Notes under the pieces: generated by a model
The model's input: only the letters and a program-made list of their open reading frames with translations
Database searches by the model: none
What the model was told of the DNA's origin: nothing
Translations under genes and position numbers: made by a program
DNA from: Desulfobacter hydrogenophilus
GTDB lineage: Bacteria; Desulfobacterota; Desulfobacteria; Desulfobacterales; Desulfobacteraceae
Direction: 5' to 3'
Assembly (NCBI RefSeq): GCF_004319545.1
Contig: NZ_CP036313.1
Span: 3,288,501 to 3,352,500 of the forward strand
Length of the DNA stretch: 64,000 nucleotides
Shown here: positions 1-64,000 of the stretch, piece by piece
Numbering within the stretch: the stretch's first letter is position 1
How the letters are laid out: every line of letters starts with the position of its first letter

Positions 1-395
1 TAGATGTATCTCCTGAGATGCTTGAACAGGCAAGGCTTCGGCTGCCGGAAAGCCCGAATTTAGAGCTTCGCATAGGAGAGCTGGAACATCTTCCCATGCG
101 TGAACAGGAGGCCGATGCGGCCTTGATGAGCATGGTATTGTACCATGTGTCCGAACCTGAAAAAGCGATTCAGGAGGTGTACCGGGTCCTTAATCCCGGG
201 GGCGTGTTTCTTCTGGTGGATTTTTTAAAACACAACCAGGAACAGATCAAAGATATCATTGGCGGGGTCTGGCTGGGATTTACCCGGCAGCAGATCTCAG
301 GGTGGATGGACAGAACCGGATTCAATCTTAAGCATATTGAATCTTATCCTGTTGGAAAGACATTGACATTAACCTTTTATCTTGCACAAAAATAA
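1..395 (+). CDS. SAM-dependent methyltransferase, C-terminal part (5' end outside window)
   Basis: The frame is open to the left edge and reads D-V-S-P-E-M-L before the first internal ATG, so the gene starts upstream of the window. The visible 130 or so residues form the second half of a class I SAM-dependent methyltransferase. There is an acidic post-II motif, a VLYHVSEPEKAIQEVYRVL segment and NPGGVFLLVDFL (motif III region). The tail VWLGFTRQQISGWMDRTGF is typical of the ArsR-regulator/methyltransferase fusions common in Desulfobacterota, so an N-terminal ArsR HTH outside the window is possible but cannot be seen. Substrate unknown. It ends 10 bp before the next gene, which suggests co-transcription. 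Confidence 0.75.
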   Translation, partial: DVSPEMLEQARLRLPESPNLELRIGELEHLPMREQEADAALMSMVLYHVSEPEKAIQEVYRVLNPGGVFLLVDFLKHNQEQIKDIIGGVWLGFTRQQISGWMDRTGFNLKHIESYPVGKTLTLTFYLAQK

Positions 396-405
396 TGGAG
401 AGACA

Positions 406-1854
406 ATGATTTATCCTGTTATCCTGGCCGGCGGTTCCGGAACCAGGTTATGGCCCATGTCCCGGTCTTTGTATCCTAAACAGCTCATTAGTTTGTACAA
501 CGCGCATACCATGCTGCAAAATACCCTCTTGCGGTTATCAGGCCTTGACGATCTTGGCGATCCGGTAGTTATATGCAATGAAAACCACAGATTCATGACC
601 GCAGAGCAGATTCGCCGGATTGATATTAATGATTTTAAGATCATTCTTGAACCGGCTGCCAGGAATACTGCCCCGGCCATTGCCCTGGCAGCCTTGATTC
701 TTGATGATAATCTTAAGTCTGAGCATCAGGATGATCCGGTGATGCTGGTACTGCCTGCAGATCATGAAATTAAAAATATTGAAGCGTTTCATGAAATCAT
801 TCAATCAGGTGCGCAACTGGCCCGGCAGGGCAAACTGGTCACCTTCGGCATCGTACCCTCATCGCCGGAAACAGGCTACGGGTATATCAAGAAAGGAGAT
901 AGGCTTGATAATTCTAATCAGGCCTTCATGATTGACCGGTTTGTTGAAAAACCCGATTATGAGACAGCGGTTTCCTATCTTGAATCGGGTGATTTCTGCT
1001 GGAATTCAGGCATGTTTATGTTCAAGGTCTCTGCCGTTATTTCCGAACTTGGGGCATTTGCCCCGGACATGCTTAAAAAATGCCGCACGGCGATTAAAAA
1101 TGGAAATATGGACTTAGATTTTTTCAGGGTGGACAAAGCGGCATTTGAAGCCATTACAGAGGATTCCATTGACTACGCAGTGATGGAAAAAACAGACAAG
1201 GGTGTTGTCATTCCCCTTGATGCCGGATGGAATGACCTTGGCTCCTTTGACGCGTTGTGGCAGACCGGGGACAAAGATGAACGCAATAATGTGACCAGCG
1301 GAGATGTGCTGGTACACAATGTCACGGATACGTACATCCATTCTGACAATCGTCTTGTGGCAGCCGTAGGCCTTGAAAAATTTGTGATTGTGGACACCAA
1401 GGACGCTTTGCTGGTCGCCCCCCGGGATCAGGTTCAGGATGTAAAAAAAATAGTTACCCAGTTAAAAGCGCACAACAGAGTGGAAGCGGTTTCTCATGCC
1501 AAAGTCTACCGGCCCTGGGGCGATTATGAAACTATAGATATGGCGGACAGATACCAGGTAAAGCGTATAACCGTAAAACCCGGCGCAAAACTATCTTTGC
1601 AGAAACACTTTCACCGGGCTGAGCACTGGACCGTTGTATCCGGGACGGCCATTGTCACTAAAGGCACTGAAGAGATTCTTTTAAAGGAAGACGAGTCTAT
1701 CTACATTCCCCTTGGTACCATGCACCGGCTGGAAAATCCGGGCAAGATTCCCTTGGAACTGATAGAGGTGCAGTCAGGCCCATACTTGGGGGAAGATGAT
1801 ATTGTCCGATTTGATGATGTTTACGGACGCGAAAAAATATCAAATACTAAATAA
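406..1854 (+). CDS. manC: Mannose-1-phosphate guanylyltransferase / mannose-6-phosphate isomerase
   Basis: Bifunctional type II PMI-GMP enzyme making GDP-mannose from mannose-6-phosphate and GTP for surface polysaccharides. The N-terminal nucleotidyltransferase begins with GGSGTRLWPMSR followed by YPKQ, the pyrophosphorylase signature. FVEKPD and NSGMF are further family motifs. The C-terminal 110 residues form the cupin isomerase (PGAKLSLQKHFHRAEHW, PLGTMHRLENP). At 482 residues it has the normal AlgA/ManC/CpsB length. An in-frame TTG at 382 would overlap the methyltransferase gene, but ATG 406 has a GGAGAG site 6-11 bp upstream and starts MIYPVILAGG as in relatives, so 406 is preferred. It probably serves the polysaccharide loci further right, though it is not adjacent to them. 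Confidence 0.95.
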   Translation: MIYPVILAGGSGTRLWPMSRSLYPKQLISLYNAHTMLQNTLLRLSGLDDLGDPVVICNENHRFMTAEQIRRIDINDFKIILEPAARNTAPAIALAALILDDNLKSEHQDDPVMLVLPADHEIKNIEAFHEIIQSGAQLARQGKLVTFGIVPSSPETGYGYIKKGDRLDNSNQAFMIDRFVEKPDYETAVSYLESGDFCWNSGMFMFKVSAVISELGAFAPDMLKKCRTAIKNGNMDLDFFRVDKAAFEAITEDSIDYAVMEKTDKGVVIPLDAGWNDLGSFDALWQTGDKDERNNVTSGDVLVHNVTDTYIHSDNRLVAAVGLEKFVIVDTKDALLVAPRDQVQDVKKIVTQLKAHNRVEAVSHAKVYRPWGDYETIDMADRYQVKRITVKPGAKLSLQKHFHRAEHWTVVSGTAIVTKGTEEILLKEDESIYIPLGTMHRLENPGKIPLELIEVQSGPYLGEDDIVRFDDVYGREKISNTK

Positions 1855-2043
1855 ATTATTGCAAATTAAATAAAAATATTTGAAATTAACGTTCTGTTTG
1901 TAATATTTAGTTTGTTTGCAATATCAATTGTTGATAACAGTCATGGGCTGATCTGGTGTATCAATACCCAGATTCAACCCACAACAAAAAATGAAAGTAG
2001 CTTAATACCTTATTTTGACTTTCATATAAAAAAAGGACATAAC

Positions 2044-2073
2044 ATGCCGGCCGGCATCATGGAGAAAAATTGA
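2044..2073 (+). promoter_or_regulatory. Nine-codon upstream ORF with palindrome ahead of yqgE
   Basis: ATG at 2044 follows an AAGGA box and reads MPAGIMEKN then TGA. The TGA shares its A with the yqgE ATG (TGATG at 2071-2075). Positions 2044-2057 are the perfect 14-bp palindrome ATGCCGGCCGGCAT, and the yqgE Shine-Dalgarno (GGAG, 2061-2064) lies inside the mini-ORF. The layout would allow translational coupling or a start-site hairpin. Function is inference. Confidence 0.35.
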
Positions 2074-2600
2074 TGAACGACCAGATAACGGAAAATATGA
2101 AAGGTAAATTCATCATGGCCATTCCCGGCCTTCCGGACCCCAATTTCGCACAGACAGTCACCTGTCTTTGTGAGCACAATGAATCCGGTGCTCTTGGCTT
2201 TATTGTCAATAAAGTCCACCCGTTACTTACCGGCCGGGAGCTTTTTGAAGATTTAGGCATTACCTGCAATGAGAGTATTGATAAAATAGAGATCTTCCTT
2301 GGCGGGCCGGTTCAGCCTTCAGGCGTATTTGTACTTCACTGCGGCCCGTTTCTGTGGAGTGAAACCCTTAAAATTTCAGACTGGCTGGCGTTGAGCAATT
2401 CCCGGGACATTCTGGAAGCTATTGCCCTGGGACAGGGACCTGGCACCTTTATGATTCTTCTGGGCTGCGCCGGGTGGGGCCCCATGCAGTTAGATAATGA
2501 ACTTGCCGATTCGGCCTGGCTTACCTGTGATATGTCCAGGGAGATCATGTTTGATACAAAACCGGACCTCAAATATGAAAAAGCCATGATGCTGATTTGA
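2073..2600 (+). CDS. yqgE: UPF0301/YqgE (AlgH) family protein
   Basis: Cytoplasmic protein of the YqgE/AlgH family (DUF179). Biochemical function is not settled; the AlgH name comes from an alginate regulation phenotype in Pseudomonas. Family hallmarks are visible: GKFIMAIPGLPDPNFAQTV near the start, GALGFIVNK, the FLGGPVQP turn, and the C-terminal LLGCAGWGPMQLDNELADSAWL. At 175 residues it is of normal length. ATG 2073 is chosen because GGAG lies 8 bp upstream; the TTG just before it has no better site. A short upstream ORF ends on its start codon. The dynamin-like gene follows after 12 bp, so the two are probably one transcript. Confidence 0.93.
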   Translation: MNDQITENMKGKFIMAIPGLPDPNFAQTVTCLCEHNESGALGFIVNKVHPLLTGRELFEDLGITCNESIDKIEIFLGGPVQPSGVFVLHCGPFLWSETLKISDWLALSNSRDILEAIALGQGPGTFMILLGCAGWGPMQLDNELADSAWLTCDMSREIMFDTKPDLKYEKAMMLI

Positions 2601-2612
2601 TTTGCCGGGCCA

Positions 2613-4856
2613 ATGACTTTATACCCCCAAGAATCTATAGAAAATTTAGTTACTGATATCCTCTCGGTGATCGACAATCTGACTACCGTTTCAAATCACT
2701 CGGACAAAAGCCTTGTTGAGAGCAGACAGCTTTGTAGTAAAATTCCTTCCTATATCCGTGAAGGGGTTTTGCGTGTGGCCGTGGTCGGGGTGATCAAATC
2801 AGGCAAAAGTACGTTTATCAACGCATTTTCAGGCAGAGAATTGGTTCAGCGGGGGGCAGGGGTGGTCACATCCATCACCACCCGTATCAGGAAGGGGAAA
2901 AAAAACAGGGCAATTATTTATCTTAAATCATGGGATGACATTAATAGTGAAATTGAAAGCTGCCTGGAGATGTTTCCCGGCCAGGACGAATCCCCGCCTT
3001 TTGATATCAGACGCACCCAGGACCGGCAACAACTGCGCCGCATTTTTGATACCATTGTTTCTTCATTTCCAATTACATCCCAAGGACTTCGCCCTGAGGC
3101 GCTGGTCATTCGCAATGCCCTTGACGGATATAAACAGTGTCTGGACGTTATAGGCTCAGATGAACAGACCATCAGTTTTGATGCCAAATCCTTTAACAGT
3201 CACAAACAGTTTACGGCGGACTCGGCTAAGGCTTTTTATGTCAAAGACGTGTGCCTGGAGGTGTACGGAAAATCCATTCATCCAAACGTTGAAATTGCCG
3301 ATTGCCAGGGAGCCGATTCCACTGATCCTGCGGTCCTTGAAAAAATATTTTCCTATCTTGAGGCTGCCAACCTGATTGTTTACTGTATCTCGTCACGTAC
3401 GGGGCTTCGTCAATCCGACATGGTATTTTTAAAACGGATCAAACGCCTTGGGCTGATGGAAAACATTCTTTTTGTTTTCAACTGTGATTTAAGTGAGCAT
3501 GAGAACTTAAACAACCTGAACGTGATACGGGATAGAACAATTGCCGAACTAAAACTTTTGGTGCCGGATGTCAGTATCTTTTCTTTTTCAGCGTTGTATA
3601 CGCTTTTTGACGCCCTTGAAAAAAGACTTTCATCCAAAAACAAGAAGCGCCTTGGGCTCTGGCAGGAGGACAAGGAGATGATCGCTTTTTGCACCAAAGA
3701 ATATAGTCGCTTTTTTGCCGGATTTAATCAGTTGTTTGGAGCGTCCCGGTTCAATCTGTTCTACGCCAATCACATTGAGCGACTGAAAATTGTCACTCAT
3801 ATTCTTGATGAAAAAATACAAATCCTTTTTGATGTCTTGTCTGCAGGGCTTTTAGATCAGGAAAAGGCAAGAAAGCGTCTTGCCGATCTTGAAGGCAATG
3901 CAAGGCGCTTACGGGTTATCGTTGACAACTCCGTTACGGGAGCCGTATCCGCGCTTCGCAGGGAGATTGAGTCTAACTTAAAAAATGCATTCCTCAAAGA
4001 CAGCGAAAATATAACTAAACTTGTGACGGAATTTATTCGAAAGGCCAAAATTGACTCACAGTTCTACAGGGAAGGGGTGAATGCAACGGGTTTTAAGCAG
4101 ATTTTGTATATGATGTTCCAGGACTTCAAGCGTGAGCTTGACCTTTTTATCCTTGAACAGGTAACCCCGGAACTTAAACAACTGGTGGGTATTCAGGAAG
4201 AACGCATAGAGTCATATTTTAAATCTCTTCTGGATTCCTACCGCATCGATTATGTCACCATGGGCGCCCCAGGGGACCGGGGGGACGGCCGGGTTTCCCT
4301 TGAAATGATCAAAGAAGAGGAAGAATATTCCAAGGCGGCTGACCTTGAAAATATTAAAAAAATTTTGGGGCTGCATTTGCCGGTCCAGATTTTTTCGCCT
4401 GAATATACCAGGGCCATGCAGGCCAATGCCGTGACAGATTTTAGTTTTCATTCATTGGCCTTGTTTGTATCTGCCCTGGTGGACAAGCACGTGAAATTTT
4501 CCTTTACGCCCGGGCTTGACAGGGCTGCCAGCAGAATTAAGAAAAGAACGCTGAGCATCATGCAGCGGCAGATAAAAGCCTATCACAGCAGTTTGAAACA
4601 GGATTATTTTTTTCCTTTAATCGACGCGGTAACACGGGATTTTAAAGATAAAATTCTTCAACGTTTTACTATGTATGAAACCTTGAACAAGGATATGGAT
4701 GCACTTTTCTGCCTTAAACAGGAGGAAAAAAATCGGCACCTTGTTATGATAAAAAAAGCGAAAAACGATATTATCCGGATACGTGCGCTTCTTGATGAAT
4801 TCAACATGGATTTTGAAACCGACCCATTTGAGTGTGCCGTAGAACCCTCCTTGTAG
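2613..4856 (+). CDS. Bacterial dynamin-like GTPase
   Basis: A 747-residue dynamin-family protein expected to bind GTP and remodel or tether membrane. The G1/Walker A motif is GVIKSGKST at residues 59-67. A TSITTR switch I follows near residue 85, DCQGAD as G3 near 229, and NCD in the G4 position near 290. After residue about 400 the sequence is predicted mostly helical and charged, like the stalk of bacterial dynamins. No clear transmembrane hairpin is seen, so any membrane contact would be through an amphipathic tip. Its N-terminus lies 12 bp after yqgE. A 156-bp gap without a clear terminator separates it from the next gene. Related protein classes include IniA- and CrfC-like GTPases; the exact subfamily cannot be told from sequence alone. 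Confidence 0.85.
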   Translation: MTLYPQESIENLVTDILSVIDNLTTVSNHSDKSLVESRQLCSKIPSYIREGVLRVAVVGVIKSGKSTFINAFSGRELVQRGAGVVTSITTRIRKGKKNRAIIYLKSWDDINSEIESCLEMFPGQDESPPFDIRRTQDRQQLRRIFDTIVSSFPITSQGLRPEALVIRNALDGYKQCLDVIGSDEQTISFDAKSFNSHKQFTADSAKAFYVKDVCLEVYGKSIHPNVEIADCQGADSTDPAVLEKIFSYLEAANLIVYCISSRTGLRQSDMVFLKRIKRLGLMENILFVFNCDLSEHENLNNLNVIRDRTIAELKLLVPDVSIFSFSALYTLFDALEKRLSSKNKKRLGLWQEDKEMIAFCTKEYSRFFAGFNQLFGASRFNLFYANHIERLKIVTHILDEKIQILFDVLSAGLLDQEKARKRLADLEGNARRLRVIVDNSVTGAVSALRREIESNLKNAFLKDSENITKLVTEFIRKAKIDSQFYREGVNATGFKQILYMMFQDFKRELDLFILEQVTPELKQLVGIQEERIESYFKSLLDSYRIDYVTMGAPGDRGDGRVSLEMIKEEEEYSKAADLENIKKILGLHLPVQIFSPEYTRAMQANAVTDFSFHSLALFVSALVDKHVKFSFTPGLDRAASRIKKRTLSIMQRQIKAYHSSLKQDYFFPLIDAVTRDFKDKILQRFTMYETLNKDMDALFCLKQEEKNRHLVMIKKAKNDIIRIRALLDEFNMDFETDPFECAVEPSL

Positions 4857-5012
4857 CAGACATACCCTGCATCTATGCAACTTTGTGAGCATGCGTTTCT
4901 TTCTTGAACCGCCCAAACACGGGTTTCCATTCAGGCACTATTTATTCTGATAGCTTTTATTGGTATAGTGGAGGATTAATGATTCTCGAAACGCGTACAA
5001 CATAAGGATGCC

Positions 5013-5843
5013 ATGGGCCTTTTAAATAAAATTGTGTCAGGAGGACAAACCGGTGCGGACCGGGCGGCTTTGGATACCGCCATAAAATTCAATGTTCCCC
5101 ATGGCGGATGGATTACCAAAGGACGGAGAACCGAATCCGGACCATTGCCTGATTTTTATGATTTAAAGGAGATGGATACCAGGGATTATCCGGCCCGGAC
5201 CCGGCAAAATATATTTGATTCCGACGGCACGGTTATCATTGCCCGGGGACCTTTAACCGGCGGTTCAGCCCTGACCTATGCGTTTGCACGGAAAACAGAC
5301 AACAGGGTTTGCAGAATAAATTTGTTGGAACAGGACATTTTTGAGGCGGCATTGATCCTTCACGCTTTTATTCTGGACCAAGGCATCCGTGTACTGAATG
5401 TCGCAGGCCCAAGAGCCAGCCATGACTCTGATATCTATTATGATGTTAAAGCCATTCTTTCGGCTGTATTGTATTTGGATTTCCTTGAGACCGAAGAAGA
5501 CTTATGGCAGGTGGAGCAAATGATTGATGCAGGTTTTGACTTTCCCAAACCAATCACCAGTGTAGATCAGGCCACCCAGGCCCTTGAACAAAGTCTGACA
5601 CTTAGGGGAAAGACCATTATCGCCAGGAGCCAAGCGCATCAGATGGCCGGCATTTACTTTATCCTGCTTGAATATGTGCAGTTATCCCTTAACCTGGATG
5701 AAAAAAATTCAGTTCTGTTCAGGTCTCTTTCGAAAGGAAGGGATCTTAGAGACTACACACCTGAAGACGCAGTGATGGAACTTTTAAAAAAACTTAAAAC
5801 CCGATTGTCTGAAAGATTTCAACTCAGGGTGGTGCCTTCATGA
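5013..5843 (+). CDS. Putative molybdenum carrier / YpsA-like (SLOG fold) protein
   Basis: The first 150 residues match the putative molybdenum carrier family: KIVSGGQTGADRAALDTA, then HGGWITKGRRTESG, NIFDSDGTVIIA and GPLTGGSALT. This is a Rossmann-like SLOG-type nucleotide-binding fold. The role in molybdenum or nucleotide binding is family knowledge and weakly tested. The protein is 276 residues, longer than the usual 150-170. The C-terminal 110 residues (IDAGFDFPKPITSVDQA onward) are a second, mostly helical region not recognised here. Start ATG 5013 has AAGGA 4 bp upstream. It overlaps the rhomboid gene by 4 bp (ATGA), implying translational coupling. Confidence 0.8.
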   Translation: MGLLNKIVSGGQTGADRAALDTAIKFNVPHGGWITKGRRTESGPLPDFYDLKEMDTRDYPARTRQNIFDSDGTVIIARGPLTGGSALTYAFARKTDNRVCRINLLEQDIFEAALILHAFILDQGIRVLNVAGPRASHDSDIYYDVKAILSAVLYLDFLETEEDLWQVEQMIDAGFDFPKPITSVDQATQALEQSLTLRGKTIIARSQAHQMAGIYFILLEYVQLSLNLDEKNSVLFRSLSKGRDLRDYTPEDAVMELLKKLKTRLSERFQLRVVPS

Positions 5844-6817
5844 TCCCATTAAGAGACGAACAGGAAACAACCTCCTGTGCCGTGGCAACCCGTAGCATTA
5901 TCTTCATTACCAGCCTGGTTTTTGTCTGGCAGATGATTATAGGTATTAATGATCAGGCCGTTTCCTATACATTCGGATTTGTCCCTGCAAAATATACCGT
6001 GGCGCAGATGGCGGCCTATTTTTCCTGGCTGAATAAACTGTTATCACCGTTTACCTATATGTTTCTGCATGGCGGTTTTTGGCATTTTATCGGAAATATG
6101 TGGTTTTTATATATTTTCGGTGACAACATTGAACAGGAGTTAGGTCCTTTTCGATTTAGCGCTTTTTATCTGGTTTGTGGACTGCTCGCTGCATTTTTTC
6201 ATTTTTTGCTTAACCATTCATCTGCCGTGCCGACCATTGGTGCAAGCGGCGCCATTGCAGGGGTTATGGGTGCTTATTTTCTTCTCCATCCGAAAAATAA
6301 AATTCTCACCCTGGTGCCTGTGCTTATTTTCCCTTTGTTTGTCAGCATACCTGCGTTTGTTTTTCTAGGAATCTGGTTCTTTATTCAATTCATTAATGCC
6401 ACAGGGCAGGGTGCCGGTGCCGGTGTTGCCTGGTGGGCTCACATTGGTGGTTTTCTTTCGGGTATGGCTCTTATTTACCTGAACTCTAAACTGCCCAAGG
6501 CCGGATTCAGCGAGAAGTTTGACAGATTCACCGTTAAAAAACGCAGCCCAAAGCTTCATGTTCTCACCCCTGAAACAGACCCGTCAGGCGGATCTGATCT
6601 TTACGGTACCATTGCACTGACCTCCCTTGAAGCACTCACAGGGACTAAAAAACTTGTCAGCGTTCCCTGGGGGTTTAAAAATTCCGTTTACCGGGTGGTG
6701 GTGCCTGCAGGTATCCGGCGCGGATCCTTGTTGCGGCTTAAGGGGATGGGAAAATCCATACCAGGTCTGCCCCGGGGAGATCTTTTGCTGCGCGTAGACA
6801 TTAAAAATGCCATTTAA
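5840..6817 (+). CDS. Rhomboid intramembrane serine protease with C-terminal DnaJ-CTD-like domain
   Basis: Residues 15-215 form a rhomboid protease with about six membrane spans. Catalytic residues are visible: Asn86 in HFIGNMWFLY, Ser136 in GASGAIAG and His201 in WWAHIGGF. It should cleave membrane proteins within the bilayer. After a basic linker, residues 255-325 look like the C-terminal substrate-binding domain of DnaJ/Hsp40: SLEALTGTKKLVSVPWGF, VVVPAGIRRGSLLRLKGMG and GDLLLRVDI match the expected strand pattern. No J-domain or zinc finger is present. The fusion suggests that the soluble tail captures unfolded segments or targets the protease; this is inference. Start ATG 5840 overlaps the upstream gene by 4 bp. 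Confidence 0.88.
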   Translation: MIPLRDEQETTSCAVATRSIIFITSLVFVWQMIIGINDQAVSYTFGFVPAKYTVAQMAAYFSWLNKLLSPFTYMFLHGGFWHFIGNMWFLYIFGDNIEQELGPFRFSAFYLVCGLLAAFFHFLLNHSSAVPTIGASGAIAGVMGAYFLLHPKNKILTLVPVLIFPLFVSIPAFVFLGIWFFIQFINATGQGAGAGVAWWAHIGGFLSGMALIYLNSKLPKAGFSEKFDRFTVKKRSPKLHVLTPETDPSGGSDLYGTIALTSLEALTGTKKLVSVPWGFKNSVYRVVVPAGIRRGSLLRLKGMGKSIPGLPRGDLLLRVDIKNAI

Positions 6818-7566
6818 AATCATTTTAAAAGTTTTATTACCGGTATGTTTGTTATTTGTGCTGTGTATTCAGTGCATTACTATTTTTTCTGCCTCACATT
6901 TCAACGCATATCGTCCATTCAGCCCTTGGTCCCTTACCGGGGAATCAGCGCCTTGATTTTACGGTATCCCGTTTGGGGTCAATTACACGCAGATCAGTGA
7001 TATTTCCTTTGGTGAGGATCTGTGTCTGGACACCATCCGCTTCGATTACCAGATGAATACAAAAAATATCGTCGACGTTGAAAAATGTGTTGTATCCGGG
7101 CTTAATCTTACCTTTCATCTGGATGAAAAAAAAGAATCCGGGTCTGCGGATTTTCATTTTCCCAAGACAAGGCGGTGTATCATTCAGACCCTGTCTTTGA
7201 TTTTGATATCAGTGCCTTTGAATCCTATTTTGCATATCTTCCGGCACACATTGTTTTAAAAAACAGCACCATCTTTATTGAGACTGGAAAAGATCGACTT
7301 TATATCCCAGTGGAGGGCGATTGATTGTCCAACTATACCGTAAAAAGCTTCTTACGGACATGAAGCTGTCCGTTTTTCCCATGAATCAAAAGATCACACT
7401 TGGTGCCACGGGTAATTTCCCACAAGGTCCCGTGCAAGTAAAGATTTTAGCAGAGCAGAACGTCTCCATACAGCTTGTTCAAAAAAGAAGGGCCGCCGAT
7501 GTGTTTTCAAACGGCACAAACGGCCATTATTACCAGAACAAGTCCGGTGCATGGGTTAAGAAATAA
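6809..7566 (+). pseudogene. Frameshifted envelope protein gene (possibly AsmA/TamB-like)
   Basis: ATG 6809 lies inside the rhomboid stop region and opens a 49-residue frame with a hydrophobic signal-anchor (IILKVLLPVCLLFVLC), ending at TGA near 6957. Sequence with coding character continues in other frames. One runs from about 6963 (IPFGVNYTQISDISFGEDL, then VVSGLNLTFHLDE), one from about 7162 (VYHSDPVFDFDISAF, then IVLKNSTIFIETGKDRLYIP) and one up to 7566 (MKLSVFPMNQKITLGATGNF). The pieces read as one beta-rich envelope protein broken by at least three frameshifts. Decay or sequence error are both possible. The family assignment is weak. A terminator follows directly. Confidence 0.5.
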
Positions 7567-7577
7567 GGTAAAAAAAG

Positions 7578-7618
7578 AAGCCGCTTTTTGGGAATAAAAA
7601 TTTCCAAAAAAGCGGCTT
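7578..7618. terminator. Bidirectional Rho-independent terminator
   Basis: A long perfect or near-perfect stem (AAGCCGCTTTTTTGGAAA-type arms at 7578-7594 and 7601-7618) with a short AT loop. It separates the plus-strand 5.0-7.6 kb genes from the minus-strand gene at 7648. Confidence 0.8.
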
Positions 7619-7647
7619 GTTTGAATTTCAATAAATCGGCGGGGTAA

Positions 7648-8082
7648 TCAAGCCCCCTTACCACCCTCCATCAAGGCAGTTAATTCTTTTTGAATACAGA
7701 AATAGATATCATCGTCGCTGCCGTAGATATCAATGATATCTTTGTGGTTGATCAATGTTTCAACCACAAATGCGGTCAGGTAAAGGCTGGCAATATTGGG
7801 GTTTGAAATCAGGGATCTGAATGGGGCCACTGCATAGTCAATATCAAAATCCTCGGCCCGGCACAGGTTATCTAAGCAGCGCACAATCTGGTTTTCCACA
7901 CTGGATTTACTCACGGTTTCAATGAGCCCGGTCTCAATAAGTTTCATGGAAACTTTGTTACTGAATGAATCAATGTTATCCCGGATCGCGCTGATGGTTT
8001 TAATTCTTTCCCGCTCCTTTGAAGACTCAATCTTAGAAAGAAGCTTGGATTCCCTGTTCCCGGTGTAAAACATTTTTGCCAT
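7648..8082 (-). CDS. Conserved-looking hypothetical protein, 144 aa
   Basis: No family recognised. The product is soluble and helical with many charged residues. The first 60 residues (TGNRESKLLSKIESSKERERIKTI) look like a coiled-coil or helical hairpin, and the middle is mixed hydrophobic (AVAPFRSLISNPNIASLYLTAF). There is no signal peptide, membrane span or metal-binding cluster. The ATG is followed by AKMFYTGNRE; upstream AAGGAT fits a ribosome site. It stands alone behind a terminator and is followed in the same direction by the chemoreceptor region upstream. Its codon usage resembles that of its neighbours, so it is probably real. Confidence 0.6.
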   Translation of the reverse strand: MAKMFYTGNRESKLLSKIESSKERERIKTISAIRDNIDSFSNKVSMKLIETGLIETVSKSSVENQIVRCLDNLCRAEDFDIDYAVAPFRSLISNPNIASLYLTAFVVETLINHKDIIDIYGSDDDIYFCIQKELTALMEGGKGA

Positions 8083-8219
8083 TGATTTATCCTTAAAATA
8101 AATAAGCCATTATTATAAAAAAGATATTATATGACAATTTAGTTGTTGTTTTCAAGCATAATTCAGGTTCCGGCTAAAAAACATATTGGTTTGTAGATCC
8201 CATAAATCATAAACCGGGA

Positions 8220-10316
8220 TCAAATTTTAAACCGGTTCATCATCTCCTTTAATTCCCCTGCCAGGTTTGATAATTCTCCTGCACTTGTCATAACCTGCTG
8301 ACTGCCTGTTTTCATTTCATTTGTTGCCTTGCTGACGTCACTGATGTCTTTGGCTACTTCACCGGCCACACCGGATGCTTGATTTACGCTTTCATTGACA
8401 CTGTCAAGTCCCTGGGCTGCATGACTGACATTATTTGCAATTTCCTGGGTTGTGGCGGATTGTTCTTCAATAGCCACGGCCACTGAGCTGACAATTGAAT
8501 CAATTTCATTAATAATTTCAACAATAGATTTTATAACTTCCACCGAGTCATCCGTGGTGGCCTGAACCCCTGAAATTTTAGAACTGATTTCTTCTGTTGC
8601 CTGGGCTGTCTGCTGGGCCAATGCTTTGATCTCTCCTGCGACTACGGCAAACCCCTTACCGGCTTCACCAGCCCTTGCCGCTTCGATGGTGGCATTTAAT
8701 GCCAGAAGATTAGTTTGTTCTGAAATGTCTGAAATGGTATCTGATACTTTGTTGATATCCTGCGCAGCAGCGCTAAGCGCATCAACTTTATCCAGAACTG
8801 TTTTTGTCTTTTCCACGGCCCGGGCAGTGGTTTCATTTCCTGTGGAGGTGTTTTTGGATAACTCCTGAATCGTTGCAGTCATCTCTTCGGTTGCCGATAC
8901 GATTATTTGAATGTTTGACGTGATTTCTTCTGTGGACGTTGCCACACGGGTTATTTTTTTATTCATTTCCCGGGCAGCCGATGTGACATTGGTTGATTTT
9001 TCGGCAGTGGTTTCAGCATTTGACGACATCTGTTCGGAAATGGCTGACAGTTCGGTCGAGGCCGTGGTGAGTGTTTGTGTGCCTGTCATAATGTCATTGA
9101 ACATCTGCTGCAGATTTGAAGACATCATATTTAATGCCTGGGCAAGTATACCGATTTCATCTTTTTGGTCAATATCAAGGGTCTGTGTCAAATCGCCGTC
9201 AGACATTTTCCTGGCCATGTTCACACCTTTTTTGATGGGGGTGGTAATAGATCGGGCCATGAAGATGGCAATCAAAACGATTAGAACAATAGAAATCAGC
9301 GCTATAATTGCAATATTTATTTTTATAGATCGAATGGAACTGAATGCTTCTGCTTCGTCAATTTCAACTAAAAGTCCCCAACTTGTGTCACCTAACTCAA
9401 TTGGAGTATAGGCAGACAACACCGGATTTCCGTTATAGTCAATTATAATTTTTTTCCCGGTTTTTCCTGAAAGGACATCACTGGAAGCCTGGGTATCCAC
9501 TTTTCCCCTTACAGGATCGGCAAAAGAGGCAACAACCGTATGGTTGTCCGGATCAAGGTACGAATCCGAGCGCATGAGTTTATCCTGGCCCACCAGATAA
9601 GATTCACCGGTGGTACCCATACCACTGCGTTCTGTCATTATTTTGTTGATGGCATCAATGGAGAGCTGAAAAGCAAGAATGCTTATGGTTTTACCGTTTT
9701 CTTTGATGGGGGCTGCCAGGAACTGGGCCGGCGCATTGGCTGAAGGCCCATATGTACGCATGTCGGAGATGCTTATTTTGTCATTTTTAGCTGCCTGCCA
9801 TACATCACGCAAGGATGAATCAATCCCTTGTACACGTTGGCCAAAATCAGCCTCTTTGGTGACGGTGAAATAGGTGTCTCCATGTAGAGGATCAAGCAGG
9901 AAAATATCATAATAACCATATTGTTCCATGTAGTGTTTGAAAATTTTAAAATAGATATCATGAACCTGCTTATATGAATCTGGCGCATTATACAGCTCAC
10001 CGGTTTTGCCGGCAAAACGGTTTGACTGCACCCCGCCTGCTGAATTAAAGGCCTGCTCCAGGGCTTTGGCCGCACTTTTTGTAAATGGATTGTTTGCAAG
10101 TACTTTAATATCGCCGATTTTTTCCAGGAAGAAGCTATCAAGCTGAGATTTTTTTATTTCCCTGACCGCCTCCAATTGATTGACCGCCTTTTGTTCCAAT
10201 GCTTTGGTTGACATATTAACGGAAATTATACCCAGAACGCCCAACGGAATGATGCCCACAGCCAGAAAAGAACAAATAAGCTTAATACTTAGGTTAATAT
10301 CCTTTAACCTCTTCAT
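8220..10316 (-). CDS. Methyl-accepting chemotaxis protein with dCache sensor
   Basis: A 698-residue chemoreceptor. A transmembrane helix at residues 12-33 ([18 protein letters not shown]) is followed by a periplasmic double-Cache domain to about 320 ([37 protein letters not shown]). Then come a second transmembrane helix ([20 protein letters not shown]) and a HAMP domain. The long cytoplasmic signalling rod has the conserved tip [19 protein letters not shown]. Ligand unknown; dCache receptors usually bind small organic ligands. There is no CheW-binding pentapeptide for CheR at the C-terminus, which ends [11 protein letters not shown]. It lies 24 bp after the large gene transcribed ahead of it, so the two may share a transcript. 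Confidence 0.96.
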
Positions 10317-10340
10317 TTATACAATCTCCATATAAAGTGT

Positions 10341-13300
10341 TTATAAATATGGCCTCTCGTCGGATTTTTCTTGCAGGATGGATGCCTTTACCTTTTCAAT
10401 GCTTTTAAGATAAGAGCGGTATAAAATCAGATAAAAGGAGAGGGGCCGTGAAAAATTTCTACCCAGAATTCCGTCCACAAACAATCTGCTGATATGATGC
10501 TCATGACGCAGCATGTTCTGGGCCTGGAAAAATATTATCTTTTCTTCCGGCGTCATTTCTGAAACCATACGGATTAATGAAGACTGGGCTCGGGGCAGGT
10601 ACATCCAGAAATAAAATAAGTCCAGGGCATTGATGATGATCAGTGTTGCCAGATCCCGGACTTTCGAGTTCTTGTTATCTAAAAGCATCTTTGAATTTTC
10701 TAAGATATTCAGTTCTTCTGTCTCAGGAAACAGCATAATCAGTTCGGAGTAAATATCAAAAAGTTCAGAAATTTTTTTACGGATATTTTGTTTTCGAAGG
10801 CGTGTGTAGACAGACCGATCAGCCGCAGCTTCAATGAATCCGGCCACAATATCAGAAGCCCCTTTTGAAATAATGGCTGCCCATTTCTGAAGAACTCCGT
10901 TAACATTGGGAATATTGAAAAAACCTAAGACAGTGCCTATACCAGCATTGAGCACAACAGCAACAGGGATGGAAATAATGCTTCTGAAAAAATTACCGGT
11001 CACAGCCCCTTTGGGCAACCCCCTGAAAAAATTATGGGTGGAAAGATAAATACCGTTGGCAAGACCCATGACGGAATAAAGCATCACAGGACCGTTATTT
11101 ATGGTGATACCCAGGGTGTTGTCCAAAAGAAGGGTTTTAACCAGATAATCCAGGAGGGGAACTGAAAAGCCCGTGAATAAAAGGGAATCCGCAAGCCTGT
11201 CCCAACTGACATAGTCATTCCATTTTAAACGTGATGCCCTTCGAATACCGCCTCCGCCGAGCACCGACTGAATCACATTTCGTATACCGGTTATTCCGAA
11301 CCAGATTAACGCACCAAAATAGGATAGAAGCCACCAGTCTTTGGTCAGCATGAAGCAAAGCTGGGCCGGAATAAATCCTACAAAAACCTTGAAAAAATTT
11401 TTAAGCGGGGTGTTAAGGTATTTAAAAGATTTCTTCGACTTGGATTTTTCACCGGATTCTGCAACAAAATTATCTTGCTGCCCCATCAAAGCCGATCGTC
11501 CAAGGGTAACCAGATTCCCTTCGGAAGCCGGGTGAAGCAGAAAGAATTCAGGTATCCACTTCCTTTTCTTGATGGATAAAAACGCGCGTATACCAGGTAT
11601 CCAGGAAATAGCCCCGGAAATAAATTCAGGAGGTGATGTGATGGTGCACAGGCTGGTTTTAACATTGACAGGAAGGTGTAGCCTACCGCTGTTTTCTTTT
11701 CTGATTTTTTGCCGAACCCTGAAGGGCAGAGTATCGATAACCGCAAACCCCATACCGTAATGCCCGGGTTTGCCTGTGGAGTCAGACCCGATTCTTAACT
11801 TGATGGGACGGACATCAAACATATGCTTGAATTCGTCAATGTCGTTGAGGATCAGGGATAGTTTGTTCGGCCGGTTTTCCTTCTGATCTGCATCTTTTTT
11901 TTGCACATCTGCGATAATTTTTGAAATAACGCGCTTTAATTTTAATATACTTCCCTGATTGACAGCTGCTTGCAGTTCATTAACGCGAAGCATGATTTCA
12001 TTGTCCAAGGGGTTGTATTTTTTTAGATTGATAATTTCAATTCTAGAAATTCTGCCGCAACTTTCATATAAAAGTTCGAGCACATCTTCAGGCCCAAGCC
12101 TGTCAAGATTAAGGGTAATTCTAAAATCATCAAGAAGATCGTCGATCTGGTCCAGAAGCGTGCAAAACTGTACACAGAGCCTTGGCGGGGCACAATCCCC
12201 TTTTTCTTTAACATAATCGTAAAGTCCACTGAAAAAATGTGCGGCATCAAGGTACTGCTCAAGAATATCGCCGACCATGAAATCATTCATCGTTTTGGAT
12301 AGACGGTCAATATGCGTTTCGGCCTCCGGGGCGACCTCCCCCTCTTTTAAGCGGGAAATTTGAACTTGAATGGCTTTGAGGACTTTTGAGTGAATAAATT
12401 CGGCAAGGTATTGAAAGCTTGGCTGACCAGGTTCGACAAAACCGAGAAATTCTTCAGCCGCCACAGGTGTCATTGTAATATCAAGATCCCGGCATAATTC
12501 CATCCGTCCTGACTCATTGAATCTGTCCAGTAAAAGATAGAGATAATTTTCCTGGAACTTTACAAGGGCTTTTCCCTGTTCCATGAACTGAATCACTGAT
12601 GGTCTGGCAAGAAAACTCAAAAAGGTTTCAAGGTTAGGCAGTCCCCTGGATACCCAGATAAGAGAAATGTATCTGCCCCGGTGAAGGGGCCAAAATTCGA
12701 TACCGATTCGCAGATCAATTTCCATGATTCTGGCCGCTTCAATCAGCTCCATTGCGCATTTGGGTTCGATATAGTGATAGTAGATCACACGCAGTCTTCG
12801 AATGCCCTTAATCCAGGCATCCATGATCAGATGAGTCGCACTTTTCCGGCCCGAGGTGTTCGCATCATGAACATGGTCGTCAAAGGTGATCTGATTCCAC
12901 TCTTCGGGCATTTCAAGCAAATGGTAGTGGTCAAGCAGATTTCGGACAACTCTTGGTTTGCCGAATGCAGCGATTCTGAAATTGTGGGCAAGCTTAAGCT
13001 GATGTTCAGGCTGTCCCTTCGCCCGAACCAGGTCTTTCATAATTTGTAGAAGCACCCTGGAGGTATTTTTGGGTATGGGGCCGCCAACGGTGTCTACAAT
13101 ATCGTCCTTAAGGCCTGCCAGGGCTTCAAGACGACTTGTGATATCACCGCTTTTAATGGATTCCATGAGATTGATAATGGAATATGCAGCGCGAAGGCCC
13201 CTGGATTCTGCAAGTTCTTTAATTCCTAAGGGATGAAAAAAAGGATATAGCAGCTTGCCAGTGTATCCCAGCGTTTTGGGTTCGCTGTACACCGAGTTTA

Positions 13301-13361
13301 CAATCTCAATGAGTTTGTAATCCCGCTGGTCAAAGAAAATAGAATTAATGGCCCGCCGCAT
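10341..13361 (-). CDS. Large membrane protein with PHP-like metal-binding segment, 1006 aa
   Basis: No named family recognised. Residues 155-225 resemble the start of a PHP/TIM-barrel hydrolase: TFDDHVHDANTSGRKS with His163 and His165, then a helical segment and LRIGIEF with Glu222. Around 520-620 is a beta-rich soluble domain (IRKENSGRLHLPVNVKTSL). Residues about 670-860 hold four or more probable membrane spans (FFKVFVGFIPAQLCFML, DWWLLSYFGALIWFGI, PVMLYSVMGLANGIYL, IISIPVAVVLNAGIGTVLGFF). The C-terminal 150 residues are soluble and helical. It may be a membrane-tethered hydrolase, but this is inference and the later PHP metal ligands were not confirmed. It is upstream of and co-directional with the chemoreceptor gene. 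Confidence 0.7.
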   Translation of the reverse strand: MRRAINSIFFDQRDYKLIEIVNSVYSEPKTLGYTGKLLYPFFHPLGIKELAESRGLRAAYSIINLMESIKSGDITSRLEALAGLKDDIVDTVGGPIPKNTSRVLLQIMKDLVRAKGQPEHQLKLAHNFRIAAFGKPRVVRNLLDHYHLLEMPEEWNQITFDDHVHDANTSGRKSATHLIMDAWIKGIRRLRVIYYHYIEPKCAMELIEAARIMEIDLRIGIEFWPLHRGRYISLIWVSRGLPNLETFLSFLARPSVIQFMEQGKALVKFQENYLYLLLDRFNESGRMELCRDLDITMTPVAAEEFLGFVEPGQPSFQYLAEFIHSKVLKAIQVQISRLKEGEVAPEAETHIDRLSKTMNDFMVGDILEQYLDAAHFFSGLYDYVKEKGDCAPPRLCVQFCTLLDQIDDLLDDFRITLNLDRLGPEDVLELLYESCGRISRIEIINLKKYNPLDNEIMLRVNELQAAVNQGSILKLKRVISKIIADVQKKDADQKENRPNKLSLILNDIDEFKHMFDVRPIKLRIGSDSTGKPGHYGMGFAVIDTLPFRVRQKIRKENSGRLHLPVNVKTSLCTITSPPEFISGAISWIPGIRAFLSIKKRKWIPEFFLLHPASEGNLVTLGRSALMGQQDNFVAESGEKSKSKKSFKYLNTPLKNFFKVFVGFIPAQLCFMLTKDWWLLSYFGALIWFGITGIRNVIQSVLGGGGIRRASRLKWNDYVSWDRLADSLLFTGFSVPLLDYLVKTLLLDNTLGITINNGPVMLYSVMGLANGIYLSTHNFFRGLPKGAVTGNFFRSIISIPVAVVLNAGIGTVLGFFNIPNVNGVLQKWAAIISKGASDIVAGFIEAAADRSVYTRLRKQNIRKKISELFDIYSELIMLFPETEELNILENSKMLLDNKNSKVRDLATLIIINALDLFYFWMYLPRAQSSLIRMVSEMTPEEKIIFFQAQNMLRHEHHISRLFVDGILGRNFSRPLSFYLILYRSYLKSIEKVKASILQEKSDERPYL

Positions 13362-13447
13362 CAGAAAATTCGCCTTTATGTAAATTTAGTAGCTGTCAAA
13401 AAATCCGGCCCTTTATTATAGCTTGTTTGGTAATTAGGGTTTCGGGC

Positions 13448-14068
13448 TTATTTCAAATTCATATCCGTCATACAATCCTGGCAAAAAAAACAGCCGTCAG
13501 CCTGGATTAGTTTGGAGGCCATGGTGGGTTCTTTGCACCTGTCACACTGATGCGACGGCTCTATCTTTGCTTTTGGGGGTATGGGGACCTTTATCTCGGT
13601 GATGGTGAAAAGGTGTTCAGGCGCCTGTTCAAGAATTTCCATGGCCTTTGCCCGGTGAAGATCCCAGAACTCGTCATGATCCGCCTTACCGGCTTTATTT
13701 TTCCTTATCAGTTGTATCAATGCCTGATGCCTCGCCCCCAGAAGAGGTTCAGGAGCGTATTTTTTAGCAATGCGAACGCCTTTGCCAGAATTTCTGCTCA
13801 CAAAGGTAAATGCGGTTTTTCCATAATCTTTGAAAATGAAATTGCCCTTGCCAAAGGTGCATCCCGTAATAACCTGAATTGCATCTGTTCCGCAGGCATC
13901 TGTTTCAACAATGGCCACAATGTCCTCGTCCAGTGCCCGTGTTTCTGAAATTAAATCCATACCGGCCATAGCCGCCTGGAACCCGAATGCAAGCCCCGGA
14001 CACAAATGGCCATGAAATTCAACACATTTTTGAAACAATTTTTTTTTATCCCTGGGTAATTCTGGCAT
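13448..14068 (-). CDS. FmdE family protein with C-terminal zinc finger
   Basis: Similar to the FmdE/FwdE family (subunit E of formylmethanofuran dehydrogenase in methanogens), widespread in sulfate reducers where its role is unclear. The N-terminal motif CVEFHGHLCPGLAFGFQAA and the internal ETDACGTDAIQVITGCTFGKGN are diagnostic cysteine/histidine sites that may bind metal. The C-terminus has a treble-clef-like zinc finger, CDRCKE then CFFCQDCM, of the DksA/TraR type. At 206 residues it has the usual length for the two-domain form. It is monocistronic, and an AAGGAG-like site (AAAGGAGT in the transcript) precedes the start. There are no molybdenum enzyme subunits next to it, so a formylmethanofuran role is unlikely here. 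Confidence 0.9.
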   Translation of the reverse strand: MPELPRDKKKLFQKCVEFHGHLCPGLAFGFQAAMAGMDLISETRALDEDIVAIVETDACGTDAIQVITGCTFGKGNFIFKDYGKTAFTFVSRNSGKGVRIAKKYAPEPLLGARHQALIQLIRKNKAGKADHDEFWDLHRAKAMEILEQAPEHLFTITEIKVPIPPKAKIEPSHQCDRCKEPTMASKLIQADGCFFCQDCMTDMNLK

Positions 14069-14212
14069 AAAAACTCCTTTATTAGCTACTTTCGCCTGCT
14101 TAACGCCACATCAATTGCTTAAAACATATAGAATGATGAAGTGTCAAGGACGAACTGTGGATTTAGGCTTGCAAATCCGTGCACAATAATATATTTTTTA
14201 CATAATTAAAAT

Positions 14213-14299
14213 GCCTGGGTGGCGGAACTGGTAGACGCAAGGGACTTAAAATCCCTCGCCCGCAAGGGTGTACGAGTTCAATTCTCGTCCCAGGTACCA
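14213..14299 (+). tRNA. tRNA-Leu (anticodon UAA)
   Basis: Full cloverleaf of class II length (87 nt). The acceptor GCCTGGG pairs with CCCAGGT. The D-arm is GGCGGAACTGGTAGACGC and the anticodon stem AGGGA/TCCCT has loop CTTAAAA (anticodon TAA). A long variable arm (CGCCCGCAAGGGTG), a T-arm with GTTCAATTC, discriminator A and an encoded CCA follow. It lies next to a decayed integrase, so its 3' end may have served as an attachment site. Confidence 0.95.
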
Positions 14300-14310
14300 A
14301 ACAAAATCAA

Positions 14311-14340
14311 GGGGTTCGCTAATATAGCTAATCCCTTTTT
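14311..14340 (+). terminator. Rho-independent terminator after tRNA-Leu
   Basis: Imperfect hairpin GGGGTTCGCTA / TAGCTAATCCC followed by TTTTT, placed 11 bp after the CCA end. Confidence 0.65.
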
Positions 14341-14346
14341 CTTTCA

Positions 14347-14496
14347 TCAAGAGTCGTCTGTGTGAGACTTTTGAGTAGCTGTTGCAAAAAACGACATCGC
14401 ATCCACTACAGAACCGCCAATGCTGTGTGAGTATATTTCAGTTGTTGTACGGTTCTCATGACCAAGGATTCTTTGAATTGTTCCAAGGGGTACATT
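14347..14496 (-). pseudogene. Tyrosine recombinase (integrase) C-terminal remnant
   Basis: Read on the minus strand this gives NVPLGTIQRILGHENRTTTE then IYSHSIGG and a short tail ending in TGA. This is the box II region of tyrosine recombinases with the catalytic His (LGHE) and the nucleophilic Tyr (IYSH). An in-frame stop lies just upstream, and the matching upstream piece (EMIEKV) is in another frame, so only the last 50 or so codons survive. It sits 50 bp from the tRNA-Leu 3' end, as expected for an integrated island or prophage that has since been lost. The catalytic Arg regions are gone. Confidence 0.75.
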
Positions 14497-14742
14497 CAGA
14501 CTTTTTCAATCATTTCCGTTGATAGCTCCGAGTACAATACTTCCCTTCCCCATTATCTGGCCATCGTTCTGTTCGTTTCAGAAAGATGATTAGAGGTATG
14601 CCGGATGAAGGCAATCGATAATCAATACAACGGCATTAAATAAAATTAAAGCAGGCAAAAATATTAGTCCTTGTCGTCAGTAGACGTGTTTACTATAAAC
14701 ACTTTCGGTTAAATCTTTTTGAGAAGAAAAGAGGAGGGGACC

Positions 14743-15582
14743 TTGTACATACTTTGCCTGAATTGCGATGATCGTCCGGGAATTGTTGCTGCGGTTGCGA
14801 ATGCTTTGTGTGATTCAAATTGTAATATTGAAGAATCTTCACAGTTTGACGATCCATATTCCAACCAGTTTTTTATGCGCGTTATGTTTTCTGCCGTAAC
14901 TGAAGGGGCGGAGGAAAAGTTTAGAAATATGTTTGAGGCTGTGTCCGAGGAATTCGGCATGAATTGGTATATGAGAGAAATGGATGAGCCGGTCAAAACC
15001 CTTGTTCTGGTATCAAAAGATGATCATTGTTTGAACGATATTATCTATCGCTGGAGGACAAAGCATCTTAACATTGAAATAGTGGGTGTAGTCTCCAATC
15101 ATACAGTAAACCAGGAGCTTTGCGAGCAATTTGGGCTTAAGTTTTATTATGTGCCCACGCAGGGGGTTGATAAAAATGAGATCGATGAACGACATTTTAG
15201 GGTTATCGAGAAAACGGGTACGGAGCTCATTGTGCTTGCGCGCTATATGCAGATCCTTTCTGAGAATATGTGCGAGAGATATGCCGGGCGGGTGATCAAT
15301 ATTCATCACTCATTCCTGCCGGGCTTCAAAGGTGCAAAGCCCTATCATCAGGCATATGAGCGCGGTGTGAAGCTTATCGGGGCAACCGCACATTTTGTTA
15401 CGGAGAATCTTGATGAAGGGCCGATTATAGAGCAAGACGTCATGCGTATTGATCATCGAGATTACCCGGAAAAGTTACAAATTAGAGGGCAGGATACAGA
15501 GGCCAGAGTGCTCGCCCGCGCGATCGAAATGTACGCCGAAAGACGGATCTTTCTGCACGGGACTAGAACGGTTATTTTGTAG
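14743..15582 (+). CDS. purU: Formyltetrahydrofolate deformylase
   Basis: Hydrolyses 10-formyl-tetrahydrofolate to formate and tetrahydrofolate, balancing one-carbon pools and supplying formate to PurT. An N-terminal ACT domain (LCLNCDDRPGIVAAVANAL) is followed by a formyltransferase-fold domain. The catalytic Asn/His are in VINIHHSFLPGFKGAKPY and the Asp in NLDEGPIIEQD. The length is normal at 280 residues. The frame is open from 14719, but TTG 14743 follows GAGGAGGGG with about 4-5 bp spacing and begins YILCLNCDDRPG as in relatives, so TTG 14743 is preferred. It lies next to the integrase remnant and has no pur or fol neighbours, so arrival with a mobile island is possible. Confidence 0.93.
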   Translation: MYILCLNCDDRPGIVAAVANALCDSNCNIEESSQFDDPYSNQFFMRVMFSAVTEGAEEKFRNMFEAVSEEFGMNWYMREMDEPVKTLVLVSKDDHCLNDIIYRWRTKHLNIEIVGVVSNHTVNQELCEQFGLKFYYVPTQGVDKNEIDERHFRVIEKTGTELIVLARYMQILSENMCERYAGRVINIHHSFLPGFKGAKPYHQAYERGVKLIGATAHFVTENLDEGPIIEQDVMRIDHRDYPEKLQIRGQDTEARVLARAIEMYAERRIFLHGTRTVIL

Positions 15583-15728
15583 GGGGTAGTTATATAGCCC
15601 CCCCATCAGGTACAATGGACCCAGAAATTTAAATCAGGTGCTTAGACTACACATACTGTTGTAAAGAATACTAATTAATTAAGATGTTGATTCCATATTA
15701 CCTTTTTAAACGCCTGATGTTTCAGATA

Positions 15729-16559
15729 CTATTTAAGAGATATACGGCAATTAGGACCCGTCACCAGCAGGTTGTTGGTAACCGTGGACTGGATATACTC
15801 CATCTTACTTCCCAGAAGAATCTCTTTAATTACTCCGTGTCCATAGGCGCCAAGAACGATCAGTGAGTCGTGGGGCACCTCATACAGCATCCGGTCAAAT
15901 CCCGAAGATTCATAAAAACACCATTCGTTCACATACTGGTCCACAAGTTCCTCAAGTTCCGAACCCCGGACCATATCCCGATAAACTTCCTCGCTGTCCT
16001 TTTCAAGTACGGTATATATTTTCAAAGGAAATCCCGAAGCAATGGCAATTTTCAGCCCCAGAACAAGGGCGTTCATGGCATTGGATGATCCGCCGAAAAA
16101 TACGGATATGCTTTTCCATGCTTTGAACACAGGACTTGCAATCAGAATGGGAAAGGTGGCCTGCTTTATCATCCGTCTTACCTTGGGACCCAGGAGCCCC
16201 AGTCCTATTTTGGATGACCGATCGCTGATTGAACGCGGAGAGCACATATAATCGAACTGACTGGATATATCCGGCAGGGTGGAAGCGGTAAAGTCTTTTG
16301 GCTCATAAAATCTGGGCGGAATCCCGGCCTCATCAAAAAGCGCAATAACATGTTCATGGGCTGTATCCGGAAAGGCTAAAAATGAGTTGTCCAGATTCAC
16401 CTGAACCACATCATTGGAAAAATACATTAAAAATTTATCTGTTTTAGGTATATAGACAACAGGATGGGCATTAATTTTTTTACAAAAATACAGGGACTGC
16501 AAAAAGGTTTCCCTACCAAAGGGGGTATTCCTGAAAATATGGAGCAGTTTATAATTCAT
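15729..16559 (-). CDS. Universal stress protein (UspA family)
   Basis: A 276-residue Usp protein, about twice the single-domain length. The C-terminal half carries the ATP-binding signature (VLGAYGHG followed by LLGSKMEYI and TNNLLVTGP, the G-x2-G-x9-G(S/T) pattern). The N-terminal half is a divergent Usp-like fold without that signature. It probably acts as a cytosolic stress or ion-transport modulator. It follows the ClC gene after about 30 bp in the same direction, so it may be co-transcribed with clc and the HTH-PTS IIA gene. Usp proteins often sit beside ion transporters; any regulatory contact with the channel is inference. Confidence 0.85.
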   Translation of the reverse strand: MNYKLLHIFRNTPFGRETFLQSLYFCKKINAHPVVYIPKTDKFLMYFSNDVVQVNLDNSFLAFPDTAHEHVIALFDEAGIPPRFYEPKDFTASTLPDISSQFDYMCSPRSISDRSSKIGLGLLGPKVRRMIKQATFPILIASPVFKAWKSISVFFGGSSNAMNALVLGLKIAIASGFPLKIYTVLEKDSEEVYRDMVRGSELEELVDQYVNEWCFYESSGFDRMLYEVPHDSLIVLGAYGHGVIKEILLGSKMEYIQSTVTNNLLVTGPNCRISLK

Positions 16560-16590
16560 TGGAAGTCTCCTTGGGACAATGAACAGGGGG

Positions 16591-18318
16591 TCATTGTATA
16601 TTGGTCTGCATGATCAGTTCCCTGCGGTACAGATCAAGTATTCGTGCCTTGGAAATCATCCCGGAAAATCTGTGGTGATCCACCACCGGGATGTGATCAA
16701 TGTTAAAGGTTTCCATAAATTCCAGTACATCATGGAGATTGTCGTCAACGGATGCTGTCACCATATCCGTATCCATGATCTGGTTAAGAAAGATCATGTC
16801 ATAAAAGGCTGGATCCAGGGCATATTTCCTGATATTTGAAACCCGAACCAGCCCTAAATAGTCGCCGGTCTCATCTGATATAACCGGGTAATGGTTACGG
16901 TCCGAATTGCGGATTATATTGATAAATTCTCTGAAAACCATATTTTCCGATACAGCGGTGTAGTTGGTGTCAATGATTTCGTTTAAGCTTAAATCCGATA
17001 AAATTCTTGCATCTGTCCCGGGCCGCATGAATTCACCGCGTTCAATGAGGTCCTTGAAATAAAAAGAAGCCGGTTCAATAATATGGCTTAACGTAGACGA
17101 AATGGAAGAAACCAGCAGCAAAAGTAAAATGGCCTCGTAGCCGCCGGTAATTTCTGCAATCAGAAAAATACTGCTTAATGGGGCCTGCATAACTCCGGAC
17201 ATGATACCGGCCATACCTAAAAGAGCATAAGCGCCTTCTGAAGTCACTGCGGCATTTGGGAAAATAAACATCATGGCCTTGTAAAACACTACTCCGCTAA
17301 GGCTGCCGATGAGCAGGCAAGGCGCAAAGATGCCGCCGGAGCCTCCCCAGCCAAGGGTGATGGCCGTGACAAATATTTTTAAAAAAATACCGATAAATAT
17401 GAGCCAGAATGCCATGGGAAAAGTGCCCCCCACCATTTCCATGATCGGATGATACCCTTCACCCAGCACCATGGGCATAAAAATTCCAATGGAACCCACA
17501 GCGCAGCCGCCGATCATTGCCCGAAGCCAGGGGGATACAGGTGTTCGTTTGGCTAATCCACCAACCTTTCTGAGTGTCCGTGTAAAGATAACGGATATCA
17601 CGGCGGTGAACAGGGCAAGCCCGATGCTGCCTAAAATATCACCTGTAAAAATACTGAAAGGGGGAGGCTGGAAAAGCTCTTTTGTGGGGATAATGGCTTC
17701 ACAAACCTGCGCGCCGGCCACAGCAGCAATGGCAATGGGAATGATATTGACAAATTTCCATTCCCCAAGAATGATCTCAATGGAAAAAATAAGCCCGGCC
17801 ACAGGGGCGTGAAAAATTGAAGCAATGGCGCCTGCCGTACCACAGCCCACCAAGGTCATGCGCTGCCGGTCATTCAGGCCTAAAAATTTAGCGATATTGG
17901 ATCCTATGGCAGACCCGCTCATGACAACCGGAGCCTCAGGACCTGCAGAGCCGCCACTGGCAATGGTTAAGAAACTGGATATAAGCCTGGAAAAGGTGGA
18001 ACGAAACCTCAAAAGCCCGCCGCGTCTGGATACGGCATATATGACTTCGGGTACACCATGGCCTGCGCCTTCCCGCATCACTTTATCAAGAAATAAAAAT
18101 GAGAAAAGGGCTCCGATGCCAGGCAGGATAAACGCCCAGGCGTATTGTCGGTACGGTGCAAGAAATTCAAGAACTGTAGCCAGGGACAGTCTTAATGCCA
18201 CGGCTGCAAGACCTGCAAAGATACCGACAACTGCGCCGGCAGTCATCAGCACAAACCGGTCATCAAAAAGAAAAAATTTTGCATAAAAAGAATTATAGGT
18301 TTGTTTAAGCTTGCTCAT
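16591..18318 (-). CDS. ClC-family chloride channel/transporter with CBS domains
   Basis: A 575-residue inner-membrane ClC protein. Filter motifs are recognisable. GAGHGVPEV replaces the usual GSGIPE. GGSAGPEAPVV aligns with GGSxGREGP and keeps the gating-Glu position while changing the flanking Arg and Gly. GGIFAPCLLIG is the third motif. The C-terminal 130 residues hold a CBS pair (MVFREFINIIRNSDRNHYPV, LHDVLEFMETFNIDHIPVV) that may bind adenine nucleotides. Whether it is a channel or a Cl-/H+ exchanger cannot be told from sequence alone. It lies 20 bp after the HTH-PTS IIA gene and about 30 bp before the Usp gene. Confidence 0.94.
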   Translation of the reverse strand: MSKLKQTYNSFYAKFFLFDDRFVLMTAGAVVGIFAGLAAVALRLSLATVLEFLAPYRQYAWAFILPGIGALFSFLFLDKVMREGAGHGVPEVIYAVSRRGGLLRFRSTFSRLISSFLTIASGGSAGPEAPVVMSGSAIGSNIAKFLGLNDRQRMTLVGCGTAGAIASIFHAPVAGLIFSIEIILGEWKFVNIIPIAIAAVAGAQVCEAIIPTKELFQPPPFSIFTGDILGSIGLALFTAVISVIFTRTLRKVGGLAKRTPVSPWLRAMIGGCAVGSIGIFMPMVLGEGYHPIMEMVGGTFPMAFWLIFIGIFLKIFVTAITLGWGGSGGIFAPCLLIGSLSGVVFYKAMMFIFPNAAVTSEGAYALLGMAGIMSGVMQAPLSSIFLIAEITGGYEAILLLLLVSSISSTLSHIIEPASFYFKDLIERGEFMRPGTDARILSDLSLNEIIDTNYTAVSENMVFREFINIIRNSDRNHYPVISDETGDYLGLVRVSNIRKYALDPAFYDMIFLNQIMDTDMVTASVDDNLHDVLEFMETFNIDHIPVVDHHRFSGMISKARILDLYRRELIMQTNIQ

Positions 18319-18338
18319 GATGGGGTCCGGATAACCGC

Positions 18339-19016
18339 TTACATCTTTTGGGTCAGGTGCAGGGTATCAATTCTTTCGATCAATTCGGATTGTTCCGGGC
18401 AGGTTTTTAAAAATTCACTGAACTGCCTGTTCCGTAAACATAAAGAAAGAGAGGATAACAGATGAAGGTGGAATTTTAATTCCGGGAACAGGATGAAAAA
18501 GAGAGTAGATACAGGCTGTTTATCCAATGCATGATAATCCACAGGGTGTTTAAGAAAGCAGGTAGCAACCATAGGCTGTTCAAGATATTTAAGGGGTGTC
18601 CTTGGGTGGGGAATGGCAATGCCTCCGCCAACCCCTGTAGATAAAGCCTCTTCCCTTTTAACAAGCTGTCGGGCAAGATCCGTTTTGCAATTATCCGGAA
18701 CGGCCTTAATTCTTTCAACGCATGCGTTAATTACGGACGGCACATCCGGTCCTGTGTCAATATCGTGATACACGCCGCCGGTTTCAAGGGCAGTGGACAA
18801 AGAGACCTGCACTTCGGCTTCAGGGTCTTGGACAGGGCGAGGTTTCAGGTTAAGAGAAATATGGCTTTTTGCAGCCCAGTTTTTTAAATCCCTGGCATGA
18901 AAGCTGTAGGTTCTTCCCTTTTGGGACACAGGCAGCTTTCCCTGGCGGATCCAGCGCTCTATGGTTGTACGGGATACACCTAAAGACTTGCATAACTCAG
19001 ATATTAGAATTTCCAT
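18339..19016 (-). CDS. HTH-PTS EIIA (fructose/nitrogen type) fusion protein
   Basis: The N-terminal 50 residues form an excisionase/MerR-like helix-turn-helix (SELCKSLGVSRTTIERWIRQGKLP, then YSFHARDLKNWA). Residues 75-220 are a PTS EIIA-2 domain (fructose/PtsN type) with the phosphorylatable His137 in GGIAIPHPRTP. No EIIB or EIIC gene is near, so it is likely a PtsN-like regulator that links phosphorelay state to DNA binding, not a sugar importer. It is the first gene of the short operon with clc and usp, separated from the two-component operon upstream by a terminator at 19121-19161. Confidence 0.88.
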   Translation of the reverse strand: MEILISELCKSLGVSRTTIERWIRQGKLPVSQKGRTYSFHARDLKNWAAKSHISLNLKPRPVQDPEAEVQVSLSTALETGGVYHDIDTGPDVPSVINACVERIKAVPDNCKTDLARQLVKREEALSTGVGGGIAIPHPRTPLKYLEQPMVATCFLKHPVDYHALDKQPVSTLFFILFPELKFHLHLLSSLSLCLRNRQFSEFLKTCPEQSELIERIDTLHLTQKM

Positions 19017-19120
19017 TTTTTCCTGACGCCGCTTGCTGTATGATAAACCTCATTTTAAACTTTGATGCTTTATATAGACCAAACCAGTCAGAATGACAAC
19101 CCCGGTACACCTGTGAACCT

Positions 19121-19161
19121 AAAAGGGATAAAAGCCATAGATCAGGCTTTTATCCCCTTTT
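19121..19161. terminator. Rho-independent terminator of the SulP-signalling operon
   Basis: Perfect 16-bp arms (AAAAGGGATAAAAGCC and its complement) around an 8-nt loop. The right arm runs into a T-rich tract, and on the minus strand the hairpin ends in TTTTAGG. It ends the minus-strand operon whose last gene stops at 19205. Confidence 0.8.
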
Positions 19162-19204
19162 TTTTGTCCTTTGAAAAGACCGGTCAACGTTTAGATTTTA
19201 GGAC

Positions 19205-19633
19205 CTACCATCCCCGGGTTTCCATGATTTCCTTGATTCTTTTTTCCGCTTTTTTCTCCACCAGGATTATCCTTTTGGCCTGGGCTTTTTTGATCTTTTC
19301 AGTCAGGGTCGTCAGGTCAGCCGGTTTTTCAAGCAAATCCATGGCACCTAACTTCATGGCCTCTATACCTTTTTCAACCGTGGCATGCCCGGTCAAAAGA
19401 ATCACTTGAAGCTCAGGATTTTTCTTTTTTAGAATTTTTAAAGTTTCGATGCCATCCATTTCCGGCATCTGCAGGTCAAGGACCACCACGTCAAAAACTT
19501 TTTCTTCAACGCTTTGCAGGCCTTCAATGGCGGAACTCGACGTGCTCACGTCCATTCCCCGGTTCGTCATTCTCTCTGCCAGGGCTTCTGTGAACTCCTG
19601 TTCGTCATCTATGATTAAAACTTTTTCACTCAT
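19205..19633 (-). CDS. Response regulator (stand-alone receiver)
   Basis: A 142-residue CheY-like receiver with no output domain. The acidic pair is in IIDDE, the phosphoacceptor is Asp53 (VVLDLQMPEMDG), the Thr is in LLTGHA and the Lys in LEKPADL. About 25 extra residues (KKAEKRIKEIMETRGW) form a charged C-terminal helix. It is the last gene of the SulP operon, 64 bp after the kinase-like gene. Without an output domain it most likely acts by protein contact or as a phosphate sink among the three receivers of this operon; this is inference. Confidence 0.92.
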   Translation of the reverse strand: MSEKVLIIDDEQEFTEALAERMTNRGMDVSTSSSAIEGLQSVEEKVFDVVVLDLQMPEMDGIETLKILKKKNPELQVILLTGHATVEKGIEAMKLGAMDLLEKPADLTTLTEKIKKAQAKRIILVEKKAEKRIKEIMETRGW

Positions 19634-19697
19634 TGCCGGGGTCTCCTTTTAATTTAGTTGATATTAAAGAAGTTGTTATCTGTTGAAATTATTTTTA

Positions 19698-20345
19698 CTA
19701 CTTGCCAAATACCAGCTCAGCCTTGGTATACTGATCATCCAATACAATTTTCGCTTGGAATAAATCCAAGGCCTGACTGTTTGCCTGCTGATCAAAATTA
19801 GAGGCAAAAGGCTGTTCACACTGAAAACTTAAGCAAATTTGATTATTCTCATCTTCCTTAGAGGATATATTGAGAACGGCACCTGATGCAAGGTTTTCCG
19901 TTACATTTTCTAAAATTGCCCAAATTAGAAATAATAAAAAGAAAAGTGATCCATTGACATAAAGTTTGCCGGAAGCCTGGGTATGATCCACCTTGATGCC
20001 TTTATTGGCAATGATTTTAGCGCCAAGACCAAGGGCAAGCTCCAGCGCCTCATCCAGATCTATCTGTTGTTCCGGCTTGTCCATACTGTGGGAAAAGGTA
20101 TTAAGGGATTTTACGATACCATCAGCCCGGCCGATCTGTTTTTCAATACGCTGGACAATTCCCGAAAAACGCTCGGTATCAAGAGGAACACCCTTTTGGG
20201 CCATCATAAGATGATCAGACATCAGTCCTGCATTTTCATTCATGATGGCCAGGCAGTTTTTAATATCATGGGATATGGCTGCCCCCATCCGGCCAAAATA
20301 AGCCGGGCCACATTGATCCGTAATTTCCTGGGCTGTGTATTTCAA
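19698..20345 (-). CDS. Histidine-kinase-like protein with degenerate ATP-binding domain
   Basis: A 215-residue protein. The first 100 residues are a HisKA-like dimerisation and phosphotransfer domain with His26 in AAISHDIKNCLAIMNE. The remaining part has the helical and beta pattern of an HATPase domain (FLLFLIWAILENVTENL for the N-box region), but no G1 (DxGxG), F or G2 (GxGL) boxes can be found. It should not bind ATP in the normal way and may be a histidine phosphotransfer, phosphatase or scaffold partner for the neighbouring kinase and receivers. It overlaps the upstream receiver gene by 4 bp. There is no sensor or membrane span. Confidence 0.75.
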   Translation of the reverse strand: MKYTAQEITDQCGPAYFGRMGAAISHDIKNCLAIMNENAGLMSDHLMMAQKGVPLDTERFSGIVQRIEKQIGRADGIVKSLNTFSHSMDKPEQQIDLDEALELALGLGAKIIANKGIKVDHTQASGKLYVNGSLFFLLFLIWAILENVTENLASGAVLNISSKEDENNQICLSFQCEQPFASNFDQQANSQALDLFQAKIVLDDQYTKAELVFGK

Positions 20346-20713
20346 TTTTTTCCTCCATCAAGCATGATCTGGTTGAGCTTTTCAATCAGACTGTCAATTT
20401 CCACAGGCTTTACAAGATAAAAAGCCTCTCCGGTCTGGGAACATCCTTCATAGTAACACTCTTCAGACCCATGGCCGGTCATAAAAATAAACTTGAGTTC
20501 GGGACATATCGCCTCCATCTGCTCCTTAAGCTCAAAACCGTTCATCTCCGGCATCTGCACATCCAGAACAGCAATGTCATAATTTTGATTGGACAGCATG
20601 GAGATGGCATCATTGGGCGTGACAGCCCAGTGTGCATCAATTCCTCTGTACCCAAGACGTTCTGCCAGGGTAGAGACCAGTTCCTTCTCATCATCGACCA
20701 GAAGTATCTGCAT
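20342..20713 (-). CDS. Response regulator (stand-alone receiver)
   Basis: A 123-residue receiver-only protein: MQILLVDDEKE with the acidic pair, Asp51 in VLDVQMPEMNGFEL, Thr in FMTGHGSE and Lys in LVKPVEI. It starts 4 bp after the histidine kinase stop and overlaps the kinase-like gene, so it is probably the direct partner of the dCache kinase or of the kinase-like protein. An unusual Cys pair (CYYEGCSQ) lies between the Thr and Lys motifs. No DNA-binding output is present. Confidence 0.92.
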   Translation of the reverse strand: MQILLVDDEKELVSTLAERLGYRGIDAHWAVTPNDAISMLSNQNYDIAVLDVQMPEMNGFELKEQMEAICPELKFIFMTGHGSEECYYEGCSQTGEAFYLVKPVEIDSLIEKLNQIMLDGGKN

Positions 20714-20716
20714 AGT

Positions 20717-22444
20717 TCACTCTTCTTTCTGTGTTGTTGTGGGCAGAGATACAATAAATGTTGTGCCCTCATTAACCTTGCTTTCTACTTTAATTCGCCC
20801 ACCTATCTCCTGGACAAGGCCATAGGTGATGGAAAGCCCTAACCCGGTACCGCCCTGATTGGTCTTTGTTGAAAAAAACGGTTCAAAAATATGTTTAAGA
20901 TTTTCAGGGGAAATACCACATCCACTATCGCTTATATCAAGTCGAACAAATGCGTCGTCCGTTTCTTCTGCCTTGATGGAAAGCCTGCCGTCTCGGGGCA
21001 TGGCAGCAAATGCGTTATTTACTATATTTAAAAGAACCTGCTGCAGCTTACCCCGGTTGCCGACGACCTGGGGCAAGGTATCAGGCACATCTATCTCAAT
21101 AAAGATATTTTTTAACTGTGCCTCTTTTACCAGAAACACCAGCACTTCATCAAGAACGGATTTAAGGGTTAAAGGCACGGCAGTGGTCTGGGTCTGGCGG
21201 CCAAAACTGAGCAGTTGGCGTGTGATCCTGCTGCACCGTTTCACCGAGGCTAAAATAATATCCACGGTTTCAAGCAGTCTTGGCTCATTTTTCAGTTCCT
21301 GCTTAAAATGGGCAAGATCCTTTATAAGCCCTGCCTTTTCATTGATAATGGCCAAAGGATTGTTGATCTCATGGGCCACACCTGCGGCAAGCCGGCCAAT
21401 GGACGCCATCTTGTTTTCATATTCAGCCATATGAAAATATTTGGAACGTTTAATGTCTAAATATTTCAAACGCCGCACAAAATAAGCAGTTACAGCCCCA
21501 ATCCATAAAAGAACCACAGATATGCTTATGCCCAAGTACTTGATCACTGTCGCCTGGCTGTCCTGCCAAGGGGACATGATCACCTGTTTGGATTTAAGCA
21601 CCACCAGAATAAACGGTGTATTGGGTATGTGCCTGAATGCCGAGATCAAATTCTGTCCATCTTCTAATGTAATGGGCATGGTACGGGTTTGGTCCGTGGC
21701 CAGGGGTAACGCAATGTTTGCTTTTTCAAGCACAGCCCCGAAATGGTGGGACGGTGTTTGAAGCACGCCCTGGGCATTGATCAAAAATGCATCCCCGTTC
21801 CCCGATGTTTTAACTTCGGATATAATTTTGGGCAGCTGGTGCTCGATGGTGGCCCGGATAATGACATAGCTGTTGTCCGGGGTCGTATGACGCAGGGCAA
21901 TGGAAATATGGGGAACGTTTCTGAACCCTAAGAATACATCACTGACAGAAATCCCATGGTCCATGGTGTCCTTGAACCATTGCTGATCCTTGTAGTTTTT
22001 GCCTGCAAGCCCATGGGGGCCGGCATAGGCATTTTGAACGCCGGTGGCGTCAATAATGCCGATGTCCGTAAAGCCCCCAAAGCTTTGGTGTAAAAAATTT
22101 AAAGTCTTTGTTAGTTGCTGTGTGTCCTCAAGCTGTGCCAACGAATTGGATCGCACCACGTAGCTCAATGCATTTTTACGTTCATCTAAAAAAAAGGAAA
22201 TTGAACGCCAGGTGTTTGATGCCAGGCGGGCAGCCCGGGCCTCGGCATCATTTTCCAGAGCTCGCCGGGTCAGGTTGTAATCCAGGACGGCAAAAAAGAT
22301 AACAGGAATAATGGCAAATGCGGCTGTCAGTACAAAGGAGATCAGCCATATCCGTTTGTAATTAAGAAATTCTCCTACAAGCAGTTTTGTGCCTGGGCCT
22401 GTGCCCTTTGTTTTTTTTTCCGTATTCTTAGTTTCCTGGGCCAT
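20717..22444 (-). CDS. dCache sensor histidine kinase
   Basis: A 575-residue membrane kinase. Membrane helix 1 is at about residues 33-54 and a periplasmic double-Cache domain covers 60-290 (FGGFTDIGIIDATGVQNAYAG, NYKDQQWFKDTM). Helix 2 is at 303-322. The dimerisation domain has His358 in GVAHEINNPLAIINE. A complete HATPase follows: NIVNNAFAAM N-box, DISDSGCGI G1, PFFSTK F-box and GGTGLGLSITYG G2. No HAMP domain is evident between helix 2 and HisKA. It is the only complete kinase in this operon with three receivers and a SulP transporter, so it may sense a SulP-related anion or redox signal; the ligand is unknown. Confidence 0.95.
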   Translation of the reverse strand: MAQETKNTEKKTKGTGPGTKLLVGEFLNYKRIWLISFVLTAAFAIIPVIFFAVLDYNLTRRALENDAEARAARLASNTWRSISFFLDERKNALSYVVRSNSLAQLEDTQQLTKTLNFLHQSFGGFTDIGIIDATGVQNAYAGPHGLAGKNYKDQQWFKDTMDHGISVSDVFLGFRNVPHISIALRHTTPDNSYVIIRATIEHQLPKIISEVKTSGNGDAFLINAQGVLQTPSHHFGAVLEKANIALPLATDQTRTMPITLEDGQNLISAFRHIPNTPFILVVLKSKQVIMSPWQDSQATVIKYLGISISVVLLWIGAVTAYFVRRLKYLDIKRSKYFHMAEYENKMASIGRLAAGVAHEINNPLAIINEKAGLIKDLAHFKQELKNEPRLLETVDIILASVKRCSRITRQLLSFGRQTQTTAVPLTLKSVLDEVLVFLVKEAQLKNIFIEIDVPDTLPQVVGNRGKLQQVLLNIVNNAFAAMPRDGRLSIKAEETDDAFVRLDISDSGCGISPENLKHIFEPFFSTKTNQGGTGLGLSITYGLVQEIGGRIKVESKVNEGTTFIVSLPTTTQKEE

Positions 22445-22474
22445 AATGATAATCCTGTTCCTACAATATTCAGT

Positions 22475-23692
22475 TTAGTTTTGTTTTTGCTGTATTTTTT
22501 CATTGGCAGCCTTTAAATTCCGGCTTAACTCTTCTATATCCACAGGCTTTTGCAGATAGGCAAAGGCACCAAGCTTCATGCAGATATCTCTGTCAGCATC
22601 TGATCCATGGCCTGTCAGAATGATGACTTCGATTTCAGGCCTGGAGGCCTTGACCTTTTTAAGCACTTCAATACCGTCAATACCCGGCATTTTTAAATCT
22701 AGAATCATTACATCAGGTTCATCCGCTTCGACAAGATTTAAAGCGGATTCACCGTCATAGGCGATTGCGGAACCCACGTCACGCATCTGCAGTCTTTCGG
22801 AAAGGGTCTGTACAAATTCACGTTCGTCATCCACTAAAAGAACTTTTGACGGTACTTCGAAATCGAACTTGCGATAGATATCTGCCTGGTAAAAACCCTT
22901 ACCGATTCGAGTTTCAACCGAAGAGACCCCTTCAACCTGTTGTGCAATATTTTTGAGCTCTTCTTCAAGTTTTCCTAAAAGAAGAACATTGGTATTGATT
23001 GTCAAAGTGACCAGTCCGTCCCGGGCGCTGACGCCTATGGAATGGCCTTCTTTGGACAATGCCACTTCTACCCGTGCTGCCAGGGCAAAATCATCGGCAG
23101 CCTTCCTGGACGCCTTGGTGGACTGAATCACTTCATTTTTCAAATTTTCAAGAATCAGGGATACTGCCTCATCTTTGGTCATTTTGTCCGTGGGCAGAAT
23201 AATGTCGTAAAGGGAAGCATCCCAGGGATCGGTAATCTTATAAAGCGTATTAGACCATGCACTGTAAGATTCGTCATTCTTTAATATCAGATTGGCGGCA
23301 TCTTTTTCACTTAAGTTTTGCGCTTTCATGGCCTGTTCAATTCGATATGCCTTGTCTGCAATCAGGCAGATTCTTAATACATGACTTATCGAAGCTGGGA
23401 TCAAAAGACTTGTAAATCCATCAATCACGAAATCATCCTGGGACATTCGCTCTGCCATGGCCAGGCGCAGGTAAGCAATGGAGCGCTCTTTTTCATGGGT
23501 GAATTTATTGAACACCGATTTTTTTTCAAGAAATGACCGAGCAATTTTCTTTTCGGACATTCCGGACAACCGGCTGGCCGAGTCTACCAGATCATTGTCT
23601 GACAACAGTTTAAATCCGCTTTGATCAATAACATCTGAAATGATTGACGCTTTGCCGCAATATGAACCACTGAAAAATGTCAGTATAGACAT
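22475..23692 (-). CDS. Cytidylate-kinase-like / BON / receiver fusion protein
   Basis: A three-part 405-residue protein. Residues 1-185 resemble the cytidylate-kinase-like family (Cytidylate_kin2): P-loop-like FFSGSYCGKAS at 7-15, GFKLLSDNDLVDSASRLSG, a lid-like AYRIEQAMKAQNLSEKDAA and WDASLYDIILPTDKM. Residues 200-275 look like a BON domain (RVEVALSKEGHSIGVSARDGLVTLT, then VEGVSSVETRI). Residues 283-400 are a receiver with Asp332 (ILDLKMPGIDG) and Lys in LQKPVDI. The unusual order places the receiver last. It is encoded 12 bp after sulP. A possible reading is nucleotide-dependent or lipid-binding output controlled by phosphorylation; this is inference. Confidence 0.85.
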   Translation of the reverse strand: MSILTFFSGSYCGKASIISDVIDQSGFKLLSDNDLVDSASRLSGMSEKKIARSFLEKKSVFNKFTHEKERSIAYLRLAMAERMSQDDFVIDGFTSLLIPASISHVLRICLIADKAYRIEQAMKAQNLSEKDAANLILKNDESYSAWSNTLYKITDPWDASLYDIILPTDKMTKDEAVSLILENLKNEVIQSTKASRKAADDFALAARVEVALSKEGHSIGVSARDGLVTLTINTNVLLLGKLEEELKNIAQQVEGVSSVETRIGKGFYQADIYRKFDFEVPSKVLLVDDEREFVQTLSERLQMRDVGSAIAYDGESALNLVEADEPDVMILDLKMPGIDGIEVLKKVKASRPEIEVIILTGHGSDADRDICMKLGAFAYLQKPVDIEELSRNLKAANEKIQQKQN

Positions 23693-23704
23693 GGGATGTC
23701 TCCT

Positions 23705-25849
23705 TTATTTGGTTGTTTGGTTCCCTAGGCAGTTTACGAGTAATGGACACTGATCTTCCTTGGTATTGGCATGGGTTTGTCCATGAACGATTGACAGTGC
23801 TTTTTCCATGGTGGGATAAATGTTGTGAGTCCCGATTTCTTCAAGCAAATGCGTACGCGCAAGTACCTTGTAAACCGCATCATTGACCCCGCTTAAAGAT
23901 ACGCCGTATCCGGCGCTTCTCAAGCGCTGAATAATGAGGGCCAGCGTTTCCTGGCCGGAGGCGTCTATGTCATTGATACCATTGCAGGCAATAATAAAGT
24001 GCTTTAAATTAGATTCTTTCTGGATTCTGTCGTTTATTTCATCCTCAAGGTAGCTGGCATTAGCAAAAAACAGCGGGCCTTCAAAACGGATCATTTGAAT
24101 GTGTTCACAGGTTGCCAGTGCATGTACGCAAGAATCTTTGAGTGCCTGATCTTGGCCCCTTGAAAGGGTGCTGATTTTTGGGCGCATGCTTTTATACAGG
24201 AAGACGGCCAATGACAGCCCAACACCAACGTAGATACCACTTTCAAGATGCGGTGCCACAGCCAAGGTAACAACAAAGGTAATCACGGAAATCAGGCCGT
24301 CATACCACTGTGCTTTCCAGGCATGGACAAAACCGGAAATGTTCACAAGTCCGATAACGGCCATCATGATAACCGAAGCAAGGACCGCCTGGGGCAGGTG
24401 GTAAAGCAACGGTGTAAAAAACAGCAGGGTGATGATAACCATAAGACTTGTAATGACACTGGAAAAGCCGGAGACCGCGCCGGCCTGGAGATTGACGGCA
24501 CTTCTGGAAAAAGAACCGGATACCGGATAACTTTTGCCGAAAGACCCTATAATATTGGAAAGACCCTGGCCGATAAGCTCCTGGTTGGGATCAAGCCTTT
24601 GACCGGTTTTAGCCGCCATGGCCTTGGCAATGGCAATGGCTTCCATGAAGCCGAGCAGGGAGATGATAATGGCGTAGGGTAAAAGTTGCAGGAACACGGA
24701 AATGTTGATTGCCGGCATGCCAAGTTTGGGTAGCCCCTTGGGTACTTCACCGACTACAGCACCGCCACCGGACAGTCGTAGGGCTTGTGTGTCAAGGGCC
24801 TTATTACCCATCAGGATACGGTATATCCTGTCATCCACCCTGGGCTCGGGCACCTGCCCGTCTTTGGGGTAAAACACAACACCTTGATTTTTATCCTCGA
24901 CAGCGCTGAAATGTATCTCCCGAAGCCGGGTACGAATTTGGGAGGCCTGGCTTTTGGCAGCATCAATTTTGGCTGTAAATACCCTGGACTGATAGCCGAG
25001 ATCCAGCTGTTCAAGGGGGGGGGCGTCATGACTGTTTTCTATTTTGGAAGTAAGCTTTGTACGTTCATCGCTTAAATCGGCTATGGATTTAATGGCATTG
25101 TTAAACGATAGAATATCTTGCTGAACCTGTTCATCCATGATCTGGGAACTTGTCACAGTGGCATTATGTTGAAACCCTGTGGTCCAGGAAATGATGGTGG
25201 TGACGGCAACCGCAACAAGCACGTATGGAATTTTTGGATTCAGCCGTTTTAACCCCACCATGATGGCAATGGATAAAATCCCCATGGCAAGGGTGGGCAG
25301 ATGGGTATAGTGAAAGGCGCTTTCAATCACCCGTATAATGGTTTCATAGTGGTGGTGCGCCTTGTCTACATAAACGCCGAACAGTTTGGACAGCTGGGAG
25401 GTGGCAATGATAATGGCTGCAGCGTTGGTAAAACCGTTAACAACCGGATGAGAAAGAAAATTAACAATAAGGCCCAGGCGCAGAACCCCGAGCAGCAGCT
25501 GGAACACCCCAACTGTAAGAGCCAGGATAATTGCATAGGCAATAAACGCCTCGCTTCCAGCTGAGGCCAACGGTTCAAGACTTGCTGCAGTCATCAAGGA
25601 GACCACGGCCACAGGGCCGGTTGCCAGCTGGCGGCTGGACCCGAACAAAGAAGCGATCATGGGGGGCAGAAACGCCGCGTAAAGGCCGTAGTAGGCCGGT
25701 AGACCCGCCAACTGGGCATAGGCCATGGACTGCGGAATAAGTACCAGGGCCACAGTGAGCCCGGCCAGAAAATCAATTCTGAATTTGCCCAGGGAGTAAT
25801 CCTTGAACCACTCTATGAACGGCAGTATTTTGGTTAACATGTCGAACAC
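23705..25849 (-). CDS. SulP-family anion transporter with STAS domain and a large loop insertion
   Basis: A 714-residue inner-membrane SLC26/SulP permease, probably for sulfate, bicarbonate or another oxyanion. The family start is clear (LAGLTVALVLIPQSMAYAQLAGLPAYYGLYAA), as are VAVVSLMTAASLEPLA, NPNQELIGQGLSNIIGSFGKSYPVSGSFSRSAVN-type motifs and the C-terminal STAS domain (EGPLFFANASYLEDEI, DIDASGQETLALI). Residues about 226-362 form an extra soluble coiled-coil-rich segment (DERTKLTSKIENSHD, KSQASQIRTRLREIH) between membrane spans, longer than usual for the family. It is the first gene of the signalling operon, so transport and sensing may be coupled. It follows tetR by 18 bp. Confidence 0.93.
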   Translation of the reverse strand: MFDMLTKILPFIEWFKDYSLGKFRIDFLAGLTVALVLIPQSMAYAQLAGLPAYYGLYAAFLPPMIASLFGSSRQLATGPVAVVSLMTAASLEPLASAGSEAFIAYAIILALTVGVFQLLLGVLRLGLIVNFLSHPVVNGFTNAAAIIIATSQLSKLFGVYVDKAHHHYETIIRVIESAFHYTHLPTLAMGILSIAIMVGLKRLNPKIPYVLVAVAVTTIISWTTGFQHNATVTSSQIMDEQVQQDILSFNNAIKSIADLSDERTKLTSKIENSHDAPPLEQLDLGYQSRVFTAKIDAAKSQASQIRTRLREIHFSAVEDKNQGVVFYPKDGQVPEPRVDDRIYRILMGNKALDTQALRLSGGGAVVGEVPKGLPKLGMPAINISVFLQLLPYAIIISLLGFMEAIAIAKAMAAKTGQRLDPNQELIGQGLSNIIGSFGKSYPVSGSFSRSAVNLQAGAVSGFSSVITSLMVIITLLFFTPLLYHLPQAVLASVIMMAVIGLVNISGFVHAWKAQWYDGLISVITFVVTLAVAPHLESGIYVGVGLSLAVFLYKSMRPKISTLSRGQDQALKDSCVHALATCEHIQMIRFEGPLFFANASYLEDEINDRIQKESNLKHFIIACNGINDIDASGQETLALIIQRLRSAGYGVSLSGVNDAVYKVLARTHLLEEIGTHNIYPTMEKALSIVHGQTHANTKEDQCPLLVNCLGNQTTK

Positions 25850-25866
25850 CTTTCTAAGTTAATTGT

Positions 25867-26445
25867 CTAAGTCTTTAGCATGCGCTTGCAGGAGTTTACC
25901 AGTTCATTGAACAGTGCATTGGCATTATACAGATTGTACGTTTTAAACCGGACCACCCCGTCCACCATGGAAAAGATAATCAAAGCGGTCTTGCGGGCAG
26001 GCAAAGGATCAATGGAACCGTCCTTTACCCCCATTTCGATACCGTCTTCATAGATGGAAACAAGACAGTCGTAAATGGCCTCCAGATAGCTCCGGCATTC
26101 AGGTACTACCTCTGCCATCTGGTAAGGATAGTACCTGTGCAAAAGGAGAAACTGATTCTCCATTTTGCCGGCCAAGTATAAATGGAAGGATACCGCACGT
26201 TCAATCATGCCCATGCCGCTGTCAAAATGCTGATTTCCCATATAGGCGTCAAATTCCTCCAGAATCATTTTTTTGGTCTTTTCAAGAACCGCTAAAAACA
26301 ATCTATCTTTGGTTTTGAAATGATAAAAAATGGTTCCTTCCGCGACATTGATCATTTTTGCCAGATCAGCGGTGGAGGTCTCTTTAAATCCGTTTTTGGA
26401 AAACAGCACAGTGGCAGCCTGCAGTATGGCATCTTTTTTGGACAT
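25867..26445 (-). CDS. TetR/AcrR family transcriptional regulator
   Basis: A 192-residue repressor. The N-terminal HTH is FKETSTADLAKMINVAEGTIFYHFKTKDRLF, followed by a helical ligand and dimerisation domain typical of the family. It lies directly upstream of sulP (18 bp), so it is probably the first gene of the operon. Two 14-bp palindromes just upstream of its start are candidate autoregulatory operators, which would put the whole SulP signalling operon under its control. Effector unknown. Confidence 0.93.
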   Translation of the reverse strand: MSKKDAILQAATVLFSKNGFKETSTADLAKMINVAEGTIFYHFKTKDRLFLAVLEKTKKMILEEFDAYMGNQHFDSGMGMIERAVSFHLYLAGKMENQFLLLHRYYPYQMAEVVPECRSYLEAIYDCLVSIYEDGIEMGVKDGSIDPLPARKTALIIFSMVDGVVRFKTYNLYNANALFNELVNSCKRMLKT

Positions 26446-26461
26446 AACACCTCTAAAATAT

Positions 26462-26496
26462 TGAGTGACTACTCATTTTATTTGAGTGTATACTCA
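26462..26496. promoter_or_regulatory. Two TetR-type operator palindromes
   Basis: TGAGTGACTACTCA (26462-26475) and TGAGTGTATACTCA (26483-26496) share TGAGT-N4-ACTCA arms and are 21 bp apart, about two helical turns, placing them on the same DNA face. They lie 17 bp upstream of the tetR ATG, where promoter overlap is expected. Confidence 0.75.
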
Positions 26497-26860
26497 GTTT
26501 GTTTTCTCCTGTCAAATGATTTTTTAAATTTTTTAAAGAATTAAATGACATGCAACGCATTGAAACATTAGTATATTGTGGACTACGGCAATAAAATTTT
26601 CTTAAAATTCAGATGTTTCAATGTGCAATAATTGTGTTTCAAAAAGCAATGAATCAAAAATGTATTTTTTTTGTGTGTGAGCGCAGATTTTTTCTTGAAA
26701 TAGATATTTTGAGAGGAACAAAACCCATATCGACGCAAAGATGAACACAAATTAAAAAGGCCTTTAAAAAATCCATATTTACAAAGGGGCTGAAACCCAA
26801 CTATAATTCATGGTCAATTTTTTTGGATGGAATTAAAAGGAAAAGGAAAAGGAAAACAAA
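26497..26860. other. AT-rich divergent intergenic region tetR-argJ
   Basis: No gene was found here. It must hold the argJ promoter and possibly part of the tetR promoter. An 11-bp perfect inverted repeat (CATTGAAACAT at 26558-26568 and ATGTTTCAATG at 26613-26623) has a 44-bp spacer. A purine-rich AAGGAAAAGGAAAAGGAAAA tract precedes the argJ ATG and supplies its ribosome site. Confidence 0.4.
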
Positions 26861-28057
26861 ATGAAAGGCTTTAAATTTGCCGGAATTTGTGCCGGAATTA
26901 AAAAAAATAGATCCATGGATCTTGGCCTGATCTATTCGGAAAAACCTGCTTGTGCAGCAGCATTGTTTACACAAAACCAGGTGGTTGCAGCTCCAGTTAT
27001 TCTTGGCAGAAAAACCATGGAAAAGGGCATGCTCCAGGCAATACTGGTCAATTCAGGGAATGCCAACTGTTTTACCGGTGCACAGGGGATAGCCCATGCA
27101 GAGCAATGCGTTGAACTTGTGGCCAAAGCCCTTAACATTGACCCTGAACATGTATTGGTCTCTTCCACCGGGGTGATCGGTGCGCCCTTGCCCATGGATA
27201 AAATTGAAGCAAAAATTCCAGAAGCTGTAAGAAGTCTTGACGCTTGTACAATTGTCGATTTTGCCGGCGCTATCCTCACCACAGATACCTGCACTAAAAT
27301 GGTGTCCCGCAATGGGACAATTAATCCATCCGCAGGCAATCCATCCGGGGATGAAAAAAGCTTTACCATTATGGGCGTTGCCAAAGGTTCAGGTATGATT
27401 CGGCCGGATATGGCCACCATGCTTTCCTATATACTTACTGATGCGGATATTTCAAGCAGTCTGCTCAAACAGGCACTGACCCATGCCGCGTTTCGTTCTT
27501 TTAACCGGATTACCGTGGACGGGGATACCAGCACCAACGATACCCTTGTCTGTATGGCCAGCGGGGCAGGGACGGCAGTGATCGACAATGATGAATCCCT
27601 TGGGGTATTCCAAGCGGCTTTAGATGAGGTCTGCTATGAGCTTGCTAAAAAGATTGTCAAAGACGGGGAAGGTGCCACAAAGGTTGCCACCATCACGGTC
27701 AAAGGCGCTTTGACCTCTAAGGATGCATTTAAAGCGGCCGAGGCCATTGCTCATTCTCCCCTTGTCAAAACCGCCCTTTATGGCCAGGACCCCAATTGGG
27801 GCAGGATCACTGCGGCGGCAGGAAGATCCGGGGCTACAGTGGACCAGGATAAGATGGATTTGTATTTTGATGATGTCCTGCTGGTTCAAAACGGGCAGTG
27901 GCAGGGTAAAGACGCGGAAAAAAAGGCGGCGGAAGTTATGAAACGGGATGAAATCAACATTGTTCTGGATCTCAATCTCGGAGACGGTCAGGATATGTTT
28001 TTGTTCTGCGATTTCAGTGAAAACTATGTCAAAATCAATGCCGACTACAGATCCTGA
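26861..28057 (+). CDS. argJ: Glutamate N-acetyltransferase / amino-acid N-acetyltransferase
   Basis: Bifunctional ArgJ of arginine synthesis. It transfers the acetyl group from N-acetylornithine to glutamate and may also acetylate glutamate from acetyl-CoA. The precursor self-cleaves before Thr in PDMATMLSYILTDADI to give alpha and beta chains. Other marks are SSTGVIGAPLPMDKIEAKIP, VDGDTSTNDT, KDGEGATKV and GQDPNWGRI. At 398 residues it is full-length. The product starts MKGFKFAGICAGIKK. No other arg gene is nearby. The pseudouridine synthase gene overlaps its 3' end. Confidence 0.96.
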   Translation: MKGFKFAGICAGIKKNRSMDLGLIYSEKPACAAALFTQNQVVAAPVILGRKTMEKGMLQAILVNSGNANCFTGAQGIAHAEQCVELVAKALNIDPEHVLVSSTGVIGAPLPMDKIEAKIPEAVRSLDACTIVDFAGAILTTDTCTKMVSRNGTINPSAGNPSGDEKSFTIMGVAKGSGMIRPDMATMLSYILTDADISSSLLKQALTHAAFRSFNRITVDGDTSTNDTLVCMASGAGTAVIDNDESLGVFQAALDEVCYELAKKIVKDGEGATKVATITVKGALTSKDAFKAAEAIAHSPLVKTALYGQDPNWGRITAAAGRSGATVDQDKMDLYFDDVLLVQNGQWQGKDAEKKAAEVMKRDEINIVLDLNLGDGQDMFLFCDFSENYVKINADYRS

Positions 28058-28769
28058 AACAGTGCAAGGTCTCCGGCTGCAGAAACTTTTAGCCCATAGC
28101 GGGCTTTGTTCGCGCAGAAAGGCAGAGACCCTTATCCTTGACGGCAGGGTGTCAGTGAATGGAATGGTTGTAACAGCACTTGGCACCAAGGCAGATCCGG
28201 CAAAGGATACGGTCTGCCTTGACGGCAAGCCGGTTCACTATACATCGGACAAAACCCGGGAATATACCTATCTTGCCGTAAACAAACCCAAAGGGGTGGT
28301 CACAACCTGCGCCCAGAAAAATGCAAAAATTATTCTGGACCTTGTGCCGGTAAAACAAAGAGTCTATCCCGTGGGACGCTTGGATAAGGATTCCGTGGGG
28401 CTTGTTCTGCTCACCGATGACGGTGACCTGCATAACCGGTTATCCCATCCCTCCCATGACCATGAAAAAGAGTATCTGGTGTTTGCTGTGCGGCCTGTCA
28501 GCGACCAGGATCTGACTGCCATGGCCCAGGGCATGATGATAGACGGAAAAAAAACCCGGCGGGCCAAGGTCCGCAGGGTTTCTGAAAACGGATTTAAAAT
28601 TGTTTTAAAGCAGGGGTTAAACCGCCAGATTCGGAAAATGGTGGGCAAAATCGGCAATCAGGTGACCATGCTCAAACGGATTCGCATGGCCAATATCCGC
28701 CTTGGCAGTCTGCCCCCCGGCAAATGGCGACATCTCACCGGAAAAGAGGTAAAAGGGCTAAGACAATGA
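28026..28769 (+). CDS. Pseudouridine synthase, RsuA/RluB/E/F family
   Basis: Isomerises a specific uridine in rRNA. An N-terminal S4 RNA-binding domain (RLQKLLAHSGLCSRRKAETLILDGRVSVNG) is followed by the catalytic domain with the nucleophile Asp in PVGRLDKDSVGLVLLTDDGDL. LKQGLNRQIRKMVGKIG is the family's C-terminal motif. Target base (16S or 23S) cannot be assigned. The frame extends up to 27948, but that lies deep in argJ. ATG 28026 (MSKSMPTTDPE) or 28038 gives a normal N-terminus with a 20-32 bp overlap. The 3' end overlaps the convergent trpS by 12 bp. Confidence 0.9.
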   Translation: MSKSMPTTDPETVQGLRLQKLLAHSGLCSRRKAETLILDGRVSVNGMVVTALGTKADPAKDTVCLDGKPVHYTSDKTREYTYLAVNKPKGVVTTCAQKNAKIILDLVPVKQRVYPVGRLDKDSVGLVLLTDDGDLHNRLSHPSHDHEKEYLVFAVRPVSDQDLTAMAQGMMIDGKKTRRAKVRRVSENGFKIVLKQGLNRQIRKMVGKIGNQVTMLKRIRMANIRLGSLPPGKWRHLTGKEVKGLRQ

Positions 28770-29768
28770 TTGAATACCAACGCTTTTTCTGACTTTGTCC
28801 AGGAAGGGTACGGAATATTCCCTGGCTCGAAGCGCCCCTTTTTTCAAAATATCTTCAATATCTTTGGGATTGGCCATCAGCTCTTCGTACTGCTGTCTGG
28901 GTTCTTTTAAAATATCATTGATGTATTCAAACAGCTCCTGTTTCATGGTACCCCAGGCAATGCCCTCCCGGTACCGCTGTGCCAGATCTTTTGTCTGTTG
29001 CTCTGTGGCAAAAGCCCGGTAAATTGAAAACAACGTGCAAGTATTGGGATCTTTGGGTTCATACGGCCCCAGGGAATTGGTCTGGATCTTCATGATCATT
29101 TTGCGCAGACGTTTTTCCGTATCAAACAGCGGAATAAAGTTGTTGTAGCTTTTACTCATTTTGCGCCCATCAAGGCCTGAAAGCACTGCTGCCGTTTCAT
29201 CCACAACCACCTCGGGCAGCACAAATAACTCCTTGTAGGTATGATTGAACCTTGCGGCAATATCCCTTGTCATTTCAAGATGCTGAATCTGATCCTTGCC
29301 GACAGGTACCTTGGCCGCATTGAACATGAGTATGTCGGCAGCCATGAGAATGGGATAGGAAAAAAGGCCCATGGTGACGCCTTGGTCCGGATCTTTTCTT
29401 TCCTGTTCCTCGTTTTCCTGGACAGCGGCTTTGTATGCATGGGCCCGGTTCATAAGACCCTTGGCAGTCAAACAGGTTAAAATCCAAGTAAGCTCCGGAA
29501 TTTCAGGAATATCAGACTGCCGGTAAAATATACAATTATTGTAATCCAACCCTAAAGCAATCCAGGCGGCAGCAATTTCGAGGGTGGAAACCTTTCGTTT
29601 TTTCGGATCATGATTTTTTATCAGGGAGTGATAATCTGCCAGAAAGTAATAGGAGGTCAGATCCGAATTTTTGCTGGATTCAACAGCCGGACGAATCGCC
29701 CCCACATAATTGCCAAGATGAGGCGTGCCCGAGGTGGTAATACCGGTTAAGAAGTCTGCGTTTTTCAT
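28758..29768 (-). CDS. trpS: Tryptophanyl-tRNA synthetase
   Basis: Charges tRNA-Trp. It is a class Ic synthetase with the HIGH-type motif TPHLGNYVGAI near residue 15 and KMSKSYNN near residue 205. GKDQIQHLEMTRDIAARFN is also diagnostic. At 336 residues it has the normal bacterial length. AGGAATATAA precedes ATG 29768. It is convergent with the pseudouridine synthase gene and overlaps it by 12 bp, with no room for a separate terminator between them. Confidence 0.97.
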   Translation of the reverse strand: MKNADFLTGITTSGTPHLGNYVGAIRPAVESSKNSDLTSYYFLADYHSLIKNHDPKKRKVSTLEIAAAWIALGLDYNNCIFYRQSDIPEIPELTWILTCLTAKGLMNRAHAYKAAVQENEEQERKDPDQGVTMGLFSYPILMAADILMFNAAKVPVGKDQIQHLEMTRDIAARFNHTYKELFVLPEVVVDETAAVLSGLDGRKMSKSYNNFIPLFDTEKRLRKMIMKIQTNSLGPYEPKDPNTCTLFSIYRAFATEQQTKDLAQRYREGIAWGTMKQELFEYINDILKEPRQQYEELMANPKDIEDILKKGALRAREYSVPFLDKVRKSVGIQSLS

Positions 29769-30024
29769 TTATATTCCTAAATTAATTTAATGTTATGCAA
29801 AAAAAGGGAATTACCAGAATCTTATCTTTTTTTCAAGCCGCGCCTTTTCAATGCAGCCATTCTAAATTGCATGCTGGTAAGAAACTACTGGTGATACAGC
29901 CGGCTGATTCAATGATCAGCAATATAACCAGCGAGTTCATGTCGCAACATATGCCGGTTGTTGTGGGAGAACTCCTCAGTGACGGGGAGCCCAATCCTAA
30001 TTGGTATCGCTGTCAGTATCAAAC

Positions 30025-30460
30025 TCAACCAAACTCATAGATATCGAAAAGCAATAATTGACAATCAATAGATTCAATTGTGATTGATCGCTTCATATCC
30101 ATGCATGGGTCTAAAATTTGCCAAATTCCGCTATCTCCACGAGAAAATGTGTTCCACATTGCAATGATTTTGAAATACAAGAATGTACTCACGAAGTGAA
30201 GGAATAAGCCGATAATGGGTGAATTTTTTTTTCTCGGTCATATGCCTCGGTGCTACCTGAAAGAATCTCTATGATGACCACTGGATTGAGCAATGTTTCC
30301 ACTCCTTTTACCTTTTCCAGTTCAATGCTTCCACAGACAACTACAATGTCAGGGTAAGTGTACTTGTCAATATCATTGACTTTTACTCTCATCCCGGTAA
30401 CGAGGGTGGAAATACCCTTGTTTGGCAATAGAATATTATTCTTACTGTTTTTTATATAGT
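30025..30460 (-). pseudogene. Uma2 family endonuclease (DUF820) remnant
   Basis: The minus strand reads GMRVKVNDIDKYTYPDIVVVCG, then LLNPVVIIEILSGSTEAYDR, which is the Uma2/DUF820 PD-(D/E)XK-like core. At the AAAAAAAA tract near 30225 the frame is lost. The family continuation HYRLIPSLREYILVFQ and then DSGIWQILDP are found in other frames until a stop at 30025-30027. The N-terminal third is missing. At least two frameshifts mark it as inactive. Such genes move often in cyanobacteria and Desulfobacterota. Confidence 0.7.
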
Positions 30461-30488
30461 CCTGAATATATGTTAATTATACTTTCGA

Positions 30489-33185
30489 TCAAATCAGCTT
30501 GTTTTCAAAGGCGTAATGTTTCGCAAATTTAATCTCTTCTTCCATGGTATTCAATTTGCCGTCCAGCTTTTCGTCAATAATTTTATTAAGAATCGTGGTG
30601 TAAACCGGTCCCGGTTTTATACCCACGGATTTAAGATCTTTTCCCCCTATCAATGGTTTAATTTTTCGCTGGTGTGTATAAAAATGAGAGATGGCTTTGC
30701 GCACCGATTCATTTTTCGTCAACGCCAGCATAAACAAAAGGCATTCTGTTTTAAAGTGGATCAGCCACCAGTAAATTTGCTGCGTTGAGACCGGATAGCT
30801 TTTTTCAATCAACCGAATTCTGTGTTCGGACTTAATGCGTTGCTCAATCAGCCGTTCCTTCTCCTTTACAGGAAACATAAGCCGGTCCGCGATCTGAATG
30901 CTCACCGCAAAAGGGTACCCGTGAAGCCAGGCCATGAAGTAAACCGCCCACCTTGGATAAACATCGTCTGCATACAAAAGATCATGCCATGCCAGGGTTT
31001 TGCCCACAGATTCAAATAAGGCACAGGTGGTATCGGTTAATTTCAGATCATGATGAATGACCTTGTCCAGGCCGTAATCAGCCATGGTCTGCACGGCAGG
31101 TAAAGGATTTTCTTCTCCGAAAATTTGTTTGAGTTCCGAAAGCACCCTCAGTCCGCTTAAATTTTTAACAGCACCGACATTTAAGGCGTTTTTAATAAGA
31201 TTAGCGGTCACTTTTCCGATTCTGAACCCAAATCGGTTGGAGAATTTGATGGCCCTGAAAATCCGGGTGGGATCTTCAATAAAGCTTAGATTATGGATAA
31301 TCCGGACAATTTTATCCTTAACATCCCTGACACCGCCAAAATAATCAATGAGCGTGCCAAAGGTTTCCGTGTTCAGGGAAATGGCCAGGGTATTGATGGT
31401 AAAATCCCTTCTGGCAAGGTCCATCTTGATGGATGAGTTTTCCACCACAGGCAGTGCGGCGGGTGTTGCATAATATTCGAGCCGGGCAGATGCCACGTCA
31501 ACCTTAAGTCCGTCCTCAAAAATGATTACTGCGGTGTTAAATTTGCGGTGCTGGTGCAATCTGCAATGATGCAATGAGGCAAAATAACTGGCAAAGGCAA
31601 TACCGTCCCCTTCCACCACCACATCCACATCTTCAATGGGCTGCTCCAGCATCAGGTCCCGGACAAAACCTCCCACCACAAAGACCTCAACACCAAGCGT
31701 GTCTCCGGCATTACCAATGTCGGAAAGCAGGGTGCGTACTCGCTGGTCCAAACGGTGTTTTAAACGATTTCCCACGTATTTTGTCCGGGGTTTCAGGCCG
31801 GAAATATCTGTTTGCTCACTGAGGACAACTTCCCTGTTATGTTCCACCAGAAAATTTAAAAGGTCTGTGCGTGTGATAACGCCGGAAATTATCCGATTTT
31901 CCATTACCGGAACGACCCGCTGTTTTAAATCGATAATTTTTTTTTCAATTTCAGCCAGGTCAGAGGACAGACGGACTCTTTGGCTGCCAGGTTCGAAATA
32001 ATCGACGACAGGCTGATCCCCAAGCTTATGATGTACTATCTTTTCGGCTACATGGCGGGTAATATACCCTAAGTATTCATGTGTTTGTAAATCAAGGACG
32101 AGAAGTGTGTTGATATTGTACCGGATCATTCTTTGCCTGGCATCCAGACACGATTTATCAGCAGTGATGGTGATGGCCGGGCTGGACATTAATTTTTTTG
32201 CCACACGTACGTGCTTAATCTGTTGTTGGATAAGCTCAATCAAGCGCATTTCAACCTGGGGAAGTGTCTGGTTTTCCACCTTGGCGGATGCCGCATAAAA
32301 ATGACCTCCGCCACCAAGAGACCCCAGTATTTTACCTACATCTATCTCATGCAGACGGTTTCGGGCGATGACATGTACTTTGGCCCCCATGAGCACCAGA
32401 GCAAAAAAACAGTCCAGATTTTCCATTCTCACAATTTTTTGTACAATGGAAGCAAGATCCGGAATGTAATTGGATGCTGCAATGGCGGACAGGTGGATCT
32501 GGATGCCGTTGACGGCAACGGTTGTCATTTCATTGATCAATTCATTGAGCCATGTGACCTGCTCGGTCTTCATCTCCTTGACCACAAGGCTTGAAATGGT
32601 GGACAAGCATGCGCCACAGGAAATCAGAAAGCCTGCCTGTTCGAAATCCGCCGGGGTTGTGGAGGCATAGGTAAAATTGCCGGTATCCTCGTAAATTCCA
32701 AGCGCCATCACCGTGGCCTCATCACTGCTGATGTCGATTTTTTTTTCACGCAGAAGTTCACACATGATGGTGGTGGTGGCTCCATAAGGCTTTGACAGGT
32801 CGTAGGTCCCTTGGATTTCGTCAGGAAACGACGGATGGTGATCGTAAATATCAATGATTAGATTCGGTTTCTCCAGGAGCAGTTCGACTCCTGATAGGCG
32901 GTTTTTCTGCCGGGTATCTACAATAACCAGTCGCTGGGTACCGGAGAAGTCAATCCTGGCAGGATCTGCCATATTAAAAAGATATCCCATGGAGTGAACG
33001 AAAAAATCCCTGAGATTTTTTTCCTGGGACCCGGGGAAAATAATTACACTTTCCGGATACAGTTTTTGTGCGGCAAGCATGGCCCCAATGGCATCAAAAT
33101 CAGAATTTATATGGCTGGTTATGACCGTTTTTGGGGAAATCTGTTGTTTTTTTTGGGGCACCGAATAACTCCTGTTGAAATGCAC
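30489..33185 (-). CDS. tRNA nucleotidyltransferase/poly(A) polymerase with DHH and CBS domains
   Basis: An 898-residue multi-domain enzyme. Residues 15-320 form a DHH/DHHA1 phosphoesterase module (TSHINSDFDAIGAMLAAQ, IYDHHPSF, GSLGGGGHFYAAS). A CBS pair covers about 325-460. The C-terminal half is a class II poly(A) polymerase/CCA-type nucleotidyltransferase (VGGFVRDLMLEQPIEDVDVVVEGDG with GG, RD and DxD). Desulfobacterota and Aquifex use such proteins as A-adding halves of a split CCA system, with a separate CC-adding enzyme. It may thus add the last A of tRNA 3' ends. Which nucleotide it prefers is inferred from the family only. Confidence 0.93.
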   Translation of the reverse strand: MHFNRSYSVPQKKQQISPKTVITSHINSDFDAIGAMLAAQKLYPESVIIFPGSQEKNLRDFFVHSMGYLFNMADPARIDFSGTQRLVIVDTRQKNRLSGVELLLEKPNLIIDIYDHHPSFPDEIQGTYDLSKPYGATTTIMCELLREKKIDISSDEATVMALGIYEDTGNFTYASTTPADFEQAGFLISCGACLSTISSLVVKEMKTEQVTWLNELINEMTTVAVNGIQIHLSAIAASNYIPDLASIVQKIVRMENLDCFFALVLMGAKVHVIARNRLHEIDVGKILGSLGGGGHFYAASAKVENQTLPQVEMRLIELIQQQIKHVRVAKKLMSSPAITITADKSCLDARQRMIRYNINTLLVLDLQTHEYLGYITRHVAEKIVHHKLGDQPVVDYFEPGSQRVRLSSDLAEIEKKIIDLKQRVVPVMENRIISGVITRTDLLNFLVEHNREVVLSEQTDISGLKPRTKYVGNRLKHRLDQRVRTLLSDIGNAGDTLGVEVFVVGGFVRDLMLEQPIEDVDVVVEGDGIAFASYFASLHHCRLHQHRKFNTAVIIFEDGLKVDVASARLEYYATPAALPVVENSSIKMDLARRDFTINTLAISLNTETFGTLIDYFGGVRDVKDKIVRIIHNLSFIEDPTRIFRAIKFSNRFGFRIGKVTANLIKNALNVGAVKNLSGLRVLSELKQIFGEENPLPAVQTMADYGLDKVIHHDLKLTDTTCALFESVGKTLAWHDLLYADDVYPRWAVYFMAWLHGYPFAVSIQIADRLMFPVKEKERLIEQRIKSEHRIRLIEKSYPVSTQQIYWWLIHFKTECLLFMLALTKNESVRKAISHFYTHQRKIKPLIGGKDLKSVGIKPGPVYTTILNKIIDEKLDGKLNTMEEEIKFAKHYAFENKLI

Positions 33186-33307
33186 TTTGCAAATTTATAT
33201 AGTATATCTGTATTGAATTTACAATGTTCTGACAAACCCCGGGTTTACATCGCAAAATAATGGCCGGCATTGGACGGCCACTATCTTAAAAATATGAAGG
33301 AATAATC

Positions 33308-34519
33308 ATGGCAGTCATTTACGAGTGGAAAGGAAAGAACCCCAAAGGCAGAACTATCAAAGGGGAGATGGAAGCTGAAACACCGGAACAGGTAAGAACC
33401 AGCCTGGAACGTCGCAAAATAACCCCGACAAGGGTCAGGAAAAAGCCAAAAGATCTGTTTGAAAATGTCTCATTTCTTGCGCCGAAAGTAACAGACAGTG
33501 ACGTCATTATTTTCGCACGACAGTTTTCCACCATGATTGATGCGGGTCTGCCACTTCTGCAATGCTTGGATATTTTGTATTCCCAGCAGGAAAATCCTAC
33601 ATTTAAAAAGCAGCTTAAGCATATTAAAGAGTCTGTTGAATCCGGAGAGACCTTTGCCGATGCACTGAAAAAATATCCTAAAACCTTTAACGAACTTTTT
33701 GTCAATATGATCTCCGCCGGGGAGGCTGGCGGTATTCTTGATGTCATTTTACAGCGTTTGGCAGCCTATGCCGAAAAAATGGCAAAACTCAAAAAGCAGG
33801 TCAAAGGAGCCATGACCTATCCGGGCATTACCTTGGCTGTGGCAATTATTGTGGTGGGCGTTATTCTTGTCTTTGTTATACCGGTGTTTGAAAAAATGTT
33901 TGCTGACATGGGCTCGGCGCTGCCCATTCCCACCCAGATGGTTGTGACGCTAAGTAATTTTGTGGTGGGGCATATAATCTGGATGATCCTGGGATTGATT
34001 GGTGCAGTTTTTCTTTTCAGGCAAACGTATAAATCTAAAAAGGGACGAATTTTTCTTGATAGCATGTTTTTACGTCTGCCCGTCATTGGCATTTTGATCC
34101 GAAAGGTAGCCGTGGCAAAATTTACCCGTACCACATCTACCATGATGTCATCCGGGGTATCTATTCTTGACGCCCTGGATATTGTGGGCAAAACCTCCGG
34201 CAATAAAATCATTGAATTCGCCATATCAGATGTCAAAATCGGCATTTCAGAGGGCCGGTCCATGGCAGACCCTCTGCTGGAGAGCGGGGTGTTTCCATCC
34301 ATGGTCTGCTCAATGATCGCAGTGGGTGAATCCACAGGTGCTTTGGATGTAATGATGACCAAAATAGCAGATTTTTATGATGATGAGGTGGACCAGGCCG
34401 TAAAAAATCTGACGGACATGATCGAGCCTTTTATGCTTGTATTTTTAGGTGTTGTGGTTGGTGGTCTTGTTATTGCCATGTATTTGCCGATTTTCTCAAT
34501 GGCCAGTGCCGTTGGATAG
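33308..34519 (+). CDS. pilC: Type IV pilus inner-membrane platform protein PilC
   Basis: A 403-residue polytopic platform protein of type IV pilus/type II secretion machines. It has two T2SSF domains (FARQFSTMIDAGLPLLQCLDIL and FTRTTSTMMSSGVSILDALDI) and three main membrane spans. A cytoplasmic N-terminus YEWKGKNPKGRTIKGEMEA is typical of PilC. AAGGAATAATC precedes ATG 33308. pilB and pilT are not adjacent. pilS overlaps its 3' end. Confidence 0.95.
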   Translation: MAVIYEWKGKNPKGRTIKGEMEAETPEQVRTSLERRKITPTRVRKKPKDLFENVSFLAPKVTDSDVIIFARQFSTMIDAGLPLLQCLDILYSQQENPTFKKQLKHIKESVESGETFADALKKYPKTFNELFVNMISAGEAGGILDVILQRLAAYAEKMAKLKKQVKGAMTYPGITLAVAIIVVGVILVFVIPVFEKMFADMGSALPIPTQMVVTLSNFVVGHIIWMILGLIGAVFLFRQTYKSKKGRIFLDSMFLRLPVIGILIRKVAVAKFTRTTSTMMSSGVSILDALDIVGKTSGNKIIEFAISDVKIGISEGRSMADPLLESGVFPSMVCSMIAVGESTGALDVMMTKIADFYDDEVDQAVKNLTDMIEPFMLVFLGVVVGGLVIAMYLPIFSMASAVG

Positions 34520-35807
34520 CCCGGATTTTTCATTTCGACGGACCCGGGACCTGTTTGTTCAGATCAAGTGGGTTGTCCTTGCCAGGGCTGTCTTCGCCCT
34601 GATACTGATATTTTCCACCCTTTTTTTTTCCGATACCGACTTGTCTGGCCAAAGGGATCCATCCTTTTTGTCCCTGTACAAAATTTCCGGCACCATCCTT
34701 GGGCTGTCTTTGGTTTATTTTACCTGGCTTTGCCAAAAAAAATACCTGTCCGTCCTTGCCTATACCCAGATAATTTTCGATACCTTTATTGTCACAGCCA
34801 TTGTTTTTGTCACCGGCGGCTACCATAGTATTTTCACATTTTTATATCTTCTGGTCATCATCTATGCCGCTATGCTGCTGCTTGCCCGGGGCAGCTTTTC
34901 AGTGGCTTTGGCATCAAGTATTCAATATGGTTTTCTCATTGAGCTTGAGTATCTTAAAATCATTGCCCCTTTGTCGGAGAACCAACCCCTTGCCCTGGTG
35001 GTGGACCAGCACCATATTCTGTACCGGATTGTGATCATTATTTCAGCCTGTTTTGCCACGGCAGCGTTAAGCGGCATCCTCTCCCTGCAGCTTAAATCAG
35101 CCAGAAAAGATCTTAAAATCGCCCAGGAACATTTAAAACGTGTGGAAAAAATGGCGGCTGTGGATGAAATGGTGTCAGGCATTGCCCATGAGATTAAAAA
35201 TCCTTTGGCTTCTTTGTCCGGCTCCATACAGATGTTAAGAGAAGAAATGGCACCAACAGGTGAAAATGATAAATTGATGCAGATTGTTTTAAGGGAAACG
35301 GATCGCCTAAAACAGATCGTGACCGATATTAGACTGATTTCAAAACCCGGCCGGACCAACGCAGAATTGATTGATCTGGCCAAGGCAATTGATGATGTAA
35401 AAATTTTGTTTGACAATACACCGGACTGGCATGGCCGAATAAATATTGTTACCCAGCTTGAAAGGGATCTGCATGTGTACATGGATGCGGTTCATTTGCA
35501 GCAGATTTTATGGAATTTGATTAAAAACGCAGCTGAATCCATTGACGGGAAAGGAAAAATTACAATATCCCTGTATTCGCCTCGACACAAACGTATTTAC
35601 TTGACCATTCGAGACACAGGCCTGGGTATTGACAAAAAAAATGCGCCTCATGTTTTTGACCCGTTTTACACTACTAAAAGGGATGGGACAGGGCTTGGAC
35701 TTTCAATTATCCACCGGATTGTTGATACTTATGACGGCATGATTGATTTTGAATCCATTCCCGGGAAAGGCACGGTTTTTACACTGATCTTTGAAAATCC
35801 CGATTGA
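34506..35807 (+). CDS. pilS: PilS-like sensor histidine kinase
   Basis: A membrane sensor kinase. Four to six hydrophobic helices occupy residues 20-200 (VVLARAVFALILIFSTLFF, ISGTILGLSLVYFTWL, FIVTAIVFVTGGYH, IFTFLYLLVIIYAAMLLLA). A short coiled coil, HisKA with IAHEIKNPLASLSGSIQM, and a complete HATPase (NLIKNAAESI, IRDTGLGI, GTGLGLSII) follow. In Pseudomonas and Geobacter PilS controls pilin transcription through PilR. GTG 34506 (VPLDSPDFSFRRTRD) is preferred over the far-upstream frame start at 34449, giving a 14-bp overlap with pilC. The expected pilR does not follow; a mobile element does. Confidence 0.9.
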   Translation: MPLDSPDFSFRRTRDLFVQIKWVVLARAVFALILIFSTLFFSDTDLSGQRDPSFLSLYKISGTILGLSLVYFTWLCQKKYLSVLAYTQIIFDTFIVTAIVFVTGGYHSIFTFLYLLVIIYAAMLLLARGSFSVALASSIQYGFLIELEYLKIIAPLSENQPLALVVDQHHILYRIVIIISACFATAALSGILSLQLKSARKDLKIAQEHLKRVEKMAAVDEMVSGIAHEIKNPLASLSGSIQMLREEMAPTGENDKLMQIVLRETDRLKQIVTDIRLISKPGRTNAELIDLAKAIDDVKILFDNTPDWHGRINIVTQLERDLHVYMDAVHLQQILWNLIKNAAESIDGKGKITISLYSPRHKRIYLTIRDTGLGIDKKNAPHVFDPFYTTKRDGTGLGLSIIHRIVDTYDGMIDFESIPGKGTVFTLIFENPD

Positions 35808-35963
35808 TGCAAGGCATTTGAATTGGGATTATTCAGCGTAAGGATCGCAGATGAAATAAAGTAAACAATATTGCGGCGCTAAGTCTGTATAAAATTAAAA
35901 AATTAATCATAATTCACATTTCAGGGCTTTTTCGATAACGTGCTATTATTAAGGAACTTTATT

Positions 35964-36210
35964 CCTCCCCATTCGCTTATTTTGAAATCAGAAAAGCCAA
36001 TTTATAATCATGGGGAGTCATTATTTGCCTAAAAAAAGACAATCCTGAATAATTTTAGTTTTTAATTCTTATATGGTTTGTTTTTTGCATATAAAAATTA
36101 TGATTTTGCATTCCAAATATGACATAATTTTTCTGAGCAAGAGTATTATAACACAATATATTGTGTGTAAAAATTAACAAAACACTAAAAAAAATAAGCG
36201 AATGGGGAGG
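35964..36210. mobile_element. MITE-like element with 20-bp perfect terminal inverted repeats
   Basis: CCTCCCCATTCGCTTATTTT at 35964-35983 is repeated in exact inverse at 36191-36210. The 247-bp unit is AT-rich, has no convincing gene and contains a 16-bp palindrome ACACAATATATTGTGT at 36151-36166. It lies between pilS and an IS91-type transposase remnant that starts 5 bp after it. No clear target duplication is seen. Confidence 0.6.
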
Positions 36211-36215
36211 TGTTA

Positions 36216-36833
36216 TGGAAGAAATATCCCAAAGGGCTTGTTGCAAATGTCAGTAAAGGGAGTGTACCTGAGGCCTGTCGCGGATTGGCAGGGTATTTAG
36301 CCAAGTATGTGGCGTCTCCTCCGATAGCAGTTAGACGGATAGTCAATTACGATGGGCAGTCCGTCGGGTATTGATATAAAGACCACCGAACTAAGTCTAA
36401 AAAATTCGAAAAAGTAGATGTGTATACGTTTATTGGTCGGATGGTTCAGCACATTATGCCGAAAGGTTTCCAAAGAGTAAGATATTATGGTTTGGAGGCG
36501 ACTCGAACATATAAGAAGTGGTCAGCGGTGATTCAGAAAGGGATAAAGCGAATAGGCAGAATAGTCAAAGGAGCTTATCAAATAGTCAAGCGTAAAAATT
36601 ATCGGGAAAGATATCAGGAGATCAGTGGGATAGACCCCATGAGGTGTCAATATTGCGAGAACGTCATGGAATTGATGTCGATATGGCATCCCAAGTACGG
36701 TGAGCTGTATGATATCTTTTCGACTTTAGAGGAAGTGAAAATTGAGCAAGAAAAAATTGATAGAGGGGGAGGACATTCCGTTTGGCCCCCCTCCGGAGGA
36801 GTACAGCTATCGTTGTTCCCATTGCCATTGTGA
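36216..36833 (+). pseudogene. IS91-family transposase remnant
   Basis: The frame reads WKKYPKGLVANVSKGSVPEA, then GLAGYLAKYVASPPIAVRRI, and after an in-frame TGA (at the Trp of GYW) YKDHRTKSKKFEKVDVYTFI and GRMVQHIMPKGFQRVRYYG. It ends with a CQYC-type zinc motif. This is the C-terminal half of an IS91/IS801-like transposase of the HUH rolling-circle class. The N-terminal part, including the HUH motif, is absent. Truncation begins right at the end of the 247-bp inverted-repeat element. The nonsense codon TGA in place of TGG confirms decay. Confidence 0.85.
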
Positions 36834-36969
36834 AATGAAGGTAAATGAAGCAATTATTGATGTTGAGATAGGGATAGCTGAGTTTGAAGGCAGATACCAT
36901 GAAGACTTTATGCCAGTTTTAGGATGTCCTAATTGCAATCAAGAAACTATGGAATTCGTAAAAGAGTAA
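36742..36969 (+). CDS. Small zinc-ribbon protein associated with the IS91 remnant
   Basis: A 75-residue protein starting at TTG 36742 behind GAGGAAG, overlapping the transposase 3' end in another frame. It has two Cys pairs (YRCSHCHCEM and LGCPNCNQE) separated by about 40 residues, a likely zinc ribbon. The position suggests it is a passenger or accessory ORF of the IS91-type element. Function unknown. Its frame is intact although the transposase is dead. Confidence 0.6.
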   Translation: MSKKKLIEGEDIPFGPPPEEYSYRCSHCHCEMKVNEAIIDVEIGIAEFEGRYHEDFMPVLGCPNCNQETMEFVKE

Positions 36970-36996
36970 AAGCCCGCGCGTTAGCGCGCTAAGTTC

Positions 36997-37094
36997 CCCA
37001 TTTTGCTTTATCCGGGAGCGCGGGCGTCCAGCCCGCAGTAAAGATGCAGGCGAGACGCCCGCGCTCCCAGGTTAAGTTATTTCGGACTCATTCC
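36997..37094. repeat. 98-bp hairpin repeat, copy A
   Basis: It contains GGGAGCGCGGGCGTC and its inverse GACGCCCGCGCTCCC around CAGTAAAGATGCAGG, with conserved flanks CCCATTTTGCTTTATCC and AGGTTAAGTTATTTCGG. About 93 of 98 positions match copy B at 39614-39712. This is a REP-like or non-autonomous element, and it lies downstream of the zinc-ribbon gene. Confidence 0.85.
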
Positions 37095-37173
37095 TAAAGA
37101 ATTTTTCAAGACCGGTCGGGCCATGAGCTTTGCTGTAGCCTTTTCCACAAGCCTGCCCCCCCCCCTGAATTTT

Positions 37174-38445
37174 CTAACGAAAGGAGCGGAGGCCGACCCC
37201 GACAAGAGCCGTAAAAAGAAGGGCGTTGGCGGGGATTTGGAGGTTGCCGTCGGAACAGCTGTGGACGAGGATGGCAACCACGGCAGCCATGGTGCCCAGG
37301 GCGATGCCCTGGGTTTGGCGGCGGCGGCTTTTGAGGCGGATGAAACCGGTGCGGAAAAACCAATAGATCAGCCACACCATCACTGCAATTGCCGAAATAC
37401 CGGTTTCGGCGGGAAACTGGAGAATGTCGCTGTGGGCGTACCGGGGGAGTACGGCCAGTCCCGGCACCTGGTAGGGCGGAAACGCCACCTCAAAGGTTCC
37501 GGGCCCGGTACCGGCAGCCAGGTTGTCCTTTATCATGGCCCGGGTGCCGGCCCAGTAGGTGAGGCGGCCGGTAAGGCTTTCTTCGATTTTCCCCTGGGTC
37601 AGCGTGGTGATACGGTCCACCACAGGGGTACTGGCCATGACGATCAGGGCAGTCACAACCACCGTTACCAGGAGCGTTGCCACCAGCCGTTTGTGTGCAA
37701 ATCCTTTTTTCAGCAAAAGCACCGTGACCATGAATACCAGCGCCACGGCCGTGGCGGCCCACCCCCCCCGGGACAGGGTCAAGGCCTGGCACACAATCAG
37801 AAACAGCGCCAGGCAAACCATGCCGATGCGAACCTCCAGGGATCTCGACCGGATTAAAAACATCCCCAGGACCAAGGGAATGGCCATTTCCAGGAACCCG
37901 GCCATGTGATTGGCATTGACATACACGCCGCTGAGCCGTGTGGCCCCATGATTTTTTCCCAGCTCCGGGGCATAATCCCACCAGGCAAACACCAGGATGT
38001 CAAACCGCTTTAATAGCCCCACCACGCACAAAAAAGCAGCCGTTCCCGCCACCACCCACACCATAACCCGCTGCTCCTCCCGGGTTTTTACCGCCACCAC
38101 CACCAGATAAAAAAATCCCAGATAGGCGGCCAGCATGATCAGCCCCTGGAAGGCCAGGGCCGGATGGGGGGACATCACGGTGGACCACACGCCCAGGGCC
38201 GCCACCGGCCCGATGATCAACCACAAGGACCGGCCCGGTATCAGGCCGTTCGGACTGTTGGATTTTGTTGACGACCGGCTTTTACCGGACCTGACTTTTT
38301 TTCTGCGTCTCTCCACCATCAGCAGCAACCCGCCCAGAATTACCATGATCTGAATCATGGTTTGGGCCCAGGGGTGTACTGACCCTCGGGGTAGGGGAGA
38401 GGCGGCAATTAATAGACACACAATTATAAATACGGGATTTTTCAT
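37174..38445 (-). CDS. O-antigen ligase/polymerase family membrane protein (Wzy_C)
   Basis: A 423-residue protein with about ten membrane spans and a periplasmic loop containing SLTGRLTYWAGTRAMIKDN and GPGTFEVAFPPYQ, typical of Wzy_C (WaaL-like ligases or polymerases). QALTLSRGGWAATAVALVFM is another family motif. It would transfer or polymerise lipid-linked glycan on the periplasmic side. The region is GC-rich compared with the flanks. A run of ten C lies just past the stop (37156-37165). The gene is 30 bp after the aminotransferase gene in the same direction. Confidence 0.88.
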   Translation of the reverse strand: MKNPVFIIVCLLIAASPLPRGSVHPWAQTMIQIMVILGGLLLMVERRRKKVRSGKSRSSTKSNSPNGLIPGRSLWLIIGPVAALGVWSTVMSPHPALAFQGLIMLAAYLGFFYLVVVAVKTREEQRVMVWVVAGTAAFLCVVGLLKRFDILVFAWWDYAPELGKNHGATRLSGVYVNANHMAGFLEMAIPLVLGMFLIRSRSLEVRIGMVCLALFLIVCQALTLSRGGWAATAVALVFMVTVLLLKKGFAHKRLVATLLVTVVVTALIVMASTPVVDRITTLTQGKIEESLTGRLTYWAGTRAMIKDNLAAGTGPGTFEVAFPPYQVPGLAVLPRYAHSDILQFPAETGISAIAVMVWLIYWFFRTGFIRLKSRRRQTQGIALGTMAAVVAILVHSCSDGNLQIPANALLFTALVGVGLRSFR

Positions 38446-38474
38446 AAATAGTTAGGTCTTTTGGTACCCCGGGG

Positions 38475-39554
38475 TCAGAGCCTGGCTACGGTTTCCTGAT
38501 CGGTTTGGGTGAGGTAGGGAGACATGGGCAGGCTCAGACAGTGGGCCGCCACATATTCCGATATCGGGAAATCGCCGGGCTGGTGCCCCAGATCGGCAAA
38601 TGCGCCCTGGAGGTGCAGCGGGGCCGTATAGTAGGCCACAGACGGGATGTCCCGGGACTTCAGGGCTGCAGACAAGGCATCCCGGTCTTTGGACAGGATG
38701 GTGTACTGCGCATAAACCGAGGTGTTGCCCGGAGCGATGACCGGGATGGTGATGCCGGGAATGTCCGTCAGCAACGTATCGTAGCGCCGGCCGATCTTTT
38801 CCCGGGCCTTGCATTCCCCGGGAAACAGGGTGAACTTTTCCAATAGAATAGCGGCCTGGAGGCTGTCCAGCCGGCCGTTGATGCCCACCAGGGGATGCTG
38901 GTGTTTAACCTTCTGGCCGTGAACGCGGATCTGGCGCATCCGGTCCGCAAGATCATCGTCCGACGTAAAGATGGCGCCGCCGTCCCCATAGCAACCCAAG
39001 GGTTTGGAGGGAAAAAACGAAGTACACCCGATCAGTGATTGATTACACGACCGCCTGCCGTGGTGTGTGGCCCCGAAGCTTTGCGCGCCATCCTCGATGA
39101 CCGGGATGCCGTGCCGTTCCGCAATGGCGTTGATCCGGGTTATGTCCGCACACTGGCCGTAGATGCCCACGGGTATGATGGCCCGGGTCCCGGGGGTGAT
39201 GGCAGCCTCAATATGGTTTGGGTCCATATTGAATGTGTCGGGCCGGATATCCACAAATACGGGCTTGGCCCCCAGCAGGGCAATCACTTCAGCCGTGGAG
39301 ATCCAGGTATAGGGCACGGTGATTACCTCGTCTCCGGGCTGGATGTCCAGGGCCATGAGGGCCATGAGCAGTGCGTCCGTACCCGAGGCGCAGGAGATGC
39401 AGTGGGACACACCCACATAATCCGCCAGCATCGCTTCCAGCTCGAACACCTCTGGTCCCATGATATATTTTCCATGATCAAGCACCAGGCTGATCCGCCG
39501 GTCAATACCGGCCCTTATTTTTTTCTGCTGTGCTGCAAGATCTATAAATTGCAT
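38475..39554 (-). CDS. DegT/DnrJ/EryC1/StrS aminotransferase (WbpE-like)
   Basis: PLP-dependent sugar aminotransferase, 359 residues. The PLP Lys is in TSFFPSKPLGCYGDGGAIFT; ASGTDALLMALMALDIQPGDEV and VIEDGAQSFGA bind the cofactor. It is close in style to WbpE, which aminates UDP-3-keto-GlcNAc uronate at C3. WbpD-like and WbpB-like genes lie directly upstream, which supports that step over other sugars. GGAGATTTT precedes ATG 39554. A hairpin repeat sits between it and the WbpD-like gene. Confidence 0.88.
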   Translation of the reverse strand: MQFIDLAAQQKKIRAGIDRRISLVLDHGKYIMGPEVFELEAMLADYVGVSHCISCASGTDALLMALMALDIQPGDEVITVPYTWISTAEVIALLGAKPVFVDIRPDTFNMDPNHIEAAITPGTRAIIPVGIYGQCADITRINAIAERHGIPVIEDGAQSFGATHHGRRSCNQSLIGCTSFFPSKPLGCYGDGGAIFTSDDDLADRMRQIRVHGQKVKHQHPLVGINGRLDSLQAAILLEKFTLFPGECKAREKIGRRYDTLLTDIPGITIPVIAPGNTSVYAQYTILSKDRDALSAALKSRDIPSVAYYTAPLHLQGAFADLGHQPGDFPISEYVAAHCLSLPMSPYLTQTDQETVARL

Positions 39555-39613
39555 AAAATCTCCAAATTTCAGACTCAGAAGTCAACCTTTAGGAACGGGT
39601 CTTAAATAACTTG

Positions 39614-39712
39614 CCCATTTTGCTATATCCGGGAGCGCGGGCGTCCCGCCCGCAGTAAAAATGCAGGCGGGACGCCCGCGCTCCCAGGTTAAATTATTTC
39701 GGTCTCATTCCT
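39614..39712. repeat. 98-bp hairpin repeat, copy B
   Basis: Near-identical to copy A, same orientation, with perfect GGGAGCGCGGGCGTCCCGCC arms. It begins at the stop codon of the WbpD-like gene, which it may supply. The two copies bracket the ligase and aminotransferase genes. Confidence 0.85.
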
Positions 39713-40286
39713 TAGCAACAAAGGTAACTTCGGATCCCATGAGTTGATAACAATCACCGGTGTGGGGGCAAACAGTTTCACCCTCGCCGGTCAACGGCAG
39801 GTCCAGCTGTTCACCGAACCGGCTCATCCATCCGGCCTGACGGGCCGGCACCCCCACCATCAGAGCATAGGGCTTCACCGGCTGATTCACAACCGCTCCG
39901 GCTCCCACAAACGCATACTCGCCGATATCGTTGCCGCACACAATGGTGCAGTTGGCACCCAGGGTCACACCTTTCGCCACCCGGGTAAAGCGGTATTCAT
40001 CTTTCCTGGATACGGCAGACCGGGGGTTGTACACATTGGTGAACACCATGGACGGCCCGCAGAATACGTCATCCTCCAGCACAACATTGTCATACACCGA
40101 CACATTATTCTGGATCTTGACATTGTTGCCGATGGTCACCTTGTTCCCCACAAACACGTTCTGGCCCAAGGAGCAGCCCTCACCGATCACGGCACCGCCG
40201 CAGATGTGCACCCAGTGCCAGACCCGGGTCCCGGCACCGATTACTGCGCCGTCATCCACAATCGCCGTTTCATGTATAAATGTCAT
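39705..40286 (-). CDS. Hexapeptide-repeat N-acetyltransferase (WbpD-like)
   Basis: A 193-residue left-handed beta-helix acetyltransferase ([20 protein letters not shown], then repeats such as [20 protein letters not shown]). The family acetylates the 3-amino group of UDP-GlcNAc(3NH2)A to form UDP-2,3-diacetamido-glucuronate. The C-terminal 35 residues carry a CPHTGDCY motif not essential to the fold. It starts 12 bp after the WbpB-like stop. The gene stop lies within the hairpin repeat copy B. Confidence 0.9.
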
Positions 40287-40297
40287 AGGTCTGCTTC

Positions 40298-41269
<972 letters not shown>

Positions 41270-41272
41270 TTA

Positions 41273-41303
41273 TTAACCACGGAAGACACGGAAGGCACTG
41301 AAA
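41273..41303. repeat. TTAACCACGGAA-type repeat, copy 1
   Basis: TTAACCACGGAAGACACGG followed by AAGGCACTGAAA. One of seven copies in 41.2-47.7 kb, each beside a GxxExxY gene or fragment. Confidence 0.8.
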
Positions 41304-41304
41304 G

Positions 41305-41679
41305 TTAGAGCGCAAAGCGCTCAATTTGTACTTTTGGGTGCCTGCCGAAGTTGATTAGTAATCCTAATTTTAAGTTTGTTGCTTTCAGGTAATTGATAAC
41401 CTGTGCTTTATGTGCAGAAGCGATATCCTTAACCGCTTTTAATTCCAATAATATTTTTTTGTAACAGATCAAATCCGGCTTGTAGGTCTGATGAAGCGCT
41501 TCGCCTTTGTACATCAACTGGATTTCCTGCTGGGAAACAAATGGGATGCCTCGTTTACTTAGCTCTTTTTCCAGGCACTCCTGATAAACTGCTTCCAGAA
41601 ACCCGCAGCCCATCTCTTTGTAAACCTCAAACACAGCACCACGAATCACATACGTCTCTTCTTCAAAAATCAAACCCAT
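41305..41679 (-). CDS. GxxExxY family protein
   Basis: An intact 124-residue member of the GxxExxY family, a PD-(D/E)XK-like fold of unknown role. The signature is GCGFLEAVYQECLEKEL; YKPDLICYKKILLELKAV carries the D...ExK-type residues and GLLINFGRHPKVQIERF ends the protein. Such genes are typically bordered by TTAACCACGGAA-like repeats, as here. It separates the wbp-like genes from the sugar transferase gene. Two further broken copies lie at 43862-44689 and 47571. Confidence 0.9.
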   Translation of the reverse strand: MGLIFEEETYVIRGAVFEVYKEMGCGFLEAVYQECLEKELSKRGIPFVSQQEIQLMYKGEALHQTYKPDLICYKKILLELKAVKDIASAHKAQVINYLKATNLKLGLLINFGRHPKVQIERFAL

Positions 41680-41707
41680 TTCCGAACCTTCCGTTCACCG
41701 ATATTTA

Positions 41708-41740
41708 TTAACCACGGAAAGCACGGAAATACACGGAAAA
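41708..41740. repeat. TTAACCACGGAA-type repeat, copy 2
   Basis: TTAACCACGGAAAGCACGG then AAATACACGGAAAA, upstream of the intact GxxExxY gene. The preceding CACCGATATTTA is shared with the copy at 44748. Confidence 0.8.
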
Positions 41741-41770
41741 AATTATAAATTAAGCGCTTTGCGTTTTAAA

Positions 41771-41802
41771 TTTCCGTGCCCTTCCGTGTATTCCGTGGTT
41801 AA
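41771..41802. repeat. TTAACCACGGAA-type repeat, copy 3 (inverted)
   Basis: TTTCCGTGCCCTTCCGTG then TATTCCGTGGTTAA, inverse to copy 2, ending 5 bp from the sugar transferase stop. Confidence 0.8.
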
Positions 41803-41806
41803 AAAT

Positions 41807-43801
41807 CTATTTACTTCTAGCGCCTTTAATAGCGATATTGACGAAGGATTTCCAGAAATAAACAATCTGTGTTCTAATCGGCCGATCCAGGAAAGCCCGG
41901 ATATACCGTCGCTCAGAATCGCAGATCTCCTCAAAAGTCTCCGGCAGGTCCGCATAAAACGGCGGGATCAGCCCCGGCCGCACCTTCTTTCTCAACTCCT
42001 GCAGATCCGCATCATACAGACTCAGATACTGAAAACTCAGCGGCCGCACCCCCACCAGCCCGAAATCCCCCTTGAACCAGTTGTAAAACATGGGCAACTC
42101 ATCAATCCAGAGCTTGCGCATCACCTTGCCCCAGGTAGTCATCCGGAAATCATTCTCGATCTTGCCCCCTTTTTGCAGGCCATTCAAATCATACATGTAC
42201 TGCTGAAGATATTCAGAATAAGGATGCATGGTCCGGAACTTATATGTGTTGACAACGCCGCCCCCAAACCCGGAGCGCTTCAGGGCCACCAGGGGCCCAT
42301 AAGTGGGACTCCGGTCCAGGGAGGATGTCTTAACCTTTCTGGCAATAAAATGTAAACGATTACTGATATTCTCAGTTGCCACGATTTCAAACCCGCAGAA
42401 ACACAACCGCCCCAGCACCTCTGCCTGGGAGATCACCCGGTTTTTTCCCTTGGTCACGGCAAAATACACCTTCTGCACCCAGGGCAGCTTGGGGATCACC
42501 CGGTGAACCATAAAATCCAGCAAATACACGACATGGGCCAGCTGCCGGGGATATTTTCCATAGATCCAATCTCTATGGGTTCTGATGGTATGGGCATACC
42601 CGGCAAAATACCCCCCGGGCATCATCATCTGGTGCAGCTGAAGAAAATGGGCATTCAACCGCCGGCAGTCATTGATTTTGTGAATGCTGACATACAGCCG
42701 CAGCATCAGGTGATCATCCCTCAGGGTAAAGGGATCGCAGCTCCGGTCCACCATGCTTTCCACACAGCGGATGTCCTGCAGAACCACATGGGCGGACAGA
42801 AAATTAAAAAACGACGGATTGTCCGACTCAAAAAACCGCCGCAGTTTATGGGTACAGGGCGCCATCATCCGCGAACGCACCGTTTCCAGATCCACATTCA
42901 GATCATAGGCTTCCTGGTGGATCATTTTTCTGACCTGGCCGACCGATTGAATGTCCGGCTCGGCGTTACCGTACTTGCGCGTGGAAAAATAGAGCAGCAA
43001 GGCTAGCCATTCCAGCCCGATGAACACTACTATGGTGCCGAAGCCCTGGAGCCTGGAATACTGGAACATCCGAAATCCAAACACCAGCACCCCAAAGACG
43101 GCCAGCATGAACAGCCCGGTTTTGATCCACTGCCACAGGGCAAAGTACAGATTTTTCTGCCCGATCAGGTTGAACTTTTTCCCGGCCAGGGAAAGCCCAA
43201 ACCACACCCCTACCAGGATCAGGCCCAAGCGGTCATACCCGGGCGGCAGTGCCAACCGGCCCTGCTTCAGCCAGTAGACCGCAAAAAACGCCGTCACCAG
43301 CAGAATAAAATCCAGCCCCAGAAACCGATATGAAAAGGGAGAACGACGCTCGGCCGGCCGCTCTTCGTCTGCCGCCGCTTCCGGATCATCCGTCGGCCCG
43401 GCAAAGGGAACGACATACCGATACCCCGCAGACCAGATCACTATCTCCACCAGGAACAGCATGCCGCAGGTGGCAAGCACCTGCACCCGGGAATATTGAC
43501 TCAGCCCCAGCATGACCACCAGGAACACGATCATATAAGTGAGATACAAGCCGGACTTGAGCAACACCCGCGCACTTTTTAGATATCCCCGATATTCCCC
43601 CGGCAGAAACTTTTTCCCCACCAGACCGGACAGCACCCAGCACAGGTAAAACAGGACCAGGAGCCGGCCATACCCTTCCGGCAGGTGAAACGAGTCTCTC
43701 TTGGTATGGTTGATCACAAAAAACGAAAGGCCGATCAGGATAAAATCCACCCAGATCAGCCTAAAGGTTGTCAGCTTTAGGTTTTGCGTATTGTTTGCCA
43801 T
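41807..43801 (-). CDS. Polyprenyl-phosphate sugar-1-phosphate transferase with long N-terminal region
   Basis: A 664-residue membrane protein. The C-terminal 170 residues form the bacterial sugar transferase core (YKFRTMHPYSEYLQ, MRKLWIDELPMFYNWFKGD, GLVGVRPLSFQYL, KVRPGLIPPF). It would start glycan assembly by moving a sugar phosphate onto undecaprenyl phosphate. The N-terminal 260 residues hold two similar four-helix membrane blocks (LIWVDFILIGLSFFVINHTK and FRFLGLDFILLVTAFFAVYW-like). Residues about 290-470 are a soluble insertion not recognised, with methyltransferase-like traits at LCFCGFEIVATE. This is longer than WcaJ-type enzymes (about 460 residues). GC-rich. Confidence 0.87.
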   Translation of the reverse strand: MANNTQNLKLTTFRLIWVDFILIGLSFFVINHTKRDSFHLPEGYGRLLVLFYLCWVLSGLVGKKFLPGEYRGYLKSARVLLKSGLYLTYMIVFLVVMLGLSQYSRVQVLATCGMLFLVEIVIWSAGYRYVVPFAGPTDDPEAAADEERPAERRSPFSYRFLGLDFILLVTAFFAVYWLKQGRLALPPGYDRLGLILVGVWFGLSLAGKKFNLIGQKNLYFALWQWIKTGLFMLAVFGVLVFGFRMFQYSRLQGFGTIVVFIGLEWLALLLYFSTRKYGNAEPDIQSVGQVRKMIHQEAYDLNVDLETVRSRMMAPCTHKLRRFFESDNPSFFNFLSAHVVLQDIRCVESMVDRSCDPFTLRDDHLMLRLYVSIHKINDCRRLNAHFLQLHQMMMPGGYFAGYAHTIRTHRDWIYGKYPRQLAHVVYLLDFMVHRVIPKLPWVQKVYFAVTKGKNRVISQAEVLGRLCFCGFEIVATENISNRLHFIARKVKTSSLDRSPTYGPLVALKRSGFGGGVVNTYKFRTMHPYSEYLQQYMYDLNGLQKGGKIENDFRMTTWGKVMRKLWIDELPMFYNWFKGDFGLVGVRPLSFQYLSLYDADLQELRKKVRPGLIPPFYADLPETFEEICDSERRYIRAFLDRPIRTQIVYFWKSFVNIAIKGARSK

Positions 43802-43830
43802 GCTTTGATTGATTTCTATTTTTTGTTTAT

Positions 43831-43860
43831 AACCACGGAAGGCACTGAAAGCACTGAAAA
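43831..43860. repeat. TTAACCACGGAA-type repeat, copy 4
   Basis: AACCACGGAAGGCACTGAAA then GCACTGAAAA, next to the 3' fragment of a second GxxExxY gene. Confidence 0.8.
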
Positions 43861-43861
43861 C

Positions 43862-43903
43862 TTAGAGCGCAAAGCGCTCAATTTGTACTTTTGGGTGACT
43901 GCC
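43862..43903 (-). pseudogene. GxxExxY gene copy 2, 3' fragment
   Basis: It encodes GSHPKVQIERFAL then stop, matching the last 13 residues of the intact copy (GRHPKVQIERFAL). The hicB stop codon follows after 1 bp. The 5' fragment of the same gene lies at 44640-44689, beyond the HicAB module. Confidence 0.85.
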
Positions 43904-43904
43904 A

Positions 43905-44234
43905 TTAATGGCTAAGACGAGAACTGACGAGCCTATTTATGCTTACCCCTGACTCTGCTGCTTGAATTGCTAAATTTCTATGAACTTTTGGTGGAACACG
44001 AACCATAAACTTACCGCTGTAATTTTTAGAAGCAATTGGTAGGGGAATCTTTTCATCATTATTTTTCATATCTTTAATTACCAATTCCACTGTCCTACGA
44101 ATACCTTTTAATGCAGATTCAGGAGATTCGGCGAGCCAACTTAAACTTGGGAATTCAGCGCATAAGCCGATATATTCTTCGTCCTCAGGAGACCAGGTAA
44201 CTCTATATGTATAATGATCATTTTGTAGTGTCAC
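43905..44234 (-). CDS. hicB: HicB-family antitoxin
   Basis: Antitoxin of a HicAB type II system, 109 residues. The partial RNase-H-like HicB domain is at 8-65 (YRVTWSPEDEEYIGLCAEFPSL, SPESALKGIRRTVELV). A ribbon-helix-helix-like DNA-binding tail is at 70-109 (SGKFMVRVPPKVHRNLAIQAAESGVSINRLVS). It should bind HicA and repress the operon. GTG 44234 follows GGAGG with 6 bp spacing and overlaps hicA by 17 bp, giving toxin-first order as in many HicAB modules. It sits inside a broken GxxExxY gene. Confidence 0.92.
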   Translation of the reverse strand: MTLQNDHYTYRVTWSPEDEEYIGLCAEFPSLSWLAESPESALKGIRRTVELVIKDMKNNDEKIPLPIASKNYSGKFMVRVPPKVHRNLAIQAAESGVSINRLVSSRLSH

Positions 44235-44478
44235 TTTCTACCTCCAATTTTTCAATAGCTTTGATAACTTGCTTAACCTGATAGATTTTGGCTTTTCCTT
44301 TGCTGTTTTGAATATTCACCCGAGGGTCACCCTGCCATGGTGTTTTATATATTCGATGGCTACTACCAGATTGACGAGCCTTTCCAAAATAATGTTCACA
44401 AACCCGGCATAAATCTGTGAATTTCACGTTGGCTGAATTTTTGTAAATCTCATTTAATATTTTTTCAATTTGGCTCAT
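44218..44478 (-). CDS. hicA: HicA-family mRNA interferase toxin
   Basis: A dsRBD-like ribosome-independent mRNA interferase, 86 residues. The catalytic His is in GSSHRIYKTP, and GDPRVNIQNSKGKAKIYQVKQVIKAIE is the family C-terminus. It is slightly longer than the minimal 60-residue HicA because of an N-terminal helix (IEKILNEIYKNSANVKFTDL). The gene precedes hicB with a 17-bp overlap. The toxin looks intact. Confidence 0.9.
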   Translation of the reverse strand: MSQIEKILNEIYKNSANVKFTDLCRVCEHYFGKARQSGSSHRIYKTPWQGDPRVNIQNSKGKAKIYQVKQVIKAIEKLEVESDTTK

Positions 44479-44504
44479 ATATCATAATGATATCAATATT
44501 GATA
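44479..44504. promoter_or_regulatory. Operator-like palindromes upstream of hicA
   Basis: ATATCATAATGATAT (44479-44493) and the perfect TATCAATATTGATA (44491-44504) overlap directly at the hicA start, where HicB autoregulation is expected. Confidence 0.6.
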
Positions 44505-44639
44505 CTATTGTCAAGGGTATTTAAATTTGATAACCTCCAAATTTTATTAAAAACTATCCCAATATATCATAGATTTGGCACCTCTGAGAATGTGAAGCAC
44601 ATCACAGTGTTAAGTTCACTAAAGCATGCGGCAGTTGAT

Positions 44640-44689
44640 GTAACAGCACCACGAATCACATAAGTTTCATTTTCAAAAATCAAACCCAT
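44640..44689 (-). pseudogene. GxxExxY gene copy 2, 5' fragment
   Basis: Starting at ATG 44689 it reads MGLIFENETYVIRGAV, 15 of 16 residues identical to the intact copy (one Glu-Asn change), then diverges to unrelated sequence and a stop. The matching 3' end is at 43862-43903, so the middle was replaced by the HicAB module and about 130 bp of other DNA. Confidence 0.85.
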
Positions 44690-44720
44690 TTCCGTGCCCT
44701 TCCGTGTTTTCCGTGGTTAA
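44690..44720. repeat. TTAACCACGGAA-type repeat, copy 5 (inverted)
   Basis: TCCGTGCCCTTCCGTGTTTT then CCGTGGTTAA, upstream of GxxExxY fragment copy 2. Confidence 0.8.
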
Positions 44721-44747
44721 TCTAAAAAACAACCTCACCGATATTTA

Positions 44748-44778
44748 TTAACCACGGAAGGCATGGAAGACACTGAAA
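44748..44778. repeat. TTAACCACGGAA-type repeat, copy 6
   Basis: TTAACCACGGAAGGCATGG then AAGACACTGAAA, preceded by the same CACCGATATTTA as copy 2. Confidence 0.8.
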
Positions 44779-44999
44779 ATTTGGGCTTGGTTCTAATTTC
44801 GTCCACTGCGTAGGTTGGGTTGGCCCCAAATATGATCAAATTCGAATAGTTGAAAACCCAATAAACCGGCCTTCAAGCTCAATACGCATATTGACATTTT
44901 GACAATATGTTGTTTTAACCATGCAAAATAGATTTAAGGAGGCACCGTCAGTTACCCAAGCCTAAAGGCCTGGGTTTCCACAGCTAAAGGAAAAAATCG
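44779..44999. other. Non-coding stretch with a hairpin ahead of the AbrB antitoxin gene
   Basis: No gene was found in 44779-44999. CCCAAGCCTAAAGGCCTGGG at 44955-44974 forms a small hairpin after GTCAGTTA. Its form recalls the end hairpins of IS200/IS605-type elements, so it may be an old element end; this is weak. Confidence 0.3.
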
Positions 45000-45263
45000 A
45001 TGATCGTTACCATAGACAAAAGAGGCAGCATAAGCCTGCCGGTGGCCATTAGAAAAGAACTTGGCATTACACATGGAAGTCATCTCGAGCTCACGATAAA
45101 GCCAGGAGGCGCCCTGGTTCTTCAACCGGTCGAATTTTACAAGACAATTAGGCTTAATGCATCCGGTTTAGAAAAACTCAAGGATGCCCGGTCTTCGGAA
45201 GAATGCAGACTGCCGGATTGGTTTGAAGAGGAGCGAGACAATGCCGGAGTTGATTCCGAATAA
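45000..45263 (+). CDS. AbrB/MazE-type (SpoVT-AbrB) antitoxin
   Basis: An 87-residue swapped-hairpin DNA-binding protein: MIVTIDKRGSISLPVAIRKE then LGITHGSHLELTIKPGGALVLQPV. The C-terminal 35 residues (DARSSEECRLPDWFEEERDN) would form the toxin-binding tail. Upstream AAAGGAAAAAATCG provides a ribosome site. A toxin gene began at 45241, overlapping it by 23 bp, but is cut after about 17 codons by the IscB element. Confidence 0.88.
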   Translation: MIVTIDKRGSISLPVAIRKELGITHGSHLELTIKPGGALVLQPVEFYKTIRLNASGLEKLKDARSSEECRLPDWFEEERDNAGVDSE

Positions 45264-45290
45264 AAAATTTGTTTCCGATTTGGAAAGTTT
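45241..45290 (+). pseudogene. Toxin gene start (RelE/ParE-like), truncated by the IscB element
   Basis: ATG 45241 gives MPELIPNKKFVSDLESF, typical of RelE/ParE-superfamily N-termini, then runs into the end of the IscB element and stops soon after. It overlaps the antitoxin gene as TA toxins usually do. Family assignment rests on 17 residues only. Confidence 0.5.
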
Positions 45291-46699
45291 CAACTCCCCG
45301 CCAAGGAGTCCCCTTCCTGAGCGATAGCGAAGGTGGGGGAGGAATTGGCGTAGTAACTGACGATTGATCTATTTTCATGTATTTTTCTAACTTCCCGCAA
45401 ATTTACCTGTGTATATTTTTTCTCTGGATTTTTGATATAATTCCCTTTGATATCGACGATTCGACAAGATGAAGTGCCGGTAAAACCGGATATAAAACCG
45501 ACCCTCCCCTTGTACTGCACCGTATCCCACCGGTTAAAGCCTTTCAGGGTAAATACGTTCTTTTTATTCCGTTTCTGTGTTCGATTCGGTGCTTTTCTGC
45601 CTTTTCTTGCAGTTGCTTCATGCAGGCTTCTTTTCCGTAATTGCACATGTTTTGTCTGTATCTGCCGGTCCAAAGGACTGGCCTGTTTATCTGCAATGAG
45701 AACAGCATCGTTGACGTGGGATTTTTCGATTCCCGCCTTATTTCGATGATGGGCAGTGATATAACCGAATGTCGTCCGTAATGGTGCGATTCGGGACAAC
45801 TCCGCTTGCAGATAGTTTTTACCTTGCTGAACATGCGCGGCTGAAATGTAAAAAGCGCTTTTCTGCTTCGGAAGTTTCAGGCCGTCTTTATGGTGCTTTT
45901 CATGGCAACCTTCACATAGCGTCATCAGGTTCGACAATTTGTTCGTACCGCCGTCGGCTCTCGGCTTTATATGATGGCATTGCAGTTTTGATTCCGCCCC
46001 ACAAACACGGCATTTGAATTTGTCGCGAACCCAACACGCCTGCTTGAAATTTTTGTGATACAATAAGTCTCCATGCTGATACTGCTTGCCTGAAATGCCC
46101 GGGTTCTCCATTGCTTGAAAATCAAAATAAACGTCTTCCAGAATAATGTTTGAGATCGGCAATGGGATTTGTCTCACAACCCGGATAATCGCCTCTTTCT
46201 TTGCCTTGATTGACGGCGGGATTCTAAAGGCTTTCTTTTGGATGCCGGCATATTTCTGGTGAACACCCTCTGCTTTTCTTAGACAGGCCCGGCATATTAC
46301 TTTGGATGCCGGAGCGTTCTTCCCACATACCTTGCATGTCGGAATGGACTGTTTTCTATTGAGAAATCTGGGTTTCCGGTATCTTGTTTTCCGATGTCGT
46401 CTGGATCTTCGATATTGTCTCCGGGTATCCAGTTTTGACTTGATATCCGAACGTAAAACCACCTCTTGCTGAAATAGTGATTGACCATGGGATACCGCGG
46501 CAATACCCACATGGATTCCTCCGTCATCAATGCCGACCGTCACAGGCTGTATGTGTTCCGTGGTCTCATAAAGCAGTTGAATGGCAAACGGCGTCCGTTG
46601 GATCACCCTGGCCTTACCTTTCTTGAGCAGAATCCTGGCATTTGCAGGATTCGTCGGCATCAGCCATTTGCCGGATTGTGATTTGACGTACACTTTCAT
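45290..46699 (-). CDS. iscB: RNA-guided endonuclease IscB
   Basis: A 469-residue IscB, the class ancestral to Cas9. Order of parts: PLMP-like N-terminus (KWLMPTNPANARILLKKGKA), RuvC-I with Asp58 (TVGIDDGGIHVGIA), arginine-rich bridge helix (RRQYRRSRRHRKTRYRKPRF), and a Cys4 zinc ribbon at 122-139 not found in all IscBs. RuvC-II follows with Glu188 (IILEDVYFD). The HNH domain has CHHIKPRADGGTNKLSNLMT with zinc Cys pairs at 230/233 and 262/265. RuvC-III has His328 and Asp331 (KSHVNDAVLIA). All catalytic residues are present, so it is probably active. The C-terminal tail SSPTFAIAQEGDSLAGS overlaps the element end. The omega-RNA region lies directly upstream. Confidence 0.95.
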   Translation of the reverse strand: MKVYVKSQSGKWLMPTNPANARILLKKGKARVIQRTPFAIQLLYETTEHIQPVTVGIDDGGIHVGIAAVSHGQSLFQQEVVLRSDIKSKLDTRRQYRRSRRHRKTRYRKPRFLNRKQSIPTCKVCGKNAPASKVICRACLRKAEGVHQKYAGIQKKAFRIPPSIKAKKEAIIRVVRQIPLPISNIILEDVYFDFQAMENPGISGKQYQHGDLLYHKNFKQACWVRDKFKCRVCGAESKLQCHHIKPRADGGTNKLSNLMTLCEGCHEKHHKDGLKLPKQKSAFYISAAHVQQGKNYLQAELSRIAPLRTTFGYITAHHRNKAGIEKSHVNDAVLIADKQASPLDRQIQTKHVQLRKRSLHEATARKGRKAPNRTQKRNKKNVFTLKGFNRWDTVQYKGRVGFISGFTGTSSCRIVDIKGNYIKNPEKKYTQVNLREVRKIHENRSIVSYYANSSPTFAIAQEGDSLAGS

Positions 46700-46957
46700 G
46701 AAAAAACCTTTCGGTTATCGACACCCTCCGAAGAGGGGTAAGATTCGCCTCGCCAATGTTCAGCAGGCTTCGCAATGTGGTTGACCGCCCCTACCTCACA
46801 GGGCTTTTACAGAGCCACGATAGTGCTTTGGACTGGCGAATATATCCAAAGGTATCTACATCCTGCCGAACGTAGTCCCCAATAACGAGGACTTAGGCTA
46901 GTCAACTCGGGCTTTTACAAGCCCCTTCTGAATCTCTGATTCAGGAGGGGTAGTTGA
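46700..46957 (-). ncRNA. Omega-RNA scaffold of the IscB element
   Basis: The 258 bp upstream of iscB has no gene but strong structure on the minus strand. GTCAACT at 46957-46951 pairs with AGTTGAC at 46907-46901. Inside are CCCCTCCTGAATC/GATTCAGAAGGGG and GGGCTTGTAAAAGCCC. Further arms include CCTCGTTATTGGGG and CCCTCTTCGGAGGG near the iscB start. In known IscB systems the omega-RNA lies here with its guide at the 5' end, which would be 46958 to about 46977. Boundaries are inferred from the family. Confidence 0.8.
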
Positions 46958-47235
46958 CATTCATGAGTCATGATCGTTGCGAGATTGTCCGTCATGATCA
47001 CTGAGTCGAAAAGCAAACCCGAACATTTCCCCTCTTCGCTGTCAAGACGTACCAAAACCCGGCTCGGGTGGTTGGCCCGCTGTAAATTACTGCTGACCAT
47101 GGCCACAATGCGTTGAGAAAGACCTGTAGCCAAATCGTCTGAATCCACAATGATAACCGGACGTTTCTTAGCAGTCCTTAAATCAGAATTTGGAAAGACC
47201 ACCAAAGCAATATCACCTCGCCTAAAGCTTGTCAT
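46958..47235 (-). pseudogene. MazF/PemK-family toxin, 3' end cut by the IscB element
   Basis: An mRNA interferase of the MazF/PemK class: FRRGDIALVVFPNSDLRTAK, then KRPVIIVDSDDL, IVAMVSSN and SGLLFDSVIMTDNLATIMTH. The native end is lost: after MTHE the frame enters the element (CQLPLLNQRF) and stops at 46915. About the last 15-20 residues are replaced, so activity is doubtful. ATG 47235 overlaps the antitoxin gene by 14 bp. The last bases before the junction occupy the guide position of the IscB omega-RNA. Confidence 0.82.
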
Positions 47236-47458
47236 AAGCATCCATCTCCGGACGTTCCCAATCATCAGCAAAACATTTCAAGCGGTTTCTTAAATCCATT
47301 GCATTCTCGGGACCAATGCCTTGCTTCTGCAAATCCACTTCTTGCCCATGTTCATCGACCAGAAATGTGATCAGTACCGGGATTTGATCAACATCTGCTG
47401 GTGGAGAGTTGATGAATTCGACACGCCCGTCCTTATAAATTCCTCTTACTGTCTGCAT
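47222..47458 (-). CDS. Antitoxin partner of the MazF-like toxin
   Basis: A 78-residue protein (MQTVRGIYKDGRVEFINSPP then VLITFLVDEHGQEVDLQ) with a short beta-rich N-terminus as in AF2212/DUF104-like antitoxins and a helical C-terminus. ATG 47458 is preferred over 47479 because GGAGAAATTATC lies just before it. Its stop overlaps the toxin start by 14 bp, the usual antitoxin-first TA layout. The family is inferred mainly from position. Confidence 0.7.
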   Translation of the reverse strand: MQTVRGIYKDGRVEFINSPPADVDQIPVLITFLVDEHGQEVDLQKQGIGPENAMDLRNRLKCFADDWERPEMDAYDKL

Positions 47459-47570
47459 GATAATTTCTCCTGATAGCAAACGGATATTAATCCATTATGG
47501 ATACATTTTTTTTATGATAGCATTGATACACAACCTGTCAAGACAACAGTAACTGGGGGACTTCAAATAA

Positions 47571-47616
47571 GAGTACCACGAATCACACATATCTCACCTT
47601 TAAAAATCAAAATCCA
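47571..47616 (-). pseudogene. GxxExxY gene copy 3, degraded 5' fragment
   Basis: Allowing one frameshift, the bases read LIFKGEICVIRGTL, aligned with LIFEEETYVIRGAV of the intact copy. The fragment directly follows the inverted CCGTGGTTAA repeat. Only about 15 codons remain. Confidence 0.65.
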
Positions 47617-47647
47617 TTTCCGTGTCCTTCCGTGTTTTCCGTGGTTA
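47617..47647. repeat. TTAACCACGGAA-type repeat, copy 7 (inverted)
   Basis: TTTCCGTGTCCTTCCGTG then TTTTCCGTGGTTAA. Its TTAA end supplies the stop codon of the vanZ-like gene. Confidence 0.8.
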
Positions 47648-48007
47648 AAAACCTTGATTCGCCCATTTCCGGATCATTTCGCATCCAGCCCCCAGGATCA
47701 ACCCAGCACTATTACCGATGGCATCGTTCACATTCCAGGCCCGCCAGGGCAGCAGATATTGAACCCCTTCCAAGCCCACGGCAAGGGCCAGGCTTACCAA
47801 TACCACCGCCCAGATCGGATGCCCGGGAAACCCTAGACACCACAACACCGGCACCGGCAGAAACACCAGCCCATGCACCAGATAATCCAGCCGCAGCTCA
47901 AATACAAACGTATCCGTCAACGTCGTATTCAACTCTCCCAGCGGCACAACTACCATCACCACCAGAAAAACCAGATACAACCCCAACAATGTCCTGAGTC
48001 TCATCAT
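47645..48007 (-). CDS. VanZ family membrane protein
   Basis: A 120-residue inner-membrane protein with about four spans and the VanZ pattern: a hydrophobic N-terminus (LLGLYLVFLVVMVVVPLG), Glu/Gln in LALAVGLEGVQYLLP and Asp-Asn in NVNDAIGNSAGLILGA. VanZ-like proteins often close polysaccharide or exosortase gene clusters; function unproven. The frame is open from 48049, but the ATG at 48007 (MMRLRTLLG) behind AAAGGA is more likely. The stop codon lies in the TTAACCACGG repeat, so the C-terminus may be shortened. Confidence 0.8.
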   Translation of the reverse strand: MMRLRTLLGLYLVFLVVMVVVPLGELNTTLTDTFVFELRLDYLVHGLVFLPVPVLWCLGFPGHPIWAVVLVSLALAVGLEGVQYLLPWRAWNVNDAIGNSAGLILGAGCEMIRKWANQGF

Positions 48008-48012
48008 TCCTT

Positions 48013-48816
48013 TCACTCGGCAACTCCGTCGCCAGAAACCCGATCCCACAACCTGCGCATCCTATATTCCCACGCCTGGCCCAAAGTAGGCACAGTGTTA
48101 TACGTTGCCAGGGAATCCGGATTCTCAATAAAATTTGTATCGCCTGCTTCAAGCTTATCCAAAGCCTCCAGCATCGCTTTCGGGGCCCAGTAATAATTTT
48201 TTTTCACCAGGGAATTGAAGGACTCTCTATGCGCCACGGGAAATTTTTTTTGAACCACAATTAAGCCGGAATCAATCCCCTGATCCACAAAATGAATTGA
48301 AACTCCGGTTTCCTTCTCTCCTTTGTAGAGTACCCAGAACGGTGTCAGCCGGCCTCTGTTTTTCGGCAACAATGCGTTATGCCGGTTGAGCATGCCCAAA
48401 GGCGCGATGGAAAGCAGTTCTTTTTTGATGATAAACTGACTTTGATTGATTATCACATCCGGGGCTTTTTGCTTTATCTGTGCCAGGTAATCCGGCGCAT
48501 TGGGATTATCGGTATAATCTACCGGGATACCTTGACGGGCTGCGAAGTCCGCTAAAGATGAATTTTCTACGAACGGCATTTTTTTTCTGATTTTGTAATT
48601 AAAAGTCTGCAAGGCATAGCGTAAAAAGCCCGATACCCCCATTATCAGAAAAAGGCTGCACAGATAAACGATCTTTGATCTCTGGGACCCGATCTTGAGC
48701 CGATTTCCTTTGGCAATGGTTACCCCGACAATATCATTTTTCCGCGCCTTGATTATCTCTTTAATGAAATCCAAAGTATACACCGGATCTTCCATGGTAA
48801 TAATATGTATTTTCAC
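48013..48816 (-). CDS. Formyltransferase-fold protein
   Basis: A 267-residue protein with a methionyl-tRNA-formyltransferase-like catalytic domain. VIINQSQFIIKKELLSIAP is followed by GMLNRHNALLPKNRGRLTPFW holding the Asn-His pair, then SIHFVDQGIDSGLIVVQKK with the Asp. In glycan clusters such enzymes formylate amino sugars such as UDP-L-Ara4N or Qui4N derivatives. The substrate is unknown. GTG 48816 overlaps the deacetylase stop by 4 bp (GTGA). Hydrophobic YLCSLFLIMGVSGFLRYAL near residue 55 is unusual for the family. Confidence 0.85.
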   Translation of the reverse strand: MKIHIITMEDPVYTLDFIKEIIKARKNDIVGVTIAKGNRLKIGSQRSKIVYLCSLFLIMGVSGFLRYALQTFNYKIRKKMPFVENSSLADFAARQGIPVDYTDNPNAPDYLAQIKQKAPDVIINQSQFIIKKELLSIAPLGMLNRHNALLPKNRGRLTPFWVLYKGEKETGVSIHFVDQGIDSGLIVVQKKFPVAHRESFNSLVKKNYYWAPKAMLEALDKLEAGDTNFIENPDSLATYNTVPTLGQAWEYRMRRLWDRVSGDGVAE

Positions 48817-49760
48817 AGCAACTCCTGATTTTCACAATAGTCCCGTACAGGAATAAACGCATATCCCCTTGATTTATAAAACTTTATTTTTCGCTCATAT
48901 AATGGCATTGCCCCGGGCCCCAGATTCTTTACTTTAAGCTTGGAGCGTATCACATCCTTGAGCAAATGCGTGACCGGATTTTTAGACCGTTTGCCGATTA
49001 CTCTTTTCTGATCGGATTCATTTATAAATTCATTGGGATGAATATCAAAAACAACCGGCTTTCCCGTCAACAGGGTTTCCCCGTGAAAACCCCAGCGCTG
49101 CAATGAGGTAATCCCGGGAAAAATTCGCATGGTCGTGCCCACATAAGGCAGGAAAAAAGCAGAAAGCGGCACTTCCACCAAAGGGCTGTTTCCTTTTTTA
49201 AAAATAGATTCCAATGAAGTGCGATAGGCTGCCCGGGGAGCTAACAACCATTTGAGCTTTTTGAACCCGCCAAAGGAAAGAAAAAAATCAAACCGTTGTG
49301 ATGCCACCGAACTGTCGATCCGATGGCCGGTTTCGACCAAGGCCCTTGCAGTATGTTCACCCACCCTAAGTGCAGGGGCGCGAAATGATATGACCTCCTG
49401 GCCGGAAATATCCTCAAGAAGCTTTTTGGTATATGCCAGATGCTGTTTTTGTTTCTCAAACGGCATCACATCAAAGCCGTTTTCCGGCAAATGTGACTTG
49501 CCATGGGACCCTACTTCATGTCCGTCTTTCAATACCATTTTCACCACTTCCGGAAATAGTCCTGCCATATAACCGGTAAAGAAAAAAGTGGTTTTGATAT
49601 TGAACCGCCTGTAGATATCCAAAAGAAGGGGCATGCCTTCGTTGAGAACTTTCAAGCCGGTTTCATCCCGCAATGCGTTAAACCAGATGGATGTGGTTTC
49701 AACATCATTGGTTAAAAGGCAATAACGCATAAATCTTTTCGCTTTCCTGACCACTTCCAT
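48813..49760 (-). CDS. Polysaccharide deacetylase (NodB) family protein 1
   Basis: A 315-residue NodB-fold hydrolase: LTNDVET near the start (catalytic Asp), GHEVGSHGKSH with the metal His residues, and SFRAPALRVGEHT. This is the carbohydrate esterase 4 order of motifs and resembles exopolysaccharide-linked deacetylases. It would remove acetyl groups from glycan amines. There is no signal peptide, so it acts in the cytoplasm or on lipid-linked intermediates. It is coupled to the formyltransferase gene; an N-deacylation and re-acylation pair is possible. Confidence 0.87.
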   Translation of the reverse strand: MEVVRKAKRFMRYCLLTNDVETTSIWFNALRDETGLKVLNEGMPLLLDIYRRFNIKTTFFFTGYMAGLFPEVVKMVLKDGHEVGSHGKSHLPENGFDVMPFEKQKQHLAYTKKLLEDISGQEVISFRAPALRVGEHTARALVETGHRIDSSVASQRFDFFLSFGGFKKLKWLLAPRAAYRTSLESIFKKGNSPLVEVPLSAFFLPYVGTTMRIFPGITSLQRWGFHGETLLTGKPVVFDIHPNEFINESDQKRVIGKRSKNPVTHLLKDVIRSKLKVKNLGPGAMPLYERKIKFYKSRGYAFIPVRDYCENQELL

Positions 49761-49802
49761 TTTTCCTTCATCTACGTCTTATTCAGTGCCTGTCTTTTAA
49801 AA

Positions 49803-50870
49803 TCAGCCTAAACTATTGATACTCCTTGGATAGGTATCAATCAACTTTGTTATAAATGAGCTGACATCTATCTTATCCTTCAACATAATATCTCGGCGGG
49901 TTTGAAATATCGCGGAAAGATCGGACGATATACTCAGCAATTCATTGATTGTTTCAAGAAGTTTTTCTGATTCGCTTGTTTTAATTCCAAAAGTAAGGCA
50001 GTACTTATGTTCCAGTTCTTCCAATACGCTGATTCTTCCTGAAAAATCACTGAAACGGATCGAAGGTACCCCAAGCATTGCAGCTTCTACTGACATACTC
50101 TGACTATCGCTTATCAGTAAATTTGCTCTGGCAAGCACTTGGTGTATCTTGGTCGGATCAATTTTTAGTTTATATTTTTCAAAGTGTGTGGTTAACTGTC
50201 TTTCAGAAGAAATATATACTCTTCCTTTTATAGATAAAATTTCGATAATTTTTTTGGCCAATTCATCAGTAATTCCACCAATACCGATATCGTGATGAGC
50301 AGAAAGGTTGGAAAATCTAAGCAAAAAAAACTTCTCATCAAAATTCATTTCATTGATATTAAAATTATTTAGGTATTGAAATTTTGTTGGATGTAAATAT
50401 GAAAGTTTTTGGTATCCTTGATATTTCACACCCTTTTTTTCCCATTTTCCCAAATTACATATCGCTGGTGATACAATATGATTGCAAAAAGGATATCCGA
50501 TTTTTGCACTTAAGTGAGTAACATCAACATCATCTTCTGTAAAAATAATGCTTTTTGCACCTAAAAGTCTTCCTACGTGGGCTATCGCAACAGATGTACC
50601 AACAAACAATTCAATATTATGATCTTTTGCAATCTTATACAAATTGAATTCTTTTTTTAGCAGATTAAGTACCGTCCCAGAGATATTATTCGAGGCAATT
50701 GTTTTAATACAGTATGTCTTGACATTATATGGATCATTTTTAATAAGATCAGAAATCATATCTTTTTCAAAATAGATCAAAATAATATTATGTTTTTTGC
50801 AAAGTTGAGCAGCCGATTCTTTAAACAAATAATATTGAGAAGGATGGGCAATAAAAAACGCAATATTCAT
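49803..50870 (-). CDS. DUF354 family protein (glycosyltransferase-B-like)
   Basis: A 355-residue protein of the DUF354 type, with a GT-B-like fold: IAFFIAHPSQYYLFKESA, SVAIAHVGRLLGAKSIIFTEDD, VSPAICNLGKWEKKG, and ANLLISDSQSMSVEAAMLGVPSIRFSDF as a UDP-sugar-like site. Found in many polysaccharide clusters near WecB-type epimerases, as here. The region is noticeably more AT-rich than both neighbours, a sign of separate origin. It lies 15 bp after the epimerase gene. Confidence 0.85.
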   Translation of the reverse strand: MNIAFFIAHPSQYYLFKESAAQLCKKHNIILIYFEKDMISDLIKNDPYNVKTYCIKTIASNNISGTVLNLLKKEFNLYKIAKDHNIELFVGTSVAIAHVGRLLGAKSIIFTEDDVDVTHLSAKIGYPFCNHIVSPAICNLGKWEKKGVKYQGYQKLSYLHPTKFQYLNNFNINEMNFDEKFFLLRFSNLSAHHDIGIGGITDELAKKIIEILSIKGRVYISSERQLTTHFEKYKLKIDPTKIHQVLARANLLISDSQSMSVEAAMLGVPSIRFSDFSGRISVLEELEHKYCLTFGIKTSESEKLLETINELLSISSDLSAIFQTRRDIMLKDKIDVSSFITKLIDTYPRSINSLG

Positions 50871-50885
50871 TCAATTTTTCCAGTT

Positions 50886-52031
50886 TTATGTATTCAATAT
50901 GTCAACTATTTTTTCAGCACTATTTCCATTTCCATAGAGCATATCAGTGACAAAAAATTTATTTATCAATTGTTGAAACGCTTGGACAACGTGTTGTGTG
51001 TCAGAACCCGCCAGCACATTCACTCCGGCCTCCACCAGCTCGACCCATTCAGTCTCCTCCCGCACCGTCACACACGGCACACCATGAAAATACGCCTCTT
51101 TCTGAACCCCGCCGGAATCGGTGATGATCACCCGGGCGTTTTTTTCCAGCATGACCATGTCCAGGTAGCCCACTGGGTCGACAAACCGAACCGGCGAATT
51201 CTGCGGGTCATTGCATGCCCCCCCCATGTTTTCCAGGCACTTCCGGGTCCGGGGATGCAGGGGCAGCACCACCGGGATCTCTTTGGCGATCTGTTCCAAG
51301 GCCGCCATGATGGCGGCCAGCCGTTCCGGGTAGTCCGTGTTTTCGGCCCGGTGAATGGTGGCCAGGACAAATCCTTTGGGGGTCAGTCCCAGGGTTTGCA
51401 TAATCCGGCTGTGTTTTTCGGCCTTGACTGCATAAAACAGGGCCGCGTCATACATAACATCCCCCACATTGCATATCTGCTGCACGGTGTCGGATGAAAG
51501 CCGGTGGGGAAACCCTTCTTTGGCAAGGTTGGCTTCCGCCGTCCGGGTGGGGCAGAACAGGATGGTACTCAACTGGTCCGTGAGGATGCGGTTGATCTCC
51601 TCGGGCATGGCCCGGTTATAGGATCGCAGTCCGGCCTCCACATGGGCCACCGGAATATGCAATTTGGCTGCGGCAAGGGCACCGGCCAGAGTGGAATCGG
51701 TGTCGCCGTAGACCAGAACCCAGTCCGGCGTTTCTTTCAACAACACATCTTCTATGGCCTCAATCATTCGTCCGGTGTTCCGGCCATGAGACCCTCCGCC
51801 GATTCCCAGGTTATAATCCGGCGCAGGAATTTCCAGCTCCCGGAAAAAAACCTCGGACATGTTGGCATCAAAGTGCTGGCCTGTGTGGATGATGGTTTCG
51901 TGGAGCAAGGGGCCGGAAACACTGCGAGGGATGGCGGCATTGTGAACGCTGATGGCCCGGGACACTGTGGCCGCCTTGATGAATTGGGGGCGAGCCCCAA
52001 TAATGGTGGATATTTTGATTGTATCAGGCAT
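50886..52031 (-). CDS. Non-hydrolysing UDP-sugar 2-epimerase (WecB/WbpI family)
   Basis: A 381-residue epimerase: STIIGARPQFIKAATVSRA, HTGQHFDANMSEVFFRELEIP, VYGDTDSTLAGALAAAKL, HVEAGLRSYNRAMPEEINR and ITDSGGVQKEAYFHGVPCVT. It could act on UDP-GlcNAc (WecB) or on UDP-2,3-diacetamido-glucuronate (WbpI). WbpB/D/E-like genes 10 kb away favour the latter, but this is inference. ATG 52031 (MPDTIKIS) overlaps the upstream stop by 8 bp and matches family starts; the frame to 52082 is an extension into the neighbour. Confidence 0.93.
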   Translation of the reverse strand: MPDTIKISTIIGARPQFIKAATVSRAISVHNAAIPRSVSGPLLHETIIHTGQHFDANMSEVFFRELEIPAPDYNLGIGGGSHGRNTGRMIEAIEDVLLKETPDWVLVYGDTDSTLAGALAAAKLHIPVAHVEAGLRSYNRAMPEEINRILTDQLSTILFCPTRTAEANLAKEGFPHRLSSDTVQQICNVGDVMYDAALFYAVKAEKHSRIMQTLGLTPKGFVLATIHRAENTDYPERLAAIMAALEQIAKEIPVVLPLHPRTRKCLENMGGACNDPQNSPVRFVDPVGYLDMVMLEKNARVIITDSGGVQKEAYFHGVPCVTVREETEWVELVEAGVNVLAGSDTQHVVQAFQQLINKFFVTDMLYGNGNSAEKIVDILNT

Positions 52032-53229
52032 ATTGGGTATCTTTCTGAATTGAGGCAACTCTTTTCCGCTCCAGTTTGTCATTTATCAGAAGGCTGAACA
52101 GATACAGCGCATGGGCATTGCCCCACCTGGAGTAGGGTATCCTGATCTTAACACCGGGATAAGATCCATAAATAAACCCCAACCCGGGGTCATAGAGGTG
52201 TTCCAATGTCCAGTCAAAAATAAGGGCCGCCTTTTTTTCATATGCCGCATCAAGAAAAGCCCCGGCCATGTTTATATAAAAGGCATACAACTGGTTGTGA
52301 ATATTGCAGGGATATTTTCCTGGATACCGATAATACAATGCTCCTGTGGGCAACAGCTGGATCTCATTCTGAAATGTAATCCCACGCATGATCGCCTTTT
52401 CCAATGGGATTTCCAGCAGACCGGTGCTGTGAATGTCCAGCAGGGCTTTAATGATATAGGCTTGATGGAAATCAATTTGTTCCTTGTGTCTGCCGTGTTT
52501 CAAATCAAGGGTGTATTTCCACTTCCCATCTTTTTCCTGGGTTTCTAAAATGGAAGACACCGCTGCCTGCACCTGATCAAGTCCTTGATCTTCGCCCAGG
52601 ACAAGATTGATATGACATATCAGTGCGGCACCCTTGGCAGAGGCATTAATTGTAAACATCCACGGCAAGGTGACCGGTTTGTAGCGAAAAAAACTGACCC
52701 CGGAATATGTCTGAAAATAATTGCTTGTCAAATCCTCTCTGACAGACCGAAGTATTTTGGGGATGCGTGGATCAGTAGTTTGCTGATAACAGGCGCACAA
52801 AGCTCTGACAACCGCCGAGGTTCCGATGAGCCCGGGTACTTCCGGGTTGACCCCTCCGCCTTTCATATCAATAGAGATGCCCAGCCCGTTCCAGCAATGA
52901 TGGCCGTAGGTTTTGAAAAGACTTCTGGAAATAAGCCACTCCACCTGCTCTCTGATAAATTTTTCAGGAACAACTGAGGCGGATTCGTGATAGAATGCGT
53001 CAACCATACAGGCCACCGCGTGGGGATATTTTCGTTTCGAAATTCCAAGGACTGTTCTGAGATTGATGGGACTGAATTTATTCAAATAGGTCGAAGCCAT
53101 TCTGACTGGCTTCATCCGCCTGAAACCTGGAATTGTCAGACATGACCCATCATAGATATCATAGCTGTTAAACCCCTGCGCATACTCCAGAGCAAAGAGA
53201 TGGTCATAAATTTCTTTCAGGTCAACCAT
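52024..53229 (-). CDS. Alpha/alpha-toroid-like protein, function unknown
   Basis: A 401-residue cytosolic protein without recognised family. Repeated helical hairpins (LIGTSAVVRALCACYQQTTDPRI, SAKGAALICHINLVLGEDQGL, IDFHQAYIIKALLDIHSTGLL, INMAGAFLDAAYEKKAALIFD) suggest an alpha/alpha-toroid as in glycoside hydrolases, lyases and epimerases. Candidate roles are glycan lyase or uronyl epimerase on the nascent polymer; no catalytic residues can be named. It overlaps the epimerase gene by 8 bp and the sulfotransferase gene by 8 bp. Confidence 0.6.
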   Translation of the reverse strand: MVDLKEIYDHLFALEYAQGFNSYDIYDGSCLTIPGFRRMKPVRMASTYLNKFSPINLRTVLGISKRKYPHAVACMVDAFYHESASVVPEKFIREQVEWLISRSLFKTYGHHCWNGLGISIDMKGGGVNPEVPGLIGTSAVVRALCACYQQTTDPRIPKILRSVREDLTSNYFQTYSGVSFFRYKPVTLPWMFTINASAKGAALICHINLVLGEDQGLDQVQAAVSSILETQEKDGKWKYTLDLKHGRHKEQIDFHQAYIIKALLDIHSTGLLEIPLEKAIMRGITFQNEIQLLPTGALYYRYPGKYPCNIHNQLYAFYINMAGAFLDAAYEKKAALIFDWTLEHLYDPGLGFIYGSYPGVKIRIPYSRWGNAHALYLFSLLINDKLERKRVASIQKDTQYA

Positions 53230-54184
53230 ATATCTGCCTTATTTTTTTTTCTATCATTATATCCACGTCATCTTTTTCAACCGGCGCGCCTTCAAATCTG
53301 ATTTCAGGTGAAAGCGCGCCTCGTCGCTCCTGAACCGGGCCAAAGAGTTCCAGTCTCTTTTTCACCTCAGACACTACATCCGGCCAGGATCTGCAGATAT
53401 CTTCATAATCCACCTTCAGAGATCGTTTCGGATCCAGTCCTTGTAAGGCGTGTTCAATCATGCGGTCCACACCATGAAGCTGGTGGACTACCTGGTCCAC
53501 ATAACCCAGGTCTTTTATTTGTTCATAGTTATCCGGTTTGATCGAATACCATTTGTCTACCGATCCCAGAAACCGTTTTCTGTGCCGGATAATGGAACCG
53601 GCTACAGGCAAAGGATCACGGACCACATGGACAAAAACACTGTCCGGGAAGAGTTTGGCCAGAGATGCCACCCGCTGACTGTTTGTCTGGTTCTTGAAAA
53701 CAAGCGGTTTTTTCAACCGGTGCTGAATGTTTCTGATGGTATTTACCATGGAAGAAAAATCGATCCCGGACAGCATGTCATTCGTCAAAGAACACACATT
53801 TTTGGGATACCACTGATACCAAAATTTGCCGGATTCGTTTACACTAATCAATCCCCTGGTGCGGCCGCTGTCGCTGGTAAAATTATTGTGCGGCCTATTC
53901 CCATATACGCGGTCATGCAGCACCATTCCACTGAAAAGGGAATGATAAAACAGGTTGGAAAGATTGGAAAGATACCCGACATCAAGCAGATTGGTCAAAA
54001 TTTGGTAAAATAACGTCGTGCCGGTCCTGGGTGCACCCACAATGAAAACGATGCCGGTGCGGGCGGTATCTAAACACAACAGGTCCTTGACGCTTACCCC
54101 CTGAAACAGGCGACCTGCGGGCATCAACGAATGGCTAAGCACCTTGAGAACAAGCCGTCTGGTTTTGGTATCGATTTTATTCAT
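53222..54184 (-). CDS. Sulfotransferase 1
   Basis: PAPS-dependent sulfotransferase, 320 residues. The 5'-phosphosulfate loop is FIVGAPRTGTTLFYQIL near residue 45 and the 3'-phosphate site VHVVRDPLPVAGSIIRHRK near residue 185. The substrate is likely a glycan, given its place in a polysaccharide operon. The frame is open from TTG 54199, overlapping the acyltransferase stop by 4 bp; ATG 54184 is the alternative. It overlaps the downstream toroid-like gene by 8 bp. Confidence 0.9.
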   Translation of the reverse strand: MNKIDTKTRRLVLKVLSHSLMPAGRLFQGVSVKDLLCLDTARTGIVFIVGAPRTGTTLFYQILTNLLDVGYLSNLSNLFYHSLFSGMVLHDRVYGNRPHNNFTSDSGRTRGLISVNESGKFWYQWYPKNVCSLTNDMLSGIDFSSMVNTIRNIQHRLKKPLVFKNQTNSQRVASLAKLFPDSVFVHVVRDPLPVAGSIIRHRKRFLGSVDKWYSIKPDNYEQIKDLGYVDQVVHQLHGVDRMIEHALQGLDPKRSLKVDYEDICRSWPDVVSEVKKRLELFGPVQERRGALSPEIRFEGAPVEKDDVDIMIEKKIRQIYG

Positions 54185-54195
54185 TTTCTTACAAT

Positions 54196-55218
54196 TCAAC
54201 CTCTTTTTCTTTTCCTCATCAAAATCTGCGCCCAGTCGATCAGCGTTCCTTTATTGTTTTTCCACTCACATGAGTAGAAAACCCGCAATTTGGGATTGTA
54301 TTTTGACTTATGGTCACACAGATGTTTGGTATTGGCACCCATGAATTCATAATAACCTATACCCTGGTCAGAATATTTTTCAATTGCTGACCAGTGAAGC
54401 AGTTCATTGGCACCCTGGTGGTTACGATAGGGGTGGACACCCCCGATCCAGTGGTGGACCTGTTTTTTATATTTGATCAGGATATTTCCGGTTACAAACC
54501 CCTCTTCATCCAATACACTGGTTGTTTCAATAAAAGTTCCGGCGTTTGATTTCAAAAGGCGATGCAGCAATTCCCGATCCAAGGCAAATGACAGGCCCTG
54601 CCGTTCGTATCTCTCGGTTACGGCATCTATTACTGTCGGGGCCATTGTATTATCGGCATGTTTATAGATCAAATTGTTTTTCCGGGCCTTACGAATTCCT
54701 GTTCTGATTCTACCGTCAAATTTTTCAAAGGCCTTTGCATTGTCAGTTATATCCAAAAAATACGTATATGCGGGGCTGCACTGATACCCCAGCCACTTGA
54801 ACGGACGGATATCGTCAAACCCAGAAACGCAAATCAGTCGGATAAAATCCGCATGCAGTTGATCCCTCAGAAAAACATGAACAGCCTCAATGATCTTCTG
54901 ACTCTGTTTTTCAATATTGTATTGTTTGTCAGATGAAAAGACCGGCAAAAGGCCCATCCAGGGCGTTGAAACCTTTGGGGGCGGGGACATGCAAAGCGTG
55001 ATGCCGGCATATTTTTTAATAAATACCGGCATAATGCCGCAGACATCTCCACCGTCTGTTCTTATGATCAGTGGTTTAAACGCAAAACCTGTTTTCCACT
55101 GGACAATTTCCAACCAGTTGTAGAGATGAAAAAAGCTGCCAAGCGGGTGATTCAGAACAAATTGATCCCACTGTTCCCTGAATTCTCTGTTTTCACATGT
55201 GATTTCAAGCTTTGCCAT
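54196..55218 (-). CDS. FemAB-like GNAT acyltransferase
   Basis: A 340-residue protein with two GNAT folds: WDQFVLNHPLGSFFHLYNWL, IMPVFIKKYAGITLCMSPPP, RTGIRKARKNNLIY, and VHHWIGGVHPYRNHQGANEL then YYEFMGANT. FemAB-like proteins in polysaccharide or exosortase loci probably transfer acyl or aminoacyl groups to surface glycans. ATG 55218 (MAKLEITCENREF) is preferred because it overlaps the upstream deacetylase stop by 14 bp, the pattern seen elsewhere in this operon; the frame to 55290 extends into that gene. Confidence 0.87.
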   Translation of the reverse strand: MAKLEITCENREFREQWDQFVLNHPLGSFFHLYNWLEIVQWKTGFAFKPLIIRTDGGDVCGIMPVFIKKYAGITLCMSPPPKVSTPWMGLLPVFSSDKQYNIEKQSQKIIEAVHVFLRDQLHADFIRLICVSGFDDIRPFKWLGYQCSPAYTYFLDITDNAKAFEKFDGRIRTGIRKARKNNLIYKHADNTMAPTVIDAVTERYERQGLSFALDRELLHRLLKSNAGTFIETTSVLDEEGFVTGNILIKYKKQVHHWIGGVHPYRNHQGANELLHWSAIEKYSDQGIGYYEFMGANTKHLCDHKSKYNPKLRVFYSCEWKNNKGTLIDWAQILMRKRKRG

Positions 55219-56068
55219 TCTTTGACCTGATTCCTTCCGATCGAACGTTAACATCCCTGCACAGACGGAAGAGGGCCTTTCTTCGGCCACACTCCTTTAA
55301 GATCTCTTCATACACCCACCGGTAGCCGGGAAATTCCTTTTCATTGAGCATGTGCTGGTGCCAGAGAATGGTGTAATACAGGCCGTTTTCCTGGGAATGA
55401 TCCATCCATTCCACAGCCCGTTTCAGGGCTTTCTGCTTATCATGTCCGACTTCGTTGAAAAGGCAGCACTCCATTATGGTCAACGGAATAACCGCCATGC
55501 GGGAAGTTTCATCAATAAAGGGAGCCATGCGCCCATCCTTGTAACCGCTGATGTCTGTGCGACCAAGACTTGCGTCATAACTGAATCCGGCTTTTTTCTG
55601 ACATATCCAGGTATCCGGTTCATCCAGGTTCAGGTAATGCTGTCGGATGCCAGAAACTTTGTTATCCAGCACGTCCTCCAACATCTTTTTCTCCATTTCA
55701 AGGAGCGTCTCATCCCGGTATGACCGATAGCTGCCGTGCAAGCCGATTTCCCATCCGCCGGCATCCAACCGGCGGACCAGCCGACCGATCTCCGGTTCCC
55801 TTAGCGAATACCGGCCCAGGGACAGTTTCCAGGTGCCGGGACTTAGTAATTTGAAAGGGATGGTTTCATGCAGGAAAAAAATAGTGGACTTGGCTCCATA
55901 CCGGGATTCCAGTTCAGCCATATCGTCAAATGTCCAGTACGGCCTTTCTCCTGACAACAGCGGTACCAAGTTGTGCCACCGGCCCATTTTCAAATCTTTG
56001 GTGATATACTGATGGGTCTTACGAACCCGGTCGATGTCATGGGTCAGGCAGACGTTAAGATCACTCAT
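55205..56068 (-). CDS. Polysaccharide deacetylase-like protein 2
   Basis: A 287-residue NodB-like protein. CLTHDIDRVRKTHQYI holds the first Asp pair, GWEIGLHGSYRSYRD is the metal-His motif and GIRQHYLNL is the third. It belongs to the subgroup found in polysaccharide and FemAB-linked loci, without signal peptide. HDID is a variant of the usual TFDDG. It overlaps the glycosyltransferase gene by 8 bp upstream and the acyltransferase gene by 14 bp downstream. Confidence 0.85.
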   Translation of the reverse strand: MSDLNVCLTHDIDRVRKTHQYITKDLKMGRWHNLVPLLSGERPYWTFDDMAELESRYGAKSTIFFLHETIPFKLLSPGTWKLSLGRYSLREPEIGRLVRRLDAGGWEIGLHGSYRSYRDETLLEMEKKMLEDVLDNKVSGIRQHYLNLDEPDTWICQKKAGFSYDASLGRTDISGYKDGRMAPFIDETSRMAVIPLTIMECCLFNEVGHDKQKALKRAVEWMDHSQENGLYYTILWHQHMLNEKEFPGYRWVYEEILKECGRRKALFRLCRDVNVRSEGIRSKNGKA

Positions 56069-57161
56069 TTTGCTCCTGAATCACGGATTCAACGACCCCC
56101 TTGAACCACCCGGCCACTTTACCCGCGTAAAAATGTTCTTTGGCATAATTATAGTTGTATTCAGACATCTGGTGCATCAGTTCCGGACGGTCCAGCAGAA
56201 ATTGGATCTTTTCGGCAATGTGCTCCGGTTTCTGGTTGTCCAGGAACAATCCCATGCGGCCGTCTTCGAAAAAATCAGGTACCCCGCCTACACGCGTGGT
56301 TATCACCGGCAAACCAAAGGCCATGGCTTCCAGGACAGAGGTGGGCATTCCTTCATGCGCAGACGGGAACACATAGATGTGGGCATTTTTAAACGCCGCC
56401 GTCTTTTGCTCCTCCCTGACATACCCGGGAAACTGGATGTTCAGGTTCCGGGCGGTGGCCTGGTCTTTCAATTCATCAAGCATGGGGCCTTCCCCAGCTA
56501 TGACGCATTCCAGATGTTCCTGATCGTCCTGCCCGTGCAAGAACTCATACGCCTGAAGTACTTCCTTAACTCCTTTGGCCCTGGAGATGTTGCCAAGATA
56601 CAGAATAGTCGGATTTTCGTTTTCAGACCGACTCAGGGACAGGCTCTGGAAATCCTCTCCTGTCAGCAACTGCTCATTAACAATTGTAGTTCCAAGGCTT
56701 ACCGGACCGGTATAGCCCCACTGCCGCAATTTTTTCTTGAATTCGGAAGACAGGACAATAATGTGATCGGCTGTAAGAAAGGTCCGGGTCAACCACGCCT
56801 TCAACCAAGCTGATTTTTCGATTTTTTGTTCAAAGACTGGGTTCCAGCCACGAAAAAACACCACCCTGCGCACCTGATTCGGTGTGAGCAGAAAATATAG
56901 CCCGTCCCGGAAAAATCCACCTGGGCCCAGAGAAGAGTTGATCACTATCGACCGGGTGTCACGACTCACTTCTCTGCGGAACATAGCATAACCTTTGCAC
57001 ATGCGCCATGGGATCGACAGGCGGGATTCATCTTTGCGCGCATTGCCGCGGTAGACATATTCGTATTCCGGGCTTAAATAATTTTGCAATGTTTTGTAAA
57101 AGTTTGCGACCCCGCCGATCCGGTGTTTATTGGGTATGAGAATATATATTTTATTATTCAT
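56061..57161 (-). CDS. Glycosyltransferase family 4
   Basis: A 366-residue GT-B retaining glycosyltransferase. HRIGGVANFYKTLQNYL is near the N-terminus, PTILYLGNISRAKGVKEVLQAY opens the C-terminal domain, and HIYVFPSAHEGMPTSVLEAMAFGLPVI has the EX7E-type donor site. It should add a hexose or uronic acid to the lipid-linked repeat unit. The second sulfotransferase gene upstream ends 3 bp before it. Confidence 0.93.
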   Translation of the reverse strand: MNNKIYILIPNKHRIGGVANFYKTLQNYLSPEYEYVYRGNARKDESRLSIPWRMCKGYAMFRREVSRDTRSIVINSSLGPGGFFRDGLYFLLTPNQVRRVVFFRGWNPVFEQKIEKSAWLKAWLTRTFLTADHIIVLSSEFKKKLRQWGYTGPVSLGTTIVNEQLLTGEDFQSLSLSRSENENPTILYLGNISRAKGVKEVLQAYEFLHGQDDQEHLECVIAGEGPMLDELKDQATARNLNIQFPGYVREEQKTAAFKNAHIYVFPSAHEGMPTSVLEAMAFGLPVITTRVGGVPDFFEDGRMGLFLDNQKPEHIAEKIQFLLDRPELMHQMSEYNYNYAKEHFYAGKVAGWFKGVVESVIQEQNE

Positions 57162-57163
57162 AA

Positions 57164-58033
57164 TTATTCATAATCCATCGTATTTCGATAATTTTTTGTA
57201 AAGTACTCGATCAAAATCTTTTCATATCTTCTGAGGACAGTAACCCACCTGTTCAATCGGCTCATCGGATCCGAAGTGATCCCATAACCTGAATCTTTTC
57301 CTGTAGCAGAGCACATGTCTATTCTCAAATTGATTTCCGCAAAATCGCATAATTTTTTGAGCGTACGATTTCGGCTGATAACCAGATTTTCATATCTAAT
57401 AACACATATATCTTTTTTATGGACTGTAACTGCTTTTGCAAAAGATCTGAATTCAATTATGAAATAAAGAACAGTTACAAGCCGCATCACTTCATATTTA
57501 AATTTGCCCTTATTTTTTAGTCTATTGTTGCTAGGACTGATGAGCTTTGAAGCGATGATGGCCCTTGGGTCCCTGACAAGAAATATATTTTTAGCATCAG
57601 GATATACCTTTTTTAAATTATGAAAAAATGTATGGTGTGCAGGGTATTTTATCCCGACTCTTTTCTTACCCGAATCCTCAATTACCTGGATCAATATGGA
57701 ATTAAAAGCATCCCAGACAGTTATTTTATTTTGATTGGGCAAATGCTTTTTACAGGAATGAAAACTGCCATATTTTTTTTTATAATAATCCCAGAATGCC
57801 CCTCGGATTTTGTTTTCTGATATGATGGTTAAAAATCTATCAACATTTGCCGGTTTATTATTGCAATATTTTTGATAATATTTTTTGAAGGTGTTGAAAA
57901 AATGAGGATGTTCAAAGTGAACCTCATCTTCCAGCATTTTTAATTCATCACTGGCGTCAAGTATATTTTTCAGGTACGTTGACCCGCTTCTATGCAGGCA
58001 AAACACAAAGACCGGTCTATCAATTTTTGACAT
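57164..58033 (-). CDS. Sulfotransferase 2
   Basis: A 289-residue PAPS sulfotransferase. The 5'-PSB loop is VFCLHRSGSTYLKNILDAS and the 3' site NIFLVRDPRAIIASKLIS. It differs strongly from sulfotransferase 1 and is more AT-rich, so it was probably acquired separately. ATG 58033 (MSKIDRPVFVFC) overlaps the upstream deacetylase-like stop by 14 bp; the 29 residues further upstream lie in that gene. Confidence 0.9.
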   Translation of the reverse strand: MSKIDRPVFVFCLHRSGSTYLKNILDASDELKMLEDEVHFEHPHFFNTFKKYYQKYCNNKPANVDRFLTIISENKIRGAFWDYYKKKYGSFHSCKKHLPNQNKITVWDAFNSILIQVIEDSGKKRVGIKYPAHHTFFHNLKKVYPDAKNIFLVRDPRAIIASKLISPSNNRLKNKGKFKYEVMRLVTVLYFIIEFRSFAKAVTVHKKDICVIRYENLVISRNRTLKKLCDFAEINLRIDMCSATGKDSGYGITSDPMSRLNRWVTVLRRYEKILIEYFTKNYRNTMDYE

Positions 58034-59081
58034 AATACTTCCTGATATAATCTCTTGTTCTACTAAAATTAATTTCTTTATCTTGTGATAAACAGCACAG
58101 AAGCTGGTCGAAATTATCAAAATCCAGAAAACTTTTGGAATGGGTTAAAAATATCAAGTGTCGGTTTTTTTCACCCGGTTGATTCTGTCTCTGCACCACC
58201 CTTACAAAATTGACCAGATGCCGGTAATGCATATACCCGAAACTGCCATAGTAATCCTTGTACTTCTCCGATACCACAACTTTGGGTGAATATTGACCGC
58301 CGCCTCTTTGAATCTTTCTTTTTTTGAAAATTCGGTAATAATGCAAAGGAGAAAAGCTTTTGGAAAGTAGGTACACCGGATGGGGCAGCCTGGACGTTTC
58401 CGTGTAAACCGGCAATTCCCAAATGCCAGATCCCCGTTTTTCCAGCGCAAAATTGTCAGGATTAACCTCCCAAGGGTCAAACCGACTGAACGCGTCGCGA
58501 AAATCTATGGAACCACCATCGGCAAACCGTTTATACCGGCCTTTCATGACGGAAACATCGCAAACAATGCCGTGCTTTTTCAAAATATTGTACAAACCAG
58601 TGGATGGCTGGCACATCCACCCTCCGGCCCTGAAGGAGAGCAGTTCATATTCCGAATCAACCTTTTGTAAAAGATCCCGCAGGTAGGCAGCCCCCCTGCC
58701 GATCCATTCATCAAGCAAGGCTTCGTCCACCTTGGCCGTATTCCATTTTGAAACATCCAGTTTCCACCGGCCGTTTTTTAATTTTGCACCGATCCACTGA
58801 GGATGAAAATGAAGCTGGACGTCATGACCTCTGGCAACCGCATTTTGCAACACCTTTTCCCATGTATCAGCATACTTTGTCCATTTCCGGCCAGGCGCAT
58901 TGAGCATGTTCAATTGCTGTCCGATTTCCGCAAAAAACGTGTATTTTGCCTGGTATTTATCACAGATATCCAGGATTCGTCTGGCAGGGTCAAACATAAG
59001 AGAAACTGGGTCACCTGTCCCGTCGCCGTAAATTTCCCAGTCGTCATGGAGCATTAGATGGAGCATTATATTACCAGGCAT
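58020..59081 (-). CDS. Polysaccharide deacetylase-like protein 3
   Basis: A 353-residue NodB-related protein. LHDDWEIYGDGTGDP replaces the usual catalytic Asp motif, GHDVQLHFHPQWIGAKL holds the metal His residues, and LLSFRAGGWMCQPSTGLY is the third motif. The first ATG (59081) has no clear ribosome site. ATGs at 59066 and 59054 (MLHLMLHDDW, MLHDDWEI) are alternatives. No signal peptide. It is the third deacetylase-like gene of the operon and differs most from standard NodB. Confidence 0.8.
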   Translation of the reverse strand: MPGNIMLHLMLHDDWEIYGDGTGDPVSLMFDPARRILDICDKYQAKYTFFAEIGQQLNMLNAPGRKWTKYADTWEKVLQNAVARGHDVQLHFHPQWIGAKLKNGRWKLDVSKWNTAKVDEALLDEWIGRGAAYLRDLLQKVDSEYELLSFRAGGWMCQPSTGLYNILKKHGIVCDVSVMKGRYKRFADGGSIDFRDAFSRFDPWEVNPDNFALEKRGSGIWELPVYTETSRLPHPVYLLSKSFSPLHYYRIFKKRKIQRGGGQYSPKVVVSEKYKDYYGSFGYMHYRHLVNFVRVVQRQNQPGEKNRHLIFLTHSKSFLDFDNFDQLLCCLSQDKEINFSRTRDYIRKYYVKN

Positions 59082-59094
59082 TAAAAATTTATCT

Positions 59095-60474
59095 TTAAAT
59101 CGGAACCCTGACTCGCCAGTTCCATGCGATTACTATAAAAAACGCAACAACTGCGTAGATATTAAACAGCCACCGAATGCGATACTTTTGTCTTACCAGG
59201 CTTTTTAAATCATATTTATCCAGAAACCAGAATGCAACAATATAAAAAACAAAAAAATGGCTTAGCGATTTTCTTAATTCCAGTCCTTCAATAATCGATA
59301 CAAGAGCCGACATTTCAATCAAAGCGTAAAAAATCAATGAATAAAGGATGTTCACTCTGTTTTTGAAACAATAAAACACCCCCATCCAGAAAAAAAACCC
59401 CAGCAGTACCCTGAACAGCAGTCCTGCTGAAAAAAACGATATTGTAGCACTGATATCCGGTGACAAGGTCGGCAGCGGGCCGATCAATTGAGCAAGTATG
59501 TTCACCATATAGGTAAAGACAACACCCCCTTTGACCATTGATTCTTTGGTTTCCAGAACATATGCTATATCCCCGCCTTTTAGTATTTTATTATAATAAA
59601 AATTAAATTCAGAATAAAGGGCCACAAAAATGGAAAAGAATATTATGACTGAGAGGGCACCAGCTAATCCTTTTTTCCGTTCAAGCAATAAACCGGTAAA
59701 GACGCCGGCAAGACACAGGAAAATCAGAAAAGGACGGAACAGCAGCAGTCCCATCAAAAATAGCACGGCATAAATCGCGTGCTGTATCATCCGGTTCTTC
59801 CGGTAAAGTACATACTGATCAAAGAACAGGACGATCAGCATGCACATGAAACTTTCCTTCAGAGAAGACGAATGGAAAAAAAGCATAAATGAAGACAGGG
59901 AATAAGCCAATGTGCATGTAAACGCATACCGTTTTGACATCACATTCAAACTGATGCGATAGATCGCTTTGGCCATGATCAAGCCACAGCCGATATAAAA
60001 AATATTTAGTAAAAGCTTTGATTCCATTATTCGGTAAATCGTACTCTGCACCAAAACCGCACCCAAATCAGACAAATCATAAAATCCAAGAAAATAATAA
60101 ATCCCGTTTTCAAAAGACTTTGAAGCCATGCTCAGTGACATGTGATAATAGAAAACTGCATCTTTCGTAAAGAACATAAACAGATTATTGTTATACAGAT
60201 ACGAAATGTAATTATTTACTCCAACAATAATGAAAGAAACTGAAAATATAACCAGGTACAGGTTTATTTCTGTGTAGAATCTCTCTTTTTGGGAGTAGAA
60301 AAAAAGCAACACCAATGCATACAAGACAAAAGATGCGGCATGATAGATGTACAAAGGCAGATAGGTTTCCGATACGGTAACCGTTAGGATCAGAAACAAA
60401 AGACCCGCAAAAAGGAAATATGTTTTATTGAGTTTTAAAAACATTGGTAGGAGACCATAGTTAAAGCTTTTCAC
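59095..60474 (-). CDS. Wzy-like O-antigen polymerase (membrane protein)
   Basis: A 459-residue polytopic membrane protein with about eleven spans (YFLFAGLLFLILTVTVSETY, ASFVLYALVLLFFY, AIYAVLFLMGLLLFRPFLIF) and an extracytoplasmic loop before GGVVFTYMVNILAQLIGPL. Sequence identity is low in this family, so assignment rests on topology and position between glycosyltransferases and flippase. GTG 60474 starts 4 bp after the upstream stop; ATG 60444 is the alternative. AT-rich. Confidence 0.72.
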   Translation of the reverse strand: MKSFNYGLLPMFLKLNKTYFLFAGLLFLILTVTVSETYLPLYIYHAASFVLYALVLLFFYSQKERFYTEINLYLVIFSVSFIIVGVNNYISYLYNNNLFMFFTKDAVFYYHMSLSMASKSFENGIYYFLGFYDLSDLGAVLVQSTIYRIMESKLLLNIFYIGCGLIMAKAIYRISLNVMSKRYAFTCTLAYSLSSFMLFFHSSSLKESFMCMLIVLFFDQYVLYRKNRMIQHAIYAVLFLMGLLLFRPFLIFLCLAGVFTGLLLERKKGLAGALSVIIFFSIFVALYSEFNFYYNKILKGGDIAYVLETKESMVKGGVVFTYMVNILAQLIGPLPTLSPDISATISFFSAGLLFRVLLGFFFWMGVFYCFKNRVNILYSLIFYALIEMSALVSIIEGLELRKSLSHFFVFYIVAFWFLDKYDLKSLVRQKYRIRWLFNIYAVVAFFIVIAWNWRVRVPI

Positions 60475-60478
60475 GAAG

Positions 60479-61543
60479 CTATATAATTTTTTTTATAACC
60501 CTGAGCAGTATATTATTTACGATTTTATCCCATTGGGCGTTTATCACGGTTGAACGTATCATATCAGAATGGTAACGATTTCGATTTTTGTATAGTTTTT
60601 CCAAGGAACGTGCAAAATTTTCAGCAGAATCAGCGCACAATATGCCGTTTTCAGGGACGATAATTTTTTTATTTTCCGAAGTACCTGTAGCGATGCATGC
60701 CATACCTGATAATAAATATTCAAAGGTCTTAGTTGGCGGCTGGTTGTCATAAAAAAAAGTAATTGGAACATAGGATACGCCAACATTGCATTTATCAAAA
60801 TACTCAACAATTTCCTCGTGTCTTTTGTAGCCATGGAAAAATACTTTTTTTCTTAAATTACATTCTTCAATAGTATTTTTTAAACGACATTCTTCAAATT
60901 CTTTACCCTTTCCAAAAATATGATATTCAAAGGTCTCCACATTGTGTTCTTTAGAAAGAAAGAGTTTGACCCCCTTTACTGTTTTATCAACATCTCTATT
61001 ATCCAACGTGCCAATATACATAAGTTTTAATTCGTCAAATTGTTTGTTTTTTTTTGAAATGATTTCAGCACCTAACGGCACTACACAATAATTTTTCAAA
61101 TGGAGTTTTTGAGCAAGTCCTTCTGAAATAATGGTGATATTGCTAAAGAATTTAGTATTTAGCCTGATTAACAGGTTATGATATAGCCTTTTAATTTGAT
61201 TCAAAGATATGGCACTGGATCTTAAATCAAGTATAAATTTTTTTTTTGGAAAGAGTAGTTTAAGAAAAAAACAATAGTCAAAACTTTTTATAATTATCAA
61301 GTCAACTTTGTTTGTTTGTAGAAATCGAATCAACTTATAATAAAACAATAGCGCCCGTCCCAAATAGGAAGTGTTAGCGCATATATACACTGATTTAATT
61401 TTCTCCTCATGTATTTTTTTTTTGCTGTTATCAAATGAAAAATAAGTAATGTCATAAAGATTTTTTAAATAACAAGCATATTTATAATAATCGGTTTGAT
61501 AACCGAATTGATTTTTTGTGACAAGCAAAATTTTTTGTGACAT
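60479..61543 (-). CDS. Glycosyltransferase (GT-B, family 4-like)
   Basis: A 354-residue protein. LLVTKNQFGYQTDYYKYACYL is at the N-terminus, ELKLMYIGTLDNRDVDKTVKG opens the donor domain, and CNVGVSYVPITFFYDNQPPTKTFEYLLSGMACIAT is the donor-binding EX7E-like segment with Pro-Thr-Lys-Thr-Phe-Glu. It adds a sugar to the repeat unit; specificity unknown. Strongly AT-rich with long A/T runs, unlike the 48-56 kb genes. Confidence 0.88.
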   Translation of the reverse strand: MSQKILLVTKNQFGYQTDYYKYACYLKNLYDITYFSFDNSKKKIHEEKIKSVYICANTSYLGRALLFYYKLIRFLQTNKVDLIIIKSFDYCFFLKLLFPKKKFILDLRSSAISLNQIKRLYHNLLIRLNTKFFSNITIISEGLAQKLHLKNYCVVPLGAEIISKKNKQFDELKLMYIGTLDNRDVDKTVKGVKLFLSKEHNVETFEYHIFGKGKEFEECRLKNTIEECNLRKKVFFHGYKRHEEIVEYFDKCNVGVSYVPITFFYDNQPPTKTFEYLLSGMACIATGTSENKKIIVPENGILCADSAENFARSLEKLYKNRNRYHSDMIRSTVINAQWDKIVNNILLRVIKKII

Positions 61544-61795
61544 TTATTTAAATCCGAGATTCAACAAATTATTACTGACTCCTGACATGTTTTTCAAAAA
61601 CGACCATAAGTATTTAATTTTATTGATATAAAAAATGGACATTCAGATTCATCCAAAACCCTTGATAATCAAGGAAGTGTCATTTTAAACTGAATGTAGT
61701 ACCTCGCGTAACCATCTGTTTATAAATACAATATTTGAATTTCCATCATGTCCATTTTATCAAAGTGTGTCAGTCGTCAGTATTATGAATTATTG
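61544..61795. other. Non-coding gap inside the polysaccharide operon
   Basis: 252 bp without a gene in an otherwise gap-free operon. It holds an 11-bp perfect inverted repeat (AAAATGGACAT at 61632-61642 and ATGTCCATTTT at 61748-61758) 105 bp apart. It could be an internal promoter or the scar of a lost gene. Confidence 0.4.
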
Positions 61796-62737
61796 TTAGA
61801 GTTTTAAAGATCTAATCTTTTTTGCAACCCTAAACATCAAGTCAAACAAGTTACCGTTTCTATTAAATCCGATTACGTTTAAACAAATAATAATTATTAA
61901 CCCTGCATTGTTGAAAAACAACTTATGGGACTTAATTTTGCCTTTTTTGTACAGTGAATTGAACAACAACAGTTCTTTGGCAAAATCAATATTCATATGC
62001 GGCTTATTCCGTTTTTGTATAGAACTTGCTGAAACTCTGTATTTAATAGTTGTTTCATTTAAAAAATGAATTTTATTTCCTTCTTTTGTCAGTCTCAAAA
62101 ATAAAGGTACATCTTCCAACAAACGTAATCTTTCATCAAAACACTTTACGAAATACAGGGTCTTTCTATTTAAGAACAAAGTCGGGGCTAAAAGCCCCCC
62201 AGTTCTGTTCAAAAGAAAATGATATTGTTCTTGAGAAGAGCATTTTTTACTGAAAACAAACGCATCACCACAATCAGATACTCCTGTTCTTGAATTATTT
62301 TTAAAATTGTCTTTATAGTATTCTACATTTGAGTGTATTACGTTCACCGATTTATTGCTATTTGCAAATTGCATATTAGTCAATATACAATTTTTTTTCA
62401 ACGCATCATCCCCTGCGATCAACTTGACCCATTCCCCTTGGGAAGCTTTTACACCTCGGTTGCAATTCGCGGGAATCCCAGTATTCTCTTCAACAGTGAT
62501 CAATCGAGTTTTCACAAATCTTTCCTGGTTTTTCTTCAACCATTTTCGGCAGATAGGTACTGTATCATCTTTGGAGCCATCATCACTGATGATTAGTTCA
62601 ATATTCTTGTAAGGTTGAATTTTTGCGCTTTCAAGTGTTTCAAGAACATATTTTGCTGAATTGTATGTAATGACAATGATTGAAACGAGCGGATTATAAT
62701 TCAATTCTTTTCTCACAAAATCTTTTTTAGCTATCAT
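61796..62737 (-). CDS. Glycosyltransferase family 2
   Basis: A 313-residue GT-A inverting glycosyltransferase: SIIVITYNSAKYVLETLESA, IELIISDDGSKDDTVPI, NRGVKASQGEWVKLIAGDDA with the metal-binding DxD-like DDA. The C-terminal part lacks membrane spans except a hydrophobic stretch near residue 285. ATG 62737 overlaps the Wzx stop by 11 bp. AT-rich. Confidence 0.93.
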   Translation of the reverse strand: MIAKKDFVRKELNYNPLVSIIVITYNSAKYVLETLESAKIQPYKNIELIISDDGSKDDTVPICRKWLKKNQERFVKTRLITVEENTGIPANCNRGVKASQGEWVKLIAGDDALKKNCILTNMQFANSNKSVNVIHSNVEYYKDNFKNNSRTGVSDCGDAFVFSKKCSSQEQYHFLLNRTGGLLAPTLFLNRKTLYFVKCFDERLRLLEDVPLFLRLTKEGNKIHFLNETTIKYRVSASSIQKRNKPHMNIDFAKELLLFNSLYKKGKIKSHKLFFNNAGLIIIICLNVIGFNRNGNLFDLMFRVAKKIRSLKL

Positions 62738-64000
62738 TATCTTTGGACCTAATTGTGATAATTTTTTTCAATATTGGAATTTTTGCAAACTTCCGACAGA
62801 TCCGATGCTCTTCACCAAGCCGTACGAGCAACTGCCGCAGACAATAAATTCCAACGATAACCGACAATAGACTCCCTGTCACCATGCTCCACAAGTCAGG
62901 AAGTATCAAAGCCGAAACAAAAGCAACGAATATTATAAAAAGCTGCGTCAAAATCAAACGTTTAGCCGCCGCACTCCAGGTAAAGTTGATCAAATAACCG
63001 GCAATAAGCCGGATACCCAAAACATGAAATACATACATTGAAAAAAAAGCAACAGCTGCGCCCAACAGTCCCCAATAATACAAGCCGGTAATAACTAAAA
63101 TAATATGAAGGAAATTAAAAAAAACTTGAGAAAGGATAAACCAGTATTTTTTCCCCATAGCCATCTGTACAAACCCCATGGGCCAACTGATCACTCTCAA
63201 AAAACATCCCATTACAAACCACCTTAACAACCCTACAGCCGGATAAAATTCTGCTGAATAAAGAAGATAAATGCCAAGAGGGGCAAGTGCGAGTGTTGCG
63301 ACCAGGGCTGGGGTGGCAAGCAAAAGACCAACCTCGGTTTGTTCATTGACCAGACGGGTCATTTCCCTGGGATCATGAGATAGTTCCGCCAGACGCGGGA
63401 AAAAGTCCGCTCCCATGGCAGCTAAAACGAAATTGAGGACATATCCTGATATGGCAAAAGCTGCCTGGTATATCCCCAGGTTGTCTATCCCAAAATCGCG
63501 GGTAATTAAAACGCGTATTGCATATGTGGTAGCGGTTGTAGCCACCCCTGAGATCATGAACGCAAAACCTAATCCGACCAAACTTTTGGCCCCGGAAAAG
63601 GTCTCCAACCAAGAGATGGGAAGTGACTGCAGAAACACTTTTCTCGAATACCACCAGGCAACGCCAAGTTGAAAAATGGCAATGGCCAGTAAAGCAGGGA
63701 CTATACCTGAAATCCCTAAGGTTGCATATAAACCGATACTTATCAAAGTTCCGGCCATGGAACTGAAAATCTGGACCCGAACCAGATCTGAGATACGTCG
63801 CAATCCTTGGATCACCGCCATCCGACCCTGGGCAACAATAGTTATAAGGATCATCAGGGATAGGCATGCGATGCTCAACGCATAATCGGTGTGACCGAAT
63901 GTCAGCCTGCTGACAGGAAAGGCCAGCGCTGCCAGACCAACCGCCCCCACCAAACCGGTCATCCAACACATCCGGCGCAAAATGGTTACCGTCCGTGTAA
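62727..64000 (-). CDS. Wzx-type oligosaccharide flippase (5' end outside window)
   Basis: Polysaccharide transporter of the MOP/PST family with at least ten visible spans (LVGAVGLAALAFPVSRLTFG, LSIACLSLMILITIVAQGRM, MAGTLISIGLYATLGISGI, YAIRVLITRDFGIDNLGIY). It would flip the lipid-linked repeat unit for the Wzy-like polymerase. The frame is open to the right edge (TRTVTILRRMCW before the first ATG), so the N-terminal roughly 80-100 residues are missing. It is the most upstream gene visible of the minus-strand operon. Confidence 0.9.
   Translation of the reverse strand, partial: TRTVTILRRMCWMTGLVGAVGLAALAFPVSRLTFGHTDYALSIACLSLMILITIVAQGRMAVIQGLRRISDLVRVQIFSSMAGTLISIGLYATLGISGIVPALLAIAIFQLGVAWWYSRKVFLQSLPISWLETFSGAKSLVGLGFAFMISGVATTATTYAIRVLITRDFGIDNLGIYQAAFAISGYVLNFVLAAMGADFFPRLAELSHDPREMTRLVNEQTEVGLLLATPALVATLALAPLGIYLLYSAEFYPAVGLLRWFVMGCFLRVISWPMGFVQMAMGKKYWFILSQVFFNFLHIILVITGLYYWGLLGAAVAFFSMYVFHVLGIRLIAGYLINFTWSAAAKRLILTQLFIIFVAFVSALILPDLWSMVTGSLLSVIVGIYCLRQLLVRLGEEHRICRKFAKIPILKKIITIRSKDNDS

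What the first reader, a model, noticed from the sequence alone, without database searches (positions are those of the whole stretch)
45290..46977. Apparently complete IscB OMEGA system with visible guide position
Seen: a 469-residue IscB with all RuvC and HNH residues, an upstream 258-bp structured region closing with GTCAACT/AGTTGAC, and no tnpA. Known: IscB uses an upstream omega-RNA whose guide is at the 5' end, read from flanking DNA. Inferred: the guide here is 46958-46977 (minus strand), the end of the cut mazF-like gene. This would be an active, compact RNA-guided nuclease from a Desulfobacterota host with an additional Cys4 zinc ribbon between bridge helix and RuvC-II.
Basis: partly seen in the sequence, partly recalled or inferred. 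Interest (0 to 1): 0.75.

Follow-up and report, generated by a model that had tools for sequence, protein, structure and literature searches.

The report
Intact mobile IscB RNA-guided DNA cutter
A sulfate-reducing bacterium (probably a Desulfobacter) carries a small mobile element with a Cas9-like protein and its guide RNA; it is a well-preserved member of a known family, and comparing its relatives shows where the element ends and which DNA it should recognise.

Summary
Largely confirmed, ordinary in kind. The 469-aa protein is an IscB (NCBIfam guided_IscB, 287 bits, cut-off 175), and the DNA upstream is a full-length HEARO/omega-RNA (Rfam RF02033, 125.7 bits). Ten near-full-length copies (the window's and nine in relatives) define the element as 45294-46958. 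It starts at the omega-RNA; TTRA follows the right end at 19 of 19 junctions with a complete right end, so I infer a 3' TAM of about TTRAA. At a sister insertion, the unoccupied site in two relatives is the 20-nt guide followed directly by TTGAAA, nothing duplicated. The window's guide plus TTRA (3 mismatches allowed) fits two places in 19 genomes: its own locus, where GTCA replaces TTRA, and a relative's uninterrupted mazF-like gene. Corrections: the guide is 46959-46978; the GTCAACT/AGTTGAC helix closes only the first 58 nt; the Cys4 ribbon is a clade trait with printed counterparts. The right flank does not continue mazF: probably rearranged. Cleavage and transcription are not shown. In passing: omega-RNAs without an iscB gene are about as common in this genus as those with one.

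The parts
45294..46958 (-). the whole mobile element (1665 bp): omega-RNA scaffold, IscB gene, right end
   Evidence: left boundary from 10 copies whose similarity begins at GTCAAC; right boundary by homology with sister copy L057, whose unoccupied site shows the junction 1716|3381 in two genomes
46959..46978 (-). predicted 20-nt guide, from the flanking mazF-like gene
   Evidence: bases directly 5' of the omega-RNA start; a length of 20 is assumed, not measured
46738..46958 (-). omega-RNA (HEARO) scaffold
   Evidence: Rfam RF02033 125.7 bits, full length; fold z -3.67; 9 of 63 predicted consensus pairs kept with changes on both sides among 18 copies
45290..46699 (-). IscB coding sequence, 469 aa
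   Evidence: NCBIfam NF040563 guided_IscB 287.3 bits, cut-off 175; Pfam RRXRR and HNH
45288..45293 (-). TTGAAA: inferred target-adjacent motif / target site just outside the element; its TTGA supplies the IscB stop codon
   Evidence: TTRA at 19 of 19 distinct junctions with a complete right end; stop codon position
45293..45309 (-). right-end inverted repeat ACTCC...GGAGT (last T belongs to the flank)
   Evidence: read in the sequence; assignment as transposon end hairpin is inference
46283..46336 (-). codons of the Cys4 zinc ribbon (residues 122-139) between bridge helix and RuvC-II
   Evidence: C122, C125, C136, C139; alignment A1; zinc binding not tested
45887..46012 (-). codons of the HNH domain (residues 230-271) with its own Cys4 (230, 233, 262, 265)
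   Evidence: Pfam PF01844
46915..47232 (-). mazF/PemK-like frame cut by the element (host part 46959-47232)
   Evidence: Pfam PF02452 43.6 bits, profile 1-83 of 109; homologue in G013 runs on past the boundary
47222..47458 (-). small ORF ahead of the mazF-like gene, in the antitoxin position
   Evidence: ORF; no Pfam family; role is inference
47514..47541 (-). promoter-like site (TTGACA-16-TATCAT, 11 of 12) that could feed the mazF-like gene, the guide and the omega-RNA
   Evidence: consensus scan: 3 promoter-like sites found in the region, 4.2 expected by chance

Best explanation
This is an intact IscB (OMEGA) element of the IS200/IS605 type without its own transposase. Inferred mechanism: a transcript entering from the mazF-like gene yields an omega-RNA whose 5' guide is the last 20 nt of the flanking DNA. 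IscB binds the scaffold and cuts DNA that matches the guide and carries a 3' TAM of about TTRAA. The element's own copy is spared because the guide is followed there by GTCA (the omega-RNA start) and not TTRA. The matching unoccupied allele, as left after excision or present in a sister chromosome or relative, would be cut and repaired from the occupied copy, which keeps or spreads the element. Excision and insertion would be done by a Y1 transposase in trans. Shown here: protein family, omega-RNA, element ends, conserved TTRA, natural unoccupied sites that equal guide plus TTRA for a sister copy. Inferred: transcription, cleavage, TAM as read by the enzyme, homing, transposase in trans.
For: Protein: guided_IscB equivalog over cut-off; best solved relatives by sequence are IscBs (TbaIscB 9k30 first); the fold search ranks IscB and IsrB structures first (mean pLDDT 72.1). 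RNA: RF02033 full length, shuffle z -3.67. Ends: 10 near-full-length copies with unrelated flanks; unoccupied L057 site contiguous in G027 and G021, no duplication. TAM: T-T-R-A at 19 of 19 distinct junctions with a complete right end, 5th base A in 17, 6th A in 15. Guide logic: sister guide 20 of 20 plus TTGAAA in two genomes; window guide plus TTRA with up to 3 mismatches hits 2 places in 19 genomes, namely itself with GTCA in place of TTRA and the homologous gene in G013 where it is uninterrupted at that point; reversed-pattern control 0. Selection: dN/dS 0.07-0.11 in 8 of 8 comparisons over 449 codons (L055 left out because it is out of frame). Precedent for the motif: DtIsrB prefers TTGA (PMC9581776, passages). 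The homing idea is described for TnpB (PMC12477157, passages).
Against: The window's right flank does not continue the mazF-like gene of G013, and an 82-base tail of that gene has no match in the genome (the tool notes that an empty answer without a positive control shows nothing). So the window copy was rearranged on one side or is not a simple insertion. The G013 target differs from the window guide at 3 of 20 positions. Of nine natural sites homologous to copy L058's left flank (9 of 12 listed places fetched), one has TTGAAA at the junction, one TTTGAAA, and seven TCGAA or TAGAA. One mini-element of the family, L168, has a right end two bases shorter and no TTRA after it; the end patterns did not cover it and were written after most junctions had been seen. 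No unoccupied site for a mini-element guide was found. No transcriptome. The most abundant Y1 transposase family of the genome has unrelated ends, so the transposase is unidentified. The structure model is of middling quality.
Confidence: 0.85

Rival explanations
1. A stranded copy: structurally intact but no longer mobile or expressed, kept by chance and on the way to decay like its neighbours in this genome.
For: All other IscB matches found in the genome are broken or fragments; a solo omega-RNA and an ORF piece lie in a duplicated segment some 30-40 kb away; one flank is rearranged.
Against: Catalytic residues, both Cys4 sets and most omega-RNA pairs are kept; dN/dS 0.07-0.11 against copies in relatives, though this measures the family and not this copy.
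Confidence: 0.3
2. A host-serving system: the cell keeps IscB to protect against mobile DNA or to regulate the mazF-like locus with the flank-derived guide.
For: It lies among toxin-antitoxin-like genes; at three of ten left ends the flanking frame is of toxin-antitoxin type by Pfam: mazF-like, PIN, MqsA-like (the MqsA match is below its cut-off).
Against: No exact match of the 20-nt guide in the viral contig collection; copies sit at unrelated sites in relatives, as for a transposon; PADLOC gives only partial matches around the HNH region.
Confidence: 0.07
3. The conserved TTRA is only the insertion preference of the transposase and is not read by IscB as a TAM.
For: TTRA was derived from junctions alone; no cleavage data.
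Against: For TnpB the TAM is described as matching the transposase's cleavage site (PMC12477157, passages), and the related IsrB prefers TTGA (PMC9581776, passages).
Confidence: 0.15

Closest known systems
IscB/HEARO OMEGA systems (NCBIfam NF040563; Rfam RF02033; OgeuIscB PDB 7xht, TbaIscB PDB 9k30)
   Same: RRXRR/PLMP start, RuvC-I, bridge helix, RuvC-II, HNH, RuvC-III, C-terminal domain; upstream omega-RNA; 5' guide from flanking DNA; adjacent tnpA is rare in the family (PMC9755519, passages)
   Different: inferred TAM TTRAA (OrufIscB NTAAA in PMC13180657, passages; OgeuIscB NWRRNA is recall); Cys4 ribbon where OgeuIscB has a beta-hairpin REC linker (same paper)
CzcbIscB / TbaIscB and the REC-like zinc finger of type II-D Cas9
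   Same: small cysteine-rich insertion between bridge helix and RuvC-II, after an FNNR-like motif (here FLNR, by reading)
   Different: homology of this Cys4 to the CzcbIscB finger was not tested; TbaIscB shows only part of the cysteine pattern in the alignment
DtIsrB (Desulfovirgula, PDB 8dmb)
   Same: TTGA TAM preference; similar first 117 residues
   Different: IsrB lacks the HNH domain and only nicks (PMC9581776, passages)

Membership tests
IscB (guided_IscB, NF040563) | profile score over the curated cut-off | tested here: met
   287.3 bits against 175
IscB (guided_IscB, NF040563) | split RuvC with HNH inserted, catalytic residues kept | tested here: met
   D58, E188, H242/H243, H328, D331 in invariant columns; OgeuIscB residues from PMC9640706 (passages), matched by motif
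IscB (guided_IscB, NF040563) | upstream HEARO/omega-RNA | tested here: met
   RF02033, 125.7 bits, 1-211 of 211
IscB (guided_IscB, NF040563) | guide read from DNA flanking the element, target with adjacent motif | tested here: met
   by sequence only: natural unoccupied sites equal guide plus TTGAAA, 20 of 20, for sister copy L057 in two genomes; window guide 17 of 20 plus TTGA in G013
IscB (guided_IscB, NF040563) | RNA-guided DNA cleavage | not testable with these tools
   needs protein and RNA
IS200/IS605-type element | insertion without target duplication at a short fixed motif | tested here: met
   for sister copy L057, junction exact in two genomes; TTRA 19 of 19 complete right ends; not shown for the window copy itself
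IS200/IS605-type element | own Y1 transposase (often absent from IscB elements) | tested here: not met
   no Y1_Tnp match lies next to the element; 25 matches elsewhere in the genome
IscB with REC-like zinc finger | zinc finger between bridge helix and RuvC-II | tested here: inconclusive
   Cys4 at the right place; zinc binding and homology to the CzcbIscB finger not tested; model confidence low there

The most novel reading that the evidence does not exclude
In Desulfobacter, IscB works as a shared service: many omega-RNA-only mini-elements, each with its own flank-derived guide and intact ends, are mobilised and kept by a few IscB proteins and a transposase in trans. This would make a dispersed guide repertoire that lets parasitic RNA genes home. 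A sister family would go further by inserting at ATGA start codons, so that each guide RNA is made from the host gene's own promoter.
Probability: 0.3. Interest if true: 0.6.

Novelty: new member of a known kind. Interest (0 to 1): 0.38.

Why it matters
It is a compact, apparently intact IscB from a sulfate reducer, with element ends, omega-RNA and an inferred TAM (TTRAA), so it can be tested directly. Close relatives with natural unoccupied sites give a clean setting for testing how IscB helps a transposon persist. The omega-RNA-only mini-elements make guides acting in trans testable.

Tried and rejected
A full unoccupied site for the window copy: the left half was found in G013, the right half was not; the tail of the G013 gene has no match in the window's genome. 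The nine near-identical Y1 transposase copies as mobilising partner (8 of the 9 compared): their ends (TAATTC...ATGACT) are unrelated to the IscB ends; the other Y1 matches were not examined. A solo right end in G023 as a possible tnpA-bearing partner: of 13 listed ORFs of 70 aa or more I recognised no transposase, by reading only, no family search. Viral targets of the guide: none exact for 20 nt; two 18-base matches not followed. An unoccupied site for mini-element L121: none with up to 3 mismatches beyond itself. Close relatives in viral contigs: none. Papers not held: Altae-Tran 2021, Weinberg 2009, Meers 2023; anything said of them is recall. The tree was built with the insert's columns kept, by the quick method, and a pattern first mislabelled two rows that do carry the four cysteines (P0015, P0032).

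Full report
What is there. On the minus strand, 45290-46699 codes for a 469-residue protein. It matches Pfam RRXRR (172 bits) and HNH (41 bits) and the NCBIfam equivalog guided_IscB with 287.3 bits against a cut-off of 175. Among solved structures the best relative by sequence is TbaIscB (9k30, E 2.5e-53), then HfmIscB and entries of OgeuIscB type. A predicted model (mean pLDDT 72.1) ranks IscB and IsrB structures first in a fold search. Upstream, 46738-46958 is a full-length HEARO RNA, RF02033, 125.7 bits, gathering score 83. It folds at -82 kcal/mol against -64.6 +/- 4.75 in shuffles. Among 18 aligned copies 9 of 63 consensus pairs are kept through changes on both sides in at least one sequence (an RNAalifold prediction on a MAFFT alignment of close relatives, covariation term only -1.75, so modest evidence).

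The omega-RNA starts at G46958, so the adjacent 20 nt are 46959-46978, one base off the stated guide. The GTCAACT/AGTTGAC helix pairs 46958-46952 with 46907-46901 and closes only the first 58 nt. The Cys4 at 122, 125, 136, 139 is real, separate from the Cys4 inside the HNH (230, 233, 262, 265).

Is the ribbon special? In an alignment of 29 chosen homologues it is present in the close relatives and in one distant one (P0068), and absent in a sister group at about 60% identity. On a tree of 108 of 121 proteins (those of 380-520 aa among the window's protein and the best 120 of 2789 homologues), 35 rows were labelled with the four cysteines. Two more carry them and had been missed by the pattern, giving 37 of 108. 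They surround a group of 19 without the ribbon, which fits one loss; but the tree is quick, some branches are long, and the insert's columns were kept. TbaIscB has a partly matching cysteine pattern there. PMC13180657 (passages) describes a REC-like zinc finger at this place in CzcbIscB; PMC9755519 (passages) reports Zn-binding ribbon motifs in HEARO nucleases. So it is a known theme.

Element ends and target motif. In 26 of 86 genomes of the family the protein has some match at E 0.001 or better, partial and distant ones included. Ten near-full-length copies (the window's and nine in relatives; one, L055, is out of frame and three, L054, L059 and L060, have an earlier stop) share sequence from GTCAAC on the left to about ...GGGGAG on the right, with unrelated flanks beyond. 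For copy L057 the flanks are contiguous in two other genomes, G027 and G021, with the element exactly missing and nothing duplicated (58 and 51 bases next to the junction on the left align without a break, and further left both genomes have another gap). This sets the right end before TTGAAA, and by homology the window element is 45294-46958. At 19 of 19 distinct right junctions that a set of end patterns found in all loci held at the time, the next bases are TTRA (R: G 14, A 5); the fifth base is A in 17 and the sixth in 15. The patterns name only the element's own end, but were written after most junctions had been seen. One mini-element, L168, ends two bases earlier, is followed by TCTCC and was not covered. 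The IscB stop codon lies in the flanking motif in 6 of 10 copies.

Guide logic. In G027 and G021 the unoccupied site reads as the 20-nt guide of L057, 20 of 20, followed by TTGAAA; in G000, G013 and G012 the homologous site also has TTGAAA but a diverged target. For copy L058, nine natural sites homologous to its left flank were read, from eight genomes (9 of 12 places listed). One (G018) has TTGAAAC at the junction, one (G019) begins with TTTGAAA, and seven have TCGAA or TAGAA, which is against a strict motif in those diverged sites. For the window, G013 carries the homologous mazF-like gene (with a different insert elsewhere in it) running uninterrupted past the boundary, with TTGA right there. 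The window guide plus TTRA, allowing 3 mismatches, hits 2 places in 19 genomes: the element itself, where GTCA stands in place of TTRA, and that G013 gene, 3 mismatches in the guide; the reversed control hits none. This is what is expected if the guide spares its own locus and marks the unoccupied allele. The same test with the guide of mini-element L121 found only the element itself.

What does not fit. The window's right flank does not continue the G013 gene, and an 82-base tail of that gene has no match in the genome (no positive control). The copy was probably rearranged on its right side. No transposase partner was found.

Is it working? Against eight copies in relatives dN/dS is 0.07-0.11 over 449 codons (L055 left out as out of frame). 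The family is under purifying selection; this does not prove that the window copy is active. All other IscB matches found in its genome are broken or fragmentary: and for the most complete one (4872309-4873421) two partial frames of 178 and 154 aa. A promoter-like site (11 of 12) lies at 47541-47514 in the right direction, and no terminator-like site was reported between it and the element on that strand, but promoter-like sites are no more common than in shuffles. In 6 of 10 copies an open frame of at least 45 codons runs into the left end in the omega-RNA's direction. Five of these six have Pfam families on that strand (mazF-like, radical SAM/TRAM, PIN, CheB/CheR, CobW/HypB) and one (L060) has none. 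Antisense frames exist in five of the six, in L060 longer than the sense frame. In three copies no frame runs in, and in one a sense frame ends just before the element. This fits transcription of the guide from host genes but is a small sample.

Related observations. Of 60 HEARO loci fetched from the genus (61 of the 70 matches counting the window's own), 28 are followed by at least 900 bp of IscB, 3 by 100-899 bp, 27 by less than 100 bp, and 2 lie too near a contig end to tell. Not all 27 are intact units. Four of the window's family (L121, L123, L170, L176; 324-341 bp) keep omega-RNA, both ends and the TTRA junction. I recall that omega-RNAs away from iscB genes were noted in Altae-Tran 2021, which is not held. 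In a sister IscB family the right junction is ATGA, and in 16 of 23 junctions that ATG opens at least 80 codons, against 191 of 940 ATGA sites in the same stretches (binomial p 4.7e-7). L139 and L155 were dropped because the matched end was not the family's; L155 would have counted for the reading. One of the two end patterns required an ATG. I recall ATGA/GTGA insertion from Weinberg 2009, not held; one search for HEARO with ATGA listed nine papers, none relevant by title.

Host.

Verdict. It is a new member of a known kind.

Noticed in passing
L121, L123, L170, L176 and other HEARO loci of the genus: Omega-RNAs without an IscB gene are as frequent as those with one (27 against 28 of 60 loci); four of the window's family are mini-elements of 324-341 bp with both ends and the TTRA junction.
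   Followed up: partly
L137-L159, L163, L165, L167, L175 (sister IscB family and its mini-elements): Right junction is ATGA and the ATG opens at least 80 codons in 16 of 23 junctions (20% of ATGA sites in the same stretches do), so the guide would come from the gene's leader.
   Followed up: partly
L018 (G000:C1:3365500-3375500): A duplicated segment holds two complementary remnants of another copy of the element: one keeps the omega-RNA and loses the gene, the other keeps part of the gene and loses the omega-RNA.
   Followed up: partly
window 45290-45293: The IscB stop codon is supplied by the flanking target motif (AG|TTGA); same arrangement in 6 of 10 copies.
   Followed up: yes
window 44850-45288: The right flank does not continue the mazF-like gene cut on the left, and one search lists only short or weak matches for it in the genus; origin unexplained.
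   Followed up: partly
L134 (G027:C1:3839552-3839771): A truncated element whose guide position looks like the right end of another such element, as if one had inserted next to another.
   Followed up: no
window 43905-44478: A HicA/HicB-like toxin-antitoxin pair near the element (HicA match below its Pfam cut-off).
   Followed up: no
L088 (G013:C1:3270271-3272529): The homologous mazF-like gene of a relative is interrupted by a different insert of about 1.75 kb.
   Followed up: no
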